From NCBI RefSeq assembly GCF_019393635.1, contig NC_057867.1, positions 51,739,143-51,803,142 of the forward strand: a stretch of 64,000 nt of DNA, in the 5' to 3' direction. The stretch comes from Dromiciops gliroides. Its lineage: Eukaryota > Chordata > Mammalia > Microbiotheria > Microbiotheriidae. Numbering within the stretch: position 1 is the stretch's first letter; the number at the start of each line of letters is the position of its first letter. This document shows positions 1 through 64,000 of the stretch, one piece after another. The notes under the pieces are model-generated. The model made no database searches and was not told the DNA's origin. It was given only the letters and a program-made list of their open reading frames with translations. The position numbers and the translations under genes are program-made.

Positions 1-2666
1 CTACTCAGCTTTTGAAAACCTCTAGTTTCCCTCTGGGGAATAATCCCAAATGGATTTGAAAATGTGATAGGCTAAAATTGAAAGCACAGGTGAGATTAGC
101 CTTCCAAAGGATGCAGGAAGGAAGTCAGGACAGATGTATTCTCCTGTGCTGTGGTGTCCAGGATGGCCCCAGAACTATATAGCATGATCTCAGTGTGGAA
201 TTAGATGGCCAGGAGTCATTTAGAACCCTGATGGGTATGAACTGGTCTGCAGAAGTGCCACCCTGAATAGAAACACCAGTCTGTCCAACTCAGGTTTTAC
301 TAGAAAACCCTGAAAAAAACGTAAATACAAATAAGCCCAATTGCTGGGGCCTGGAAGCAGCGCGAAGGTTTCATAACCTTCACATTTAAAAGCTCCTATT
401 GGGGACAGCTAGGTGGCGCAGTGGATAAAGCACCAGCCCTGGATTCAGAAGGACCTGAGTTCAAATTCACCTTAAGACACTTGACACTTGCTGTGTGAGC
501 CTTGCCCCACCAAAAAAAACCCCAAAATAACAAAAGCTCCCATTATTGCCAATACTTTCCCCCTATCCTAGCAATTAAGTACTAGTAGGTGCTAAGGATT
601 AGTATGCATCCCTCCTAGGAATAAAAAACCATACCAGAGACTGAACTGGCATATTGAGACCCTCAAATGCAAAAGCTCTCCAAGTTTGTCAGTCACCTAG
701 AGCAGGAAGTGAGCATTAAGTCTGATTAGGGATAGGAAATGGGCCACTAGCTATAGACCTGGATGTGGGCAGAGAGCGATAGCACAATCAAGTCTTATAA
801 GTTGCCAAGTCTGTGTAAACCTGGTCAAAAAGTGGTTTTCTCCCATCAAATTACGGGGCAGAGTGACCTTTCAAATCAAGAGGGAACCTGCGTCCAACAA
901 TATGTTCAACTTTCCCAAGTTTTCTTTCTTGAAAAATGATACATATCGTATAAACTAGACTTAACTAGTTGGTACAAATTGGGACTCTCAATAGCCCAAG
1001 TTAAGCTCTCTCACTATCATTTACTAGAATGACTTTGGGAGGTGAGATTTATAAGGTTCAACAGTAACTAAGGGCAGCTTCAACACATGCCAGATCTCCT
1101 GGTTTCACTGAAGCAGATCTGGGATAAATCTGTCTTCTCTTCACCTTTGCAACTAGTTCCAATTCCAATTAATCAAAAACCTGCTGAGTCATGAGAAGGA
1201 AGCAGGCCCCTTAGATTTAAACAGACCCAGGAAACAGAGAAAACCGTACATTTATTCAATAAAACCAAGAATATACAATATAAACACTTTAATAAACTGA
1301 GATGAAAGGCTCTGAACACAAACATTCCAGCTAGTGATAGCACAGTCACGTTTATTACATTGTTTTATTAGAAACTTCAAGCCTGTTTCAATAATGTAGT
1401 CAAAAGTGTTTTCTACTTCCTTTACTTCCTCAAATTATTGTGGATCAAAGACTGACCTTTCAAATCAAAAAGTGAAAAGGAAACCTGGATCCAACTATTC
1501 TGCTTTCCCGAATACAACAATCCTTTATCCTTTACTACTTTAAACTAGACTAAACTTGTTAGTACTCCCTGTTTAATCTGCTCATTTTTCTAAGGTCTAC
1601 TACCACACAGATAATCTACTCAAGAAATCAAAACTTATATATATAAAAAAGTAATTAGTGCTCCCCCTCAAAAGCACTATAGTAATGCAAGCTATTGAGT
1701 TTTTAGTAGGATGAACCAGAAAAAAATCAGTTTAAGCAAAAAAATCTCTAAATTTGTCCTTCTGGACACAGACTAAGTAGGAAGTAGAACATAGTTGTTG
1801 ACAACTCAAGATAAAACCAAAAACTGATAAAGTTTTTCTAAATATAAGCTTAGGTTTCACTACTGAGCTCTGGAAAAATAGCCTACCCCTAGGAATTCCC
1901 TTTTTTTGACAGTACTCCCAAGTACATTAGGGAAAAGGGGACCTAAACTGAATTTAATGTCACATGTAATATCTTATGAAAACAAAAATACCTCCATGAT
2001 CTACTTTAGTAGCAGTTGCCTGTTTCTGCTAGTTTCAAGTTACTAAATTTTCCAATTTATAGGGTATTTTGGGGGAAGGGGGAGAAGGGAAATTACATAA
2101 TGCAACAGTTAAAACAAAATACACACAATTACTGCTGGGCAACTTCGAAAAAAATTCACTTTCCAATTTGAAGATTTCAAAGTAAGCTTATTTATGTGAA
2201 TGGTTCAGTTGTCATTTAAAAAAGCACTGGATAACAAATTTCTTATTCCAATTGTTTCCCTATCGCCGGCCCTATTTATCTTCCATTTATCCAAACCGTA
2301 ATCCAAACATTGTTTTGGAGAAAATTAGAGATTTAAATGGCAAATTAACTCTCTACCAATAATCCTACAATTTCACCAACACCCAGCATGATCCACCCCC
2401 CCCAAAAAAATCCAATTGCAAAACCATACTGCCTTGTGGGTATGTAAGGCTCAATTATTGCTCAAAATGGCAGCTTTGCCACCTTCTCTTTACACCTGAA
2501 CTGTTAACATTTCCAAGATTGTGTTAGAGTTAAAGGTTAATAGTAGCCAACATCTTTCTCTTTGCTCAGCTCAGAGGAAATCATCCAAGGCAAAAACTGT
2601 AGTGTAGCCCAAACAACTTGGCAATTGACTTCAGTGATATTTCAGCATCCTGCTTCTGTAGCAACT
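1..2666 (-). other. Sequence downstream of RBMX; possible long 3' UTR, no gene called
   Basis: Apart from one SINE at 401-531 this stretch is AT-rich and free of recognisable repeats. The minus strand has an acceptor at 2666 followed by AGTTGCTACAGAAGCAGG, and AATAAA near 1,250 that could end a long RBMX transcript. I see no coding frame. Confidence 0.3.
401..531 (+). mobile_element. WSINE1-like SINE
   Basis: Head GGGGACAGCTAGGTGGCGCA, with a shortened body. Target-site duplication AAAAGCTCCTATT on the left and AAAAGCTCCCATT on the right. Confidence 0.9.
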
Positions 2667-2962
2667 CTGTAAAAAGGAAAAAAAGCTTTTAGTAATCACT
2701 ATTTGTTTTAATCCTATACATACATAGGTAACAATTATTCTCACCTACCAACTTTTACAGGTTAAGGTTGAGCCTACAGTTGTGCTACGGTAGCCCAAGG
2801 AAATGAACATCTATGGCTTTGGAACCTGGTTCTATCGCTTAAGATCTCTTGAGACTAATCTTTTCCTCAGTAACACCCTTTACACAGCTGAGCTTATGAT
2901 CCCAATAGACCAGAATCCATTCCAATTTTTAGAGTCCTTATAGATCCTGTGTATTTGCTTAC

Positions 2963-3046
2963 CTTAAATATTGGCTGCTTTTTCCACGTCTAGTACTTAA
3001 CCGAGAACAGCATTTAACATCAGCATTCCTGACAGCAATTATCAGC
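2963..3046 (-). other. Putative alternative non-coding 3' exon of RBMX
   Basis: An 84-nt segment with strong splice signals on the RBMX strand: acceptor TAATTTTTGCAG|GCTGAT and donor TTTAAG|GTAAGC. A fitting upstream donor, GATG|GTAAGC, lies at 3906 inside the extended 3' UTR, and a further acceptor, CCTTTTTACAG|AGTTGC, opens at 2666. Together they suggest a spliced 3' UTR or alternative terminal exons. This rests on splice motifs alone. Confidence 0.5.
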
Positions 3047-3139
3047 CTGCAAAAATTACATAGAATATAGAACTTATCTCTCCTGAAATTGTCAAAAGAA
3101 AACACTGAATTTGCCAGCCTATAACTGCCCTTGATTCCA

Positions 3140-3425
3140 GAATGCTTAAGTCAAGTTCAGACTCGAAGTTTACTATTTCAAGTTTTACTCTTTAAGTGGT
3201 GGCAGATTCACTGGTCTGGACTGGCTTAATGGTAAGTTGCATGGCTTATGGATTGTCATTCCTTTCCAATGGTGGACTGCCATGTTAAATCCATTAAGTT
3301 GAATTATTTGTGAAGGAATAGTGCAGTGTAAAGATTGGATTTTTAGTTGGAAGTCTTCAAGTTTACTACATTCAAGAGCATCGATTCAACTTCACGGCTG
3401 GACCTGGCTAATGTTGCCTCAGGTT
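3140..3425. repeat. Diverged local duplication of about 75-80 nt
   Basis: Two similar blocks, at about 3160-3232 and 3355-3413, share AAGTTTACTA followed by TTCAAG, and then a TTCAC...CTGGAC...TGGCTAATG-like end. They lie between the RBMX poly(A) sites and the putative downstream exons. Confidence 0.5.
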
Positions 3426-4148
3426 TTGTGTTGTTTTTTTTAAAGACTACTCTTCCCCATAACAGTGTAGTTTCAAAGAAACTAAAACAAGTCAGGCATC
3501 CAACTAAATGTTATGTTTGCAACGGCTTTCTTGGAAAAAAAACCAATTTTAAGCCAATTTGTGATGACTAAAGATAAATCTTAGGAAAAAAATAAATTGC
3601 ATATGCAGCCTTTGTCTTCATCAAAACATATAGGAAAAAAAACAACCCCCCTCCCCAACCCAGAATGTTATCTGTCTACAAGAGCTGCATTGTAAATGTC
3701 TTTAAGTGTTATACATGCTTTTAAAAAAAATCCAAGAAGAAAATGATGAATTGGAAGGACTTCTAACTATTGAATATTGCTTTTCCAAAGGTTATCTAGA
3801 AAGCACTTCCATTTGCCATGACGTACAGCCATGTCTTGCTGTACTATGAGGAAGATACTTTGTTCAATTTTGACTTAGACGGAAAAACTAGTTTGCTTTG
3901 CTTACCATCTTTGCTGTTTCACAGGCATTTGATGCTTTATATCTGAAGTGGAATGCTGAAAGAGTCACTTTTTAGAAGTCATAAGCCTTTGAGAAGTTGA
4001 AGATTAACTTCTTTGCTTATCTATTTTCTCCTTTGCCTTTGGAATCAAGCTGTTCCTTTAAAAGTGAGACACTACAGAGTTGCAAAAATTTGAAACAGTA
4101 AGAGCAAGCATCATTTGGAAGCTTCGGTTGTTGGAACTGGTCAAACCT

Positions 4149-4199
4149 TTTATTTAGAATTCTGTAGTTGTTTAATACATGTAAATGCTTTTTTTTATT
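4149..4199 (-). promoter_or_regulatory. Poly(A) signals of RBMX (two AATAAA)
   Basis: On the minus strand AATAAA occurs at 4199-4194 and again at 4154-4149, about 650-690 nt past the stop codon. Either could direct cleavage of the short RBMX mRNA near 4,120-4,180. Confidence 0.65.
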
Positions 4200-4840
4200 T
4201 GGGGGACAAGGTCTTGCAGATTCACAAGAAAATGGTAGAAAGGCAAAGTACAGTCATGACTATCCATTTTGTGGTTTCAAGTTTACTGAGTGTTTAACTG
4301 AATTTTTTCCTAAGCATGTGATATACTGGGAAATCTTGCAATAGATTTCAGTTTCAAAAAGGTTAATCTGAAATCTTAAGGAGATGCATAACCCCCAACC
4401 ACCCTCCAAAACAGCTAATTGGTTTAGAATGATAGGTTTGAACAAGTAGAAGGATCCATTTCCATTTTAGATGGTTGGATGTTTGTGGAAGGTCTTAAGA
4501 ACTGCTTGTCTCAATTGTCAGGAAATCAGATGGGAAGTAGCTTTTCAGGGAAAACTTTTACTTTGGAACTTACAATACTGGTATACACAGAGCTCAAATT
4601 TCACACATTTAACATCTGGTTTTTGGAAAGAAATAAACAAATCTGAAACGAAATTAAACATTGCTTTAACTTGTTCTTCACAAAAGCATAAAAATCATGG
4701 AGGGGAACTTAACAGGCAATAAAAGGAACAACAATTTTGTTTCCTTTTCAGTAGTCCTCTGGTAGTAAAGATAAGAACAAGCTCCACTTGCTTTGTTTTT
4801 TTGAAAGGGGGTTTGGTCCAAAAACTTAAGTTTTTCCTTT
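4149..4840 (-). other. RBMX: RBMX 3' UTR
   Basis: Sequence directly downstream of the RBMX stop, without repeats, ending in a cluster of poly(A) signals. It reads as unique, AT-rich UTR; small open frames on either strand here are incidental. Confidence 0.75.
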
Positions 4841-10864
<6,024 letters not shown>

Positions 10865-11831
10865 TCAGGACTGGAGAGTAAATCCCAAGGGTGGTTGGTA
10901 TCACTCGTTTCTCTGGAGACCTAACAAAATGTTTCTTTCCAAAGTTTCCTGTGCAACTCATTCACTCGCTAAACGATCCCAACAAATCTCCCAAACTTCA
11001 GGCTGGCCCCCCCCTCATCTTTTGTTGCTCTGGCTCAGCACTGCTGCCCCCCCCCTTCCTTTCCCCTTCCCGGGAGGCTCATGGGGCACCTCCCTCAGCT
11101 GCCCCAAATTGAGCCGGATTAAAAGGCTTGCAGCCAAGCCGTTCAAGGGCACTCCAAGGACTCGGCGAGGGCTGCGCCCAGCCCCTGCAGGACTAGATTC
11201 CCTCCTGGGCAATTGGGGGGAGGAGAAGAAGGGGCCCGAATCGGCTTCCCCAAAGCAGCCAAGGCCCCAGTGTCGCAGGCCGCGCAGGCCCCGCCGGGAC
11301 TGGGGGGAGGGTAATGAAGGAGCGGCCGAGCTCCCTCCCAGCTCCCCCCTCCCCCAAAGTGAGGCCCGACCGGCCGGCGGGGGCTACCGCGTGGTTGGGA
11401 GACAAAATGGCGGCACCTCTATCTCGGGAACAGCCCGGCACCTGGCCTCAGCCCGCTTCCCCCCCCTTCCCCCTTCCCCCTTCCCCGCGCCAGAGGCCAG
11501 GGAGCGGCCTCGGAGGCCAAAGCGGGCCTCTCGCCGCTCCCCGCCAGCCTCGTACTCCCACCCATCCCCCCCACCCCTCCGACCAGGGTGGAGCCTCTGG
11601 AGTCCGGACAGCAACGCCCGAGCCTAGTCGGACGGGCTCCTGGGAGAAGCCGCTGCTAGGCCTGCCCCCCCCCACTCCCCCTTCCCTTCCTCCCTCCACA
11701 GCCCTGAGCGCTGCCTAAAATGGCGCCCACTCCCTCCATCTTTTTAAGTAAAGTGCAGGGCCACCGCCGCCCAAACCAACCTAACTGGGGGGAGTGCAGC
11801 GAAAGCCTCCCGCTGGGCATCTCCTACGCAC

Positions 11832-12027
11832 CGATTAGGCAGGAGGGACAAACGAAGGCGCTGGACAATCCGGCTACTTCTGGCTTCCCGCCGCTGCCGC
11901 CGCCGCCGCCGCCGCCGCCACGCGCTCTAGGAGTCGGCTTTGTACGCACGCGTTCTCGCCCCCCCTCGGTCTCCAAGGCCCCCGAACTGCCGAAACGACG
12001 GGACGGAGACAGACGCAACTACGCAAT
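11832..12027 (-). other. RBMX: RBMX non-coding exon 1 (5' UTR), with CGG repeat
   Basis: Human RBMX has a non-coding first exon. Here a TATA box near 12,055 puts the start near 12,027, and the first good donor downstream is TAATCG|GTGCGT at 11832, to join the exon 2 acceptor at 10830. The exon is GC-rich and holds seven CGG triplets in the RNA sense (11,917-11,897). Both ends are inferred from motifs. Confidence 0.6.
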
Positions 12028-12053
12028 GAGAGCGAACAAAGGGGCCGGCGCAC

Positions 12054-12059
12054 TTTATA
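12054..12059 (-). promoter_or_regulatory. TATA box of RBMX
   Basis: Minus strand reads GGGCTGTATAAAGTGCGC inside the CpG island, about 30 nt upstream of an initiator-like CTCATTG. Position and orientation fit the RBMX core promoter. Confidence 0.6.
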
Positions 12060-12914
12060 CAGCCCGGGAACGAGGCTAAAGGACCCGGATGGAGGCGTGC
12101 CGCAATCGCAGACCCGCCCCCTTTAGTCGGACTCCGCCAATCCCGTTGGGGTTGGGGCCGAGGTTGAAGCTAATCCGCCCTCCCACTTACTCCAAACCTT
12201 AGCGAACTTCCCCCCGCCCGTTCGGGCGCCGGCTTGCCTGGGAAAGCACGAGGCCAAGTTACCTGGGCTGCTTTAAAGGCTCCTGCTACTTTACCCGTCC
12301 AGTTTTCAGGCAGGGCAGAGCCCAGTTGTGAAGACTAAAGACGGGTCTAATGTTTGCACATCGGGCAGGCTTTCCACGGCGCCACGGTTCCTTTTTTGGG
12401 GGAAGTCAAGAGTAAAAAGCTCTTTAATTCAGAGTTTATACCTTTTGACGTGGAAAGGTTTTCTGAGACCATCAAGTCTAAACTCCGAAATTTTACAGAG
12501 GAGGAAACGGAGGCCCAGGGAAGTGGAGCAGTTTGCCCAAGGTCTCTTTCCCACGTGCTCCCCCCTTAGGTGCTCCCCCTAAAGACCCTCAAGGAGAAAG
12601 GAGTGTTTTGGGTGACGTTTCTGAGGATAAGGAAATAAAAATCTTCCCTAGAATTGGTTGGTAAAAAGTTCCTAGTAATCGTAGTTCCTGGACTAGATTA
12701 AAAAGAAGGTAGTTTCTGAGTTTGTAGAAGTTTGAAATGATATACAGGGTGAACCTAAAGAAAACATAGTCTTCCATTAACCATGAAAGAGAATGCACCA
12801 GCCTCATTCCTGTGGGCTGTGGGGCGCTGTGGGGTAGACTAGCCTTCTGGGCCTCAGGATTGCTGTAAGAGGCTTTTGGAACTTTTCAGAAGTTCATAAT
12901 GACTGGAAGTGTAA

Positions 12915-13110
12915 TTCAGTAGCATATCACTAGAGTCAGTGGAAAAAGCACTGGATTGCTAGTCTAAGGACCTGAGTTTGAATCCTGCTGCTGCTATGAC
13001 TTTAGGCAAGTTGCTCCCCCTCTGTGAAACTCAGTTTCCTCATCAGTAAAATGAGAGGTTTGGAATAGTAGGCCTGGGAGGTCCCTACCAGCTCTAGGTC
13101 TCCAAGCTGG
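12915..13110 (+). mobile_element. Old MIR/CORE-type SINE
   Basis: tRNA-like head (AAGCACTGGATTGCTAGTCT), then a CORE-like middle and CTCAGTTTCCTCATCAGTAA. Diverged. Confidence 0.6.
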
Positions 13111-13229
13111 ATCTCAATTTTCTTCCTAAAAATGTTCAACAATCTCTGATTTTAAAATATCATAGAAATTCCCCTCAAAGCTTTTACACTGTTAGGCCCA
13201 TGTTAAATCAATTCAACCAATTTCTAAGA

Positions 13230-13375
13230 AGGTGACCGTTTATGTAGTTGCTTACTGATTGCATGCCCAGGGGCAATTCACATAACTTCTCTGTATCAGT
13301 TTCCTTGTCTGTACAATTAAAGGGTTCAACTAGATAACCTCTAAGGTACCTTCTAGCTCTGAATCTATGATCCAT
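13230..13375 (+). mobile_element. MIR-type SINE fragment
   Basis: Only the 3' part: CAGTTTCCTTGTCTGTACA, then AACTAGATAACCTCTAAGG and TTCTAGCTCTGAATC. Confidence 0.5.
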
Positions 13376-13489
13376 GATCCTGTGTATATTGAATTCAACT
13401 CATTCAAGAGCATCTACTGAGCAATTATTGTGTGGAGGGAACTGAACTAAATATTAGGTTACAAAGGAAATGAAAGGGTCCAGCATCAC

Positions 13490-13765
13490 TGCTTCCACTC
13501 TTCCCTCCCCAATTTCTCTGACCTTTTTTCTCACAACTCCCTGAGCCTAGGCTTCAGATGCTCTCCCTACTTCCTGTCAGTCTCTCTCCTCTCCACAGCT
13601 GCCAAAATCAAATTTCCCAGGCTCAGACCTGACCATGTCACTCTCTGGCTCAAAACTTCTGAATGACTCCCTATGGTCTCTGGAATAAAATTCAAAGTCA
13701 CAGCCTGGCATTTAAGGCCTTCCTAAATATGGCTTCAGCCTATCTTAACCAGCTTGATTTCCTGT
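13490..13765 (+). mobile_element. L2 LINE 3' fragment
   Basis: L2-like run with GACCATGTCACTCTCTGGCT, GGAATAAAATTCAAAGTC and AAGGCCTTCCTAAATATGGC. Confidence 0.65.
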
Positions 13766-13774
13766 TACTATTTT

Positions 13775-14215
13775 ATTTTTTTTATCTTAAAAATATTTTA
13801 TTGTTTTCCTGTTACATGTAAAGATAGTTTTCAACATTTGTTTTTATAAGATTTCTAGTTCCAAATTTTTCTCCCTCCCTCCCTTTTCTCCCCCCTCCCC
13901 AAGACAGAAAACAATCTGATATGGATTCTATGTGTACAATCACATCAAACATATTTCTGCATTAGTCATGTTGTGAGAGAAGAATCAGAACAAAAGGGAA
14001 AACCTAAAAAAAGAAACAAAAACAAAAGTAGAAACAGTATGATTCAATCTGCATTCAGAATCCACAGTTCTTTCTCTGGATATGGAGAGCATTTTCCATC
14101 ATGAGTTCTTTGGAATTGTCCTGGATCATTGTATTGCTGATAAGAGCCAAGTCTATCACAGTTGATCATGGTATAATGTTGCTGTTACTGTGTAGGATGT
14201 TCTCCTGGTTCTGTA
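13775..14215 (-). mobile_element. L1 3' end, minus orientation
   Basis: T-rich start with AATATTTTATTGTTTTCCTG, the polypyrimidine copy of the G-rich L1 3' UTR tract (CTCCCTCCCTCCCTTTTCTC), then ORF2-end-like sequence up to GATGTTCTCCTGGTTCTGTA. Confidence 0.8.
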
Positions 14216-14639
14216 CACTAACATTTTATAACCAGCTCCTCTCACCATCTCAAGGTCAATGGTGAATGTGAGCAGACTGCAACAGAAACCCAGTGAGGAT
14301 TTCATCAAGGGACTACAGAACAGAAAATGAAGATGACTTGGTCATGGAAAGACAGGGGTGACAGGTGACTAGCCAGCATGCTCCACTGATACCCTTACAA
14401 TGGCAAGAAAGCCCAAGGAAGGAACACTGATAGCATATTAAATGAACCTTCTGCGGAAAACTTGTGAGCTTAGATGGAGTGAGTTCTGCATTGTTGCCTG
14501 GGAATTCCTGAAGTGAGGAGATCGCAGATCCGTTGGAGTGTGGAGTCATTTCCAATTTGGCTTGGGAGTTCCAACACTGCCAAGGTTACTCAATTTTAAA
14601 AGTGTTGAGAGATTGATTCATAATGTCTCTGAAGGGGAG

Positions 14640-14803
14640 CGGGCAGCTAGGTGGCGCAGTGGATAAAGCACCAGCCCTGGATTCAGGAGTACCTGAGTTC
14701 AAAATCTGGCCTCAGACACTTGACACTTACTAGCTGTGTGACCCTGGGCAAGTCACTTAACCCCCATTGCCCTGCAAAAAAAACAACAACAACAACAACA
14801 AAA
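14640..14803 (+). mobile_element. WSINE1-like SINE
   Basis: Full-length, with an (AAC)n-rich tail. Duplicated target ATAATGTCTCTGAAGG on both sides. Confidence 0.92.
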
Positions 14804-14984
14804 ATAATGTCTCTGAAGGAAAGATACCATGAGGGTAGGGGGAAAAAAGAAAAAAAGCTTGGGCCTTATTAGCTAGTACCTCACCAAAAAGACTGTTAAC
14901 CAAGCATCAATATCTACTGCCCCACACATGCCTGTTTTCCCATCTATAGAAAACCTTTTCATGAGCATAAGCTACACATGCAAT

Positions 14985-15545
14985 ATGGAGAGGCATCAAT
15001 TTCAGGAATAGGGAGGTGAGAGTCCCTCTGTGCTTTGCCCTAATTAGAACAGACCTGGTATGTTGTGTTGAGTTCTGAGAATCCCAGTTTAAAAAGGATG
15101 TTGATAAACTTGAAAGTAGCCAGAGGAAGGTGATTAGGACTGTGAAGGGCCTTGAGCCTACATCACATGAGGAGGATTGCTGGAAGGAACTGTACAACCT
15201 GGAGGAGGGAAGATTCAGCAGAGCCTTGATATCTTTCTTCAAGTATCTGAAGGATACTCATGAAGGTCGAAGGAATGGTTAGATAGTGAGACTTGATCTA
15301 TTTGCCCCAGAGTACAGAACCAAGCAAGGCTGATGGGTGAAATCTGGAAAACAGCCCCTTTGTGTTTGAGGCTCAAAAGAGCTTACTCAGAATTGGATCA
15401 GGCCCAAAGTGAAATGGGCTACCTTGAGAAGGGCTTGCTTCCCCCTCCTGGGAGATAAGTGCAGACTGGAGATTCACTCAGAGGGGGGTTCAGATGAGAC
15501 TACTGAGAGCCCTTTGAACTTGGACTTCTGTGATTTTATCTGATC
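14985..15545 (+). mobile_element. CR1/L3-type LINE 3' fragment
   Basis: Has the run TGAAAGTAGCCAGAGGAAGG, GTGAAGGGCCTTGAG, GAGGATTGCTGGAAGGAAC and TTGCCCCAGAGTACAGAACC that marks the end of CR1/L3 ORF2 and its UTR. Confidence 0.75.
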
Positions 15546-15835
15546 TTACTAGATGAGCAGGTCAGGGCAGAAATCACCCCTTTGGACTCATCCCTGGATT
15601 AAGCAGAAAGGTCTGCTCTTTCCCTGACTTCCCCTCCCAAAGCCTGTCTACCCACCGACACAGGAATAGAATCCGTTGTTTTCCTACCCAAATATTTCCA
15701 GTAAACAGATTTTTGCTTCTACTACAAAGGGACAAGGGTGGGGATGGGGACTAGTTAATCCTCCCATGCCTTTTAATATGCCAATGAGGCGCTCTAAGAT
15801 TCAGCCCTTTTTAAATTTCAAACTAATGCCCCAGA

Positions 15836-15943
15836 GGGCAGCTAGGTGGCCCTGGATTCAGGAGGACCTGAGTTCAAATCCAGCCTCAGATGCTTGACAC
15901 TTACAAGTCACTTAACCCCGATTGCCTCACCCCACCCCCCAAA
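15836..15943 (+). mobile_element. WSINE1-like SINE with internal deletion
   Basis: Head GGGCAGCTAGGTGGCCCTGG joins straight to the body, so about 20 nt of the promoter region (GCGCAGTGGATAAAGCAC-like) are missing. Confidence 0.85.
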
Positions 15944-15949
15944 TGATAT

Positions 15950-17320
15950 TATATTAGAATTTCACACTTATAAGAGCCAGTTAATAGAAATATTTTTTAA
16001 TGCATTTCTGCATCTTGACTTATTTCTCTCATTTGTGAAATGGAAATAAGACCTATAGTGCCTTCCTCACAAGTCTGTTTGGAGGCTCCAATGATATAAT
16101 GTATAAATGCTTTGCAAGCCTTAAATTGTAGGTCAGTGACCTTGGAAAGTGGCCAGACTCCCAGAGAGTAAACCCCACTCCAGGAGGTAGGAAATTGACC
16201 TCAAGGCTCCCAAAGAAGGAATTCCTCCTTGAAGCAGAGGGAGGACTATGCTGTTCATTGATCAACATGAGTGGGCTCCCTAGGCTTCTTCCCGCTTCCT
16301 CTCGGCAGATAATCTCAAGCTATTTGGCCTAACTCACCACAACAAGGCTATATTCCTCCACTGCCATGAAACTGGATGGAAGGAGGAGTTGTTTATTCCA
16401 GCATTGAGCCTAAGATCTGAGCCTCAGACACCAGGCTTCTTGTCACTGAATGAATGACAAAGTATTTATGAAGCTTTTTATGTGCCAGGCACTGAGCTAA
16501 GGTCTGGGAATACAAATATAAACCAGGAAGGCAGGCCTCGCCATCATACATACCTCCTAACAGGGGAAGACAACTCATGTAGGAGTGTAGGGCAGGTGAG
16601 AGGCTGCTGGTGCCAGAGCTCAGGGTGGGAGTCTGAATTCTGTGAGGAAGCTAGAGCCGTGGGCTACGTGGGGATGCCTGGGAAGTGGCTCTCATCTCAT
16701 TGTCAGGATCTCATCCAGGAGTAGGAACTCTAGCATCAGGAACAATGCTTGGCTCCACATGAAGGGAATTTTCTGGCTGTGATGCATCATTTCCCCTCAT
16801 CTTGGGATGATGCTAAGAAGCTGGCACTGAATTCGAATTACAGTGGGGGAAAGGGGCTGGGAGCAGAAGGGATGGTCCTGATCACCAGGTTATTTATAGA
16901 TTTAGATAACTAATCTCCCATCTCCCCTGTGTTTGAGAGAGAACTGAGAACCTTGCCATCACAAGACCTCTGAGGATAGAACCCCACCCAGTGAAATGCT
17001 TCTCCATCCCCATCCCAGTTCCAACTAGTAAACAATTATCAAGTATTCAGTCCTGACTCTGTGCCAGGCATTGTGCTCAAGGCTGGGAACACAAAACATG
17101 TAAGATCCACACACTTATATTTGGTGGACTGCCTAATATCAAAGATGGCTTGACTCATGTGTGGCATGGATCAATATCTGACCTGGGATCTGGCCTACAG
17201 CTCTCCAAGGCAGACTTCAGCTTTGGCCTTTATGGGGAGTAGAAGGACATGGTTGGGTACTTTTCCTTTCCTTACCTAGAGAAGTATTGGGCTAGAATTC
17301 TATCTACCTATCTGCCACAT
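15950..17320. other. Intergenic, no gene seen
   Basis: Unique-looking sequence with two stretches (about 16,455-16,570 and 17,030-17,110) of a common ancient repeat that reads AGGCACTGAGCTAAGGTCTG or similar. No coding evidence. Confidence 0.5.
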
Positions 17321-17329
17321 CACAAATCT

Positions 17330-17582
17330 TAGTAGTCTGTTATTCAATCCTGTCCAACTATCTGTGACACCATTAGGGGTTTCCTTGGCAGAGACACTGG
17401 AGTGGTTTACCATTTCCTTTTCAGGCTCATTTTACAGATGAGGAAACTGAGGCAAACAGGGTGAAGTGACTTGCCCAAGGTCATACAGCTACTAAGTGTC
17501 TGAGGCCAGATTTGAACTCAGGAAGATGAGTCTTCCTGACTCCAAGCTTGACACTCTATCCACTGAACCACCTTGTTGCCCC
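17330..17582 (-). mobile_element. Long SINE with RTE-type tail
   Basis: tRNA-derived head as in the young SINEs, plus the extra unit with CATTTTACAGATGAGGAAAC, GAGTGGTTTACCATTTCC and CCTGTCCAACTATCTGTGAC. Older than the WSINE1-like copies. Confidence 0.8.
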
Positions 17583-18496
17583 TAATTAATAGTCTAGGAA
17601 TACAATCCTTTGGGGCTACTTTTTCTGATCTCTCAGGAGAAGAGATAATACTTAGCAACATGTTGACAAAAGACCATCTTGAATAGCTAATAAACCTCTT
17701 TATCAAAGTAAGCAGTAAACAGAAATTGTGGGAATTATACAGATTACAATAGACCAAAGAAAGAGTAAAAGAGTTTTTCAGCTAAGGAGTGAGATAAGGA
17801 ACCGAGAGAGAACAATATAGAGGAGGTGGGACTTATTAGGGGAGGGCTTTCCCTACTGGTTTTAGGCTCTGAGGACCACCAGCAGCCATTCAAAAAAATC
17901 TGTGCCTGCCTCTCTCAACAGCTTTGGTTGAAAACCTCTCCCTTACATATACATTACCACAAGCTCAGGGATCTGCCAGGCCAACAAGAGCCACTGACCC
18001 TTACACATAGAGAGCTCAGACTGGTCATAGGGTTGCCCTTTAGGGTCCAACCCAAGTGGGTGGAGGGTTTACACATATGAATACACAAGACATTCCCTGC
18101 CCGGTCAACCAGAAAATTAACGAAACAATCAATATAGGAGAATTAAAGTTTTTAATTCGGGCAGAGGAGCTGTAACTCAGAGTATGGAAAAGCAGATTTC
18201 TAGGAATACCCAAATGTGGAGACTGAGGACAGGGTTTATATGGGAAAACAGGACACAGAGAGCTATGAGACTACCCTTGGAAAAAGTAAGTTTCTCACAA
18301 ATAGAAACTACTTAATGTAAATTAAACCTTTTACATACTAACCTAAAGTGCTGGAAGTAAGCTTGGGTATCTTTGGGAGGGGATAAAACAAATCAAGAGT
18401 CTGGAATTGACAGAGTGGTCAGCCCCAGGCAATCCATTGGCCTGGGAATGGAGAATAGGTGAGCATCCAGCAGTTCTCTGGACATTGTGGTTATCA

Positions 18497-18642
18497 GGGG
18501 GCAACTAGGTGATGCAGAGGACAAAGCACCGGCCCTGGATTCAGTGGGACCTGAGTTCAAATCCGACCTCAGACACTTGACACTTACTAGCTGTGTCACC
18601 CTGGGCAAGTCACTTAACCCTCAGTGCCCCACCAAAAAAAAT
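18497..18642 (+). mobile_element. WSINE1-like SINE
   Basis: Full-length copy; target repeats ATTGTGGTTATCA and ATTGTGCTTATCA. Confidence 0.9.
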
Positions 18643-18704
18643 TGTGCTTATCACCTCAAAGAGCTCCCATTCTAATGGGAGATAGTTCAATAAAGAGGTA
18701 GCTG

Positions 18705-19460
18705 GTTGTTGGTGGAGTTGTGAACTGATCCAACCATTCTGGAGAGCAATTTGGAACATCCTCTTTGACCTAGTAATACCACTACTAGATATGTATCCCA
18801 AAGAAATCATAAAAAAGGGTAAAGAACCCACATACATAAAAATATTTCTAGCAACTCTCTTTGTGGTGGCAAAGAATTGTAAAGCAAGGGGATGCACATC
18901 AACTGGGGAATGGCTGAACAAATTGTGGTATATGAATATAATGGAATACTATTGTGCTATAAGAAATGATGAACAGGCAGATTTCAGAAAAACCTGGAAA
19001 GACTTAAGTGGACTGATGCTGAATGAAGTGAGCAGAACCAGAAGAACATTGTACACAGTAACAGCAACATTGTGTGATGATCAACTGTGAAATACTTAGC
19101 TCTTCTCAGCAATACAAGGATCCGAGACATTTCCAAAGGACTCATGATGTAAAATGCTCCCCACATCCAGAAAAAAAGAACTGTGGAATGTGAATGCAGG
19201 TTGAACCATATTGTTTCCACTTTTTTTTGTTTATTTTTTTCTATTTTGAGGTTTTGCCCTTTTATTTTGATTCTTCTTTCACAACATAACTAATGAATGC
19301 AGAAATGTTTAATGTGATAGTACATATATAACCTATATCAGATTGTTTTCTGTCTTGGGGAGGGGGGAGAAAATTTAGAACTCAAAATCTTATAAAAACA
19401 AATGTTGAAAACTATCTTTATGTGTAACTGGGAAATAATAAAATACTTGTAAGATTAAAA
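18705..19460 (+). mobile_element. L1 LINE, 5'-truncated (ORF2 C-terminus and 3' UTR)
   Basis: The open part reads DLVIPLLDMYPKEIIKKGKE, then KIFLATLFVVAKN, GEWLNKLWYMNIMEYYCAI and RNDEQ. These align with the ORF2 C-terminus of mammalian L1 (human has TMEYYAAIKNDE). The 3' UTR follows with the G-rich tract GGGGAGGGGGGAG and an A-rich end. Only about the last 130 residues of ORF2 remain, so the copy cannot move. Confidence 0.88.
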
Positions 19461-19549
19461 AAAGAATGGAAAGGTAGAGGATGGAGCTAGATTGGAAAGA
19501 GTTTCAAACAGCAAACAGGGGACTTTATCTTTGACCCTGAGGGTAGAGG

Positions 19550-20090
19550 GAAAAAACTAAAGCTCAATGATGAGCAGGATGCTATCAGAAGGACTTATGA
19601 AAAATGCAGTCCATCTATGGAGAAAGAACTGATGGTATCTGAATACAGATTGAAGCACAATTGTTTTTGTTAGTTCTTCTTTCTAAAGGTATTTTGCCTG
19701 TTTTCTTTCACAACCTGACTAACGTGGAGATGTTTTACACAACTGCTTATATATAACTTATATTGAATTGCTTGACTTCTTAGGGTGGTGAGGGAGGAAG
19801 AAAATTTGGAACGCAAAGTTGTTTGTTTGGTTTTTTTAGTTGGCTTTTTTTTTTTTTTTTTTAGTGAGGCAATCGGAGTTAAGTGACTTGCCCAGGGTCA
19901 CACAGCTAGTAAGTGTTAAATGTCTGAGGCCGGATTTGAACTCAGATACTCCTGACTCCAGGGCTGGTGCTCTATCCACTGCACCACCTAGCTGCCCAGA
20001 ACGCAAAGTTTTAAAAAATCAATGTGAAAAAAATTATTTTTTTACATGTAACTTGGGGAAAATTCCAAACAAATCAATAAATCCCCAAAA
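19550..20090 (+). mobile_element. L1 3' UTR, split by a SINE
   Basis: L1 3' end with AGAAAGAACTGATGGTATCT and TTTCACAACCTGACTAA, interrupted by the SINE at 19,841. Confidence 0.8.
19841..19997 (-). mobile_element. WSINE1-like SINE (ACTCCTGACTCC subfamily)
   Basis: Inserted in an L1 3' UTR; duplicated target GAACGCAAAGTT. Carries the GTTAA..ACTCCTGACTCC marker set. Confidence 0.92.
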
Positions 20091-20177
20091 AAGAAAAAAA
20101 CAAAACACAAAAACTAAAGCTTAATGAGCAAGAGATTGGTGGGGTGGGGAGTGGTATCTGACATGGTCAAATCTTTT

Positions 20178-20404
20178 GTTGTTCACTCATGTCCAACTCT
20201 CTGTGACCGGATTTAGGGTTTTCTTGGCAGAAATACTGGAGTGGTTTGCCATTTCATTCTCCAGCTCATTTTACAGCTAAGGAAACTGAGGCAAACAGGG
20301 TAAAATGACTTACCCAGGGTCACACAGCTAGTGTCTGAGATCAGATTTGAACTCAGATCCTCCTGAGGACAGTGCTCTATCCACTGTGCTGCCACCTAGC
20401 TGTC
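20178..20404 (-). mobile_element. Long SINE with RTE-type tail
   Basis: Head at the right end (GCCACCTAGCTGTCC), tail unit on the left with CATGTCCAACTCTCTGTGAC and AGTGGTTTGCCATTTC. Confidence 0.85.
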
Positions 20405-20504
20405 CTATGGTAGGATCTACAGTTTAGGAAAAATCACTTTGGAGGCTATAAAGAAGATGGATCAGAGTGGCGAGCAATTTAAGGCAGGGAAATCAATTTC
20501 TTCC

Positions 20505-20605
20505 TATCCATGCTGTCTCCTTAAGGGCAGAAACTGCTCTATTTGTGTCTCCAGCTCTTAGCATAGTACCTGACACATAGTAAGTGCCTAATAAATGCTT
20601 TTTTC
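20505..20605 (+). mobile_element. L2 LINE extreme 3' end
   Basis: Reads AAGGGCAGAAACTGCTCT and ACATAGTAAGTGCCTAATAA, the usual end of L2. Confidence 0.6.
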
Positions 20606-20879
20606 ATTTATTCATTTATCCATCCATATATTCATGCATGTATTCATTCATGCCATCTGGCACCCTGGGCCCTGAGGGGGAAGAGGTGGTGGCATAATCT
20701 TTGCTCCTCACTGCTACTTTTGAGAGCCTCCCTTTGCTTCCATCACTCAGTATCTCCTCTGGCTCTTCTGGCATTCGATGTACATGGTGATATCTCCTTA
20801 AACAGTCTGGCCTCCAAGTTCATTAACCTTTTGAACTCCAACTCAGCTAACCACAGGAATGGTCATATATTGAACCACT

Positions 20880-20990
20880 CAGCCTCAGTTTCTTCGTCTG
20901 CAAAATAGGTATGATAATAGCACCTACCTTTCAGGGTTGTTATGAGGATCAAATGAGATAATGAATGTTGAGCATTTGGAAAATCTTAAA
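20880..20990 (+). mobile_element. MIR/CORE-type SINE 3' part
   Basis: CTCAGTTTCTTCGTCTGC, then GGGTTGTTATGAGGATCAAA and TGAGATAATGAATG. Confidence 0.6.
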
Positions 20991-20999
20991 GTGACCTAT

Positions 21000-21122
21000 A
21001 CTTAATATTTCTTCTCTATATACTTGGACTTGTCTCCCTTGTTAGAAGGGAAGCTCATTGTGACTAGGGATTGTTTTGTTCTTTAGATCGGTATTTCCAG
21101 CGCCTAAACCAGTACCTGGCAC
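21000..21122 (+). mobile_element. L2 LINE extreme 3' end
   Basis: TAGAAGGGAAGCTCATTGTG, then CCAGCGCCTAAACCAGTACC. It joins the SINE fragment that follows. Confidence 0.55.
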
Positions 21123-21125
21123 ATG

Positions 21126-21223
21126 GGAGGGTCACACAGCTAGTAAGTGTCTGAGGTTGGATTTGAACTCAGGTCCTCCTGACTCCAGGACCAGTGTTCA
21201 ATCCACTGTGCCACCTGGCTGCC
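21126..21223 (-). mobile_element. WSINE1-like SINE fragment
   Basis: Lacks the A-tail end; starts at GGGTCACACAGCTAGTAAG and runs to the head GTGCCACCTGGCTGCCC. Confidence 0.8.
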
Positions 21224-21434
21224 CTGATGGGAGGTTGCTTGATTCATTGATCTTACCATACCTCATAAGTGTTCTGTGTCCATGATCTAGAACCCTAAAA
21301 TTCCTCTGACTACTATGGCTCTTCATCATTCTCACTCCCATCTCCAGTCACTCCATACCTCCCATACCTCCCTTCTCTTTCAGACACTTCTGCTTTGGAC
21401 TCACTTTTCTACCTTCACAGTTTTGGTCCTCTGG

Positions 21435-21622
21435 GTCAGTGGTATGAAATTCAAATAAAAATGGATCCCTGTGGGCTGCATATTGACTTAGAAAAACAAC
21501 ACATTAACATTATCTATGTTGTATTGTATTTTGATTTCTTTTGTTAACCATTTCTCAATGACATTTTAATGTGGGTCAGTCCTCACTGGGGAGTTTTTGA
21601 CACAGCTGCTCTAGTTAACCAC
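21435..21622 (+). mobile_element. hAT-type MITE, family A
   Basis: Starts CAGTGGTATGAAATTC and ends TTTTTGACACAGCTGCTCTAG, near inverted repeats of each other. Shares GGATCCCTGTGGGCTGCA with the copy at 28,418. Confidence 0.65.
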
Positions 21623-21859
21623 TGTTCTCTCTTCTCTGGTCCCTTGGTACCTTATCCTATCACTGCTCAGGATTTGCCAAACACCAATGCTGGGTTTAGT
21701 GGTGTGCTAGAAAGAGCTCCTACTGGCTCCTGAGAGCCAACTGTCCAATTTCCAGTATGAGAAGGCCTTGGGAATTAGCAGAGGACGCAAATCAGGGCTT
21801 GATTTATTGTTTTTTTTATTTTCTCTAGACTTAAAAAAAGATGGAAAAATGTAAATGAT

Positions 21860-22050
21860 GCAGATTAAACTTTTTTATTATAAAAGTGTTTTCTTATTTT
21901 CCAGTTACATGTAGAGATAGTTTTCAACATTTGTTTTTATAAGATTTCTAGTTTCAAATTTTTCTCCCTCCCTTCCCTCCCCAAGACAGCAAGTAAACTG
22001 ATATAGGTTATATATGTACAATAACGTTAAACATATTTCGATGCAGATTA
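21860..22050 (-). mobile_element. L1 3' end, minus orientation
   Basis: GTTACATGTAGAGATAGTTT, TATAAGATTTCTAGTTTC and the C-rich copy of the 3' UTR purine tract. Confidence 0.8.
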
Positions 22051-22479
22051 AACTTAAAAGTGTGTCATGCAAAGGAGTGTGTTGGTAAATGTTCAACAAC
22101 CCGTTAGCTGGGAGGGGGTGAGGGGGGAGAAGTACACACAACCCATTTTTAACTTTACTCTGCATTATTAGCTATTTTCTCCATCACTTTCTTAAGTATA
22201 GAGACAACCAACAAAACAGCAAATCAAGCCCTGATTTGTAGATCTGCTGGTTTCCAAGGTGTAAATACTCATACTGAAAATGTAACAATTGGCTCTCCAG
22301 AGGTGGGGTAGGGGCTAGCTCCAGCATAGTCCTGGTTAAGCCTACTTCCCCCCATCTACCCATCCAGTGAGCCATTTGTTAAACACTTACCAGGTTTACT
22401 CCCAGCAACCTCCATCTCTGATCTTAGCGCTGAATACTGAAAAAGTGTCACCTGGAGCTTCTAGCAATGGGTTGCATTT

Positions 22480-23050
22480 AATCTCAACAAGACCTTCACT
22501 GCAATCTTTATTCTTTGGCTATTGACTCTCTGCAGCAATTGTTCCTAACGTTCTCTTCTCTCCTCAAGCCTCCTACACCACCTCCTCTCCTCTCTGGCTC
22601 AGCAGATGACTTTTCCTACTTTCCCCAGAATATAGAGGCCATCTGTCAGGAGCTTCATCTCCTTGTCTCCTACATCTCAGAATCCCTCAATATTTCCCAT
22701 ATCCTTTGCTCCAATCTCTGATGATGAGGTGACCCTTTTTCTTACCAAGAGTAACCCATTCTTTTGGGCAGGGCCCTTGATCCTGTCTTCTCTCACTAGC
22801 TCCTGGATCTTGCTCCTTCGTTCATTCCTCCTCTCTCTAATCTTTAGTCTCTCCCAATTTACAGGATCTTTCCCTGTTGCATATAAACATTTCTAAGTCT
22901 CCCTCATCCCTAAAAAAGCCCTTCACTGGACCCTGCCATCCCCTCAGACTGTTATCCTATATCTTTCCCATTCAAAATCCTAGAATAAGATGTCCATAAT
23001 CCTTACCTCCACTTCCCCTCCCACTCACTTTTCAACTCTTTGCAACTTGG
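22480..23050 (+). mobile_element. L2 LINE, reverse transcriptase relic
   Basis: Broken frame reading SDDEVTLFLTKSNPFFWAGP and then SLSQFTGSFPVAYKH, followed out of frame by a KKALHWTLPSPQ-like run. This matches the L2/CR1 reverse transcriptase phrase of type SxDEVxxLL...STGxFPxxWKxAxVxPLLKKP. Pseudogenised. Confidence 0.65.
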
Positions 23051-23084
23051 CATCTGAGTAAGTGACTCAACTAAAACCATTCCA

Positions 23085-23260
23085 GGCCTGCAGTTAGAAA
23101 GACTTGAGCTTTAAACCTAGCCTCAGATACTTCTTAGCTGTTTGACCCTGGGCAAGTCACTTTAACCTCTGTCTGTCTCAGTTTCCTTCTCTGTAAAATG
23201 GAGATTAGAATAGCACCTTCCAGGGTTGTTGTGAGTATCAAATGAGATAATACAGACAGT
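23085..23260 (+). mobile_element. MIR/CORE-type SINE
   Basis: TTAGCTGTTTGACCCTGGGC, CTCAGTTTCCTTCTCTGTAA and AGGGTTGTTGTGAGTATC. Confidence 0.65.
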
Positions 23261-23935
23261 TTTCACTTTAAGTAAGTGGTCTGACTATTCTGCAGACCTC
23301 TATGTAAAGTGATTTTTACATCATGGGAATTTGCCAGGAGAAGGAGTTGAAAGGAAGGAGGGAGGGAGGGAGGCAGGAAGGGGGAAGTGCCCTGTGGAGG
23401 GAGGAGGCCGTCACACAGTTCAAGGATGAGGTGGAGCTATATACAGAGAAGCAAGAACTGGAGGAAAAACATGCAGGGGGTAGACACTTGGGAGCCAGAC
23501 ACATGCATGGGTGGGCTAAGCCCCCTGTCCTACAGAGGCAGCAGTGGTGGCTGTCTCTCTGGCCTCTGCCTCAGTTCTTCTGCTTTCACTTGGAGGGTTG
23601 TTTTTTTGTTTGGTTTTTAAGGTTTTGGGGTGGGGTGGGTGGGAGGTCGCAGAGCAACATGGAGAAGAAGCAGGAAAAGAGCACAGTACTGTAAAGTAAA
23701 ATGAATTTCTTCCAAAATTCTTTACTAAAGTCAAACCTGCGTATTGCAAATTTGTGTAAAGCTCTTAGCCAGGGCACATAATAGGTGCTTAATAAATCCT
23801 TACTTATCCTGGCCCCCAAGACTCTGTCTCGTGATTTCTCTTTTCTCTCTTCAACCTCTTTTCCTTGAGGGAATCTCATCATTTGCCATGATGTCAATGA
23901 TCATCCCTGTGTAAATGACACCCTAGATCTATATA

Positions 23936-23985
23936 CAGGGTGTCCTAAAAGTCTTAGTGCAGTTTTAGCCTTTAATAGCTTAAAA
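23936..23985 (+). mobile_element. Mariner-type transposon end
   Basis: TACAGGGTGTCCTAAAAGTC and TTAGTGCAGTTTTAGCC match the terminal repeat of a mariner element. Only one end is visible; L2-like sequence follows. Confidence 0.5.
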
Positions 23986-24100
23986 TTCTGACCCTAATCT
24001 GTCTCCTGAACTCTAGACCCATCTTACCAACTGCCTGTTGGGCATCTTTACCTGCACATCCTTTGGGCAACTGAATCTCTATATGTCTAAAACATAGATC
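23985..24100 (+). mobile_element. L2 LINE fragment
   Basis: CCAACTGCCTGTTGGGCATC and TATATGTCTAAAACATAGA, as in the L2 3' region. Confidence 0.5.
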
Positions 24101-24104
24101 TAGA

Positions 24105-24700
24105 GCCCAAAGGAGCCCTACCAGTCAATTGCTCCCTTGGAAGATGGAAAGGAGCTAGTTGCCCTTGAAAGGGCAGGTTGGAAGCCGAGCTGATGGCCTG
24201 GGGTCTGATGCTTTTCCCAGAGCTCTTGGATAAATGGGCCTGACTGTTTTTTCTGAGGTCTTAGGGGTGTTTTGCCCTTCTTGGCCCATGCTGCCTTCCA
24301 TCTCTCTCTCCAGGGAGAGAGGTTCCAGCTAGTCAGATTCACCTGCCCCATTGACAGCCATAGATAGGCAGTTGGCATAGATGGTGGCCGAGGAAGAAGC
24401 CCTTACTCCACATTTTATTCCCCAAGAGCTGGGCTGGAAGCAGGCCCAGTGGTCTGGAGGGCAGACATTTCAAGGCTCAGCTCATGTGCTTCCCTCATTA
24501 AGGAGAAGCTTTTTCTAACCCTAGTTCTTTGTGCTTTCTCCCTTTTCAGCCATAGATAGAGCAGAAAGAGACCTCAGAATTGTGTACACAAAATAATGAT
24601 GTAGGACAATTCCTGGAACAGAATTGTGTACACACATACACATGTATGTGTTTACGTGATGTATTCCCCCATTTGAATGTATGCTCCTGGAAGGCAGAAA
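24105..24700. other. Intergenic, nothing recognised
   Basis: No repeat, coding or RNA signal that I can support between the L2 fragment and the next SINE. Confidence 0.4.
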
Positions 24701-24846
24701 CTATTTTTTTAGTAAGGCAATTGGAGTTAAGTGACTTGCCCAGGGTCACACAGCTAGTAAGTGTCAAGTGTCTGAGGCTGGATTTGAACTCAGGTCCTCC
24801 TGAATCCAGGGCTGGTGCTCTATCCACTGCGCCACCTAGCTGCCCC
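24701..24846 (-). mobile_element. WSINE1-like SINE
   Basis: Full-length; duplicated target GAAACTATTTTT / GGAACTATTTTT. Confidence 0.92.
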
Positions 24847-24999
24847 GAAGGAACTATTTTTCATTCAACTTTATCATCCCCAGTCACTGGCACAATGCCA
24901 AGATTGTTAAAGGGCAAGAGAAAGTTAAGGAAGAAGAATGAAAAAAAAGCTCTTTTTTTTTTTACTGCAAAACAATTGGCAATTTTCAGTTATTAAAAT

Positions 25000-26460
25000 T
25001 GTGGGTTTTGCATTTTGTATCCTTTTCTCAATCAGGAAAAAAATTCTTTTTTTGAATGTTATATAACATACATATAAAACAAGATAGAAAAATACATTAT
25101 AAACTTATAACAATGGCTGTAAATACATTATCTTACATGTTTCTCATAGGCAATAGGTTGGTTATGGTATATACATAGCATGAAACTACTAAGATAATAA
25201 AGAATAGACAAAATACATGTCAGCTGTACAGTAGCATACAAGCGACACTCCCATCTACCCACTCTAAAAAAATTACATAATACTGTCGGAAAAAAGTTTT
25301 AAAACTACATATTTTAATAAGAAATAAATTAAATAAAGAATGATAATACTGAGAACCAAGGCATTCAGAGATTTCAAAAGTCATACTTCTTTTTAGTTGA
25401 TCCAAAATTTTGTCAACTAAATTTTCAAAAGTTTGTTTAGAGCAAACATTACTCATAAATGTCACATATTTATTTGATACACTTACTTTCTTCCCAATAA
25501 AAGAACTTTGATAAACATCTAAAATGTCCAGGTTTATCATAGTCGAGATGAAACTGGAACAAATACTGGTATCATTTTAGCAAATCTCTCCTCAAATGTT
25601 TGAGTGTTGTGGGTTTATTCAAGCAACCAAAATCAAAATCAAAATGGCACAGCATATATTGTAAGGAAATCAAAATACTGCATATGTAACAGGAAGACAA
25701 AGCAATGGCACGTTAAACAAAAGCTAGCTGAACATAAAGGGATGAATGTCTATTGCATAGTAAATAAACTAAAAATCATTTCCAAGTTTGAGACAAGGTG
25801 ATGGATGAAGTCACCATGGAGGTACTTACTGAGCTTTACTGCTGACCTTTGACTTCAAAGCTGTGAAGGTATGTAAGAAGGAATGAGTTGATAAATTGGG
25901 GAACACAAAGTCACTTGATAATTTGCCACATCTGGTACTGATTTGTTAAAAAATGAATAATCACTCAATTATTTAGAATTCAGCTTTGTGCACAAATTGC
26001 TTCAACTATTACACAAGGCCAACTGTTTGAACTTCACAATTTAGGAAGCTTAAACGGATATATAGTTGAGCCTTTGTATGCAAATGATGCTAATTTCTAA
26101 CATTCTTTTAAAAGTCAAAAGCAAAGGAAGTTAGAACTAATGAAAAAGTTGTATCAGAAATTATCTGACATGGCTGGCAGAAGTTCTAGAAAATTTTGTA
26201 AAAGTTTTAAGTAACTTCTGAACTAAAAATTGGTAAAATTTACAAAGCTTTATTTTGTGAAATTAGTGAAGTCATCTAGAGGTTACTACTATATCAATCA
26301 ATAAGAATATAACTCATCCCATTAAAACAAAACATCGTTCTACTTTTTTAATCGGATAGTGAGAAAGAGAATAACACAGTTTTTGTCTCAGATCCTTTGG
26401 ATTTGGGTTGAGCAAGTTCATGAAACAAAAGTACTTATGATTTTAAAAGAATTAACATGT
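25000..26460. other. AT-rich unassigned block
   Basis: About 1.4 kb, strongly AT-rich and without any of the repeats that fill its surroundings. The minus strand has an open frame of 106 codons (25,540-25,220) reading SKQTFENLVDKILDQLKRSM, which I cannot assign to a family. Part of the plus strand near 26,170-26,300 faintly recalls a worn hAT transposase, but this is too weak to call. Confidence 0.35.
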
Positions 26461-26474
26461 TTTAAAAATGAATG

Positions 26475-26604
26475 AGGGGGCAGCTAGGTGGTGCAATGGA
26501 TAAGGCACTAGCCTTGGATTCAGGAGGACCTGAGTTCAAACCCAGCCTCAGACACTTACTAGCTGTGTGAACCTGGGCAAGTCACTTAAACCCCATTGCC
26601 CTGC

Positions 26605-26633
<29 letters not shown>
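26475..26633 (+). mobile_element. WSINE1-like SINE, first of a nested set
   Basis: Flanked by AAAATGAATGAG on the left and AAAATGAATGAGC on the right. Confidence 0.9.
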
Positions 26634-26635
<2 letters not shown>

Positions 26636-26648
26636 TGAATGAGCTGTT

Positions 26649-26799
26649 GGGGCAGCTAGATGGCGCAGTGGATAGAGCACTGGCCCTGGAGTCAGGAGTA
26701 CCTGAGTTCAAATCTGACCTCAGACACTTGACACTTACTAGCTGTGTGACCCTGGGCAAGTCACTTAATCCCAATTGCCTCACTAAAAAAAAAAAAAAA
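26649..26799 (+). mobile_element. WSINE1-like SINE, second of a nested set
   Basis: Flanked by AATGAGCTGT on both sides. Ends CCCAATTGCCTCACTAAAA, the second tail type of the family. Confidence 0.9.
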
Positions 26800-26809
26800 G
26801 AATGAGCTG

Positions 26810-27024
26810 TACCAATGCAATGGTACAGAAGAGTTACAGGGAACTCATGATAGGAGAGGATCTCCAAATCCAGGAAAAAAAAAAAAGAACCGTGGAGTAG
26901 ATGGTGAATGAACCATACTATTTCTTTTGTTTTTGGTGCTGATGTTTTCTATTTTGAGGTTTTTCCTCATTGCTCTGATTTTTCTCTTATAACATGACTA
27001 ATGCAGAAATATGTTTAATGTTAT

Positions 27025-27094
<70 letters not shown>

Positions 27095-27240
27095 CTATAT
27101 CAGATTGCCTGCTGTCTAGGGGAGGGGGGAGGGAGGGGAGGGAGGAAGAAAAATCTGAAATTGGAAAGCTTGTATAAACAAAAGTTGAGAACTATCTTTA
27201 CATGTAACGGGGAAAAAATAAAATACTTTATTAATTTAAA
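26810..27240 (+). mobile_element. L1 3' end, 5'-truncated
   Basis: Starts at ACCAATGCAATGGTACAG and runs through the 3' UTR with a (TA)n tract, GGGGAGGGGGGAGGGAGG and an A-rich end, followed by AAAATGAATGAGC, the same target as the SINEs to its left. Confidence 0.85.
27030..27091 (+). repeat. (TA)n microsatellite in L1 3' UTR
   Basis: About 30 TA units at the place where other L1 copies have a short TATATA stretch. Confidence 0.95.
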
Positions 27241-27509
27241 AAAATGAATGAGCAGTCTGTCATAAGATAGAAAAGTTATCAATTTTTTTTCACAGTATCA
27301 GATTTGGCAAATTGCATCAAGGTAATACAGCAAATATATTATAATTCAAACCATCAACTCATGTGTCTTCCCCCTCTACCTTCTCACACACTGGGCTGAG
27401 CAGGCCTGCATTCACTTGTTATCAGAGGAAGGAAAAGCTCTTTTTGTTGCGATCCCATATGAAGGCAGCACAGCATTCTAGATGTTCTGGGATCCTGATT
27501 CTGTCACCA

Positions 27510-27750
27510 TTGTTGCTGCTGTTGTTACTGAGTTGTGTCTGACTCTCTGACCCCATTTAGGATTATCTTGACGGAGATGCTGAAGTGATTTGCCATTTCC
27601 TTCTCCAGCTCATTTTACAGATGAGGAAACTGGGGCAGACAAGCTGAAGTGACAGCTAGTGTCTGAGGCCAGATTTGAACTCAGGAAGCTGAGTGTTCCT
27701 GACTCCAGGCCCAGCACCCTATCCACTGCAGAGCTACCTAGCTGCCCTTT
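27510..27750 (-). mobile_element. Long SINE with RTE-type tail
   Basis: GTTGTGTCTGACTCTCTGAC, AAGTGATTTGCCATTTCC and ACAGATGAGGAAACTGGG, ending at the head CTACCTAGCTGCCC. Confidence 0.85.
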
Positions 27751-27915
27751 GCCCTGCCTGATTCTCTTGACTAATTGTGTTAGTTACCCCTCCTAGCTGC
27801 AAATTAGATAAATGTGCCCCAATGCCTTTATGTAAGTCATTGATTTAAAATATATACTTGGGTGTAGCTGAAATCTAGGTAATCTCCATCTATAGCACCC
27901 CCTGTTTTGTTTTTG

Positions 27916-28070
27916 TTTTTTTTAGTGAGGCAATTGGGGTTAAGTGACTTGCCTAGGGTCACACAGCTAGTAAATGTCAAGTGTCTGAGGCCGGATTTGA
28001 ACTCAGATCCTCCTTTATCCAGGGCCAGTGCTCTATCCAGTGCTCTATCCACTGTGCCACCTAGCTGCCC
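27916..28070 (-). mobile_element. WSINE1-like SINE with small internal duplication
   Basis: Target CACCCCCTGTTTT on both sides. Near the head the phrase GTGCTCTATCCA occurs twice in a row. Confidence 0.92.
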
Positions 28071-28145
28071 CACACCCCCTGTTTTAACAGTCTAATAACC
28101 CTGTCAAAAGGAGAGATAGAGACAGAGAGACAGAGAGAGGAGATG

Positions 28146-28148
<3 letters not shown>

Positions 28149-28188
<40 letters not shown>
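28149..28188 (+). repeat. (CA)n microsatellite
   Basis: About 19 CA units. Confidence 0.95.
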
Positions 28189-28190
<2 letters not shown>

Positions 28191-28417
28191 GGTTTATGGG
28201 ATATGACCTGATCTGGAGGGGTCTATGCTGGCTCTTTGGGATCATTGCCTCCTTTTCTAGACAATTAATAATCATCTCTTTAATAAGACATTTTAACAGC
28301 AACTGAAGTCAAACTCACTGGTCTATCATTATAACAGGCTCTTGGCCAGACCTAATTAAAGGCCTAGGACCAATCGTAGAACTGCACGGGTTCTCTAGAC
28401 TAGCCCAGTGGGGTCAC

Positions 28418-28555
28418 ACTCAAATAGAAATGGGGCCACTAAACTATACCTAAGGATCCCTGTGGGCTGCACATTGACTTAGTTTTAAAATATAATGTTA
28501 TCTATGTTTTATAGTAGTCTGACTTACTTTGTTAAATCTGAATTTCGGTCTTCCT
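28418..28555 (+). mobile_element. hAT-type MITE, family A (partial)
   Basis: ACTCAAATAGAAATGGGGCC and GGATCCCTGTGGGCTGCACA, shared with the copy at 21,435. Confidence 0.6.
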
Positions 28556-28564
28556 AACTTCAAG

Positions 28565-28745
28565 TATAGGCAGCATGGCACAATGGATAGGACACTGGAC
28601 TTAGAATCAGGAAGACTCAGATTCAAATTCTGTCCCACTTATTAGTAATTGAAACCATCTGGGCCTCAGTTTCCTCATCTGTCAAACCAAGGGGTTGGAC
28701 TTGAAGGCCTCTGAGGTCCCTTCTGGCTCTAGACCTAGGGTCCTG
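28565..28745 (+). mobile_element. Old MIR/CORE-type SINE
   Basis: GGCAGCATGGCACAATGGAT head, CTCAGTTTCCTCATCTGTCA and TCTGAGGTCCCTTCTGGCTC. Confidence 0.7.
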
Positions 28746-29243
28746 GAATCCTATATTTTCACTAAACTGTGCAGAGTTCTCCTGTCAGTTCTCTTGCTCA
28801 GCTGGTCCTCAAGAAAGAGATGTGGTTCGTCCCTGGGACTGGACAAGAAGCCTTTCTACCTTGGCAGTACTGGAGCTCTGCTGGCACAGCTTTTGAGAGC
28901 TTGGGGGTACCTATATACTGTAGTGAGCTTTCAGAGGAGGGCTTTTAATAGCATAATTTTAGAAATGAAAATAGAAGGAATTCTGATTCAATGGTTATGG
29001 GGGGGGTCGTCAATCTCATGTCCTGTTCATTAACATTTACTTAGAGTGTTTATAAATTTATAATGCAACATTTAAAAAAATGTTTAATACTTGCCACAAC
29101 TAGGAGGAGCAGGCAAACTAGGGCTAGCTATGCTATCTTTTTCATCCTCTGGGCCACTTGTGATTTTTTGGTCTTGTCTCAGCACCTCAAAGATATGTTC
29201 CCCCCCGGGTGGGGGGGGTGGAGATCCTAGTCAAGAGGGTCAT

Positions 29244-29387
29244 TTTTTTTTTTGCAGGGCAATGAGGGTTAAGTGACTTGCCCAGGGTCACACAGCTACT
29301 AAGTGTCAAGTGTCTGAGGTCGGATTTGAACTCAGGTCCTCCTCAATCCAGGGCTGGTGCTTTATCCACTGCGCCACCTAGCTGCTT
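29244..29387 (-). mobile_element. WSINE1-like SINE
   Basis: Tail of the GCAGGGCAATG type; target GAGGGTCATTTTTTT / GGGGGTCATTTTTTT. Confidence 0.92.
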
Positions 29388-29664
29388 CCAAGGGGGTCAT
29401 TTTTTTAGACAAGTAATTTGAGGGGGGTCATTTTAAAAAGATCATTTAACTACTCTGAGAAAAGGGAGGGAGGAATGACTCTGCTTGGGCTGCCAGCAGG
29501 GGGTGACACTCTTCAGGAGGAGTTTCCCAAACTAAATGCTGTACACTGCCCAGGTGAGAAGCAGAATGATGAGGTAGATAGACCTCTGGCCTCAGGGAGA
29601 TCTGGGTTCAAGTGTTGCCTGTGATTCACACTGACAGTGTGACCATAGGTGAAACAGCTCAGTA

Positions 29665-30210
29665 ACCAGACCACTCCTGCGAATGACTTGGCTACTCTCA
29701 ACAATACAATGATCCAAGACAACTCTGAAGGACTTAGGATGAAAAATGCAATCCATCTCTAGAGAAAGAACTGATGGTGTCTGAATACAGATTGAAGAAT
29801 ATTTTTTTTAAGTTTATTTTTCTTGCTTCTTTTGGCCTCTTTTCTTTCACAACCTGACTAATCTGGAAATGTTTTGCATGACTACACATGTATAACTTAT
29901 ATTGAATAGCTTGCCTTCTTAAGGGGGGGGCAGGGAGGAAGGAAGAGAATTTGGAGCACGAAGTTTTTAAAATGGACAATTAAAAATTGTTATATGTAAT
30001 TGAAGGGGGCAGCTAGGTAGCGCAGTGGATAAAGCACCGGCCCTGGATTCAGGAGGACCTGAGTTCAAATCTGACCTCAGACACTTGACACTTACTAGCT
30101 GTGTGACCCTGGGCAAGTCACTTAACCCCCATAGCCTTGCAAAACAAACAAACAAAAATTTTTATATGTAATTGAGGAAAATAAAATTCTAAATAAACAG
30201 AAAAAAATTA
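29665..30210 (+). mobile_element. L1 3' end, split by a SINE
   Basis: AGAGAAAGAACTGATGGTGT, TTTCACAACCTGACTAATC and a G-rich tract. Its last 60 nt lie beyond the SINE at 30,005. Confidence 0.8.
30005..30152 (+). mobile_element. WSINE1-like SINE
   Basis: Inserted in an L1 tail; target TTATATGTAATTGA on both sides. Confidence 0.92.
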
Positions 30211-30460
30211 GGAAAAAAAAAGATTGGGGGAGCAGCCTTCACAGATGTTGTGGCAGAACTTTTCAGAAGATTGCAATTCTTTTCCTTCCTTGAAATGGAC
30301 ACCACCACAGGGCTAAATATCATATCCCTTAGGTAGCATGAAGACAGAGTGAATGAATTTTAGAATAAGATTCTACTTAGGATCAAAGCAGTGTTAAAAG
30401 AAACCCGGCCCAACAAAAAGTCAGCAAAGGCAGTCTATAATTCCCATACTAGTAAAAGGC

Positions 30461-30627
30461 AGGGCTTCTTAAACTTTTCCCACTCTCGACCCCTTTTCAC
30501 CAGAGAAATTTTTACACGACCCCAGGCATATAGGTATATAAAATAGGTATGTATAACCTTTTACTGTTACCAACATTTTCACTAAGCCCACATTTAGCTG
30601 GCCCACAGTTTAAGAAGTTAGGGTGTA
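30461..30627. mobile_element. hAT-type MITE, family B
   Basis: Ends CAGGGCTTCTTAAACTTT and CAGTTTAAGAAGTTAGGGTG are inverted repeats. The body has CGACCCCTTTTCACCAGAGA. No coding capacity. Confidence 0.7.
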
Positions 30628-31000
30628 AGGGGCTTGGTGGTAAGAAGGGTATGGGAATAGAATCAATCTACTAGGTAGAAGAGAGTAAATCTATTGTATC
30701 AATGGATCAACCAAAGACATTTTAACTATGTGATAAGAGGTACTTTAAGATTGATTGAGAACACTGAGCCACACCTCATCTAAAACCAATAAGCTAGTAT
30801 GCTCCATTGTTTGGTTATGGGGTATTAGAGGTCCCATCCATCCCCCAGAGGGCATCTCCGAAGGGTGGGGAGAAGAGCACTTTTTTCTCCTCCCTCCTGG
30901 ACCTGAGGGTGACCTTGTGAATTTTGGATTATCAAATGATTGGGATTTATGACTCCTCAACTTGACCTAGCAGCTATGGCCATTTAAAAAAAATATGACC

Positions 31001-31184
31001 GGGGCAGCTAGGTGGTGCAGTGGATAGAGCAGCGGCCCTGAATTCAGGAGTACCTGAGTTCAAATCCGACCTCAGACACTTGACACTTACTAGCTGTGTG
31101 ACCCTGGGCAAGTCACCTAACCCCCATTGCCCTGCAAAAAACCCAACCAAACAAAAAAAAACCCAAACAAAACAAAAAAAATTA
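31001..31184 (+). mobile_element. WSINE1-like SINE
   Basis: Long interrupted A-tail; target AAAAAAATATGACC on both sides. Confidence 0.92.
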
Positions 31185-31537
31185 AAAAAAATATGACCAC
31201 CTTTTGACTCAATTCTTAGCTAACCCTTAGTCATTGAAAGGGTGTTGCCTCAGACAACCTGAGGCCTGGGAAAGACCTTAATTTAGAAAGGCCAAGGTCA
31301 CCCATTGCATCCCCAGTGATGGCCAGTTGTCTTGAGGTTTGCCTTGCCACTGGACTTTGAAGAGTCCATTTTCTCCCCTTAAGAGAAGTCTCTGACTTCT
31401 GCCTTGGGCCTTTTCTCTAGTTCCTAAAGAAAAGTCTATTTTATTCTAATTGGATTTGTGTACTAGAGGGTGTAATTCCTTAAAGAGGAATACCTAAGGA
31501 CCCCCACCACCTATTTGTGACAAAAAATGTCTCTACA

Positions 31538-32062
31538 GGGAAAGGGACCCACATGTACAAAAATATTTATAGCTGCTCTTTACGTGGTAGCAAGGAATTG
31601 GAAGTTGAGGGGGTGCCCATCAATTGGGGAATGGCTGGACAAGTTGTGGTATATGAATACAATGGAATACTATTGTGCTGTAAGAAATGATGAGCAGGAA
31701 GAGTTCAGAGAAACCTGGAGGGTCTTGCATGAGCTGATGATGAGTGAGATGAGCAGAACCAGAAGAACATTGTACACAGTATCATCAACATTGAGTGTTG
31801 ATCTACTGTGATGGACTGCACTCTTCTCACCAATGCAATGGTACAGAAGAGATCCAGGGAACTCATGATAGAAGAGGATCTCCAAATCCAAGAAAAAAAA
31901 GAAAGAAAGAACTGTGGAGTATAGATGCTGATTGAACCATATTATTTCTTTGGTTTTGGGTGCCGTTGTTTTTTTTTTTCTATTTTGAGGTTTTGCATCA
32001 CTGCTCTGATTTTTTCTCTTGTAACAGGATTAATGCAGAAATAGGATTAATGTTATTATGTG

Positions 32063-32093
<31 letters not shown>

Positions 32094-32353
32094 ATATATC
32101 TATATCTATATGTATATGTATAGATATAACCTATATCAGATATAGATATAACCTATATCAGATATAGATATAACCTATATCAGATATAGATATAACCTAT
32201 ATCAGATTACCTGCTGTCTAGGGGAGGGGGGGAGGGAGGGGAGGGAGGGAGAAAAATCTGAAATTGTAAAGCTTGTATAAACAAAAGTTGAGAACTATCT
32301 TTACATGTAACGGAAAAAATAAAATACCTTATACATTAAAAATAAAACAAAAC
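31538..32353 (+). mobile_element. L1 LINE, young 5'-truncated copy
   Basis: Exact 16-nt target repeat AAAAAATGTCTCTACA on both sides. One open frame reads KGPTCTKIFIAALYVVARNW, SIGEWLDKLWYMNTMEYYCA and RNDEQEEFRETW, the ORF2 C-terminus. The 3' UTR has microsatellites and the tract GGGGAGGGGGGGAGGGAGG. It is the best preserved L1 end here. Confidence 0.92.
32060..32205 (+). repeat. TA/TG microsatellite and 22-bp tandem repeat
   Basis: (TA)n and (TG)n, then about four copies of a unit reading ATATAGATATAACCTATATC, all inside the L1 3' UTR. Confidence 0.9.
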
Positions 32354-32359
32354 AAAAAA

Positions 32360-32848
32360 AATGTCTCTACAAGCAAAACCTTTTCCTTCCGCAGAAACTT
32401 TCTTAGGATCCTTGAAGAAAAGATACTCAGTTACTCGACACTGAATATTTGTGTTGCTAGCTTTCCTGCATAAGTAAAAAGGAAACAAATGCTGGCAAGG
32501 GTAGCCAAAATTGGAGCAGAGATATGAGAGCACAAAGGATTCTTTTTGTATATCCTTACTATGAGACAGTAGGAGGTGCCGACGTATTTTAGAGTTTGAA
32601 GAGAACAAGTAATGAAAGAGGGAGGTTTGATTCTCTCTCTGGCTTCTTTTTTGCGGGGAGGAACTGGGTTTTCTGTGGTTTGGAAATTAACTCAGAGGTC
32701 ACCTGCTCTCCTTCTCTCTCCCTAAAGGCACTTGCAGATAGACTTGGGAGGACTCTCCCTCTCTGGACTTCTCTTGAAGTACACACATTCTCTCTCTTGA
32801 GTTCTTCCTGGGCTGAGAGGCTCCGAGATTTTCTTGCTTTCTGTCTTC
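32360..32848. other. Intergenic, nothing recognised
   Basis: No repeat or gene that I can support. Confidence 0.4.
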
Positions 32849-32997
32849 TTTTTTTTTTTTTTGGTAAGACAATTGGGGTTAAGTGACTTGCCCAGGGTCA
32901 CACAGCTAGTAAGTGTCAAGTGTCTGAAGTCGGATTTGAACTCAGGTCCTCCTGAATCCAGGGCCAGTGCTTTATCCACTGCGCCATCTAGCTGCCC
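32849..32997 (-). mobile_element. WSINE1-like SINE
   Basis: Full-length with a T-run of about 15 nt at its left end (its A-tail). Confidence 0.9.
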
Positions 32998-33432
32998 CTT
33001 GGACTAATTATTTTTTTTTCTTGCTTGCTTTCTGTCAAAGAACATGGATGTAACCCTGGGAAAGGTATCATGGCTGTTTGGCCATGTCTTCTGGTAAATC
33101 CTTTCCCTACAAATTGGAGCCTTCATTTCTGTCCCTCCCTACTATTTTGTGTGCCTACATCCTATCTCTCTCAATCCCCTTAGCTCAGTTCATCTTGCTC
33201 CCACGTGTTTTCTCTGACTGAATAATTGTTGTATGCCCTTAGAACTTAGTTCCTTGTACAAAGCCATTATCTGATTGAGCTAATTCCTGTTTGGAGGAAG
33301 AACAGTTTGCATACTTGTCTTTGAACTAAAATGTTCCTGATAGGATCAATTTCCTTGGGCATGCTATTTATGATCTGATTTTCAAAGGCAGACCTGTGAG
33401 GGATGTGGGTGGTGTCCAATCTGTCAAGATGT

Positions 33433-33592
33433 ACTCTTTTTTTTTTTTTTTTTTTTGGTGAGGCAATTGGGGTTAAGTGACTTGCCCAGGGTCACGCAGC
33501 TAGTAAGTGTTAAGTGTTTGAGACCGGATTTGAACTCAAGTCCTCCTGAATCCAGGGCCAGTGCTCTATCCACTGTGCTACCTAGCTGCCCC
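33433..33592 (-). mobile_element. WSINE1-like SINE
   Basis: Target AAGATGTACTCTT on both sides. Mixed markers: GTTAA with TCCTCCTGAATCC. Confidence 0.92.
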
Positions 33593-33889
33593 AAGATGTA
33601 CTCTTGCCAAAGTGAAAAGGCCTCAAGTTCCTGAGACTCTTGGAACATATATCTATGGGAGAAGTGCCTCTCCTAGTCTAGTAGAGTGAGAGTGTCCTAT
33701 TCAAAAGAGGTGGAGTGTTCACACTGGCCCTTAGGCCCCAGCCCCGGCCCCAGCTCCAAGCTCTTCAGCAGCTGTGGTGCTCCTCAGCTCTGTGCTGCCC
33801 TGCCTGGCTTTCTACCTCTTTGATGGCTCCTTTTCTAGCTCCTTCCTCTTTCCCCTAACTGTTCCTGTCTCTCTCTTTTCCTCCAAACT

Positions 33890-34150
33890 CTTTTCTTTCT
33901 TCTTGACCCTCTCACTTGTCAACCTGATCTACACCCCAAGCTCAGCTTGTGGTCTCTATGCAGATGATTGCAGAATTGATGTTCCCTTTGAACTCCAGCC
34001 CCCTCATTTTCAACTGCCTACTGAATGTTTCCTTCACCTGGATCTTCTGCTGTCACCTCAACACAATTCTGTGCCAAAGTGATTTCACATGTTCCTCCGC
34101 AAACCTGTTTCTCCTAATTTCCCTTGCCTCCTCTGAGTAAAACCTACAAT
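33890..34150 (+). mobile_element. L2 LINE fragment (end of ORF2)
   Basis: Reads GLYADDCRID in one frame, recalling the YADD motif of reverse transcriptase, and SSPLIFNCLLNVSFTWI in another, as at the end of L2. Frames are broken. Confidence 0.6.
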
Positions 34151-34164
34151 TTTACATTTGCATC

Positions 34165-34570
34165 AATCAATGAAGCTTCAAAACATTTGTTTATTATGTA
34201 CGTACCCACTATGTGCCCGGTGTTGGGAATACAAAACCAAAATAAGACCATCTCTGCCCTCAGGGTTGTCATGGATAAGTATATATGTAAAAAAACCAAA
34301 ACTGCGATAGCAGGGGAAGCAGGGAAGAATCAGGCAAGGCTTCTTGAAGAAGGCATCAGTTGAGCCTTTAAGGGAGCTAGAGGTTCCAACAGATGTTGGG
34401 GAAGAAGGAGAGCGTCTTGTGAAGCAGCCTGTACAAAGGCATGGAGGTGTATCTGGGGAATAGGAGGTAGACCAGGTTGTCTGGACTGGAGAGTTGTAGA
34501 ATGTGTGAGAGGTAATGTGTAATCATCTCGTAAAACAGGTTGCAGCCAGATTGGGTTAGGATTTTTAATG
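34165..34570 (+). repeat. Ancient dispersed repeat, family not named
   Basis: TGTTTATTATGTACGTACCC, then AAGGCTTCTTGAAGAAGGC and GAGCCTTTAAGGGAGCTAG. The same order of motifs recurs at about 38.5, 43.8, 49.5 and 51.0 kb. Confidence 0.5.
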
Positions 34571-34589
34571 GCAAACTTCTTTCATTCCC

Positions 34590-35335
34590 ATTCATCCCAC
34601 AGATCTAATGCATTGCCAAACCATCATCTCTCATCTCATCTGGTCTATTGCAATAGGCTCCTGGTTTGTCTCCCTGCTCTGTTTGGCATTTAAAGCCCTT
34701 TACATGCTGGCCCCTTTTTGCCTTCATAGTCATTATTACACTTTTTCCTCCTTCCACACATTCTGTGATCCAGACATACTGGTCTATTTCTTGTTCCTTG
34801 CACATGACACCCCATTTCTCACCCCTGGGCCCCTCTTTGCACTGGCTGTCCCTCATGCCTGGTATGCCCTCCTTACTTCAGCCTCTTCTTTTTCCTGGAT
34901 TCCTTTAACACTCCCCTTCTTAAGATGGTGGAGGAGAGGCTGTGACTCCCACAAACCCCAGATAAATCTATCCACTCACTCCCCAAATAATGCGGTAAAA
35001 AATACTCCCTTCTCAATGGGTGGGGCATGGGATGGATGGGTGGGAAGGAGGGAGAGAGAAATTGAAACTCAAAAACATATGTCGAAAATAAAAGACTACT
35101 TCTACAGGAAACCTATCCCAGTTTCCCAAGCTGCTGGTGTATTCTCTTCTGAGATTACCTTCCAGCTACTTTGTCCATATCTTGTATGTACCAAGTTATT
35201 TTTATGCCTATCTCTCCCTTTAGAATGTGGGTTCCTTGAAGGGAGGGACTGTTTTTGTCTTTTTTTGTATCCAAAGCAACTTTGCACAATGCCTGGTACA
35301 TAGTAAGCATTTAATAAATTCTAGTTGATTGACCA
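34590..35335 (+). mobile_element. L2 LINE 3' region
   Basis: CATCTGGTCTATTGCAATAG, TTAAAGCCCTTTACATGCTG, ACTGGCTGTCCCTCATGCC and the final TGCCTGGTACATAGTAAGC. The long open frame across it is a fossil of L2, not a host gene. Confidence 0.75.
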
Positions 35336-35649
35336 AATAGAAATTTGTACAATGTGAGCATTTTTGAAAAGCCTAAGAAAAGTAGGTATCTTTGCTTTTC
35401 TCCTCGGTTCTAGGCCCTGAACTCCATATTATCAGCTCTGAAGCTAGATAATTACATTCCTTCCTCCTCTCCCAAAGCATTTAGGTTTAAATTGATGTAA
35501 ATAAAAAATAGGCCAATTTGAGGAAGGTCCTTCCTGACTGACAAGTTACTCTGCAGCTATGAAGAAATCCTAATTTCCACCTTTTTAAAAAACCAACCCA
35601 AAACAGACATCCTCCTCCTCACCCAGACTTGGAAACTCCTAAGATCATT

Positions 35650-36145
35650 TCAATCTTCCTTTCCCTTAGTCCTCTCATCTAACAGTTGCCACATTCTGTT
35701 GATTCTATTGCTACAATTTCTTCCACATCAGAACCTTTCTTCCCACTCTCACCATCATCACCTTGGGGGCCACTGCCAGTGGTCCTGATGTATACTTTGC
35801 CCCTGGACCCAAATGGATCAAGGAGAGTGAGGCAGGTGACTTTGTACAGCCCCTGCCTCACTTACATCCAATTCACTACAACTGAAGATATCACCTTGCT
35901 GATGCCATGGTCCTCTTCTTTGAGAATGAAGGACAGGAGGGGCAGCTATGTGGCACAGTGGATAGAGCACAGGCCCTGGATTCAGGAGGACCTGAGTTCA
36001 AATCCAGCCTCAGACATTTAACACTTACTAGCTGTGTGACCCTGGGCAAGTCACTTAACCTTCATTGCCCCACAAAACAAAACAAAATTAATTAATTTTC
36101 TTTTAAAAAGAGAGAGAGAGAGAATGAAGGACAAACAACAACAAC
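35650..36145 (+). mobile_element. RTE-tailed SINE, split by a young SINE
   Basis: CAGTGGTCCTGATGTATAC, CACCTTGCTGATGCCATGG and TCTTTGAGAATGAAGGACA, resuming after the insertion with GAATGAAGGACAAACAACAA. Same family as 59,935-60,180. Confidence 0.75.
35938..36122 (+). mobile_element. WSINE1-like SINE
   Basis: Inserted in the tail of an RTE-type SINE; duplicated target GAATGAAGGACA. The A-tail is followed by (GA)n. Confidence 0.92.
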
Positions 36146-36149
36146 CATC

Positions 36150-36350
36150 ATCCTAGGTCAGGTTTCCATTACCTCTTGCCTAGCCCATTGTAATAGAGGC
36201 CTAATAGGTCTCCCAGCTCCAGTGTCTCCCTTCCTCCAATCCTTCTTTCTCACCAGTGCAGCAGTGATTTTGTTAATGAATGCACTGGCCTAATTACAAG
36301 ATGATCCTCTCAGAAACTTTTAGGGTTTCCTCATTATTTCCAAATAAAAG
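36150..36350 (+). mobile_element. L2 LINE fragment
   Basis: TTGCCTAGCCCATTGTAATA, CTAATAGGTCTCCCAGC and CAATCCTTCTTTCTCACC. Confidence 0.6.
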
Positions 36351-36570
36351 AATTCAATTAAACAATCATTAAGTACTGACTCTATTCAAGGCATTCTACT
36401 AGACACTGGAACAAAAGCCTGGGATTTAGGGTTCTCCTACCATCTTCTTCTAACCTACTTTCCCAGATTTATAGCATCCTGCCTGCTTCTTGTACTTTGC
36501 TTTCCAAAAAACCAGACTACTTGCTGTGCCCTCTTCTTATCTTGCTCTTTTCCTTTAAAAAAAAAAAGTA

Positions 36571-36892
36571 TAGCTAGGAGTGGTGGCACATGCCTGCAAT
36601 CCCAGCTGAAAGGGAAGTTAAGGCTAGTGGATCTCTTCAGCCTAGGAGTTCTGAGCTGTAATGGGCTAAGCCAATCCAGAATCTGCATTGCCTGGCATCA
36701 AGACGGCAAACCCCCAGGAATGGGGGAAGACCTCAGTTTAGCTGGGATCCTGGGGACTCACCAGGTTGCCTAAGAAGGAGCCCAGGTCAGAAACAGAACA
36801 GGCAAAAATGTCTGTGCCAATTAATTTATTAAGATCAGTCAGTGATTAGCCCCTGCACTCCCGGTCTGGGCAAGATGGGGAGACCTGGTCTT
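36571..36892 (+). pseudogene. 7SL (SRP) RNA retropseudogene, full length
   Basis: Follows the 300-nt 7SL RNA from end to end. Visible are the 5' Alu domain (GTGGTGGCACATGCCTGCAA then TCCCAGCT), the CCTAGGAGTTCTGAGCTGTA segment, the S domain (CACCAGGTTGCCTAAGAAGG, GCCCAGGTCAGAAACAG, AACAGGCAAAA) and the 3' arm (AGCCCCTGCACTCCCGG, GTCTGGGCAAGATGGGGAGA). The end is followed by TTAAAAAAG beyond a SINE that split it. It has many substitutions, so it is a dead copy rather than an active SRP RNA gene. Since the S domain is present it is not an Alu-like SINE. Confidence 0.88.
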
Positions 36893-37035
36893 TTTTTTTT
36901 GCAGGGCAACAAGGGTTAAGTGACTTGCCCAGGGTCACACAGTTAGTAAGCATCAAGTGTCTGAGGCTGGATTTGAACTCAGTTCCTCCTGAATCCAAGG
37001 CCAGTGCTTTATCCACTGCACCACCTAGCTACCCT
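36890..37035 (-). mobile_element. WSINE1-like SINE in the 7SL pseudogene
   Basis: Target GAGACCTGGTCT / GAGACCTAGTCT, that is the very 3' end of the 7SL copy. Confidence 0.92.
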
Positions 37036-37314
37036 GAGACCTAGTCTTAAAAAAGTTCTTTTAGAGTATTATATGATCGATAACTTTCACCAAAAAATCG
37101 AACATATAAAATCATGAGTAAAATCTTATATGAAACGCCTAAGATGTAACAAGGCAGAATAAATGAAGCAAACCAAAATAAAATGATCTTCTTCTGGATC
37201 CCCTTTCAGATTCATCAGAAGCTTCAATGTCTCCGACTTTGTTTTCTGTCTTATATACACATATGTATGTATGAACACATGCACACACACATATAAATGT
37301 GGGGGTCTATTGAC

Positions 37315-37461
37315 TTTTTTTTTTTTTTTAGGCAATGGGGGTTAAGTGACTTGCCCATGGTCACACAGCTAGCAAGTGTCAAGTGTCTGAGGCCGGATTT
37401 GAACTCAGGTACTCCTGAATCGTGGGCCAGTGCTTTAACCACTGCACCATCTAGCTGCCCC
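37315..37461 (-). mobile_element. WSINE1-like SINE
   Basis: Target GGTCTATTGACTT, identical on both sides. Confidence 0.93.
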
Positions 37462-38060
37462 AGGTCTATTGACTTATTCAATCTACTTACCCCACTTAAA
37501 CTAGGTGATAAAATACCCAATCAAGTAAATTCCATCACAGGCTTTAGACTAAGACTTGCATTGAAAGAAGGGTTTGGATGGTCCAAGGAAATTCAATCAC
37601 ATGCCAGGGATTGTCTCTAAATTATCAAGCTAATTTAGAACCTGAGTCATTTCAGAAATGATATCAAACCCTTGAGGAGGAACTGTGTGAGGGGGAAGAA
37701 GCCACTTTTGGTTTGGCCTTGCTCTAGGTCACCTTCTATCTTATTCCCCTTTGGCCAAAGGAAGATCTTGTGAAGTTCAAAGGGTTTGGAGGATTTAGAT
37801 CTTTCCATCTGTGTTCCCAGATGAGCTGCCGGCAATGGCAATGGCAATGGGAGTTACTGCCAGATAGGCTGTAGATTCATTGCTCTACAAGGAGCCTAGT
37901 AAAGAAAATACACCAAATTCTACACGGTAGAACTTCTTGAGTACCCCCACAAATGGGAGGACTAGACTTCCATAAGTTTGTTTTCGCTACTTGTGCCCTC
38001 TAAGCTTGAGCCAACTTTCCCCTGGATTCAATGTGTATTTATGGGGGAGTATATCACAGA

Positions 38061-38214
38061 CTTTTTTTTTTTTTTTTTTTGCGGGGCAATGGGGGTTAAG
38101 TGACTTGCCTAGGGTCACACAGCTGGTAAGTGTCAAGTGTCTGAGGCTGGATTTGAACTCAGGTCCTCCTCAATCCGGGGCTGGTGCTCTATCCACTGCG
38201 CCACCTAGCCGCCC
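38061..38214 (-). mobile_element. WSINE1-like SINE (first of a pair at one target)
   Basis: Flanked by ATATCACAGACTTTT and AATATCACAGACTTTT. Confidence 0.93.
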
Positions 38215-38230
38215 CCAATATCACAGACTT

Positions 38231-38376
38231 TTTGGTTTTTTGGTGAGGCAATTGGGGTTGTGACTTGCCCAGGGTCACACAGCTAGTAAGTATCAAGTGT
38301 CTGAGGTCAGATTTGAACTCAGGTCCTCCTCAATCCGGGGCTGGTGCTCTATCCACTGCGCCACCTAGCTGCCCCT
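38231..38376 (-). mobile_element. WSINE1-like SINE (second of a pair at one target)
   Basis: Flanked by ATATCACAGACTT on both sides, the same target as its neighbour. Its head and middle share CTCCTCAATCCGGGGCTGG with that neighbour. Confidence 0.93.
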
Positions 38377-38499
38377 ATATCACAGACTTAGTGGATCTTA
38401 TGCCCCCTCCCCTTACTTTTTAGGTGTGTCTGTCCCTTTAATAGTCCCTTGACTCTTTGATATGTCTGTCCTGTCCTAAGCCCCTTGTCATAGGTGACA

Positions 38500-38885
38500 A
38501 GCACTGTGTTAGGGATACAAAAACAAAATCCAAACAATCCTTCATTTTCCTGGCAGGAAAGAACATATAAAGGTAGGTGAATACTCAGTACTGTAGTTTG
38601 GTGGAGGTGGCGGGGGTGGGGGGATAGAGAGCACTAACTTTGAGATTTAAGAGAGGCCTCTTATAGGACATGGCATTTGAGCTAACCTTGATGGGAGGTG
38701 AAATAGGTGCACATTCCACACAAGGGACAGCTCATACAAGGACATGGTGCTAGGAGATGGAATGTCACCTGTAAGGAACAGCAAGTAAGCCAGTTTGGCT
38801 GGAATTTAGAGTGTACCAATGGGAGTGATGAGAGACAAGGCCTGGAAAGATAGATGGATGCCAGATTCTCAGTGCTGGAGGAGTT
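38500..38885 (+). repeat. Ancient dispersed repeat, family not named
   Basis: GTGTTAGGGATACAAAAAC, TGAGCTAACCTTGATGGG and AGCCAGTTTGGCTGGAATT. It continues past the SINE, from 39,127 to about 39,235. Confidence 0.5.
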
Positions 38886-38889
38886 GCAT

Positions 38890-39126
38890 TTTCTTTCTTT
38901 CTTTCTTCCTTCCTTTCTTCTTTCCTTCCTTCCTTCCTTCCTTCCTTCCTTCCTTCCTTCCTTCCTTCCTTCCTTTTCTTTCTTTTTTTTTTTTTTTTGC
39001 TATGGGGGTTAAGTGACTTGCCCAGAGTCACACAGCTAAGTGTCAAGTGTCTGAGGCCATATTTGAACTCAGGTCCTCCTGAATCCAGGGCTGGTGCTTT
39101 ATCCACTGCGCCACCTAGCTGCCCCA
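38890..39126 (-). mobile_element. WSINE1-like SINE with tail expanded to a microsatellite
   Basis: Target GGAGGAGTTGCATTTT on both sides, which encloses a (CTTT)n/(CCTT)n tract at 38,893-38,980 as part of the insert (its A-tail on the minus strand). Confidence 0.92.
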
Positions 39127-39374
39127 GGAGGAGTTGCATTTTATCCTAGAGGAAAGAAGGAGGCTCTGAGGCTTTTTGAGAAGGGCAGTGACATGATTAG
39201 GTCTATTCTTTAGGAATTAGAGTGAGGGTTAGACTTGGCAGTTAGGTGGAGAAAGAAATAAAGGAAAAGAGAGAAGAGAAGGGCAACAGGAATGGAGAAG
39301 GGGGAATCCTGTTCTGATTTTCAAAAATGAGAATAACAAAAGCTACACACGACATACCAATGTTTGACTTCAAT

Positions 39375-39560
39375 TCTTTCCTTTCCTTTCCCTTCCTTCC
39401 TTCCCCTTCCCTCACTCTTTTCTTTCTTTCTTTCTCTCTTCCTTCCTTCCTTCCTTCCTTCCTTCCTTCCTTCCTTCCTTCCTTCCTTCCTTCCTTCCTT
39501 CCTTCCTTCCTTCCTTCCTTCCTTCCTTCCTTCCTTCCTTCCTTTCTTTCTCTTTCTTTC

Positions 39561-39623
<63 letters not shown>

Positions 39624-39624
39624 G
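39375..39624 (-). repeat. (CCTT)n/(CTTT)n microsatellite, 250 nt
   Basis: Pure CCTT block, then pure CTTT block, ending at a SINE body. In the minus sense it is (AAAG)n then (AAGG)n following the SINE 3' end. Confidence 0.95.
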
Positions 39625-39755
39625 GCAATGAGGGTTAAGTGACTTGCCCAGGGTCACACAGCTAGTAAGTGTCAAGTGTCTGAGGCCAGATTTTTAACTC
39701 AGGTCCTCCTGAATCCAGGGCCCATGCTTTATCCACCGCGCCACCTAGCTGCCCC
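39625..39755 (-). mobile_element. WSINE1-like SINE body
   Basis: Body from GGCAATGAGGGTTAAGTG to GCCACCTAGCTGCCCC. The microsatellite to its left is its expanded tail. It sits in the T-rich end of the L1 fragment that follows. Confidence 0.9.
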
Positions 39756-39763
39756 TTTTCTTT

Positions 39764-39920
39764 CTCTTAAAAAAATTAGTGTTTTATTTGTTCCCTAGTG
39801 ACATGTAAAAACAATTTTAAAATTCGCTTTTAAAACTTTGGGTTCCAAATTCTCTCCTTTCCTCCCTCCCCAGGCCCCTTCATGGAAGAGGCAAACAACT
39901 CAATAGAGGTTATATATGTG
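39764..39920 (-). mobile_element. L1 3' end, minus orientation
   Basis: AGTGTTTTATTTGTTCCCTA, GACATGTAAAAACAATTTT and CTCCTTTCCTCCCTCCCC. TGTTTGACTTCAATTCTT at 39,361 and TGTTTGACTTCAGTTCTT at 39,921 look like its target repeats and enclose the SINE as well. Confidence 0.75.
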
Positions 39921-40024
39921 TTTGACTTCAGTTCTTAGGACAATTCTAGAACAGATCAGAGACAACAGGAATCAAGAAAATAATCAATGACCAAAGAACC
40001 AGCTGTCTCAAGGACAGATCATGC

Positions 40025-40470
40025 CTGAAATACCCTTTGACCCAGAGATCCCATTGATAGGTACATACTCCAAGGAGGTCCACCACAGAAAGAAAAGGCC
40101 CATACTTAACTTTCAGAGCAGAATATTAATAGCAGCACTTTTGTAGTAGCATAGAACTGGAAACAATAGATTCCCCATTGATGGGGGAACATCTGAAGAA
40201 ACTATAGGACATGAATCTAATGGATTATTGTGCTCTAAAAAATGGTGAACTGAAGCATGCTATTTCTCCCCCCCTCCCCCCCTATGTTTATTCAAGTCTT
40301 CTAATACAAAATGACTAATATGGAAATGTTTTACATAATTGCACATGTATAACCTATATCTGATTGCTTAACAACTCAGGGAGGGAGTAGGGGAGGGAGG
40401 GATAGAATTTAGAACTCCAAACTTTAAATAAAAATGTTTTAAAAATTTGGGGAAAAAATAAATTATGAAT
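40025..40470 (+). mobile_element. L1 3' end
   Basis: AATATTAATAGCAGCACTTT, TAGCATAGAACTGGAAAC and TGAAGAAACTATAGG (worn ORF2 end), then a 3' UTR with GGGAGGGAGTAGGGGAGGG. Confidence 0.75.
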
Positions 40471-40474
40471 GGAA

Positions 40475-40930
40475 GAATTCAGAGAAGCAGGGGAAAGCTT
40501 GCATGAACTAACAGAGAGCAATATAAGGAAAGCCAGGAAAACAACATGCACAATATAAATGAACAGAGGGGGCAGCTAGGTGGCACAGTGGATAAAGCAC
40601 AGGCCATGGATTCAGGAGGACCTGAGTTCAAATCTGGCCTCAGACGCTTGACACTTACTAGCTGTGTGACCCTGGGCAAGTCACTTAACCCTCATTGCCC
40701 TGCCAAAAAAAAAAGAAAAAAAGAAAGAAAAGAAAAGAAATGAACAGAATCCCTCAGACTTCATGCTATGCAATTATAATTACCAAGCTTGTCTCTGGAG
40801 GAGAGATGAGAAAATGCATCTCCATCCCTTTTTGTTTGAGGTGGGAAAGTATGGGTGTGAAACATTGTATAACTGATAGACAGTTGGTATATTGGTAAGT
40901 TTTGCTGAATTGCTTTTTTTCCCTCCTTTT
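40475..40930 (+). mobile_element. Second L1-like 3' fragment
   Basis: GAATTCAGAGAAGCAGGGGA and CTTGCATGAACTAACAGAG resemble the last ORF2 residues. It is interrupted by the SINE at 40,568. Confidence 0.5.
40568..40738 (+). mobile_element. WSINE1-like SINE
   Basis: Target AAATGAACAGA on both sides; tail of AAAG repeats. Confidence 0.92.
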
Positions 40931-40954
40931 ATTCTTTGTTATAAGAGATAGCTT

Positions 40955-41106
40955 GGGGGGGCAGCTAGGTGACTAAGTAGATAAAACACCAGCCCTGGAT
41001 TCAGGAGGACCCTAGTTCAAATCTGACCTCAAACACTTGACACTTACTAGCTGTGTGACCCTGGGCAAGTCACTTAACCCTCCTTGCTCCGCCAAAAAAG
41101 AAAAAA
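40955..41106 (+). mobile_element. WSINE1-like SINE
   Basis: Target AGAGATAGCTT / AGAGATAGTTT. The head is altered (GGTGACTAAGTAGATAAAAC). Confidence 0.9.
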
Positions 41107-41229
41107 GAGAGATAGTTTGCTGTTTAGGTGATGGATCTCTCTCTCTCTTCCTCTCTCTGTCGATAATCTATCTCCACGGAAATGAAGGTGATGTGAAAGC
41201 AAAAGATACTGCTAAACATTTAAAATTTT

Positions 41230-42320
41230 TTTAAAAGTCAAATACAAAAGAGGACAGGTCATGCCAGACTCACATTGCTTCCTTTTTTGACGAGCTTAGT
41301 GAATCAGTGGGGGGAGTGTTGTAAGTATATGCTTTGATTTTTTTTGTTTGTTTGTTTTTTATTTTTTTAGTAAGGCAATTGGGGTTAGGTGACTTGCCCA
41401 GGGTCACACAGCTAGTAAGTGTTAAGTGTCTGAGGCCAGATTTGAACTCAGGTACTCCTGACTCCAGGGCTGGTGTTCTATCCACTGCGCCATCTAGCTG
41501 CCCCTGTGCTTTGATTTTTAGCAAAGCATTTGATAAAATATCTCATACCGTTTTTGTGGAAAAGATGGAGAGATATGAACTAGGCTATAGTATAATTACA
41601 TGGATTTGAAACTGACTGAATGACCACACTCAAAGATTAGTACTAGGTCAATGGTTAAAAGGCAGCTTGGTGGGAGGTCTCTCTGGTGGAGTGTCTCAGG
41701 GGTCTTTGCCAGTCTTCATGCTGTTTAAGACTTTTGCCATTTTGAGATAAATGTAAAGTCTTACTCAGCTTCAAAAAATCAACTTCACAAGTACAGGATT
41801 GGCTGAAAACAGTCTTTGGGTTTTAGTGACTTGCAGAAGATGCCAGAACTAATGTACCCTTTCTAGAAATGAGGAAGTAATAGTTCTTCTCTCTCTTGCC
41901 CTGGTCAGATTACATCTGGATAACTGTTTTCAGTTAGAGGTGTAAGGAACAGTTTGAGAAAGAGCTTGAGAGGCTGAAAAGCACTCAGAGGAGGGCAACA
42001 AGGTTGGTCAGAGGCCTTGAATCCATATCCTGTGAGGACTGGTTGAAAGAGGTGGGGATGTTAGGCTGGAGAAACCTCAGGGAAGGCTTGTATTTGAAGG
42101 AAAGGCTCTCATATGGTCAAGAAGGATGACTTGTTCTGCTTTAGCCCCAGAAGGGCAAACTGAGAGCAATAGGAGGAAGTTTCAGAAGGGTGAATTTAGG
42201 CCTAACAGAGCTGACTTGGGAGGTGATAGGTTCCCCCTCATTGGAGGACTTCAGGCAGGGGCTATTTTCAGGTGTGTCCCTTCCTAATGTGAGGTCCTGT
42301 CATTCTATGAGACAAATTGA
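41230..42320 (+). mobile_element. CR1/L3-type LINE, reverse transcriptase to 3' end
   Basis: Starts with GTCATGCCAGACTCACATTG, then the frame reading FSKAFDKISHTVFVEKMERY, the CR1 reverse transcriptase phrase DFSKAFDxVSH. Later come GGATAACTGTTTTCAGTTAG, AGAGGAGGGCAACAAGG, TAGCCCCAGAAGGGCAAAC and GGTTCCCCCTCATTGGAGG. Frames are broken; the SINE at 41,353 splits the reverse transcriptase part. Confidence 0.82.
41353..41503 (-). mobile_element. WSINE1-like SINE (ACTCCTGACTCC subfamily)
   Basis: Target ATGCTTTGATTTTT / GTGCTTTGATTTTT. Confidence 0.92.
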
Positions 42321-42667
42321 GGGTGAGAGGTGATGAGGATCTGCACTATGGTGGTGGCTGTATGCCTGGAAAGGGATGGATACAAAGGATATTGGGAAGG
42401 GAGAGTCAACAAGGCTTGGAATCTTATTGGATGTGTGTGTGTGTGTGTGTGAGACAAACTGAAGAGGACTATGAGGTTGTGAATTGGTATGGCAATTGAT
42501 ATCTATTAGAAAAATAGGGGGAGTTAAGCAGAAGAATGGGTTCGGAGGGGAAAGATAAGCCCTGACCAATCTTTGTCAATTCCAGAGTCTTGATTTGTTT
42601 TAGGGATCTCCCCCAAACAAACTATCCCCTTCCAAAGATTCCTAAACTTACTTCCTGGACTTTAAGT

Positions 42668-42815
42668 TATTTATTTATTTAGTTAGTTTGGCAGGGTAAT
42701 GAGAGTTAAGTGACTTGCCCAGGGTCACACAGCTAGTAAGTGTCAAGTGTCTGAGGTCGGATTTGAACTCAGGTCCTCCTGAATCCAGGGTCACTGAACC
42801 ACCTAGCTAGCCCCC
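42668..42815 (-). mobile_element. WSINE1-like SINE, internally shortened
   Basis: Target CTGGACTTTAAGTTATT on both sides. About 20 nt near the head (GGCTGGTGCTTTATCCAC-like) are missing. Confidence 0.9.
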
Positions 42816-43059
42816 CTGGACTTTAAGTTATTATATAAAAAGGTTCTTTCACATTAAGTAGTTTCAATCAAGGGAAGTCTCATAGCTCCCTGTGTTTTGT
42901 TATAAACCCTGTCTTCAATCCTCATCTTTGGGTATTCCTAGCAATCTGCTTTGCCATACTCCAAGTTCTAGCTCCTCTGCCCCATTTAAACACCTTAATT
43001 CTCCTACATTGATTCTTTCATGAATTCAGCCCTTTCTAGGTGCTCTTTCATGGTTAATT

Positions 43060-43640
43060 TTTATTGTTGTGGTTTTCTTGGATGGTACCTAAGCATTGCA
43101 TTACACATCACTTTGACAAAATGAATTAATACATTCTCCAATTGTTGGACACACGTAAGTAGTTTCCAAGTTTTTGCTATTACAAGCTATGCATATTCTT
43201 GTACAACTAGGTCCTCTTTTCTTTTTCCTGACATTTTTTGGGATCACTGTTTGAGCCAGGGAAACGTGGCATTGAAAACTATGAGACATTTTGTGGTTTG
43301 TGTCTTATTGTGGCATTGCTCCTGATTAGTGAGTCACATGTATAGTGTCTTAGAGGGCATTTCTCTGTACCCTTCCCAACATTGGATTTGATACATTTTT
43401 TTGCTATTTTTGCCATTTTGTTTTGTTTTGTTTTTGCGCAAGGCAATGAAGGTTAAGTGACTTGCCCAAGGTCACACAGCTAGTGTCAAGTATCTGAGGC
43501 CGGATTTGAACTCAGGTCCTCCTGAATTGAGGGCTGGTGCTTTATCTACTGTGCCACCTAAGCTGCCCCCTATTTTTGATGGTATTTTAAAAGTTGTGCC
43601 TTCTGTTCTTTTGACAATGCTTTTTGTTTAAAGGGGGTGA
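43060..43640 (-). mobile_element. L1 3' end, minus orientation
   Basis: The minus strand reads KKRGPSCTRICIACNSKN and PTIGECINSF, a worn version of the ORF2 C-terminus of the copies at 18.8 and 31.5 kb. Split by the SINE at 43,420. Confidence 0.75.
43420..43569 (-). mobile_element. WSINE1-like SINE
   Basis: GCTATTTTTG occurs to its left (43,402) and CTATTTTTG directly to its right. The body has a small deletion (CTAGTGTCAAG). Confidence 0.88.
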
Positions 43641-43972
43641 GATGTTAGAATTTTCTTCTAAAAATTTCCTTCCTGTCCCTGACAAATTCCAAATGCTGAA
43701 TTTGTTTCAATTATCACTTCTTTGAATTCTATCTCAGGTATTTCTATGGCTTTGCATATTTGGTTTCCTAGCTCTGGAATGGTTTTCCTTACATCTCTGC
43801 CCTGTAGAAATTCTTTTCTTCCTTCAACAATTTATTTATTAAGTACCTACAATGTGACTGGTGCTGACTGCTGGGGATACAAATAAAAGCAAAGACCCAG
43901 TTTTTGTCCTCAGGGAGCTCCCACTTTAATCTGAGAGACCACTGGGCAAACAGCTACAGACAAACCAAATAG

Positions 43973-44121
43973 ATTTTTTTTTTTTGGTGAGGCAATTGGG
44001 GTTAAGTGACTTGCCCAGGGTCACACAGCTAGTAAGTGTTAAATGTCTGAGGCCGAATTTGAACTCAGGTCCTCCTGAATGCAGGGCCAGTGCTCTATCC
44101 ACTGTGCCACCTAGCTGCCCC
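43973..44121 (-). mobile_element. WSINE1-like SINE
   Basis: Target AAACCAAATAGATT, identical on both sides. Confidence 0.93.
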
Positions 44122-44437
44122 CGAAACCAAATAGATTCTTGATGAATTGGAGATAACCTTAGTGAAAGCACCAAGATTAAGGAGGATCAGCTAAGGGTTC
44201 TTACAGAAGGGAGATTTGAGCTGAGACTGGAAGGTAACCAATTCTGGAGGCAGAGGGGAGGGGATACAGCCAGTGAAAATGAACTGAGGTGGGAAATGGA
44301 ACAATGTGTTCAAAGAACAGCAAGGAGGCCTGAATCATTGGTTCATAGAATGCGTGGAGGGGAATAAGGTGTAAGAAGACTCCAGTCTTCAGGGGGCAGG
44401 TTATGAAGGGGGCTTTTTAAGGCAAATAGGATTGAAC

Positions 44438-44591
44438 ATTTTTTTTTCTTTTTTTGGCAGGGCAATGGGGGTTAAGTGACTTGCCCAGGGTCACACAGCT
44501 AGTAAGTGTCAAGTGTCTGAGGCTGGATTTGAACTCAGGTACTCCTGAATCCAGGGCCAGCACTTTAACCACTGCGCCATCTAGCTGCCCC
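44438..44591 (-). mobile_element. WSINE1-like SINE
   Basis: Target TGAACATTTTTT on both sides; GCAGGGCAATG tail type. Confidence 0.92.
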
Positions 44592-44650
44592 TGAACATTT
44601 TTTGATTCTGGAGGTAATAGGGAACCACTGGAGCTGATTGAAAGTGAAAG

Positions 44651-44806
44651 GGGGGCAGCTAGGTGGCACAGTGGATAAAGCACTGGCCCTGGATTCAGAA
44701 GGACCTGAGTTCAAAGCTGGCCTCAGACACTTAACACTTATTAGCTGTGTGACCCTGGGCAAGTCACTTAACCCCCATTGCCTCTCAAACAAACAAAACA
44801 AAAAAA
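44651..44806 (+). mobile_element. WSINE1-like SINE (first of tandem pair)
   Basis: Preceded and followed by GAAAGTGAAAGG. Confidence 0.92.
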
Positions 44807-44818
44807 AGAAAGTGAAAG

Positions 44819-44934
44819 GGGGGCAACTAGGTGGCACAGTGGATAAAGCACTGGCCCTGGATTCAGGAGGACCTGAGTTCAAATCTGGCCTCAGACACTT
44901 GACACTAGTTGTGTACACTACCTAGCTGCCCCTT
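44819..44934 (+). mobile_element. WSINE1-like SINE, rearranged (second of tandem pair)
   Basis: The body stops at GACACTAGTTGTGTACACT and is joined to an inverted head, ACCTAGCTGCCCC. It has no A-tail. Confidence 0.8.
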
Positions 44935-45451
44935 TTTTGATGTTTTATATGTAGAGCTCTTTTCCATATAGCCTGTACCTTTACGATTCCTGGAGTCTTC
45001 CCTTCTCCCTGGCATTTATCCATGTTGGCCCCAGGAATGCCCCATCTATCACTTTGGTCCTATGGCACTAACTGCCTGCCCCCTACAATGGTTCTCCTGG
45101 AACCACCCAAAGAGGACTAGCTGAGGATAGGTCTGAACCACCATCCCTGGCCACCTGAGTCAGTCTACTCTTTGGGTTCAAATACCTTCACAGTATAATA
45201 CTTGATCCTTGTGTTGTGGACTTTCTATAGTTTCTTTTACTCATCTTCCCTCATCATATGATCTTGCCTGTTGGCTTATCTATTTGTGAGCTAGGCTTTT
45301 CTTCTCGGCCATTTTGCCTTTCAACTTTTCTCTCATATTCCCACTTGTTTGTCTGCCCCGCCCCCCTCTGGCTAGAATTTCCCTATCTTGGTTTTCCACC
45401 TCATTTTGGCTCTTTCCTCCCCCTTCATTTCCTCAGGCTCCTCGTAGGGAT

Positions 45452-45637
45452 GATTCTTTCTTCCTTTCTTCCTTCCTTCCTTTCTTTCTTTCTTTTTTGG
45501 CAGGTGCAATGAGGGTTAAGTGACTTGCCCAGGGTCACACAGCTAGTAAGTGTCAAGTGTCTGAGGCTGGATTTGAACTCAGGTTCTCCTGAATCCAAGG
45601 CCATTGCTTTATCCACTGAGCCACCTAGCTGCTCCCC
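45452..45637 (-). mobile_element. WSINE1-like SINE with CTTT-rich tail
   Basis: Target TAGGGATGATTCTT / TGGGGATAATTCTT; the tail is (CTTT)/(CCTT) rather than poly(T). Confidence 0.9.
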
Positions 45638-45639
45638 CA

Positions 45640-46640
45640 TGGGGATAATTCTTACTGGAGTGCCTAGCCAGAGTAAACTTTCCTGGAGGGGAGGAGAACT
45701 CAGCTGAGTTTCCATCCTTTCCCTCTGGTAAGGATGCTCATTCTTCTTCTAAACAATCCTGTACTGCCTGCGTCTTCTGTTCCCTCTCTTCCATTTGTTC
45801 TCCTCCTTGCTTGCCAGGGGATGAGCAGAATCAGTGTTTGATGATTCTTCAGGGAGTGAGGGCATAGGATTGGTGGGGATGCTTTGTGTAATTAAAAATA
45901 TATACATATAATCTCTTGATGACTTGTCTTCCTTCTTTTTTTTTCCTTCTGAACTCGTCCCTGTAATATTCCCTTATCCAGTTTTGGATTATCTCTCACC
46001 TCCCTTTTCTCAGGACAATAGTACCCAATCCAACCATACCAGTCGGCCCTTCCAAATCTTTTTACAAGGGTTCTTCGATCCTCTGGTATCTTTTTCCTTC
46101 CTTAACCTTTCCCTCTTCCTGCGTGATAAATCACACACCTCTTCCCTCCGGATTCCTCTACTATTTTTGCATTCTCGGGGCTCAAGCCCCAGTTTGGTCC
46201 CCTTGGTCTGTTAGGAGGTGCAAGCCTTTGTTCTTGCTTTAAGTGAGCCTGTCAATCACCAGACCTGCTAGGAGGAAGCTGCAGTAAGCTCCTGCAGCGG
46301 CGGCTGCCCAGCACCAGAGAACATCTGCCCACCTCTGCCCTTTCCCCTCCCAACTCCACCTGGTCTCAGTCTAACTTTCTTAACTTTTATATCAAATGCG
46401 AGACAGGTAAAGTGTACGTCGTGAGCGAGTCTGAAAGCCGTCTAGAAGGGAGTCTGCCTTTGTTAGGAGAGGGGACAAGCACGGGCAGCCCCCACCCCCC
46501 GCCCTCGTTCCCTGACTAGAATTTCCCTACCTTGTCATTCTGCCCCTACCCCCCCACCCCCCACCCCCCGACATTGGTTTGTTCCATGGGAGGCTTTTAT
46601 TGGCAAAAGGAGACGAGACAACCGGGAGGGGCATCTTAGG
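45640..46640. other. Upstream flank of TM9SF2-like gene, nothing recognised
   Basis: Mostly unique, C/T-rich sequence without repeats, leading into the CpG island. Distal promoter elements may lie here, but none is clear. Confidence 0.4.
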
Positions 46641-47288
46641 GGGAATCTCTACACACCCCCTCCCGAAAGTCCGGTAGGGGTAAGAGAGAACTTCCTGGAA
46701 GGCAAAAGGCATCGTGGGCAGGGGGAGGAGGAGGGGGAGGGGAGAGGGGGGAAGAAGCAATGCTTTGTGCCCCCCTCCCCCACTTCAGTGCCCGAAATAA
46801 AAATGGCGCCACGTGCCAGGCGGAGGGCACGCTCAGGAGCGCGCGGGCCATTGTGATGTCGGGGCCCCGCCCCTCTCCTGCCCTTCTGGGTTCTAGGGAG
46901 CGCCGAGGCGCGCACCAGCGGAGGCTCGAGCTCGCGGACAGGCAAGGCGGCGAGCGCGCGAGGGAGGGAGCTCGCGCGCCCCCTCCTTCCCTCGCTCGCT
47001 CGCTCGCTCGGGCACACCCCCTCTCACCTCGCCCCGCCCCGCCCCTCCGCGGGCACTTGTACACTTCCACACACTTCCTCACACTTCCACACACACCCAC
47101 ACACCCACACCCACGCACGTACCGCGCGCGCGCCCCGCCTCTTTCCCTAGACTCTCCGGCACTCGAGCCAGGCGCCCCGGGACCCCTCCTCTTGGCTGCC
47201 TTCTCCCTTCCCCCTCCCTCCCCAGCCTTTTGCCCCCTCCTCAATCTCCCCCCCCCCCACCCCGGCCCGGGGTGATCGAGCCCCGAAC

Positions 47289-47474
47289 ATGAGCACACCC
47301 GGTAACCACGGGCGCCGCCGCCTCCGCCGCGCTCCCTCCGGGATCTGGCTGCGGCGGCTGCTGCTGCTGCTGCTGCTCGCCGGGGCGGCCCCTGGGGGCT
47401 CCCGGGCTTTCTACCTGCCCGGCTTGGCTCCCGTCAGCTTCTGCGAGGAGGGCAAGGAGACCTCCAACTGCAAG
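47289..47474 (+). CDS. TM9SF2-like exon 1 (signal peptide)
   Basis: ATG with A at -3. Arg-rich start, then WLRRLLLLLLLAGAAPGG and the mature start FYLPGLAPVSFCEEGKETSN. Donor AAG|GTGAGC, phase 0. A (CTG)n run encodes the leucines. No upstream in-frame stop for at least 30 nt, so an earlier start is not excluded. Confidence 0.92.
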
Positions 47475-50400
47475 GTGAGCTCGACGGCCGGAGCCGAGGC
47501 CGGGGTGGGCTGCGCGCGGGATCGGACGGCCCTGCGCGGGACGGGGCGGGGCGGGGCGGGGCGGGGCGGGAGGGGACAGGACGGGACCGGACGGGACCCG
47601 ACGGGAGGGGACGGGACAGGACCGATCGGGGCCGGACGGGACCGGATAGGAGGGGCAGGGCGGCCCCGGACGGCACCCTGCGGGGTGGCAGGGAGGGACT
47701 GGAGCGGAGCGGACCGCACTGCAGGGGGTGGCATGGGCCGAGGCGACGCTGGACGGCATCGTGAGGGAGGAGACGGGCACGGACGGCACCACACTTCACG
47801 AAATGGACAAGAGGGCACTACCCAGGGTGGGAACTGACAGGACTGGACTGGACAGCGGTTTAGCCCCGCCTGGCAGTCCTCACTTGGGAAAGCTTGCTCC
47901 CCTCGAACCTGTTGGGGGAAATGCGGGCAGGTACTCTTCACCTGGCCGATCTAGAGCTCTCCTTTTCTGGCCAGAGCCTTCTCCCTGTGCAAACACGCCG
48001 TGCCGCCCATTCCCCCCCCCATCCTCCCGGAATTGCCTGTGCAAACAGTGGCACTTCCCTCTGAGCCTCGGCTGAGAAATCTGTCTGCAAACAGTTTTCC
48101 TTGCCCTCCCCTCCTCCAGTAACTCCACGAAAGCCCGGTGCCCTGTCCAGTTCTACCCGGCTCATGGGACCACTCCAGTCCCTCCTAGCTGACAAAGCCC
48201 ATCTCTCTCTTCATCAGTCACTTTGCAAACAAACAAACAAACAAAACCCCCAATGATTAAAACCCAGAGCTGACTCTGTGTGTCCTTCTAGAAGCATCAT
48301 CAATTATTTATTGAGTGAACATCCTGTGAGGCCCATATAGCATAAAGGGATGGCTGAAATGGAGTAATTTTTTCCCTCTTCTGTTTCCTTATTTCTGACA
48401 CCAAAGAAACCTCTCTATTAGGGAAAATGGCCTCTTTAACCATCCTGCTGCAATATCAGGAGTGGCACTGCTGATAAAGTTCACATTTGGAGGTCTCCTA
48501 GATACACACTGCAATCCTCTCCTCCCACCCCCCCTTCTTCCCCCTTTTTAGGCTTCACCTTGTAACCTTGGGAATCCACTCCAGCCTTGGGTTGTGATTG
48601 AAGTTTTTGATTTGGGCACCCTGGCTGCTAACTTCTTATGCCATTAGGAAGGCTAGGGGTACCACATTTTAAATTCGAGGTTCCCTCTAGGAGGTTCTGG
48701 TGCCTTAAGGTGGTACAGGTGGCAGAAATCTAAAATTATGGTCAAAAGGGCTTGGGTTCCAATGTCATTTCTGCTACTTACTGTTTGGGTGACCTTGGAC
48801 AAGTCCTTTTCCTCTGGGCCTCAATTGATGGGCATTTATTGAGTATTTGCTCTGTGTCAGGCACAGTTCCAGGCACTGGGGGTACAAAGGCAGTATTAAA
48901 CTGGCTCTGCTGTCAAGGAATTTACATTATGTAAGGGGAAGCAGGGGGAGTAGGTGACTGTTTCAGTATTTATTGTCTTTGGATCCCTAGTGTATACACA
49001 TAGACACGCGTATATATGCACACATACATCTGGGTTCTGGCACTGGCTGGTTGGATACCTAGAGGTGTGGCTCTTACTGTTTTCAGGGTTTGAATCAAGA
49101 GTAAGGTTATAGGTGGCTATCCTCCTAACACTAGCTCACAGGTTCCCACTGGTGGGCTTCCCTTTAAAAAATCAGCCAGTAGACTCAATTCTTTAGCATT
49201 AGTCAAGTGTGTGTGTGTGTGGGGGAGGACAACTAGGTGGTAAAGTGGATAGAATGCAGGACCTGGAGTCAAGAAGACCTGAGTTCAAATCCAGCCTCAG
49301 GTACTTACTAGCTGTGTGACCCAGGGCAAGTCACTTGACTCTATTTGTTTCAGTTTCCTTATCTGTAAAAATGAGCTGGAGAAGGAAATGGCAAACCCCT
49401 GAAGAATCTCTGCCCAACAGTTGCACACAACTGAACAAGTGGCACAGTAAGAACAATAGTTATACTCTTCTACAATATCAAGTGAAGGGGGAGGAGGGGA
49501 GACACTTCAGTCAACATTTATTAAGCACTCTGTATGTACCAGGCACTGTGTTAAGCTCTGGGAGTACAAATGTAAGCACAAAGACAATCCCTGCCCAGAA
49601 GGAGTTTATATTCTAGTGGGGGGAGCTAAAAAGCAGTTTAAAGCAGTTGTGGGGGACAGGGTGCTGAGAGGAGTGCAGAGGCCAGAGAGGAGTGAAGGAG
49701 GAAGCCTTTAGTAAGGACTGAGTTCTGGGCAGAGCTCATCAGTTGGAAAGAGGGGGCCACTGGAGCAGGGAGATCTTTCCAAGTGGGAAGGCCCCAAGAT
49801 AGAGGCACGCCCCCCAGCCTGTTGAGGTGTGGTGTTGAGGTGTGGCTAAAGGGCAGTGGTAAGGAGGCACATGGCTATGTGGCAACTGCAGGGCCTCAGG
49901 ATCTCTCTCTTTTCTTTTTTTTCCAAAGCGACCTTACAAATTTTGTGACATGGTATGGGTGATGCAGGTCACTGCTGTGTAGCTGGCTAGTTCCTTTTCT
50001 CAGTGGGTGATTTCTCAGTGGGCTGCTAAGCTGGCTCCTCACTAGGCTCAGATGCTGCTGTTGGGCACCAGTGCAGCATCGCTGCTGACCCCGCCCTGGG
50101 CATGCTGTGTAATGGAGTAGTGGCTGGAGTGTTGGAGTACTAGTATGCTTTTAAAGCAAGGGCCATAACCCTTAGCCTAGACTTAGCAGAAGACTTTCTT
50201 TTTTGCCCTTAAAGCGTTTCAGGCCAGAGGTAGGAGGTGTCTAGTAGCTCCTATTCCACGGTTTTTTTCTGGGTCAGAGCTAGATCCCCTCATTCAGGGA
50301 TTCTCCCTGGTTTAATTTGATGTGTAACCAGTAGCATTTCCCAGCCTGCTTTTGGGCTCTTCAGTTGACTGTTGCTAGAGACAAAGGTAACCATGCAGTC

Positions 50401-53400
50401 TGTACCTTGCAGGCAAATTCCTTGTCTTGCTGGGTTCTTCATCTGTAGTGGAGAGCTATTCTAGCCTCTAAGCCCTTTGTTAGGTGTGGAATACTTATTT
50501 TGCTTCTGAAATCCTTTCCCTTTACATTACTAAAGAATTTCGACTCTCCCAAACTGAAACTTTGGCCGATATCCAAAGGGGGCACAACTTTGCATATACA
50601 AAGAAGCTTTTTTGGTGGGAGAAGAAGGGGGTAAGTGGGCCTTAGAAGTTGAGGGGAATGTCCCCAGTTCATGGGACTAAGTCCAAAGATGGAGAGGTGA
50701 TCAGGGTTTCCTGCTCATTATCCAGCATTAGCGACTAATGCTTTCTAAATGTAGCAGACATTATCTCCATATTAAAAGTTGAAAGCAAAACCCAGTGCTC
50801 TACTAGTGTGTCTTCTATCTCCTTACCTTACCATGTTTCAATGAATCCCACTGGAAAGATTTCTAAGTCAGAGGTGAGGATTGAGTGCATTCCTGGCATG
50901 GTACATTATAGTTGACTGGATCTCAGATGCAATGCAAGTTCAGGGAGTTCAAAAGCTGCCATGGTCTCCCTCACATCTTCTCAGATGCTGGGCATATTCC
51001 TCTGGGCCTGGAGAGTTTATGTTTCCTGGCCAGAAGTCAAACTAAAGCAGTGACTGATGTGGAAAAGACCCGCTCATGGAGCAAGTGATATTTGAGCTGA
51101 CCTTGGAAGGAAGCTAGAAGTTCTAAGTTGGAGTGAGGAGGAAGTGCATTTGAGACATGGGGTCGAAATGTCTTATGTGAGGGATAGTTTGATGTCTGAA
51201 ACAATAGGTCAGCACCAGGTGGTGAAGAGCTTCGACAAACAGAAGCTTCATATGAGACTTTAAGCAATAGGGAGCCATGGGAGATGTGTGTGGACCACTG
51301 TTTTGTTCATCTGTGAAAAGGTTAAAAAATTCTCTAAGTCTCTTTTATTCACCCATTCCCTGGACCCACGGGGGAGCCTGCCAAGTAGTCCAGAGAGAAG
51401 ATGAGTTTGTCTGAAGCTGGAATCCAGGTTGGGGCCTTAAGATTCCTGTTGGTCTTTGCTTGTAGGTTCTTGGACCTTTCTGAAAATGCGTAGCAGTTCC
51501 CTAGGCCAGGATGTTGTTGTTTTTGCGGTTCAGTCATTCGGTCTTGTCTGACTCATCCATGGAGTTTTCTTAGCAAAGGTACTAGAGTAGTTTGCCATTT
51601 CCTTCCTGTGTGTCCCCATTTTTACAGATGAGGAAACTGAGGAAAACAGGGTGAGGTGACTTGCCCAGGTTCACATGGCAGTGTCAGAGGCTAGATTTGA
51701 ACTTGGCTCTTTTTGACTCCAGGTCTGGTGCCCTATTTACTATGCCACCTCACTGCTCCAGGTCAGGATGTTAGTTGAGCCCAAAGCTGGGGAGAAGTTG
51801 CAGAAGTCTTGTGCCAGCTGAGCAAATGCAGAGAGCTCAGTGGAGCAGCTTCCCCAGCAGGGAGCAGGGCATGGGTATCACGAGAAGGGAAAAGACATTG
51901 GGGTCTTGCAGCTCTGTTGGCGTGAGTTGCCTTGGCCATGTGTTCCCTGTGTATGTGCGCACCTCTCTGCTAGTGTTCATTCTTCCCACTGTGTTTTTGT
52001 AGATTTATGGAGAGGATGTCTTGTTACTGCTATTAATGCAATGCTGTTTTAATAAATGCCTTTGCTTTGAGTGGTGTCAAACAGGTGCTTATTGAAGGTG
52101 ACCCCATCACTGGGGGCTCGTGAGCTACAGTTTTAGCAGTACAGACACAAGTACTGCCACAAAGCTTCATCAGACTAAATAGTATTCAGTATTTACTTCT
52201 TTTCAGTCCAGCTTTTTTTTTTTTATGATCTTGTACTTTTTTTTTTTTAGTGAGGCAATTGGGGTTAAGTGACTTGCCCAGGGTCATACAGCTAGTAAGT
52301 GTTAACCATCTGAGGCCAGATTTGAACTCAGGTACTCCTGACTCCAAGGCCGGTGCTCTATCCACTGTGCCACCTAGCCGCCCCCTAGTCCAGCTTATTT
52401 TTATACAAAGCTTTGCTCATCAGAACCTCCCCTAGAACCTGCCACGTGCCCCTATGAATCTCAAAGGCCTCACACAGAAGTCAGTAGAGAAGTACCATGA
52501 TAGGGAGAAGCAGGCTGCAAAGTGTATCTAGGGAGGAACTTCTAAGAACAGCTGGAAAAGGTGTGATAAGAAGAGGAGGTGAGGGACCAGGGTAGAAGCT
52601 GGACAGCCTCTGAAGGACAAGAGATAGGAAGGAAGGAAGGGCCCCCAGTGTATTGGGTGGAGCCTCTAGAGGGAGTTTATGGAGGACATGGCCAAGAGCT
52701 GCCCAAGATGGGCTGTCATCTGCACTGTTGAAGGGAACATGCACCTCAAGGAGAGCAGGGCTGCATTTGAGTGCTCAGGCATTTCCCCACATCCACACAT
52801 ATTTTTTTTGTCAGTATATAGACATTTTCTCTTTTCCGTTAGGTGCTGCTACTGGCTAGGAAGCATTTCCTTAATTTTCTTACGTCCATAATACCTGGTA
52901 GAAGGCTGAGCACTGAGGCGACAAGACCACAGTAACTGGCAGGAGACCTGTGCAGAAGGGCTACTTGTGCCCACTTACTGCTAAGCAGCTGTGTGCTTAA
53001 GAGAACCCTCAGTTTCCCTTTTTGGATCTGCCATGGCTTCGTCATCTATAAAATGAGGGAGTTGGCCTAAATGGTTGCTAAGATTCCTCTCAGCATTGCT
53101 GTGCAATGATTTCGTGTTGAAGTGGAGAAACAATTGGATGGTGCAGTGGGTAGATCGCTGAACCTGGAGTCAGGGAGACCTGGGTTCAAATCCAGCCTCA
53201 CACTTACTGGCTGTGTTGACCTGGGCAAATCTCTTGCACCTCTAGCTCCCTCAGTTTTCTCAACTATAAACTGGGGATAATAGTAGCACCTCCGTCCCAG
53301 GGTTGTTGTGAGGATCCAATGAGATAATCATTGTAAGGCCCAGAGCACAGTGCCTGGCACATAGTAGGCCCTATAGAAATGGTAGCTATTAGGGGCAGCT

Positions 53401-56400
53401 AGGTGGCGCAGTGGATAAAGCACCGGCCCTGGATTCAGGAGTACCTGAGTTCAAATCCGGCCTCAGACACTTACTAGCTGTGTGACCCTGGGCAAGTCAC
53501 TTAACCCCCATTGCCCTGCAAAAAAAAAAAAAAGAAAGAAATGGTAGCTATTAGCTAGTAGTAGTATTATTATTACAGCCAGTCTCAGACACTTACTAGC
53601 TTGTGTGACCCTGGGAAAATCACTTAACCTCTCTGAGATTCAGCTTCTTCATCTGTCGAATGAAGGGCTAAAATGTAAAATGAGACTGGATGGCTTCAGA
53701 GGTCCCTTCTAACTCTGCATCGATAATCTCGCACCATTCGTCGGTCCTTCCTAGAATACTCACATACACCAAACCAGTTGTCGGGCCCTCCCATGGTGGT
53801 ATTGCTTTGTCTTTGTTTCTCTCCCTCTCTCACCCCCAACCATATGGTAGATTGTAAACTAGGTAGGGTCAGTCTGATCTTCTGAATAACACCTCACAGA
53901 CTGTGGATTTTCTTTTTTTTTCTTAAAATTTTTTTTTAAATTATTTTTTTCAGACTGTGCATTTTCAATTCTCTTTACAGAAAGACTGGGGGGTAAGGAG
54001 GGGAAGGATGGGAGGCAGCCATTTCAGTGCTAAGCAGAGGGATGCATTCGGCTCTCTCTGCTGTTGACAGATTGGAGTTTGGCTGCTTGCAATTGACAAA
54101 GAAGTCCCCTATTGCTCATCTTTCCCTAAAAGCTGTTCATTGGCTATATAGTATGCCATTTCTACTACTGTATTTTTATTTAAAGACCCCCCAACTCTTT
54201 TTCCTTCCTGTGGTATTAAGGAGAAAATTCCTCTGCAGTCAGGGAAGGTTTGTCGTGTTGTTACTTCATTAGCACAGACTTATGCTGGGCTTTAAGAAAA
54301 ATCATGTGCCACTGTCCAGATGTGTGAAGTCGATAATGTAAAGGGTGATTTATTTGGGTCCGAAGAAGACCCTTTGCTTTACAAAAGAATTTATCATTGA
54401 ATTCTTTTGCAAGTAGATAGCTTCCCTAGTGCATGAAAAAGAGAATGCTTTCTGCTTTGCTTACTTTGGCTGTTTTTGAGTAGCGGTGCCCCTGTGCATG
54501 TGTTACCACCCCTCTTAAGTCATCTAAACCTCCCTGTTCCTTTTGTGTAGGGCTATAAGGGGTTTCAAATTAAAATGCTAGACAGTAGATTCTACTAGGT
54601 GAGGTGAACATTTCTGTTATTTCACAGAGTGAGCGGATCTCTCTCTGTTGCCTACCTTGCTGATGCTGTGTTCAGCAGGCTAAGAGCCTCCCCTAGTGCC
54701 TCATTGAGGTTTGGAGGTGATCTGACTTCCTCAGCTCTTTCCATGGCGAATGAGAGATGTGACCACACAGGCCTCTGGGACAGTCAGAGTGAGTACCTAG
54801 GGCTGGAGCCCTCAGCTGAGGAGGTGCATGGCCCAGGACAGGAGCCCATGGAGGGCGTGGCTGCTGCAGGTGGATGGCCTTTGCAGCTACAGTGGTTCTC
54901 AGAGACCATCTTGTTAGAGCCCCCCATTCTGTGGCCAGGGAGGGAATTCAGGCCCTTGCTCCAAACCAATTTATTTGTACTTTAGAGATAGAAGCTTAAG
55001 CCCTCCAAAGTCATAGAATCTATTGCCGCTGCTATCACTGGCATTTCTATAGTTCAACAAAACTGTGAGGGAAGTGGCATTATTATCCCCATTTTACAGA
55101 TGGGGAAACCGAGGCTCAGAAGGTTAAGAGACTTGCCCAGGGTCACACAACTAATAAATATCTCAGTGGGGATTAGAACCTGGGTCTCCCTGACCCTTAA
55201 GTCTAGCACTCTCTCCACTAGGCCAGAGGTATCAGATCAATGACCCATGGGATGCATGCAGCCACAGCATTGCCAAATATGACCCAAATGATATTGAAAT
55301 ATAACTGGGAAATATTTAACAAAATAAATTTTCAAAAATAATAAGACATAGATAACATATTTTGAAACTAAATCAGCTTATAGCCTATAAGGAATCCTTA
55401 TATACATTTTTTTTGGGGGGGTAAATAGGGGTTAAGTGACTTGTCCATGGTCATACAGCTAGTGTCAAGTATCTGAGGCAGGATTTGAACTCAGATCCTC
55501 CAGACATCAGGGCCAGTGCTCTATCCACTATGCCACCTAGTTTCCCCCCTTATATAGTTTAGTAGCTCCCACTTCTGTTTGTGGTAGACCCCATTGTACT
55601 AGGCCATGCTGCTTCAGGAAACCATGCCCTCTATAATATCCCAGATAAGGGCTTCTTAACCTCTGCTTGAAGACCTCCAGTCACTGGGAAGCTGTTGCCT
55701 CCCAATGCATTGCCTCTACTTTGGGATAGTTTGAATTGCTAGGAAGCTTTCCTCATGTCACATTGAAAGCCCCCTCTTTGAATTTCTACCTGTCATTCCT
55801 GGTTTTGCCCTTAGAAGCCAATACATATATCTTCCCTATGGCTGCCCTGCCAGGACTGGAAGGTAGCTCTTCTGTTCTCCCTTTTTTCTTCCCATGAGCC
55901 TCAATACAGTTTCGTCCAGAAAATGAGGCTGAGAGATGAGGGCTTGGCTAACATCAACTGTCATTTGCAGACCTGAGTGTCTAACTGTAGGTTCTTTCTG
56001 GCACCCCAGCATTGTAATCCCCAGTCACAATCCAGAGAAGCTTGGCTACTTGGCTTCTTAGCCCATAGTCGATTAGAAGCCACATCAGGATTGAAGGGGA
56101 AGGGGCAAGGGGGAAGCTGGGGAGGGCAGGACAAGACTGGAGTCAGTCACCATGACAGCAGAGTGAAATTATGGGCAGCAGCAAGAGAAACTTGACAAGT
56201 GACCATAGCTTCCAGAAGGTACAGCTCTCAGGGGCTATTTAATGGAAGAACAAATAAGCCCCACAGAGCATACTGTCTTAGGACACACACACACACACAC
56301 ACACACCCCCCCTCACTCAGTGGTAATCAGGGTTCTGAATCACAAGAAAAATTCAATCATTTTGTTCTAAAATAAATGTCAAGTAGAGATGAAAGTGGAA

Positions 56401-59400
56401 AGACTGGTGTTTGGGAAAGGCAGTGCAGTGTGGTGGCTAGCCACCTAGTGTCAGACAGCAGAGGACAGGATTAAGTCTCACCTCTGACACTTTTTTTTTA
56501 TTTTTATTTTTTTTTAGTGAGGCAATTGGGGTTAAGTGACTTGCCCAGGGTCACACAGCTAGTAAGTGTTAAGTTTCTGAGGCCAGATTTGAACTCAGGT
56601 ACTCCTGACTCCAAGCCGGTGCTCTATCCACTGTGCCATCTAGCTGCCCCACCTCTGACACTTTCTTGATGGGTGACTGACCCTCAGCTAGTTACTTACC
56701 CTCTGAGGGTCCTAAGCAACTCTCTCGAAGATGTGGACAACCTCCTTTGGTAGGGGAAGCTTTCTCACCTAGGAAGACCCTTTATCAATGAAATCCCAGG
56801 TCCACCCTCTAACCCTACTGGCCCAAATGACTAAAACATGGTGGCACACTGCAGTTATCTCGGTTAATTCCCAGATAACTGGGAAATTGACTTATCTCAA
56901 ATACCTCATTGCTCACAATGCTGGATAAATGAAGCTTCTCTGTACAGAGCTGTCAATTTATGATAGCAATAGGCCTGATTGCCCTGAATTTAATTCAGTA
57001 TATTCGTCTCCTTTCCATTATCAATAAACATTTTTTCATTTTTCAGCCTTTAATAGAGCTCTTTGTGAACAGACTGGATTCGGTGGAATCAGTTTTGCCT
57101 TATGAATATGATGCGTAAGTATGGCGTGAATGATCTGTGCAGTATTGCTCAGCATGTGAAAATGTGCCTTATCTCTTATCAGGGCATCCAAATGACAGTG
57201 CTTCTTCATCCGAATGTAATGGCAACCTTGGAACAAAGGAAGTCGTGAGGGCAATCTCAAGAGCCTGCACAAACCAAGACACAAATGCTTGGCCAGGATT
57301 TCTAGGAAGTGACTTTCTATAGTTTCCCTTTCTCAGGAGGGTTCGTTATAAATCGGTTTATAAACATTTGACTATTTTTCGAACAACTTTGGAAATTGTT
57401 GATGTTTGTTTCTGAAATTTCATTATTTTCCTCAAATCTTTTTCAAAAGAGCACCGTACCTCACAGCACCTAATTTTTTGGCATATAAAAATGCTTAGTC
57501 TGTTGCTCATCAGCAGCAAGATTATATGTGATAGGGAATTTGGGAGTAATAGTAAATGTGTCTTAGAAAAAGAATGATTTAGGGCAGAGATGTCATGATG
57601 ACACTCAGAGTGAGCAGAGCCAGGTAAAAATGGAACTGAAAAATACTTGATAAAATAAAGAAAGAATCCAATAGAACACGGATAATGTTAATCTGTGGAT
57701 TTCTGAATCAGTCTGAAGCTGCAGGAATTCTTATTTATGGTTTTGAGGCCCAGATTCTCTTTGACTTTGACACCACTGACTCTGAACCCCTCTTGTACTG
57801 CCTTGTTCAGTCCTTTCAGTCGTGTCCGACTCTTCATGATCCCGTTTGGGGTTTTCCTGGCATAGATACTGGAGTGGTTTGCCATTTCCTGCTTCAGGTC
57901 ATTTGACAGATGAGGAAACTGAGACCGAGTCAGGTGACTTGCCCAGGGTCACACAGCTAGTAAGTGTCTGAGACTGGATTTGAACTCAGGAAGATGAGTC
58001 CTCCTGACTCCAAGGCTGGCACTCTATCCACTGCAGTGTCACCTAACTGCCCTGGTATTACTTTACTCCTAATTATGTTTTTTTTTTTTTTGGTGGGGCA
58101 ATGAGGGTTAAGTGACTTGCCCAGGGTCACACAGCTAGTAAGTGTCAAGTGACTGAGGCCGGATTTGAACTCAGGTCCTCCTGAATCCAGGGCTGGTGCT
58201 TTATCCACTGCGCCACCTAGCTTCCCTGCCTTAATTATGTTTTAAAAAATCAAGTCATACTATGTGATGGTCGCCATCTAGGTTAGGTGGCTTCTTCATA
58301 TGGGCTATTCAGAGTGCTACAGTTGCACTTACTGGCATGTTAGACATAAGCACATCTAATTTACAGTTTTCTTAGATCTCTTTGTGGTTGATAGAGGAGG
58401 GGGAGTGGTGATGACATTTGGTTCTTTTATCGTTTGGGACTGATATTTATCATTTCTCAATGTCATCCATAGAAATTAGTATGCATTTTTTTTTAGTGAG
58501 GCAGTTGGGGTTAAGTGACTTGCCCAGGGTCACACAGCTAGTAAGTATTAAGTGTCTGAGGCCGGATTTGAACTCAGGTACTCCTGACTCCAGGGCCGGT
58601 GCTCTATCCACTGCGCCACCTAGCCGCCCCAGAAATTAGTATGCATTTTAAACTTTCTTGTGGATTTGTCTTTTGGGCACTGATTTCAAAGCTTTTCTTG
58701 GGAAAAGAGAGAGGCTGACTGGAATGCTGGGGCTATAGAGCTGGCCTTGGAGTTAAGCAGACCTGGGTTCTAGTCCCACCTCTGACACATCCTAGCTGTG
58801 TGACCCTGGACAATACCCTTGATGTCTCAGTGCCCCCGGTAACTCTCTGAGAAGTTGGTGGCCTGCATTGCTGGAGGGAATTTCCTCATCTTTTTTCCAG
58901 AGTTGGGCCAAAAAAAAAAAAAAGGAAAAACCAAAAACAGAAAGCACTGGCAGGTACTTCAATATTTGTTGCTTTATTAACTGGGAATAGGATGATTATA
59001 CTGGTGCTGCAGTGCCTTTGGTTGATATTGGAATTGTTCTAAAACTAGGTTTTAATCTTGTACCACATTTGTGGAGCTGTCAAATGGAGACATTATCAAG
59101 GATAAAGACGTAAGGCGTATTAATGAGATCTTTGTAGGTCTTTGAAATTGGCAAAACGTGTCATTCCTGTAATTGGTCCCCCTGAATGCTATGATCCAAA
59201 CTCTTTTAAAGTCAATCTCGTTTCTGGGGGGCCGGAAGGGAAGGGTCTTCCATACTGCATGGCAGCCCATGTCCCATAGTACTATAAGTACTTTGTTATT
59301 TCCATATAAGATACAGTTTTGGAGATTGGAGAAACAGTTAATGAAGAGCCTTTAGGGTAATTGTGTCCATTTCAGGGCAGAAATTTTGAGCAATTAGGCT

Positions 59401-61577
59401 TTCCACCAGCAATGGAGCTATTAACCCTATTGGAGAGAGTCTAGCTGAATTGAAAGGAGAATGTATCTTAGAGGTAGATTTCTTTCTTGATTTTATATCT
59501 TAGTGAAACTCCTATTTTTCAGCTTTGATTTTTGTCAAGACTCAGAAGAAAAAAGGCCTTCTGAAAATCTTGGCCAAGTGCTGTTTGGAGAGAGAATAGC
59601 ATCATCGCCGTACAAGGTTATCTACCCCATCCTTTGAATCTCATTTGAAAGATGAAGCCTCTCAAAGCCACCTCCTCCTGCCCGACAGCACAAAGTCTCC
59701 ATTCACTTTCAAAGGAGCTACAATCCCATGTTGTCAATGTCATTTAAAGAAAGCCATTGAATTATTGGCTGTTAGTGATACAGCCGGCAGTGCTTTTCCT
59801 TCTCTCTAAACTGTTAATCTTACCTTGGGCAGGATGGTATGAGGAAGCGCAATTTGGCTCTTGCCTTCTTGCAGATGAGATGGGGAGGGTGGGGGTGGTG
59901 CTGAATGGGTGTTTAGATGGTCACTTAGGATCTTAGGACACTTACTAGCTGTGTGACCTTGGGCAAGTCACTTAACTCCATTTGCCTTAAACATCTGAGG
60001 CCATCTCCAGTCATCCTGATGTAGATCTTGCCACTGGACCCAGATGGCTCTGGAGGAGAGAGTGAGGTGGGTGACCTTGCACAGCCCTCCCTTACTTAAA
60101 TCCAATTCATTGCAAGTTTTGACATCATTTCCTGATGTCATGGTCCTCTTCAAGACCAAAGGACAAACAACAACAACAGGATTACTGCAGGATGTGGGGG
60201 GCGGGGGTGGTGGGATACTATATGACCTTGAAGGGCCTTTCCAGTGCTAAGATCCTCCAATTTTAAAGTTGTACACACAGAGACTGTCAAACACTAACAT
60301 TGTCCCAACCGTCAAATGGGCCGTCCTCTCAGTGGACCCAAGTTTGACAGTACTGCTTGGCCAAGCCACAGAAGAAAGCTAGCCAGAGGTAGCTGGACTG
60401 CAAGTGTGTCATACAAAGAGGATATCATTGCTCGTGTTGCAGTTAGTGCAATTTCAGAATGCAGACTGCCTCCACCTAATGTGGTTAATTAGTTCCACAA
60501 GAATGCTGTTTATGCCTATGCAGTAAACAATATGGCACCAATAACCAAAGTGATGCTTGGCTCTCTTGCTGCTCTGGGGTTCCAGTGCCCTGTCCGAGCA
60601 AGTGCGTGCTGCGGCTTCTTCATTTTGCACCTGGGTAGCTGAGCAGGACAGCATCGGGGCAGGGTTGTAGTGTCCTATTACCAGGAGGTGAAGTGGCCCT
60701 AATGGATTGTCCCTTCCTTTAGCCTTGCTCAGTGTCTAGGTGGTTAATGCACTGGATTGGCTACATGCCCCTGTGGTGCCACCCTTATTATCTGTAATAA
60801 TGGAGCCATATTATACAACCCAAGGGCAGCAGTATAAGTGGCCCCAAGTGACTTTTTTATCCCACATAATTAAAGAATGCGAATTATTGGGTTTACTATG
60901 GAGACCATGATAGAGACTTAATACATTGGATAGATATGGAAGGGATGTGTATCCATTTAGATTCTGCTTTAAAATGGAAAGGAGAAATAGTTTGCTGGAA
61001 AATGCCCCCCATCACCCCTCTATAACATAGTATTAGCTTTTTGATATTCAGTTTATAAAATGTAGGAAGATCTGACAAATTGCTTGAATAATCTTTTCTT
61101 TTTTTTTTTGTGGAGAAGTTTACTTTTAAGCGTGAAGAAACATGTGTGAAAGCTTGTGTAAAATCTTATGATCCCAGAAACGAGAGTGAAAAGAAGAAGC
61201 TGGCCTTTTTGAAGAAAGGAATGCAGCTGAACTACCAACACCACTGGTGCGTTGGTGCCTGTGAGAAGGTGGTGGGCGTCGCCCAGCTTCTTGGGCCTAG
61301 GGTCACATTTACAGATGGCCTGACTCGTGAGACTGCAGCTGTTTTTTACAGCTGGATTTTCATGAAGTCAAATGAGAAATTCCTTCATTTCAGAGACACT
61401 TCAAAATGCTTGTTAATGTAACTTACTCCTTTCTTTTTTGCCCTTAGGATCATTGATAATATGCCGGTAACATGGTGCTATGAGGTGGAAGACAGACAAA
61501 AGTATTGTAATCCAGGATTTCCAGTGGGGTGCTTTGTTACTCCGAGTGGTAGAGTGAAAGATGCTTGTAACATTAAT
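47289..61577 (+). CDS. TM9SF2-like nonaspanin, N-terminal part (5 exons; gene runs off the window)
   Basis: Transmembrane 9 superfamily proteins sit in endosome and Golgi membranes and help sort membrane proteins and glycosylation enzymes (family knowledge). Joining 47289-47474, 57047-57114, 59523-59616, 61119-61246 and 61448-61577 gives 606 nt (202 codons) in one frame, all with GT/AG. Residues about 1-40 are a signal peptide with a run of leucines, cut before FYLPGLAPVSFC. Then comes the luminal domain: ELFVNRLDSVESVLPYEYDA, FDFCQDSEEKRPSENLGQVL, LNYQHHW and IIDNMPVTWCYEVED, and CNPGFPVGCF. Compared with human TM9SF2 as I recall it, these blocks align without large gaps but only roughly two thirds of residues agree in exons 4-5, too few for an orthologue. 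The nine membrane spans would lie in exons beyond 64,000. TM9SF4 is a poorer match. I give no symbol because it is probably a separate paralogue. Confidence 0.9.
47536..47760 (+). repeat. GGGAC/GGGGC tandem array at start of intron 1
   Basis: (GGGGC)n followed by GGGAC-type pentamers with drift (GGGACAGGACGGGACCGGAC). The strand is strongly G-rich with many G-triplets, which could form G-quadruplexes. Confidence 0.85.
47900..49225. other. Intron 1 of TM9SF2-like gene, first part
   Basis: Leaves the CpG island into ordinary sequence. MIR-like traces near 48,735-48,825 and an ancient repeat near 48,830-48,930; nothing else supported. Confidence 0.5.
49228..49440 (+). mobile_element. Long SINE with RTE-type tail
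   Basis: GACAACTAGGTGGTAAAGTG head; tail unit with ATGAGCTGGAGAAGGAAATG and GCAAACCCCTGAAGAATC. Confidence 0.85.
49505..49800 (+). repeat. Ancient dispersed repeat, family not named
   Basis: TCAACATTTATTAAGCACTC, ACCAGGCACTGTGTTAAGC and CAATCCCTGCCCAGAAGG, then a region with GAAGCCTTTAGTAAGGAC. Confidence 0.55.
49900..51030. other. Intron 1 of TM9SF2-like gene, no element seen
   Basis: Unique-looking sequence with no repeat, exon or RNA signal I can support. Confidence 0.5.
51040..51300 (+). repeat. Ancient dispersed repeat, family not named
   Basis: TTTGAGCTGACCTTGGAAGG, AACAATAGGTCAGCACCAGG and TTTAAGCAATAGGGAGCC; same family as 43.8 kb. Confidence 0.5.
51507..51759 (-). mobile_element. 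Long SINE with RTE-type tail
   Basis: Target AGGCCAGGATGTT / AGGTCAGGATGTT. Tail unit with GTTCAGTCATTCGGTCTTGT. Confidence 0.87.
52218..52383 (-). mobile_element. WSINE1-like SINE (ACTCCTGACTCC subfamily)
   Basis: Target AGTCCAGCTT on both sides. Two T-runs at its left end, split by ATGATCTTGTAC. Confidence 0.92.
53116..53390 (+). mobile_element. MIR/CORE-type SINE, near full length
   Basis: CAATTGGATGGTGCAGTGGG head, CTTACTGGCTGTGTTGACCT, GTTGTTGTGAGGATCCAATG, ending GCCTGGCACATAGTAGGCC. Confidence 0.8.
53392..53537 (+). mobile_element. WSINE1-like SINE
   Basis: Inserted at the end of the older SINE; target GAAATGGTAGCTATTAG, 17 nt and identical. Confidence 0.94.
53575..53740 (+). mobile_element. 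MIR-type SINE fragment
   Basis: CAGACACTTACTAGCTTGTG, TCTTCATCTGTCGAATG and CAGAGGTCCCTTCTAACTC. Confidence 0.65.
53745..55005. other. Intron 1 of TM9SF2-like gene, no element seen
   Basis: No repeat or exon I can support. An open frame at 54,629-54,985 has no family resemblance and lacks splice context. Confidence 0.45.
55010..55226 (-). mobile_element. MIR-type SINE
   Basis: CCCATTTTACAGATGGGGAA, AGAGACTTGCCCAGGGTCAC and TAGCACTCTCTCCACTAGGC. Confidence 0.75.
55226..55405 (-). mobile_element. hAT-type MITE, family A (partial)
   Basis: Starts CAGAGGTATCAGATC, the other terminal type of the copies at 21.4 and 28.4 kb, and has AAGACATAGATAACATATTT in its body. Confidence 0.6.
55408..55545 (-). 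mobile_element. WSINE1-like SINE, more diverged
   Basis: GGGGTTAAGTGACTTGTCCA to ATGCCACCTAGTTTCCCC. Body shortened (CTAGTGTCAAGTATC). Confidence 0.82.
55560..56480. other. Intron 1 of TM9SF2-like gene; (CA)n at 56,281-56,306
   Basis: One dinucleotide run (ACACACAC) and otherwise unique-looking sequence. Confidence 0.5.
56490..56650 (-). mobile_element. WSINE1-like SINE (ACTCCTGACTCC subfamily)
   Basis: Target CACCTCTGACACTTT on both sides. Confidence 0.93.
57047..57114 (+). CDS. TM9SF2-like exon 2
   Basis: Acceptor TTTTTCAG, encodes PLIELFVNRLDSVESVLPYE then YDA, donor ATGC|GTAAGT. Nearly identical in sequence to the same segment of human TM9SF2. It is short and lies 9.6 kb from exon 1. 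Confidence 0.93.
57800..58053 (-). mobile_element. Long SINE with RTE-type tail
   Basis: TTCAGTCGTGTCCGACTCTT, GTTTGCCATTTCCTGCTTC and GACAGATGAGGAAACTGAG, ending GTCACCTAACTGCC. Confidence 0.87.
58079..58226 (-). mobile_element. WSINE1-like SINE
   Basis: Target TAATTATGTTTT on both sides. Confidence 0.92.
58486..58630 (-). mobile_element. WSINE1-like SINE (ACTCCTGACTCC subfamily)
   Basis: Target GAAATTAGTATGCATTTT on both sides, 18 nt and identical. Confidence 0.94.
58712..58860 (+). mobile_element. Old MIR/CORE-type SINE
   Basis: TGGCCTTGGAGTTAAGCAGA, CCTAGCTGTGTGACCCTGG and a worn end. Confidence 0.65.
59523..59616 (+). CDS. TM9SF2-like exon 3
   Basis: Acceptor TATTTTTCAG, encodes FDFCQDSEEKRPSENLGQVL then FGERIASSPYK, donor AAG|GTTATC, a weak but valid site. 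Confidence 0.93.
59935..60180 (+). mobile_element. RTE-tailed SINE
   Basis: Body TTACTAGCTGTGTGACCTTG, then ATCCTGATGTAGATCTTGCC, ATTTCCTGATGTCATGG and the end AGGACAAACAACAACAAC. Confidence 0.78.
60185..61110. other. Intron 3 of TM9SF2-like gene, no element seen
   Basis: No repeat or RNA gene I can support up to the exon 4 acceptor tract. Confidence 0.5.
61119..61246 (+). CDS. TM9SF2-like exon 4
   Basis: Encodes FTFKREETCVKACVKSYDPR, then the charged NESEKKK stretch and LAFLKKGMQLNYQHHW. The acceptor is TGTGGAGAAG, where two AGs lie three bases apart; I chose the second because human TM9SF2 has no extra Lys there. Donor ACTG|GTGCGT, phase 2. Confidence 0.92.
61448..61577 (+). CDS. TM9SF2-like exon 5
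   Basis: Acceptor TTGCCCTTAG, encodes IIDNMPVTWCYEVEDRQKYC, then NPGFPVGCF and KDACNIN. Donor AAT|GTAAGT, phase 0. The next exon, expected to start near human SDFHERDTFYIF, is not found before 64,000. Confidence 0.93.
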
Positions 61578-62037
61578 GTAAGTGTGGCGCCAACGGACTC
61601 CCTCACCCACTCAGCGCCGTTCCTGCTAACAACTGACTCTCCTTTTGAGCATTATATCTTTTAAGCAAACTACTTAATAATTCCTTTTAAATAAGACTGA
61701 GATAGGAACTGTGAGTGATGAGTAGGCCAAGAACTGTGAGTAATAGCTGAATTAAAGGTAGAGAACTGGTTATCATCCCTTTCTCTCCAGGCAAGGTTAT
61801 AATATTTTGTTGCAAAGATTTTTCTGTGAGTTTTAGCAACAAAATGTTATTAAGAGCACTGTAGCAGGAGTCAGGAGGCCTAGATTCTCATCCATTCAGT
61901 GCCCTGACACTAAATTACTGTGTGCCCTTGAATGAACCACTTTGATGGATCTCTTTTTAAAAGTTGTTATCCCTGTCCAAGGGCAGCAGATGTCTTATGT
62001 TTGATATTCATTCATTCATTCATTCAACAGAAACTTA

Positions 62038-62290
62038 GTAGGCAGCTAGGTGGGATAGAATGACAGAGAGCTGGACTTGGAGTCTGGGAGATGAGTTCAA
62101 ACCCCAGCTCACACACTTTCTAGGCATATGACCCTGGACAACTCACGTTTTTTCAGCCTCAGTTTCCTTGTCTGTGAAGTGGGGATGAGGATACCACCAC
62201 ATAGTGTCATCTATGTTAACATGTGAGGATCAAATGAAATAACTGTGACCTGTTTTGCAAACCTTTTTCGGCACCCCAATAACTACCATG
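62038..62290 (+). mobile_element. Old MIR/CORE-type SINE
   Basis: GGCAGCTAGGTGGGATAGAA head, CTCAGTTTCCTTGTCTGTG and TGTGAGGATCAAATGAAATA. Confidence 0.7.
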
Positions 62291-62399
62291 TGAAAGGTAT
62301 CTTTTTTTAAAGGTATCATTTAGATGAGTGTAGTAGGTATGTTAAGCCAGGAATAGGGGCTGGAATTATGATTTCATTTGAAAAAGAAACTCTTTATAC

Positions 62400-62557
62400 C
62401 AATGCAGGGTAGAACCTTCTCTGTGACTTTGAGAGTTGCCTAGAGCACTTGTCCAGGGTCATCGTTGCTAGGATGTGTCAGTAGTAGGACTTGAACTCAG
62501 ATCTTACTCTTACTGGCTTTGGACTGGTGCTATTCACAATACCATGCTGCTTCAACT
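62400..62557 (-). mobile_element. Old SINE, minus orientation
   Basis: CTTGTCCAGGGTCATCG and GTAGGACTTGAACTCAGATC, ending near ATACCATGCTGCTT. Confidence 0.5.
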
Positions 62558-62559
62558 AG

Positions 62560-62835
62560 GTAGCTGGATGGTATAGTGAATAGAGCACTGGGCCTGGAGT
62601 CAGGAAAACCTCAGTTCAAATCCAGCCTCACACATGTATTACTCTGTCACCCTGGGAAAGTTACTTTAAAACAAAACAAAACCAAACCTCCCCTTGCCTC
62701 AGTTTCTCCACCTGTAAAATGGAAATAATAACAGCATCTATTTTGCAGGATTGTTGTGAGGATCAAATGAAACAATATTGGTAAAATGCTTAGCATGATG
62801 CCTAGTACAAAGTAGGCACCTTATAAATGCTTATC
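62560..62835 (+). mobile_element. MIR/CORE-type SINE
   Basis: TAGCTGGATGGTATAGTGAA, GGCCTGGAGTCAGGAAAACC, CTCAGTTTCTCCACCTG and GATTGTTGTGAGGATCAAAT. Confidence 0.78.
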
Positions 62836-62957
62836 CCCTCCCTCCCTCTTGTGTAAAGCTAGCTTAAATGAATTGAGCAAATGCCAATTGCTGAGAACAG
62901 AGTGGAGAAATAACAGTGAGGGGCCACATTTGGATGTGTTAGAACAGGGGTACTTGA

Positions 62958-63112
62958 GGGGGCAGCTAGGTAGGGTAGTGGATAAAGCACTGGCCCTGGA
63001 TTCAGGAGGACCTGAGTTAAAATCTGGCCTCAGACAGTTGACGCTTACTAGCTGTGTGACCCTGGGCAAGTCACTTAACCTTCATTGTCCCATGAAAAAA
63101 AACCCCAAAAAA
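62958..63112 (+). mobile_element. WSINE1-like SINE
   Basis: Head GGGGGCAGCTAGGTAGGGTA, full body, tail of A and C runs. Confidence 0.9.
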
Positions 63113-63333
63113 GTCCCCCCAAAACGGGTCCTTAACCTGAGGCCTGTGACCTCATTTGTAAAACCTTTTGATCACTTTGTTATTACAATCTGATTTGTGA
63201 TCCTCAGGATTTTACTTTCTGCCTTTAAAAATCATGATTGTGATCAGGGGTCCAGAGGCTTTCCTTGAGGAACCCAAATTTCTGTGCTAGGGGAAGTAAG
63301 GATGTAGAACTCAGTGTCTTGGGGCCATTGAGG

Positions 63334-63485
63334 TTTTTTTTTTTTTTTAAGTGAGGCAACTGGGGTTAAGTGACTTGCCCAGGGTCACACAGCTAGTAAG
63401 TGTTAAGTGTCTGAGGCCGGATTTGAACTCAGGTACTCCTGACTCCAGGGCCGGTGCTTTATCCACTGTGCCACCTAGCCGCCCC
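63334..63485 (-). mobile_element. WSINE1-like SINE (ACTCCTGACTCC subfamily)
   Basis: Target GGGCCATTGAGGTTTT on both sides. Confidence 0.93.
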
Positions 63486-63489
63486 GAGG

Positions 63490-64000
63490 GCCATTGAGGT
63501 TTTAACTTGCTGTGGAACAAAAGGAGAGAATCTCTCAGTGGGACAGGCGGCTGGTTTGTTCTGTTCTCCCAGTTCAGTGCCAGGGATGGAGTTGGGGGAG
63601 ACTGAGACTTTGTTGTTGGATGGCAAATCATGTCACCTCTCGGAACCTCCATTTCCTCCTTTGCACACTTGGGGACAGTGAGACCCGTGTCACCTTCAAG
63701 CTCTGTAGAAACTAGACTTTGTTTGGGTGACTTTTGTCTGCCCTGCTTTGCTCTCTTCACTGATTTCTATCACATGCAAAACCTTATTGATTCTCCTTTC
63801 CTTGTGATTGTTCTCTTGGCAGACTGTGAAGGCAAACATGAAAGGCTTCAGAGGGCACCGTGGTGTCTTAGGGCACAGGGCTTTTTTCTTGAAGAAAAAT
63901 ATGACATTCTCTTGAAAATGTACTGAACTTCGGATCTTAATAAGGTTAACGCTGGAAGTGATTTTAGAGATAATTGAATTGATCTGCATGGATTCTTCCC
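63490..64000. other. Intron 5 of TM9SF2-like gene, right edge
   Basis: No element recognised. An acceptor-like CTCTTGGCAG at 63,813-63,822 is followed by sequence that does not match TM9SF2. Confidence 0.45.

Follow-up and report, generated by a model that had tools for sequence, protein, structure and literature searches.

TM9SF5, a likely X-linked ohnologue of TM9SF2 in the marsupial Dromiciops gliroides, with relatives in several placental orders

Introduction

What is the TM9SF2-type gene that begins beside RBMX in the marsupial Dromiciops gliroides: TM9SF2 itself, a recent copy of it, or the survivor of a much older duplication? An earlier note, made from the letters of a 64,000-nucleotide stretch of contig NC_057867.1 (positions 51,739,143 to 51,803,142, forward strand; hereafter the window), had proposed an ohnologue that placental mammals lost. 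A 2019 paper on TM9SF2 and glycolipid biology (PMC6348303) counts four mammalian TM9SF genes, describes the C-terminal KxD/E signal as binding COPI, and reports that TM9SF2 knock-out cells are rescued by TM9SF1, 3 and 4. Literature searches returned, judged by title, nothing on mammalian gene history for TM9SF5, nothing on gene history for TM9SF2 with RBMX and nothing on vertebrate paralogues for nonaspanin phylogeny; TM9SF2 in marsupials led to a koala paper only, and no literature was found that joins the transmembrane 9 superfamily with the term ohnolog or names TM9SF2-like.

Taking all lines of evidence jointly, we are highly confident that the window holds the first five of the 17 exons of an intact marsupial TM9SF5, likely X-linked, and that this gene is an ancient ohnologue of TM9SF2 with a presumed TM9SF2-like role in the Golgi and endosomes.

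Results

The five in-frame TM9SF2-like exons described in the earlier note are all present (Table 1) and join into 202 codons with 0 stops. Its description of their splice sites as clean stands for the GT/AG ends and the compatible phases, and is a little generous for exon 3, whose donor (AAG/gttatc), like that of exon 12 outside the window (CGG/gttagt), looks weak, a judgement made by eye without a splice score. Traced beyond the window in the genome, the gene comprises 17 exons and a 669-aa frame with no internal stop; all 16 chosen introns are GT/AG, the exon-joining script having demanded GT or GC donors and AG acceptors. The promoter region around exon 1 has a GC content of 0.70-0.77 and an observed/expected CpG ratio of 0.70-1.08 in 200-base steps. 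The distance to RBMX, given previously as 35 kb, measures 36.5 kb from ATG to ATG, RBMX having been located with the human protein as the query. The chromosome that carries the gene is most likely the X of D. gliroides.

Table 1. Coordinates of features in the window, of the remaining TM9SF5 exons and of the two gene blocks compared (C7, the contig of the window; C3, the contig of TM9SF2)
Feature	Position	Strand	Remarks
RBMX coding exons (neighbouring gene)	4913..10813	-	eight tblastn pieces
SNORD61	10584-10651		between RBMX coding pieces
CpG-rich, GC-rich promoter region	46801..47800	.	spans exon 1; base composition
TM9SF5 exon 1	47289..47474	+	ATG, hydrophobic leader, AFYLPGLAPVSFC
TM9SF5 exon 2	57047..57114	+	
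TM9SF5 exon 3	59523..59616	+	donor gttatc, weak by eye
TM9SF5 exon 4	61119..61246	+	
TM9SF5 exon 5	61448..61577	+	
TM9SF5 exons 6-17	94088-133459 (window-based); C7:51833230-51872601	+	past the window
C3 block, glypican pair	148.7-152.4 Mb	+	
C3 block, TM9SF2	158.53-158.58 Mb	+	
C3 block, ZIC	159.129 Mb	-	
C3 block, ZIC	159.142 Mb	+	
C7 block, glypican pair	48.5-49.4 Mb	-	
C7 block, TM9SF5	51.79-51.87 Mb	+	
C7 block, ZIC	52.362 Mb	-	
C7 block, ZIC3	52.378 Mb	+	

The family assignment is clear from the Pfam EMP70 profile, which matches the 202-aa five-exon translation at E 1.4e-24 (87.1 bits, cut-off 27) and the full 669-aa protein at 718.3 bits over profile positions 1-516 of 517. A search of PDB chains with the 202-aa piece gave no match up to E 10. 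The full protein ends in LKVD and thus carries the KxD/E COPI motif. By hydropathy alone it has eight peaks above 1.5, the same number as the animal's own TM9SF2, in a family whose trait is nine spans.

That TM9SF2 lies elsewhere in the same genome, on contig C3, where 16 of 17 exons were recovered and exon 1 was not found. The earlier note was right to see the window gene as a second one of TM9SF2 type, and the sequence of that gene is intact. The two genes are members of one family with KVD tails, corresponding hydropathy peaks and nearly equal exon lengths: from exon 2 onward 15 of 16 agree and exon 6 differs by one codon, once the three intron bases (CAG) that open the modelled exon 2 on C3 are set aside. 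They differ in locus, each lying beside a different ZIC pair, and in sequence (80.4% identity over 607 aa), and dS for the paralogue pair is saturated.

The phylogeny separates the two genes. In a tree of 39 database matches plus the complete gene and the one on C3, built without lamprey or invertebrate sequences and excluding a Narcine ray (long branch) and TM9SF4 (end branch 5.16), TM9SF5 (30 sequences) and TM9SF2 (11 sequences) are split with support 100/99, and the window gene falls outside mammalian TM9SF2, as the earlier note had expected. Birds, reptiles, amphibians, ray-finned fish and a shark are found on the TM9SF5 side; three further sharks lie on the TM9SF2 side, and the presence of sharks on both sides places the duplication before the jawed vertebrates. 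Rooting by TM9SF4, in a tree of 40 matches with the same two genes, recovers the TM9SF2 side at 96/78 and leaves the remainder unresolved. The full protein joins koala and opossum at 100/99 in the 39-match tree, a grouping repeated in the 40-match tree. Marsupial TM9SF5 pairs with Sphenodon and not with placentals (83/89 in the 40-match tree, 90/90 in the 39-match tree), yet sister status of marsupial and placental TM9SF5 is not rejected (AU p 0.338, 39-match tree). For these analyses the placental TM9SF5 sequences were reduced from 13 to nine by dropping hare, loris, cat and meerkat (long branch, gaps or shorter run). A FastTree of 180 matches, to which TM9SF4 and the five-exon fragment had been added, placed this fragment among birds beside the partial sequence P0013. 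We set the placement aside, since several entries are incomplete or represent isoforms with skipped exons, and the fragment covers 30% of the columns. Eight alignment columns satisfied our rule for distinguishing TM9SF5 from TM9SF2, and none lies within the first 202 aa, so that the column test leaves the five exons alone undecided.

Could the window gene nevertheless be the true TM9SF2 of marsupials, relocated or evolving fast? The public names of the koala and opossum proteins (TM9SF2-like) and the degree of identity to TM9SF2 speak for this, but it is the C3 locus that groups with mammalian TM9SF2 (99/97, 39-match tree), shares 96.2% identity with bear TM9SF2 and shows the TM9SF5 state at 0 of the 8 diagnostic columns, against seven in the window gene, which has the TM9SF2 state at one; we consider such an identity very improbable. 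We give equally little credence to a recent or retroposed marsupial duplicate or pseudogene of TM9SF2. The weak-looking exon 3 donor would fit such a copy; against it stand the retention of all introns, the matching exon lengths, the intact frame, orthologues reaching from birds to a shark, and a bird orthologue that is 91.0% identical over 646 aa.

What, then, is the reach of TM9SF5? The koala and opossum predictions, deposited as 'TM9SF2-like', are its orthologues, 90% and 86% identical, respectively, to the 202-aa translation over its full length, and 95.4% and 92.2% (564 aa) to the full protein. Their isoform X2 models lack exons 13 and 14, both of which are intact in D. gliroides. These are the only marsupials named among the matches listed, in which each cluster at 90% identity appears under a single name; for the same reason the lack of any monotreme, lamprey, invertebrate, human or mouse name among those matches is weak evidence. 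TM9SF5 is not a previously unseen kind of gene: records of Amia and Lepisosteus already bear the name 'transmembrane 9 superfamily protein member 5', fall in the same clade and share the C-terminal KVD (Amia, 83.7% identity over 650 aa), with the N-terminus longer in the Dromiciops gene. Naming among fish is uneven, some members of the clade (Clupea, Megalops) being called TM9SF2 or TM9SF2-like.

The proposal that placental mammals lost the gene did not survive. Among the matches listed, 36 carry placental names; at most of the eight columns, 24 of these carry the TM9SF5 state and 12 the TM9SF2 state, the rule for which had drawn on three of the 12 placental TM9SF2 sequences (P0037, P0051, P0097) and on none of the 24. 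In a tree of 57 of the 180 matches, selected by hand, with the window fragment and TM9SF4, 13 selected placental sequences form one clade on the TM9SF5 side with support 100. By tree and columns, the 'TM9SF2-like' proteins of horse, rhino, carnivores, bat, ruminants, galago, loris, tarsier and hare fall with TM9SF5. An ohnologue lost in placentals as a group, the version of the earlier note, is accordingly wrong and keeps practically no probability. What speaks in its favour is patchiness: no rodent or anthropoid occurs among the 24 TM9SF5 matches listed, and all four rodent-named matches listed are TM9SF2. From this patchy list of names, TM9SF5 may have been lost in some placental lines.

Where it persists in placentals, TM9SF5 evolves faster than TM9SF2 (81.2% identity between horse and dingo, against 97.0% between horse and bear TM9SF2), and eight of the 24 placental records, one of them partial, lack the KxD/E tail, some possibly through faulty gene models. 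Marsupials, birds and reptiles keep TM9SF5 well conserved, and the placental copies change faster.

Gene order bears on how the pair arose. FGF13/FGF14 and other pairs are known. In D. gliroides both contigs carry a glypican pair, a TM9SF gene and a divergent ZIC pair, which supports the suggestion that TM9SF2 and the window gene arose with the ZIC2/ZIC3 block. C3 and C7 share the order and orientation TM9SF(+), ZIC(-), ZIC(+), the glypican pair lies to the same side in both, and the end of the TM9SF gene lies about 550 kb (C3) or 489 kb (C7) from the first ZIC match. The glypican pairs are opposite in orientation and about 6.2 Mb (C3) and 2.4 Mb (C7) from TM9SF; the blocks are thus not fully collinear. 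This difference, the scope of the comparison (three gene groups in one genome) and a third ZIC block (C3:49.8 Mb) with no EMP70 match nearby would suit an ancient but local, segmental duplication outside any whole-genome duplication. Given the shared order, orientation and spacing, we regard that origin as unlikely, if somewhat less so than the other alternatives. The matching surroundings of TM9SF2 and TM9SF5 support a pair of ohnologues and are what a whole-genome duplication in early vertebrates would be expected to leave.

Discussion

The cellular role of TM9SF5 is carried over here, by analogy, from TM9SF2. As in TM9SF2, the protein would cross an endomembrane several times and have its N-terminal domain in the lumen, and its C-terminal KVD, a COPI-binding KxD/E signal, would retain it in the Golgi/endosome system. 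There it may help to position Golgi glycosyltransferases, and it probably serves as a backup for TM9SF2 or has specialised in part of that protein's work.

We somewhat favour a wider picture: on the marsupial X, the block from RBMX to ZIC3 would have sheltered copies from whole-genome duplication that are missing from the mammalian gene counts of the literature consulted. These copies would be TM9SF5 and a ZIC gene with five fingers, lying 0.49 Mb beyond it and divergent from ZIC3, which would be zic6. In placentals the block would have been broken up, with ZIC6 gone and TM9SF5 freed to evolve fast and lost in several lines, perhaps including human and mouse.

TM9SF5 adds a fifth mammalian TM9SF gene, closest to TM9SF2. 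It occurs in marsupials and in several orders of placentals, among them those of dogs, horses and ruminants. Its presence in some species means that TM9SF2 knock-out results may differ between cells of different species through redundancy. It also offers an ohnologue that appears to be strongly constrained in one group of mammals and fast-changing in another.

A separate observation concerns the neighbouring genes on C7: a ZIC-type gene stands there head to head with ZIC3 and occupies the place of zic6, which has reportedly been lost from tetrapods.

A complete second TM9SF2-type gene beside RBMX

All five in-frame TM9SF2-like exons that the earlier note had read beside RBMX are present (see table), and when joined they give 202 stop-free codons whose translation matches Pfam EMP70. 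We searched the Dromiciops assembly (3.30 Gb, 17 contigs), in which the window is C7:51739143-51803142. Contig C7 (85.16 Mb) is most likely the X chromosome, because RBMX and ZIC3 sit there. The remaining exons were sought by tblastn with koala and bird proteins in the next 70 kb, and assembled with a script that demanded a GT or GC donor and an AG acceptor for each intron. The resulting gene, TM9SF5, has 17 exons encoding 669 aa, a TGA stop and zero internal stops; the chosen introns are GT/AG in 16/16 cases. The intron after exon 5 spans 32.5 kb, and therefore just five exons lie inside the window. The protein covers profile positions 1-516 of the 517 of EMP70 (718.3 bits) and terminates in KVD. 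Judged from its sequence, the gene is real and intact. The region around exon 1 (46801-47800; GC 0.70-0.77, CpG observed/expected 0.70-1.08) resembles a housekeeping-type promoter in base composition.

Features of the window (window positions) and of the ZIC-type neighbour (C7 positions)
Feature	Position	Strand	Remark
TM9SF5 exon 1	47289-47474	+	ends and phases correct
TM9SF5 exon 2	57047-57114	+	ends and phases correct
TM9SF5 exon 3	59523-59616	+	ends and phases correct
TM9SF5 exon 4	61119-61246	+	ends and phases correct
TM9SF5 exon 5	61448-61577	+	ends and phases correct
RBMX	10813-4913	-	neighbour gene, strand opposite to TM9SF5
SNORD61	10584-10651	-	71.2 bits; between RBMX coding pieces
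ZIC-type gene, intact exon 1	C7:52362416-52361654	-	0.49 Mb beyond TM9SF5
ZIC-type gene, exon 2	C7:52358897-52357615	-	end set at first stop

TM9SF5 is distinct from TM9SF2

EMP70 matches number 30 in the Dromiciops genome and fall at five gene loci, of which C2 has three and C3 one; TM9SF5 itself is the fifth. We considered whether the window gene could be TM9SF2, and rejected this: over 607 aa the C3 gene (158.53-158.58 Mb) shares 96.2% of its residues with bear TM9SF2 and 94.2% with Rhea TM9SF2; identity between the window gene and the C3 gene is 80.4%. A tblastn-based exon search at the C3 locus located 16/17 exons and did not find exon 1. From exon 2 onward, 15/16 exon lengths are equal in the two genes and exon 6 is off by one codon, after correction of the C3 exon 2 start, which had taken in three intron bases (CAG).

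A protein search scored on the 202 aa (best 120 of 985 matches, TM9SF5 and TM9SF2 mixed) is headed by koala (90%) and opossum (86%), both 'TM9SF2-like isoform X2', followed by birds, reptiles, fish, amphibians, sharks and placentals; the name 'TM9SF protein member 5' is attached there to some records from ray-finned fish. Exons 13 and 14, intact in Dromiciops, are missing from both of these marsupial isoform X2 records (P0001, P0002). Among the best 120 of 5327 matches to the full 669 aa, the top eleven are 86-92% identical and, where named, are birds and reptiles.

In a careful tree (41 rows, 669 columns, without far outgroup), a TM9SF5 side of 30 rows, with the window gene and one shark, separates from a TM9SF2 side of 11 rows, with three sharks and the Dromiciops C3 gene (branch supports 100/99). 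A clade of the window gene with koala and opossum has support 100/99. Eight diagnostic columns, set by a strict TM9SF5/TM9SF2 separation rule without therian TM9SF5 rows, agree: the TM9SF5 state occurs at 7/8 in the window gene (1/8 TM9SF2 state) and at 0/8 in the C3 gene. Relative to the mammalian literature examined, TM9SF5 is an addition to a known family; public predictions already include it.

Paired gene blocks and a ZIC-type neighbour

The earlier note had also proposed an ohnologue in the ZIC2/ZIC3 block and, within what was tested, this is correct. The labels ZIC1/4, ZIC2/5 and ZIC3 and the glypican numbers were assigned by reading position and sequence, not by a tool. A zf_ZIC search gave six places (C3:49.83/49.85, C3:159.129(-)/159.142(+), C7:52.362(-)/52.378(+)), and a glypican search 33 matches that form a pair at C3:148.7-152.4 (+), another at C7:48.5-49.4 (-) and two single loci on C4. 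TM9SF2 on C3 and TM9SF5 on C7 each have a glypican pair on one side and a divergent ZIC pair on the other, and both have the same orientation relative to the ZIC pair, whose first match lies ~550 kb (TM9SF2) or ~489 kb (TM9SF5) away. The two glypican pairs lie on opposite strands and at unequal distances (~6.2 Mb on C3 versus ~2.4 Mb on C7); therefore some rearrangement occurred. The whole-genome search found no EMP70 match near the third ZIC block (C3:49.83/49.85). Gene blocks and tree together support TM9SF2 and TM9SF5 as an ohnologue pair. TM9SF2 also stands beside CLYBL in human gene order. Koala TM9SF2 adjoins CLYBL, according to an excerpt of PMC7910482.

The ZIC-type gene, placed divergently to ZIC3, reads as 681 aa to the first stop, assuming no further intron, with five zinc fingers by eye. 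Pfam recognizes a ZIC-type first finger (36.3 bits, cut-off 26.3) plus other fingers in a 387-aa part. Fingers 1-3 are 57-59% identical to the five other Dromiciops ZIC genes, and fingers 4-5 match a ZIC probe at 73%. In a comparison with solved structures, ZNF568 gives the best score for the finger region (207.7 bits, six stretches) and ZIC3 the next (194.7 bits, one stretch). Excerpts of PMC7403390 describe zic6 as lost from tetrapods, a deletion/inversion in the mammalian X precursor having removed it and turned ZIC3 round; an excerpt of PMC6771876 has it kept in teleosts only. The gene occupies the zic6 position and is, by that position, a candidate zic6.

TM9SF5 in placentals

The supposed loss in placentals does not stand. 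Among the best 120 of 3349 matches to a Przewalski-horse 'TM9SF2-like' query are sea otter, dingo, fox, panda, Hipposideros bat, cat, meerkat, galago, loris, tarsier, deer, buffalo and hare. We classified by diagnostic columns all 36 matches visibly named placental in the best-120 listings of the 202-aa, horse and full-protein queries: 24/36 of those listed have mostly TM9SF5 states and 12/36 mostly TM9SF2 states, and TM9SF5 is therefore present in placentals. The rodent-named matches listed are TM9SF2 (4/4), and no anthropoid names occur among the matches listed for the three queries. This pattern fits absence of TM9SF5 from human and mouse, short of proof.

A quick tree joins 13 selected placental rows in a single clade (100), sister to marsupials (92). 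In the careful tree marsupial TM9SF5 instead joins Sphenodon (90/90), and a single therian TM9SF5 clade is not rejected there (p-AU 0.338).

By sequence comparison, TM9SF5 evolves faster in placentals than in marsupials, and faster than TM9SF2: its placental stem is 0.33 changes per column, against 0.081 for marsupials (careful tree), and horse and dingo TM9SF5 are 81.2% identical, against 97.0% for horse and bear TM9SF2. The window gene still shares 91.0% with a bird orthologue. Hare, ruminant and galago TM9SF5 form long branches.

Possible function

Excerpts of PMC6348303 describe a KxD/E tail by which TM9SF2 binds COPI, and disturbed Gb3 synthase placement upon TM9SF2 loss, an effect that another study cited there did not see; toxin binding could be restored by supplying TM9SF1, 3 or 4 individually. 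By analogy, TM9SF5, as a close KVD-bearing paralogue, would most likely work in the compartment of TM9SF2 on similar cargo. The KxD/E ending is absent in 8/24 placental TM9SF5 records among the matches listed (one of the eight is partial), and some of these cases may come from faulty gene models. The Hipposideros bat and cat records (P0124, P0125) lack KVD and end in ISIN, which may reflect an alternative last exon common to both or the same error in both gene models.

Elsewhere in the window, a Metazoa_SRP Rfam match at 36573-36894 (+; 81 bits, gathering 70) is probably a 7SL copy, and the short interspersed repeats are of a kind that we take to resemble common marsupial SINEs.
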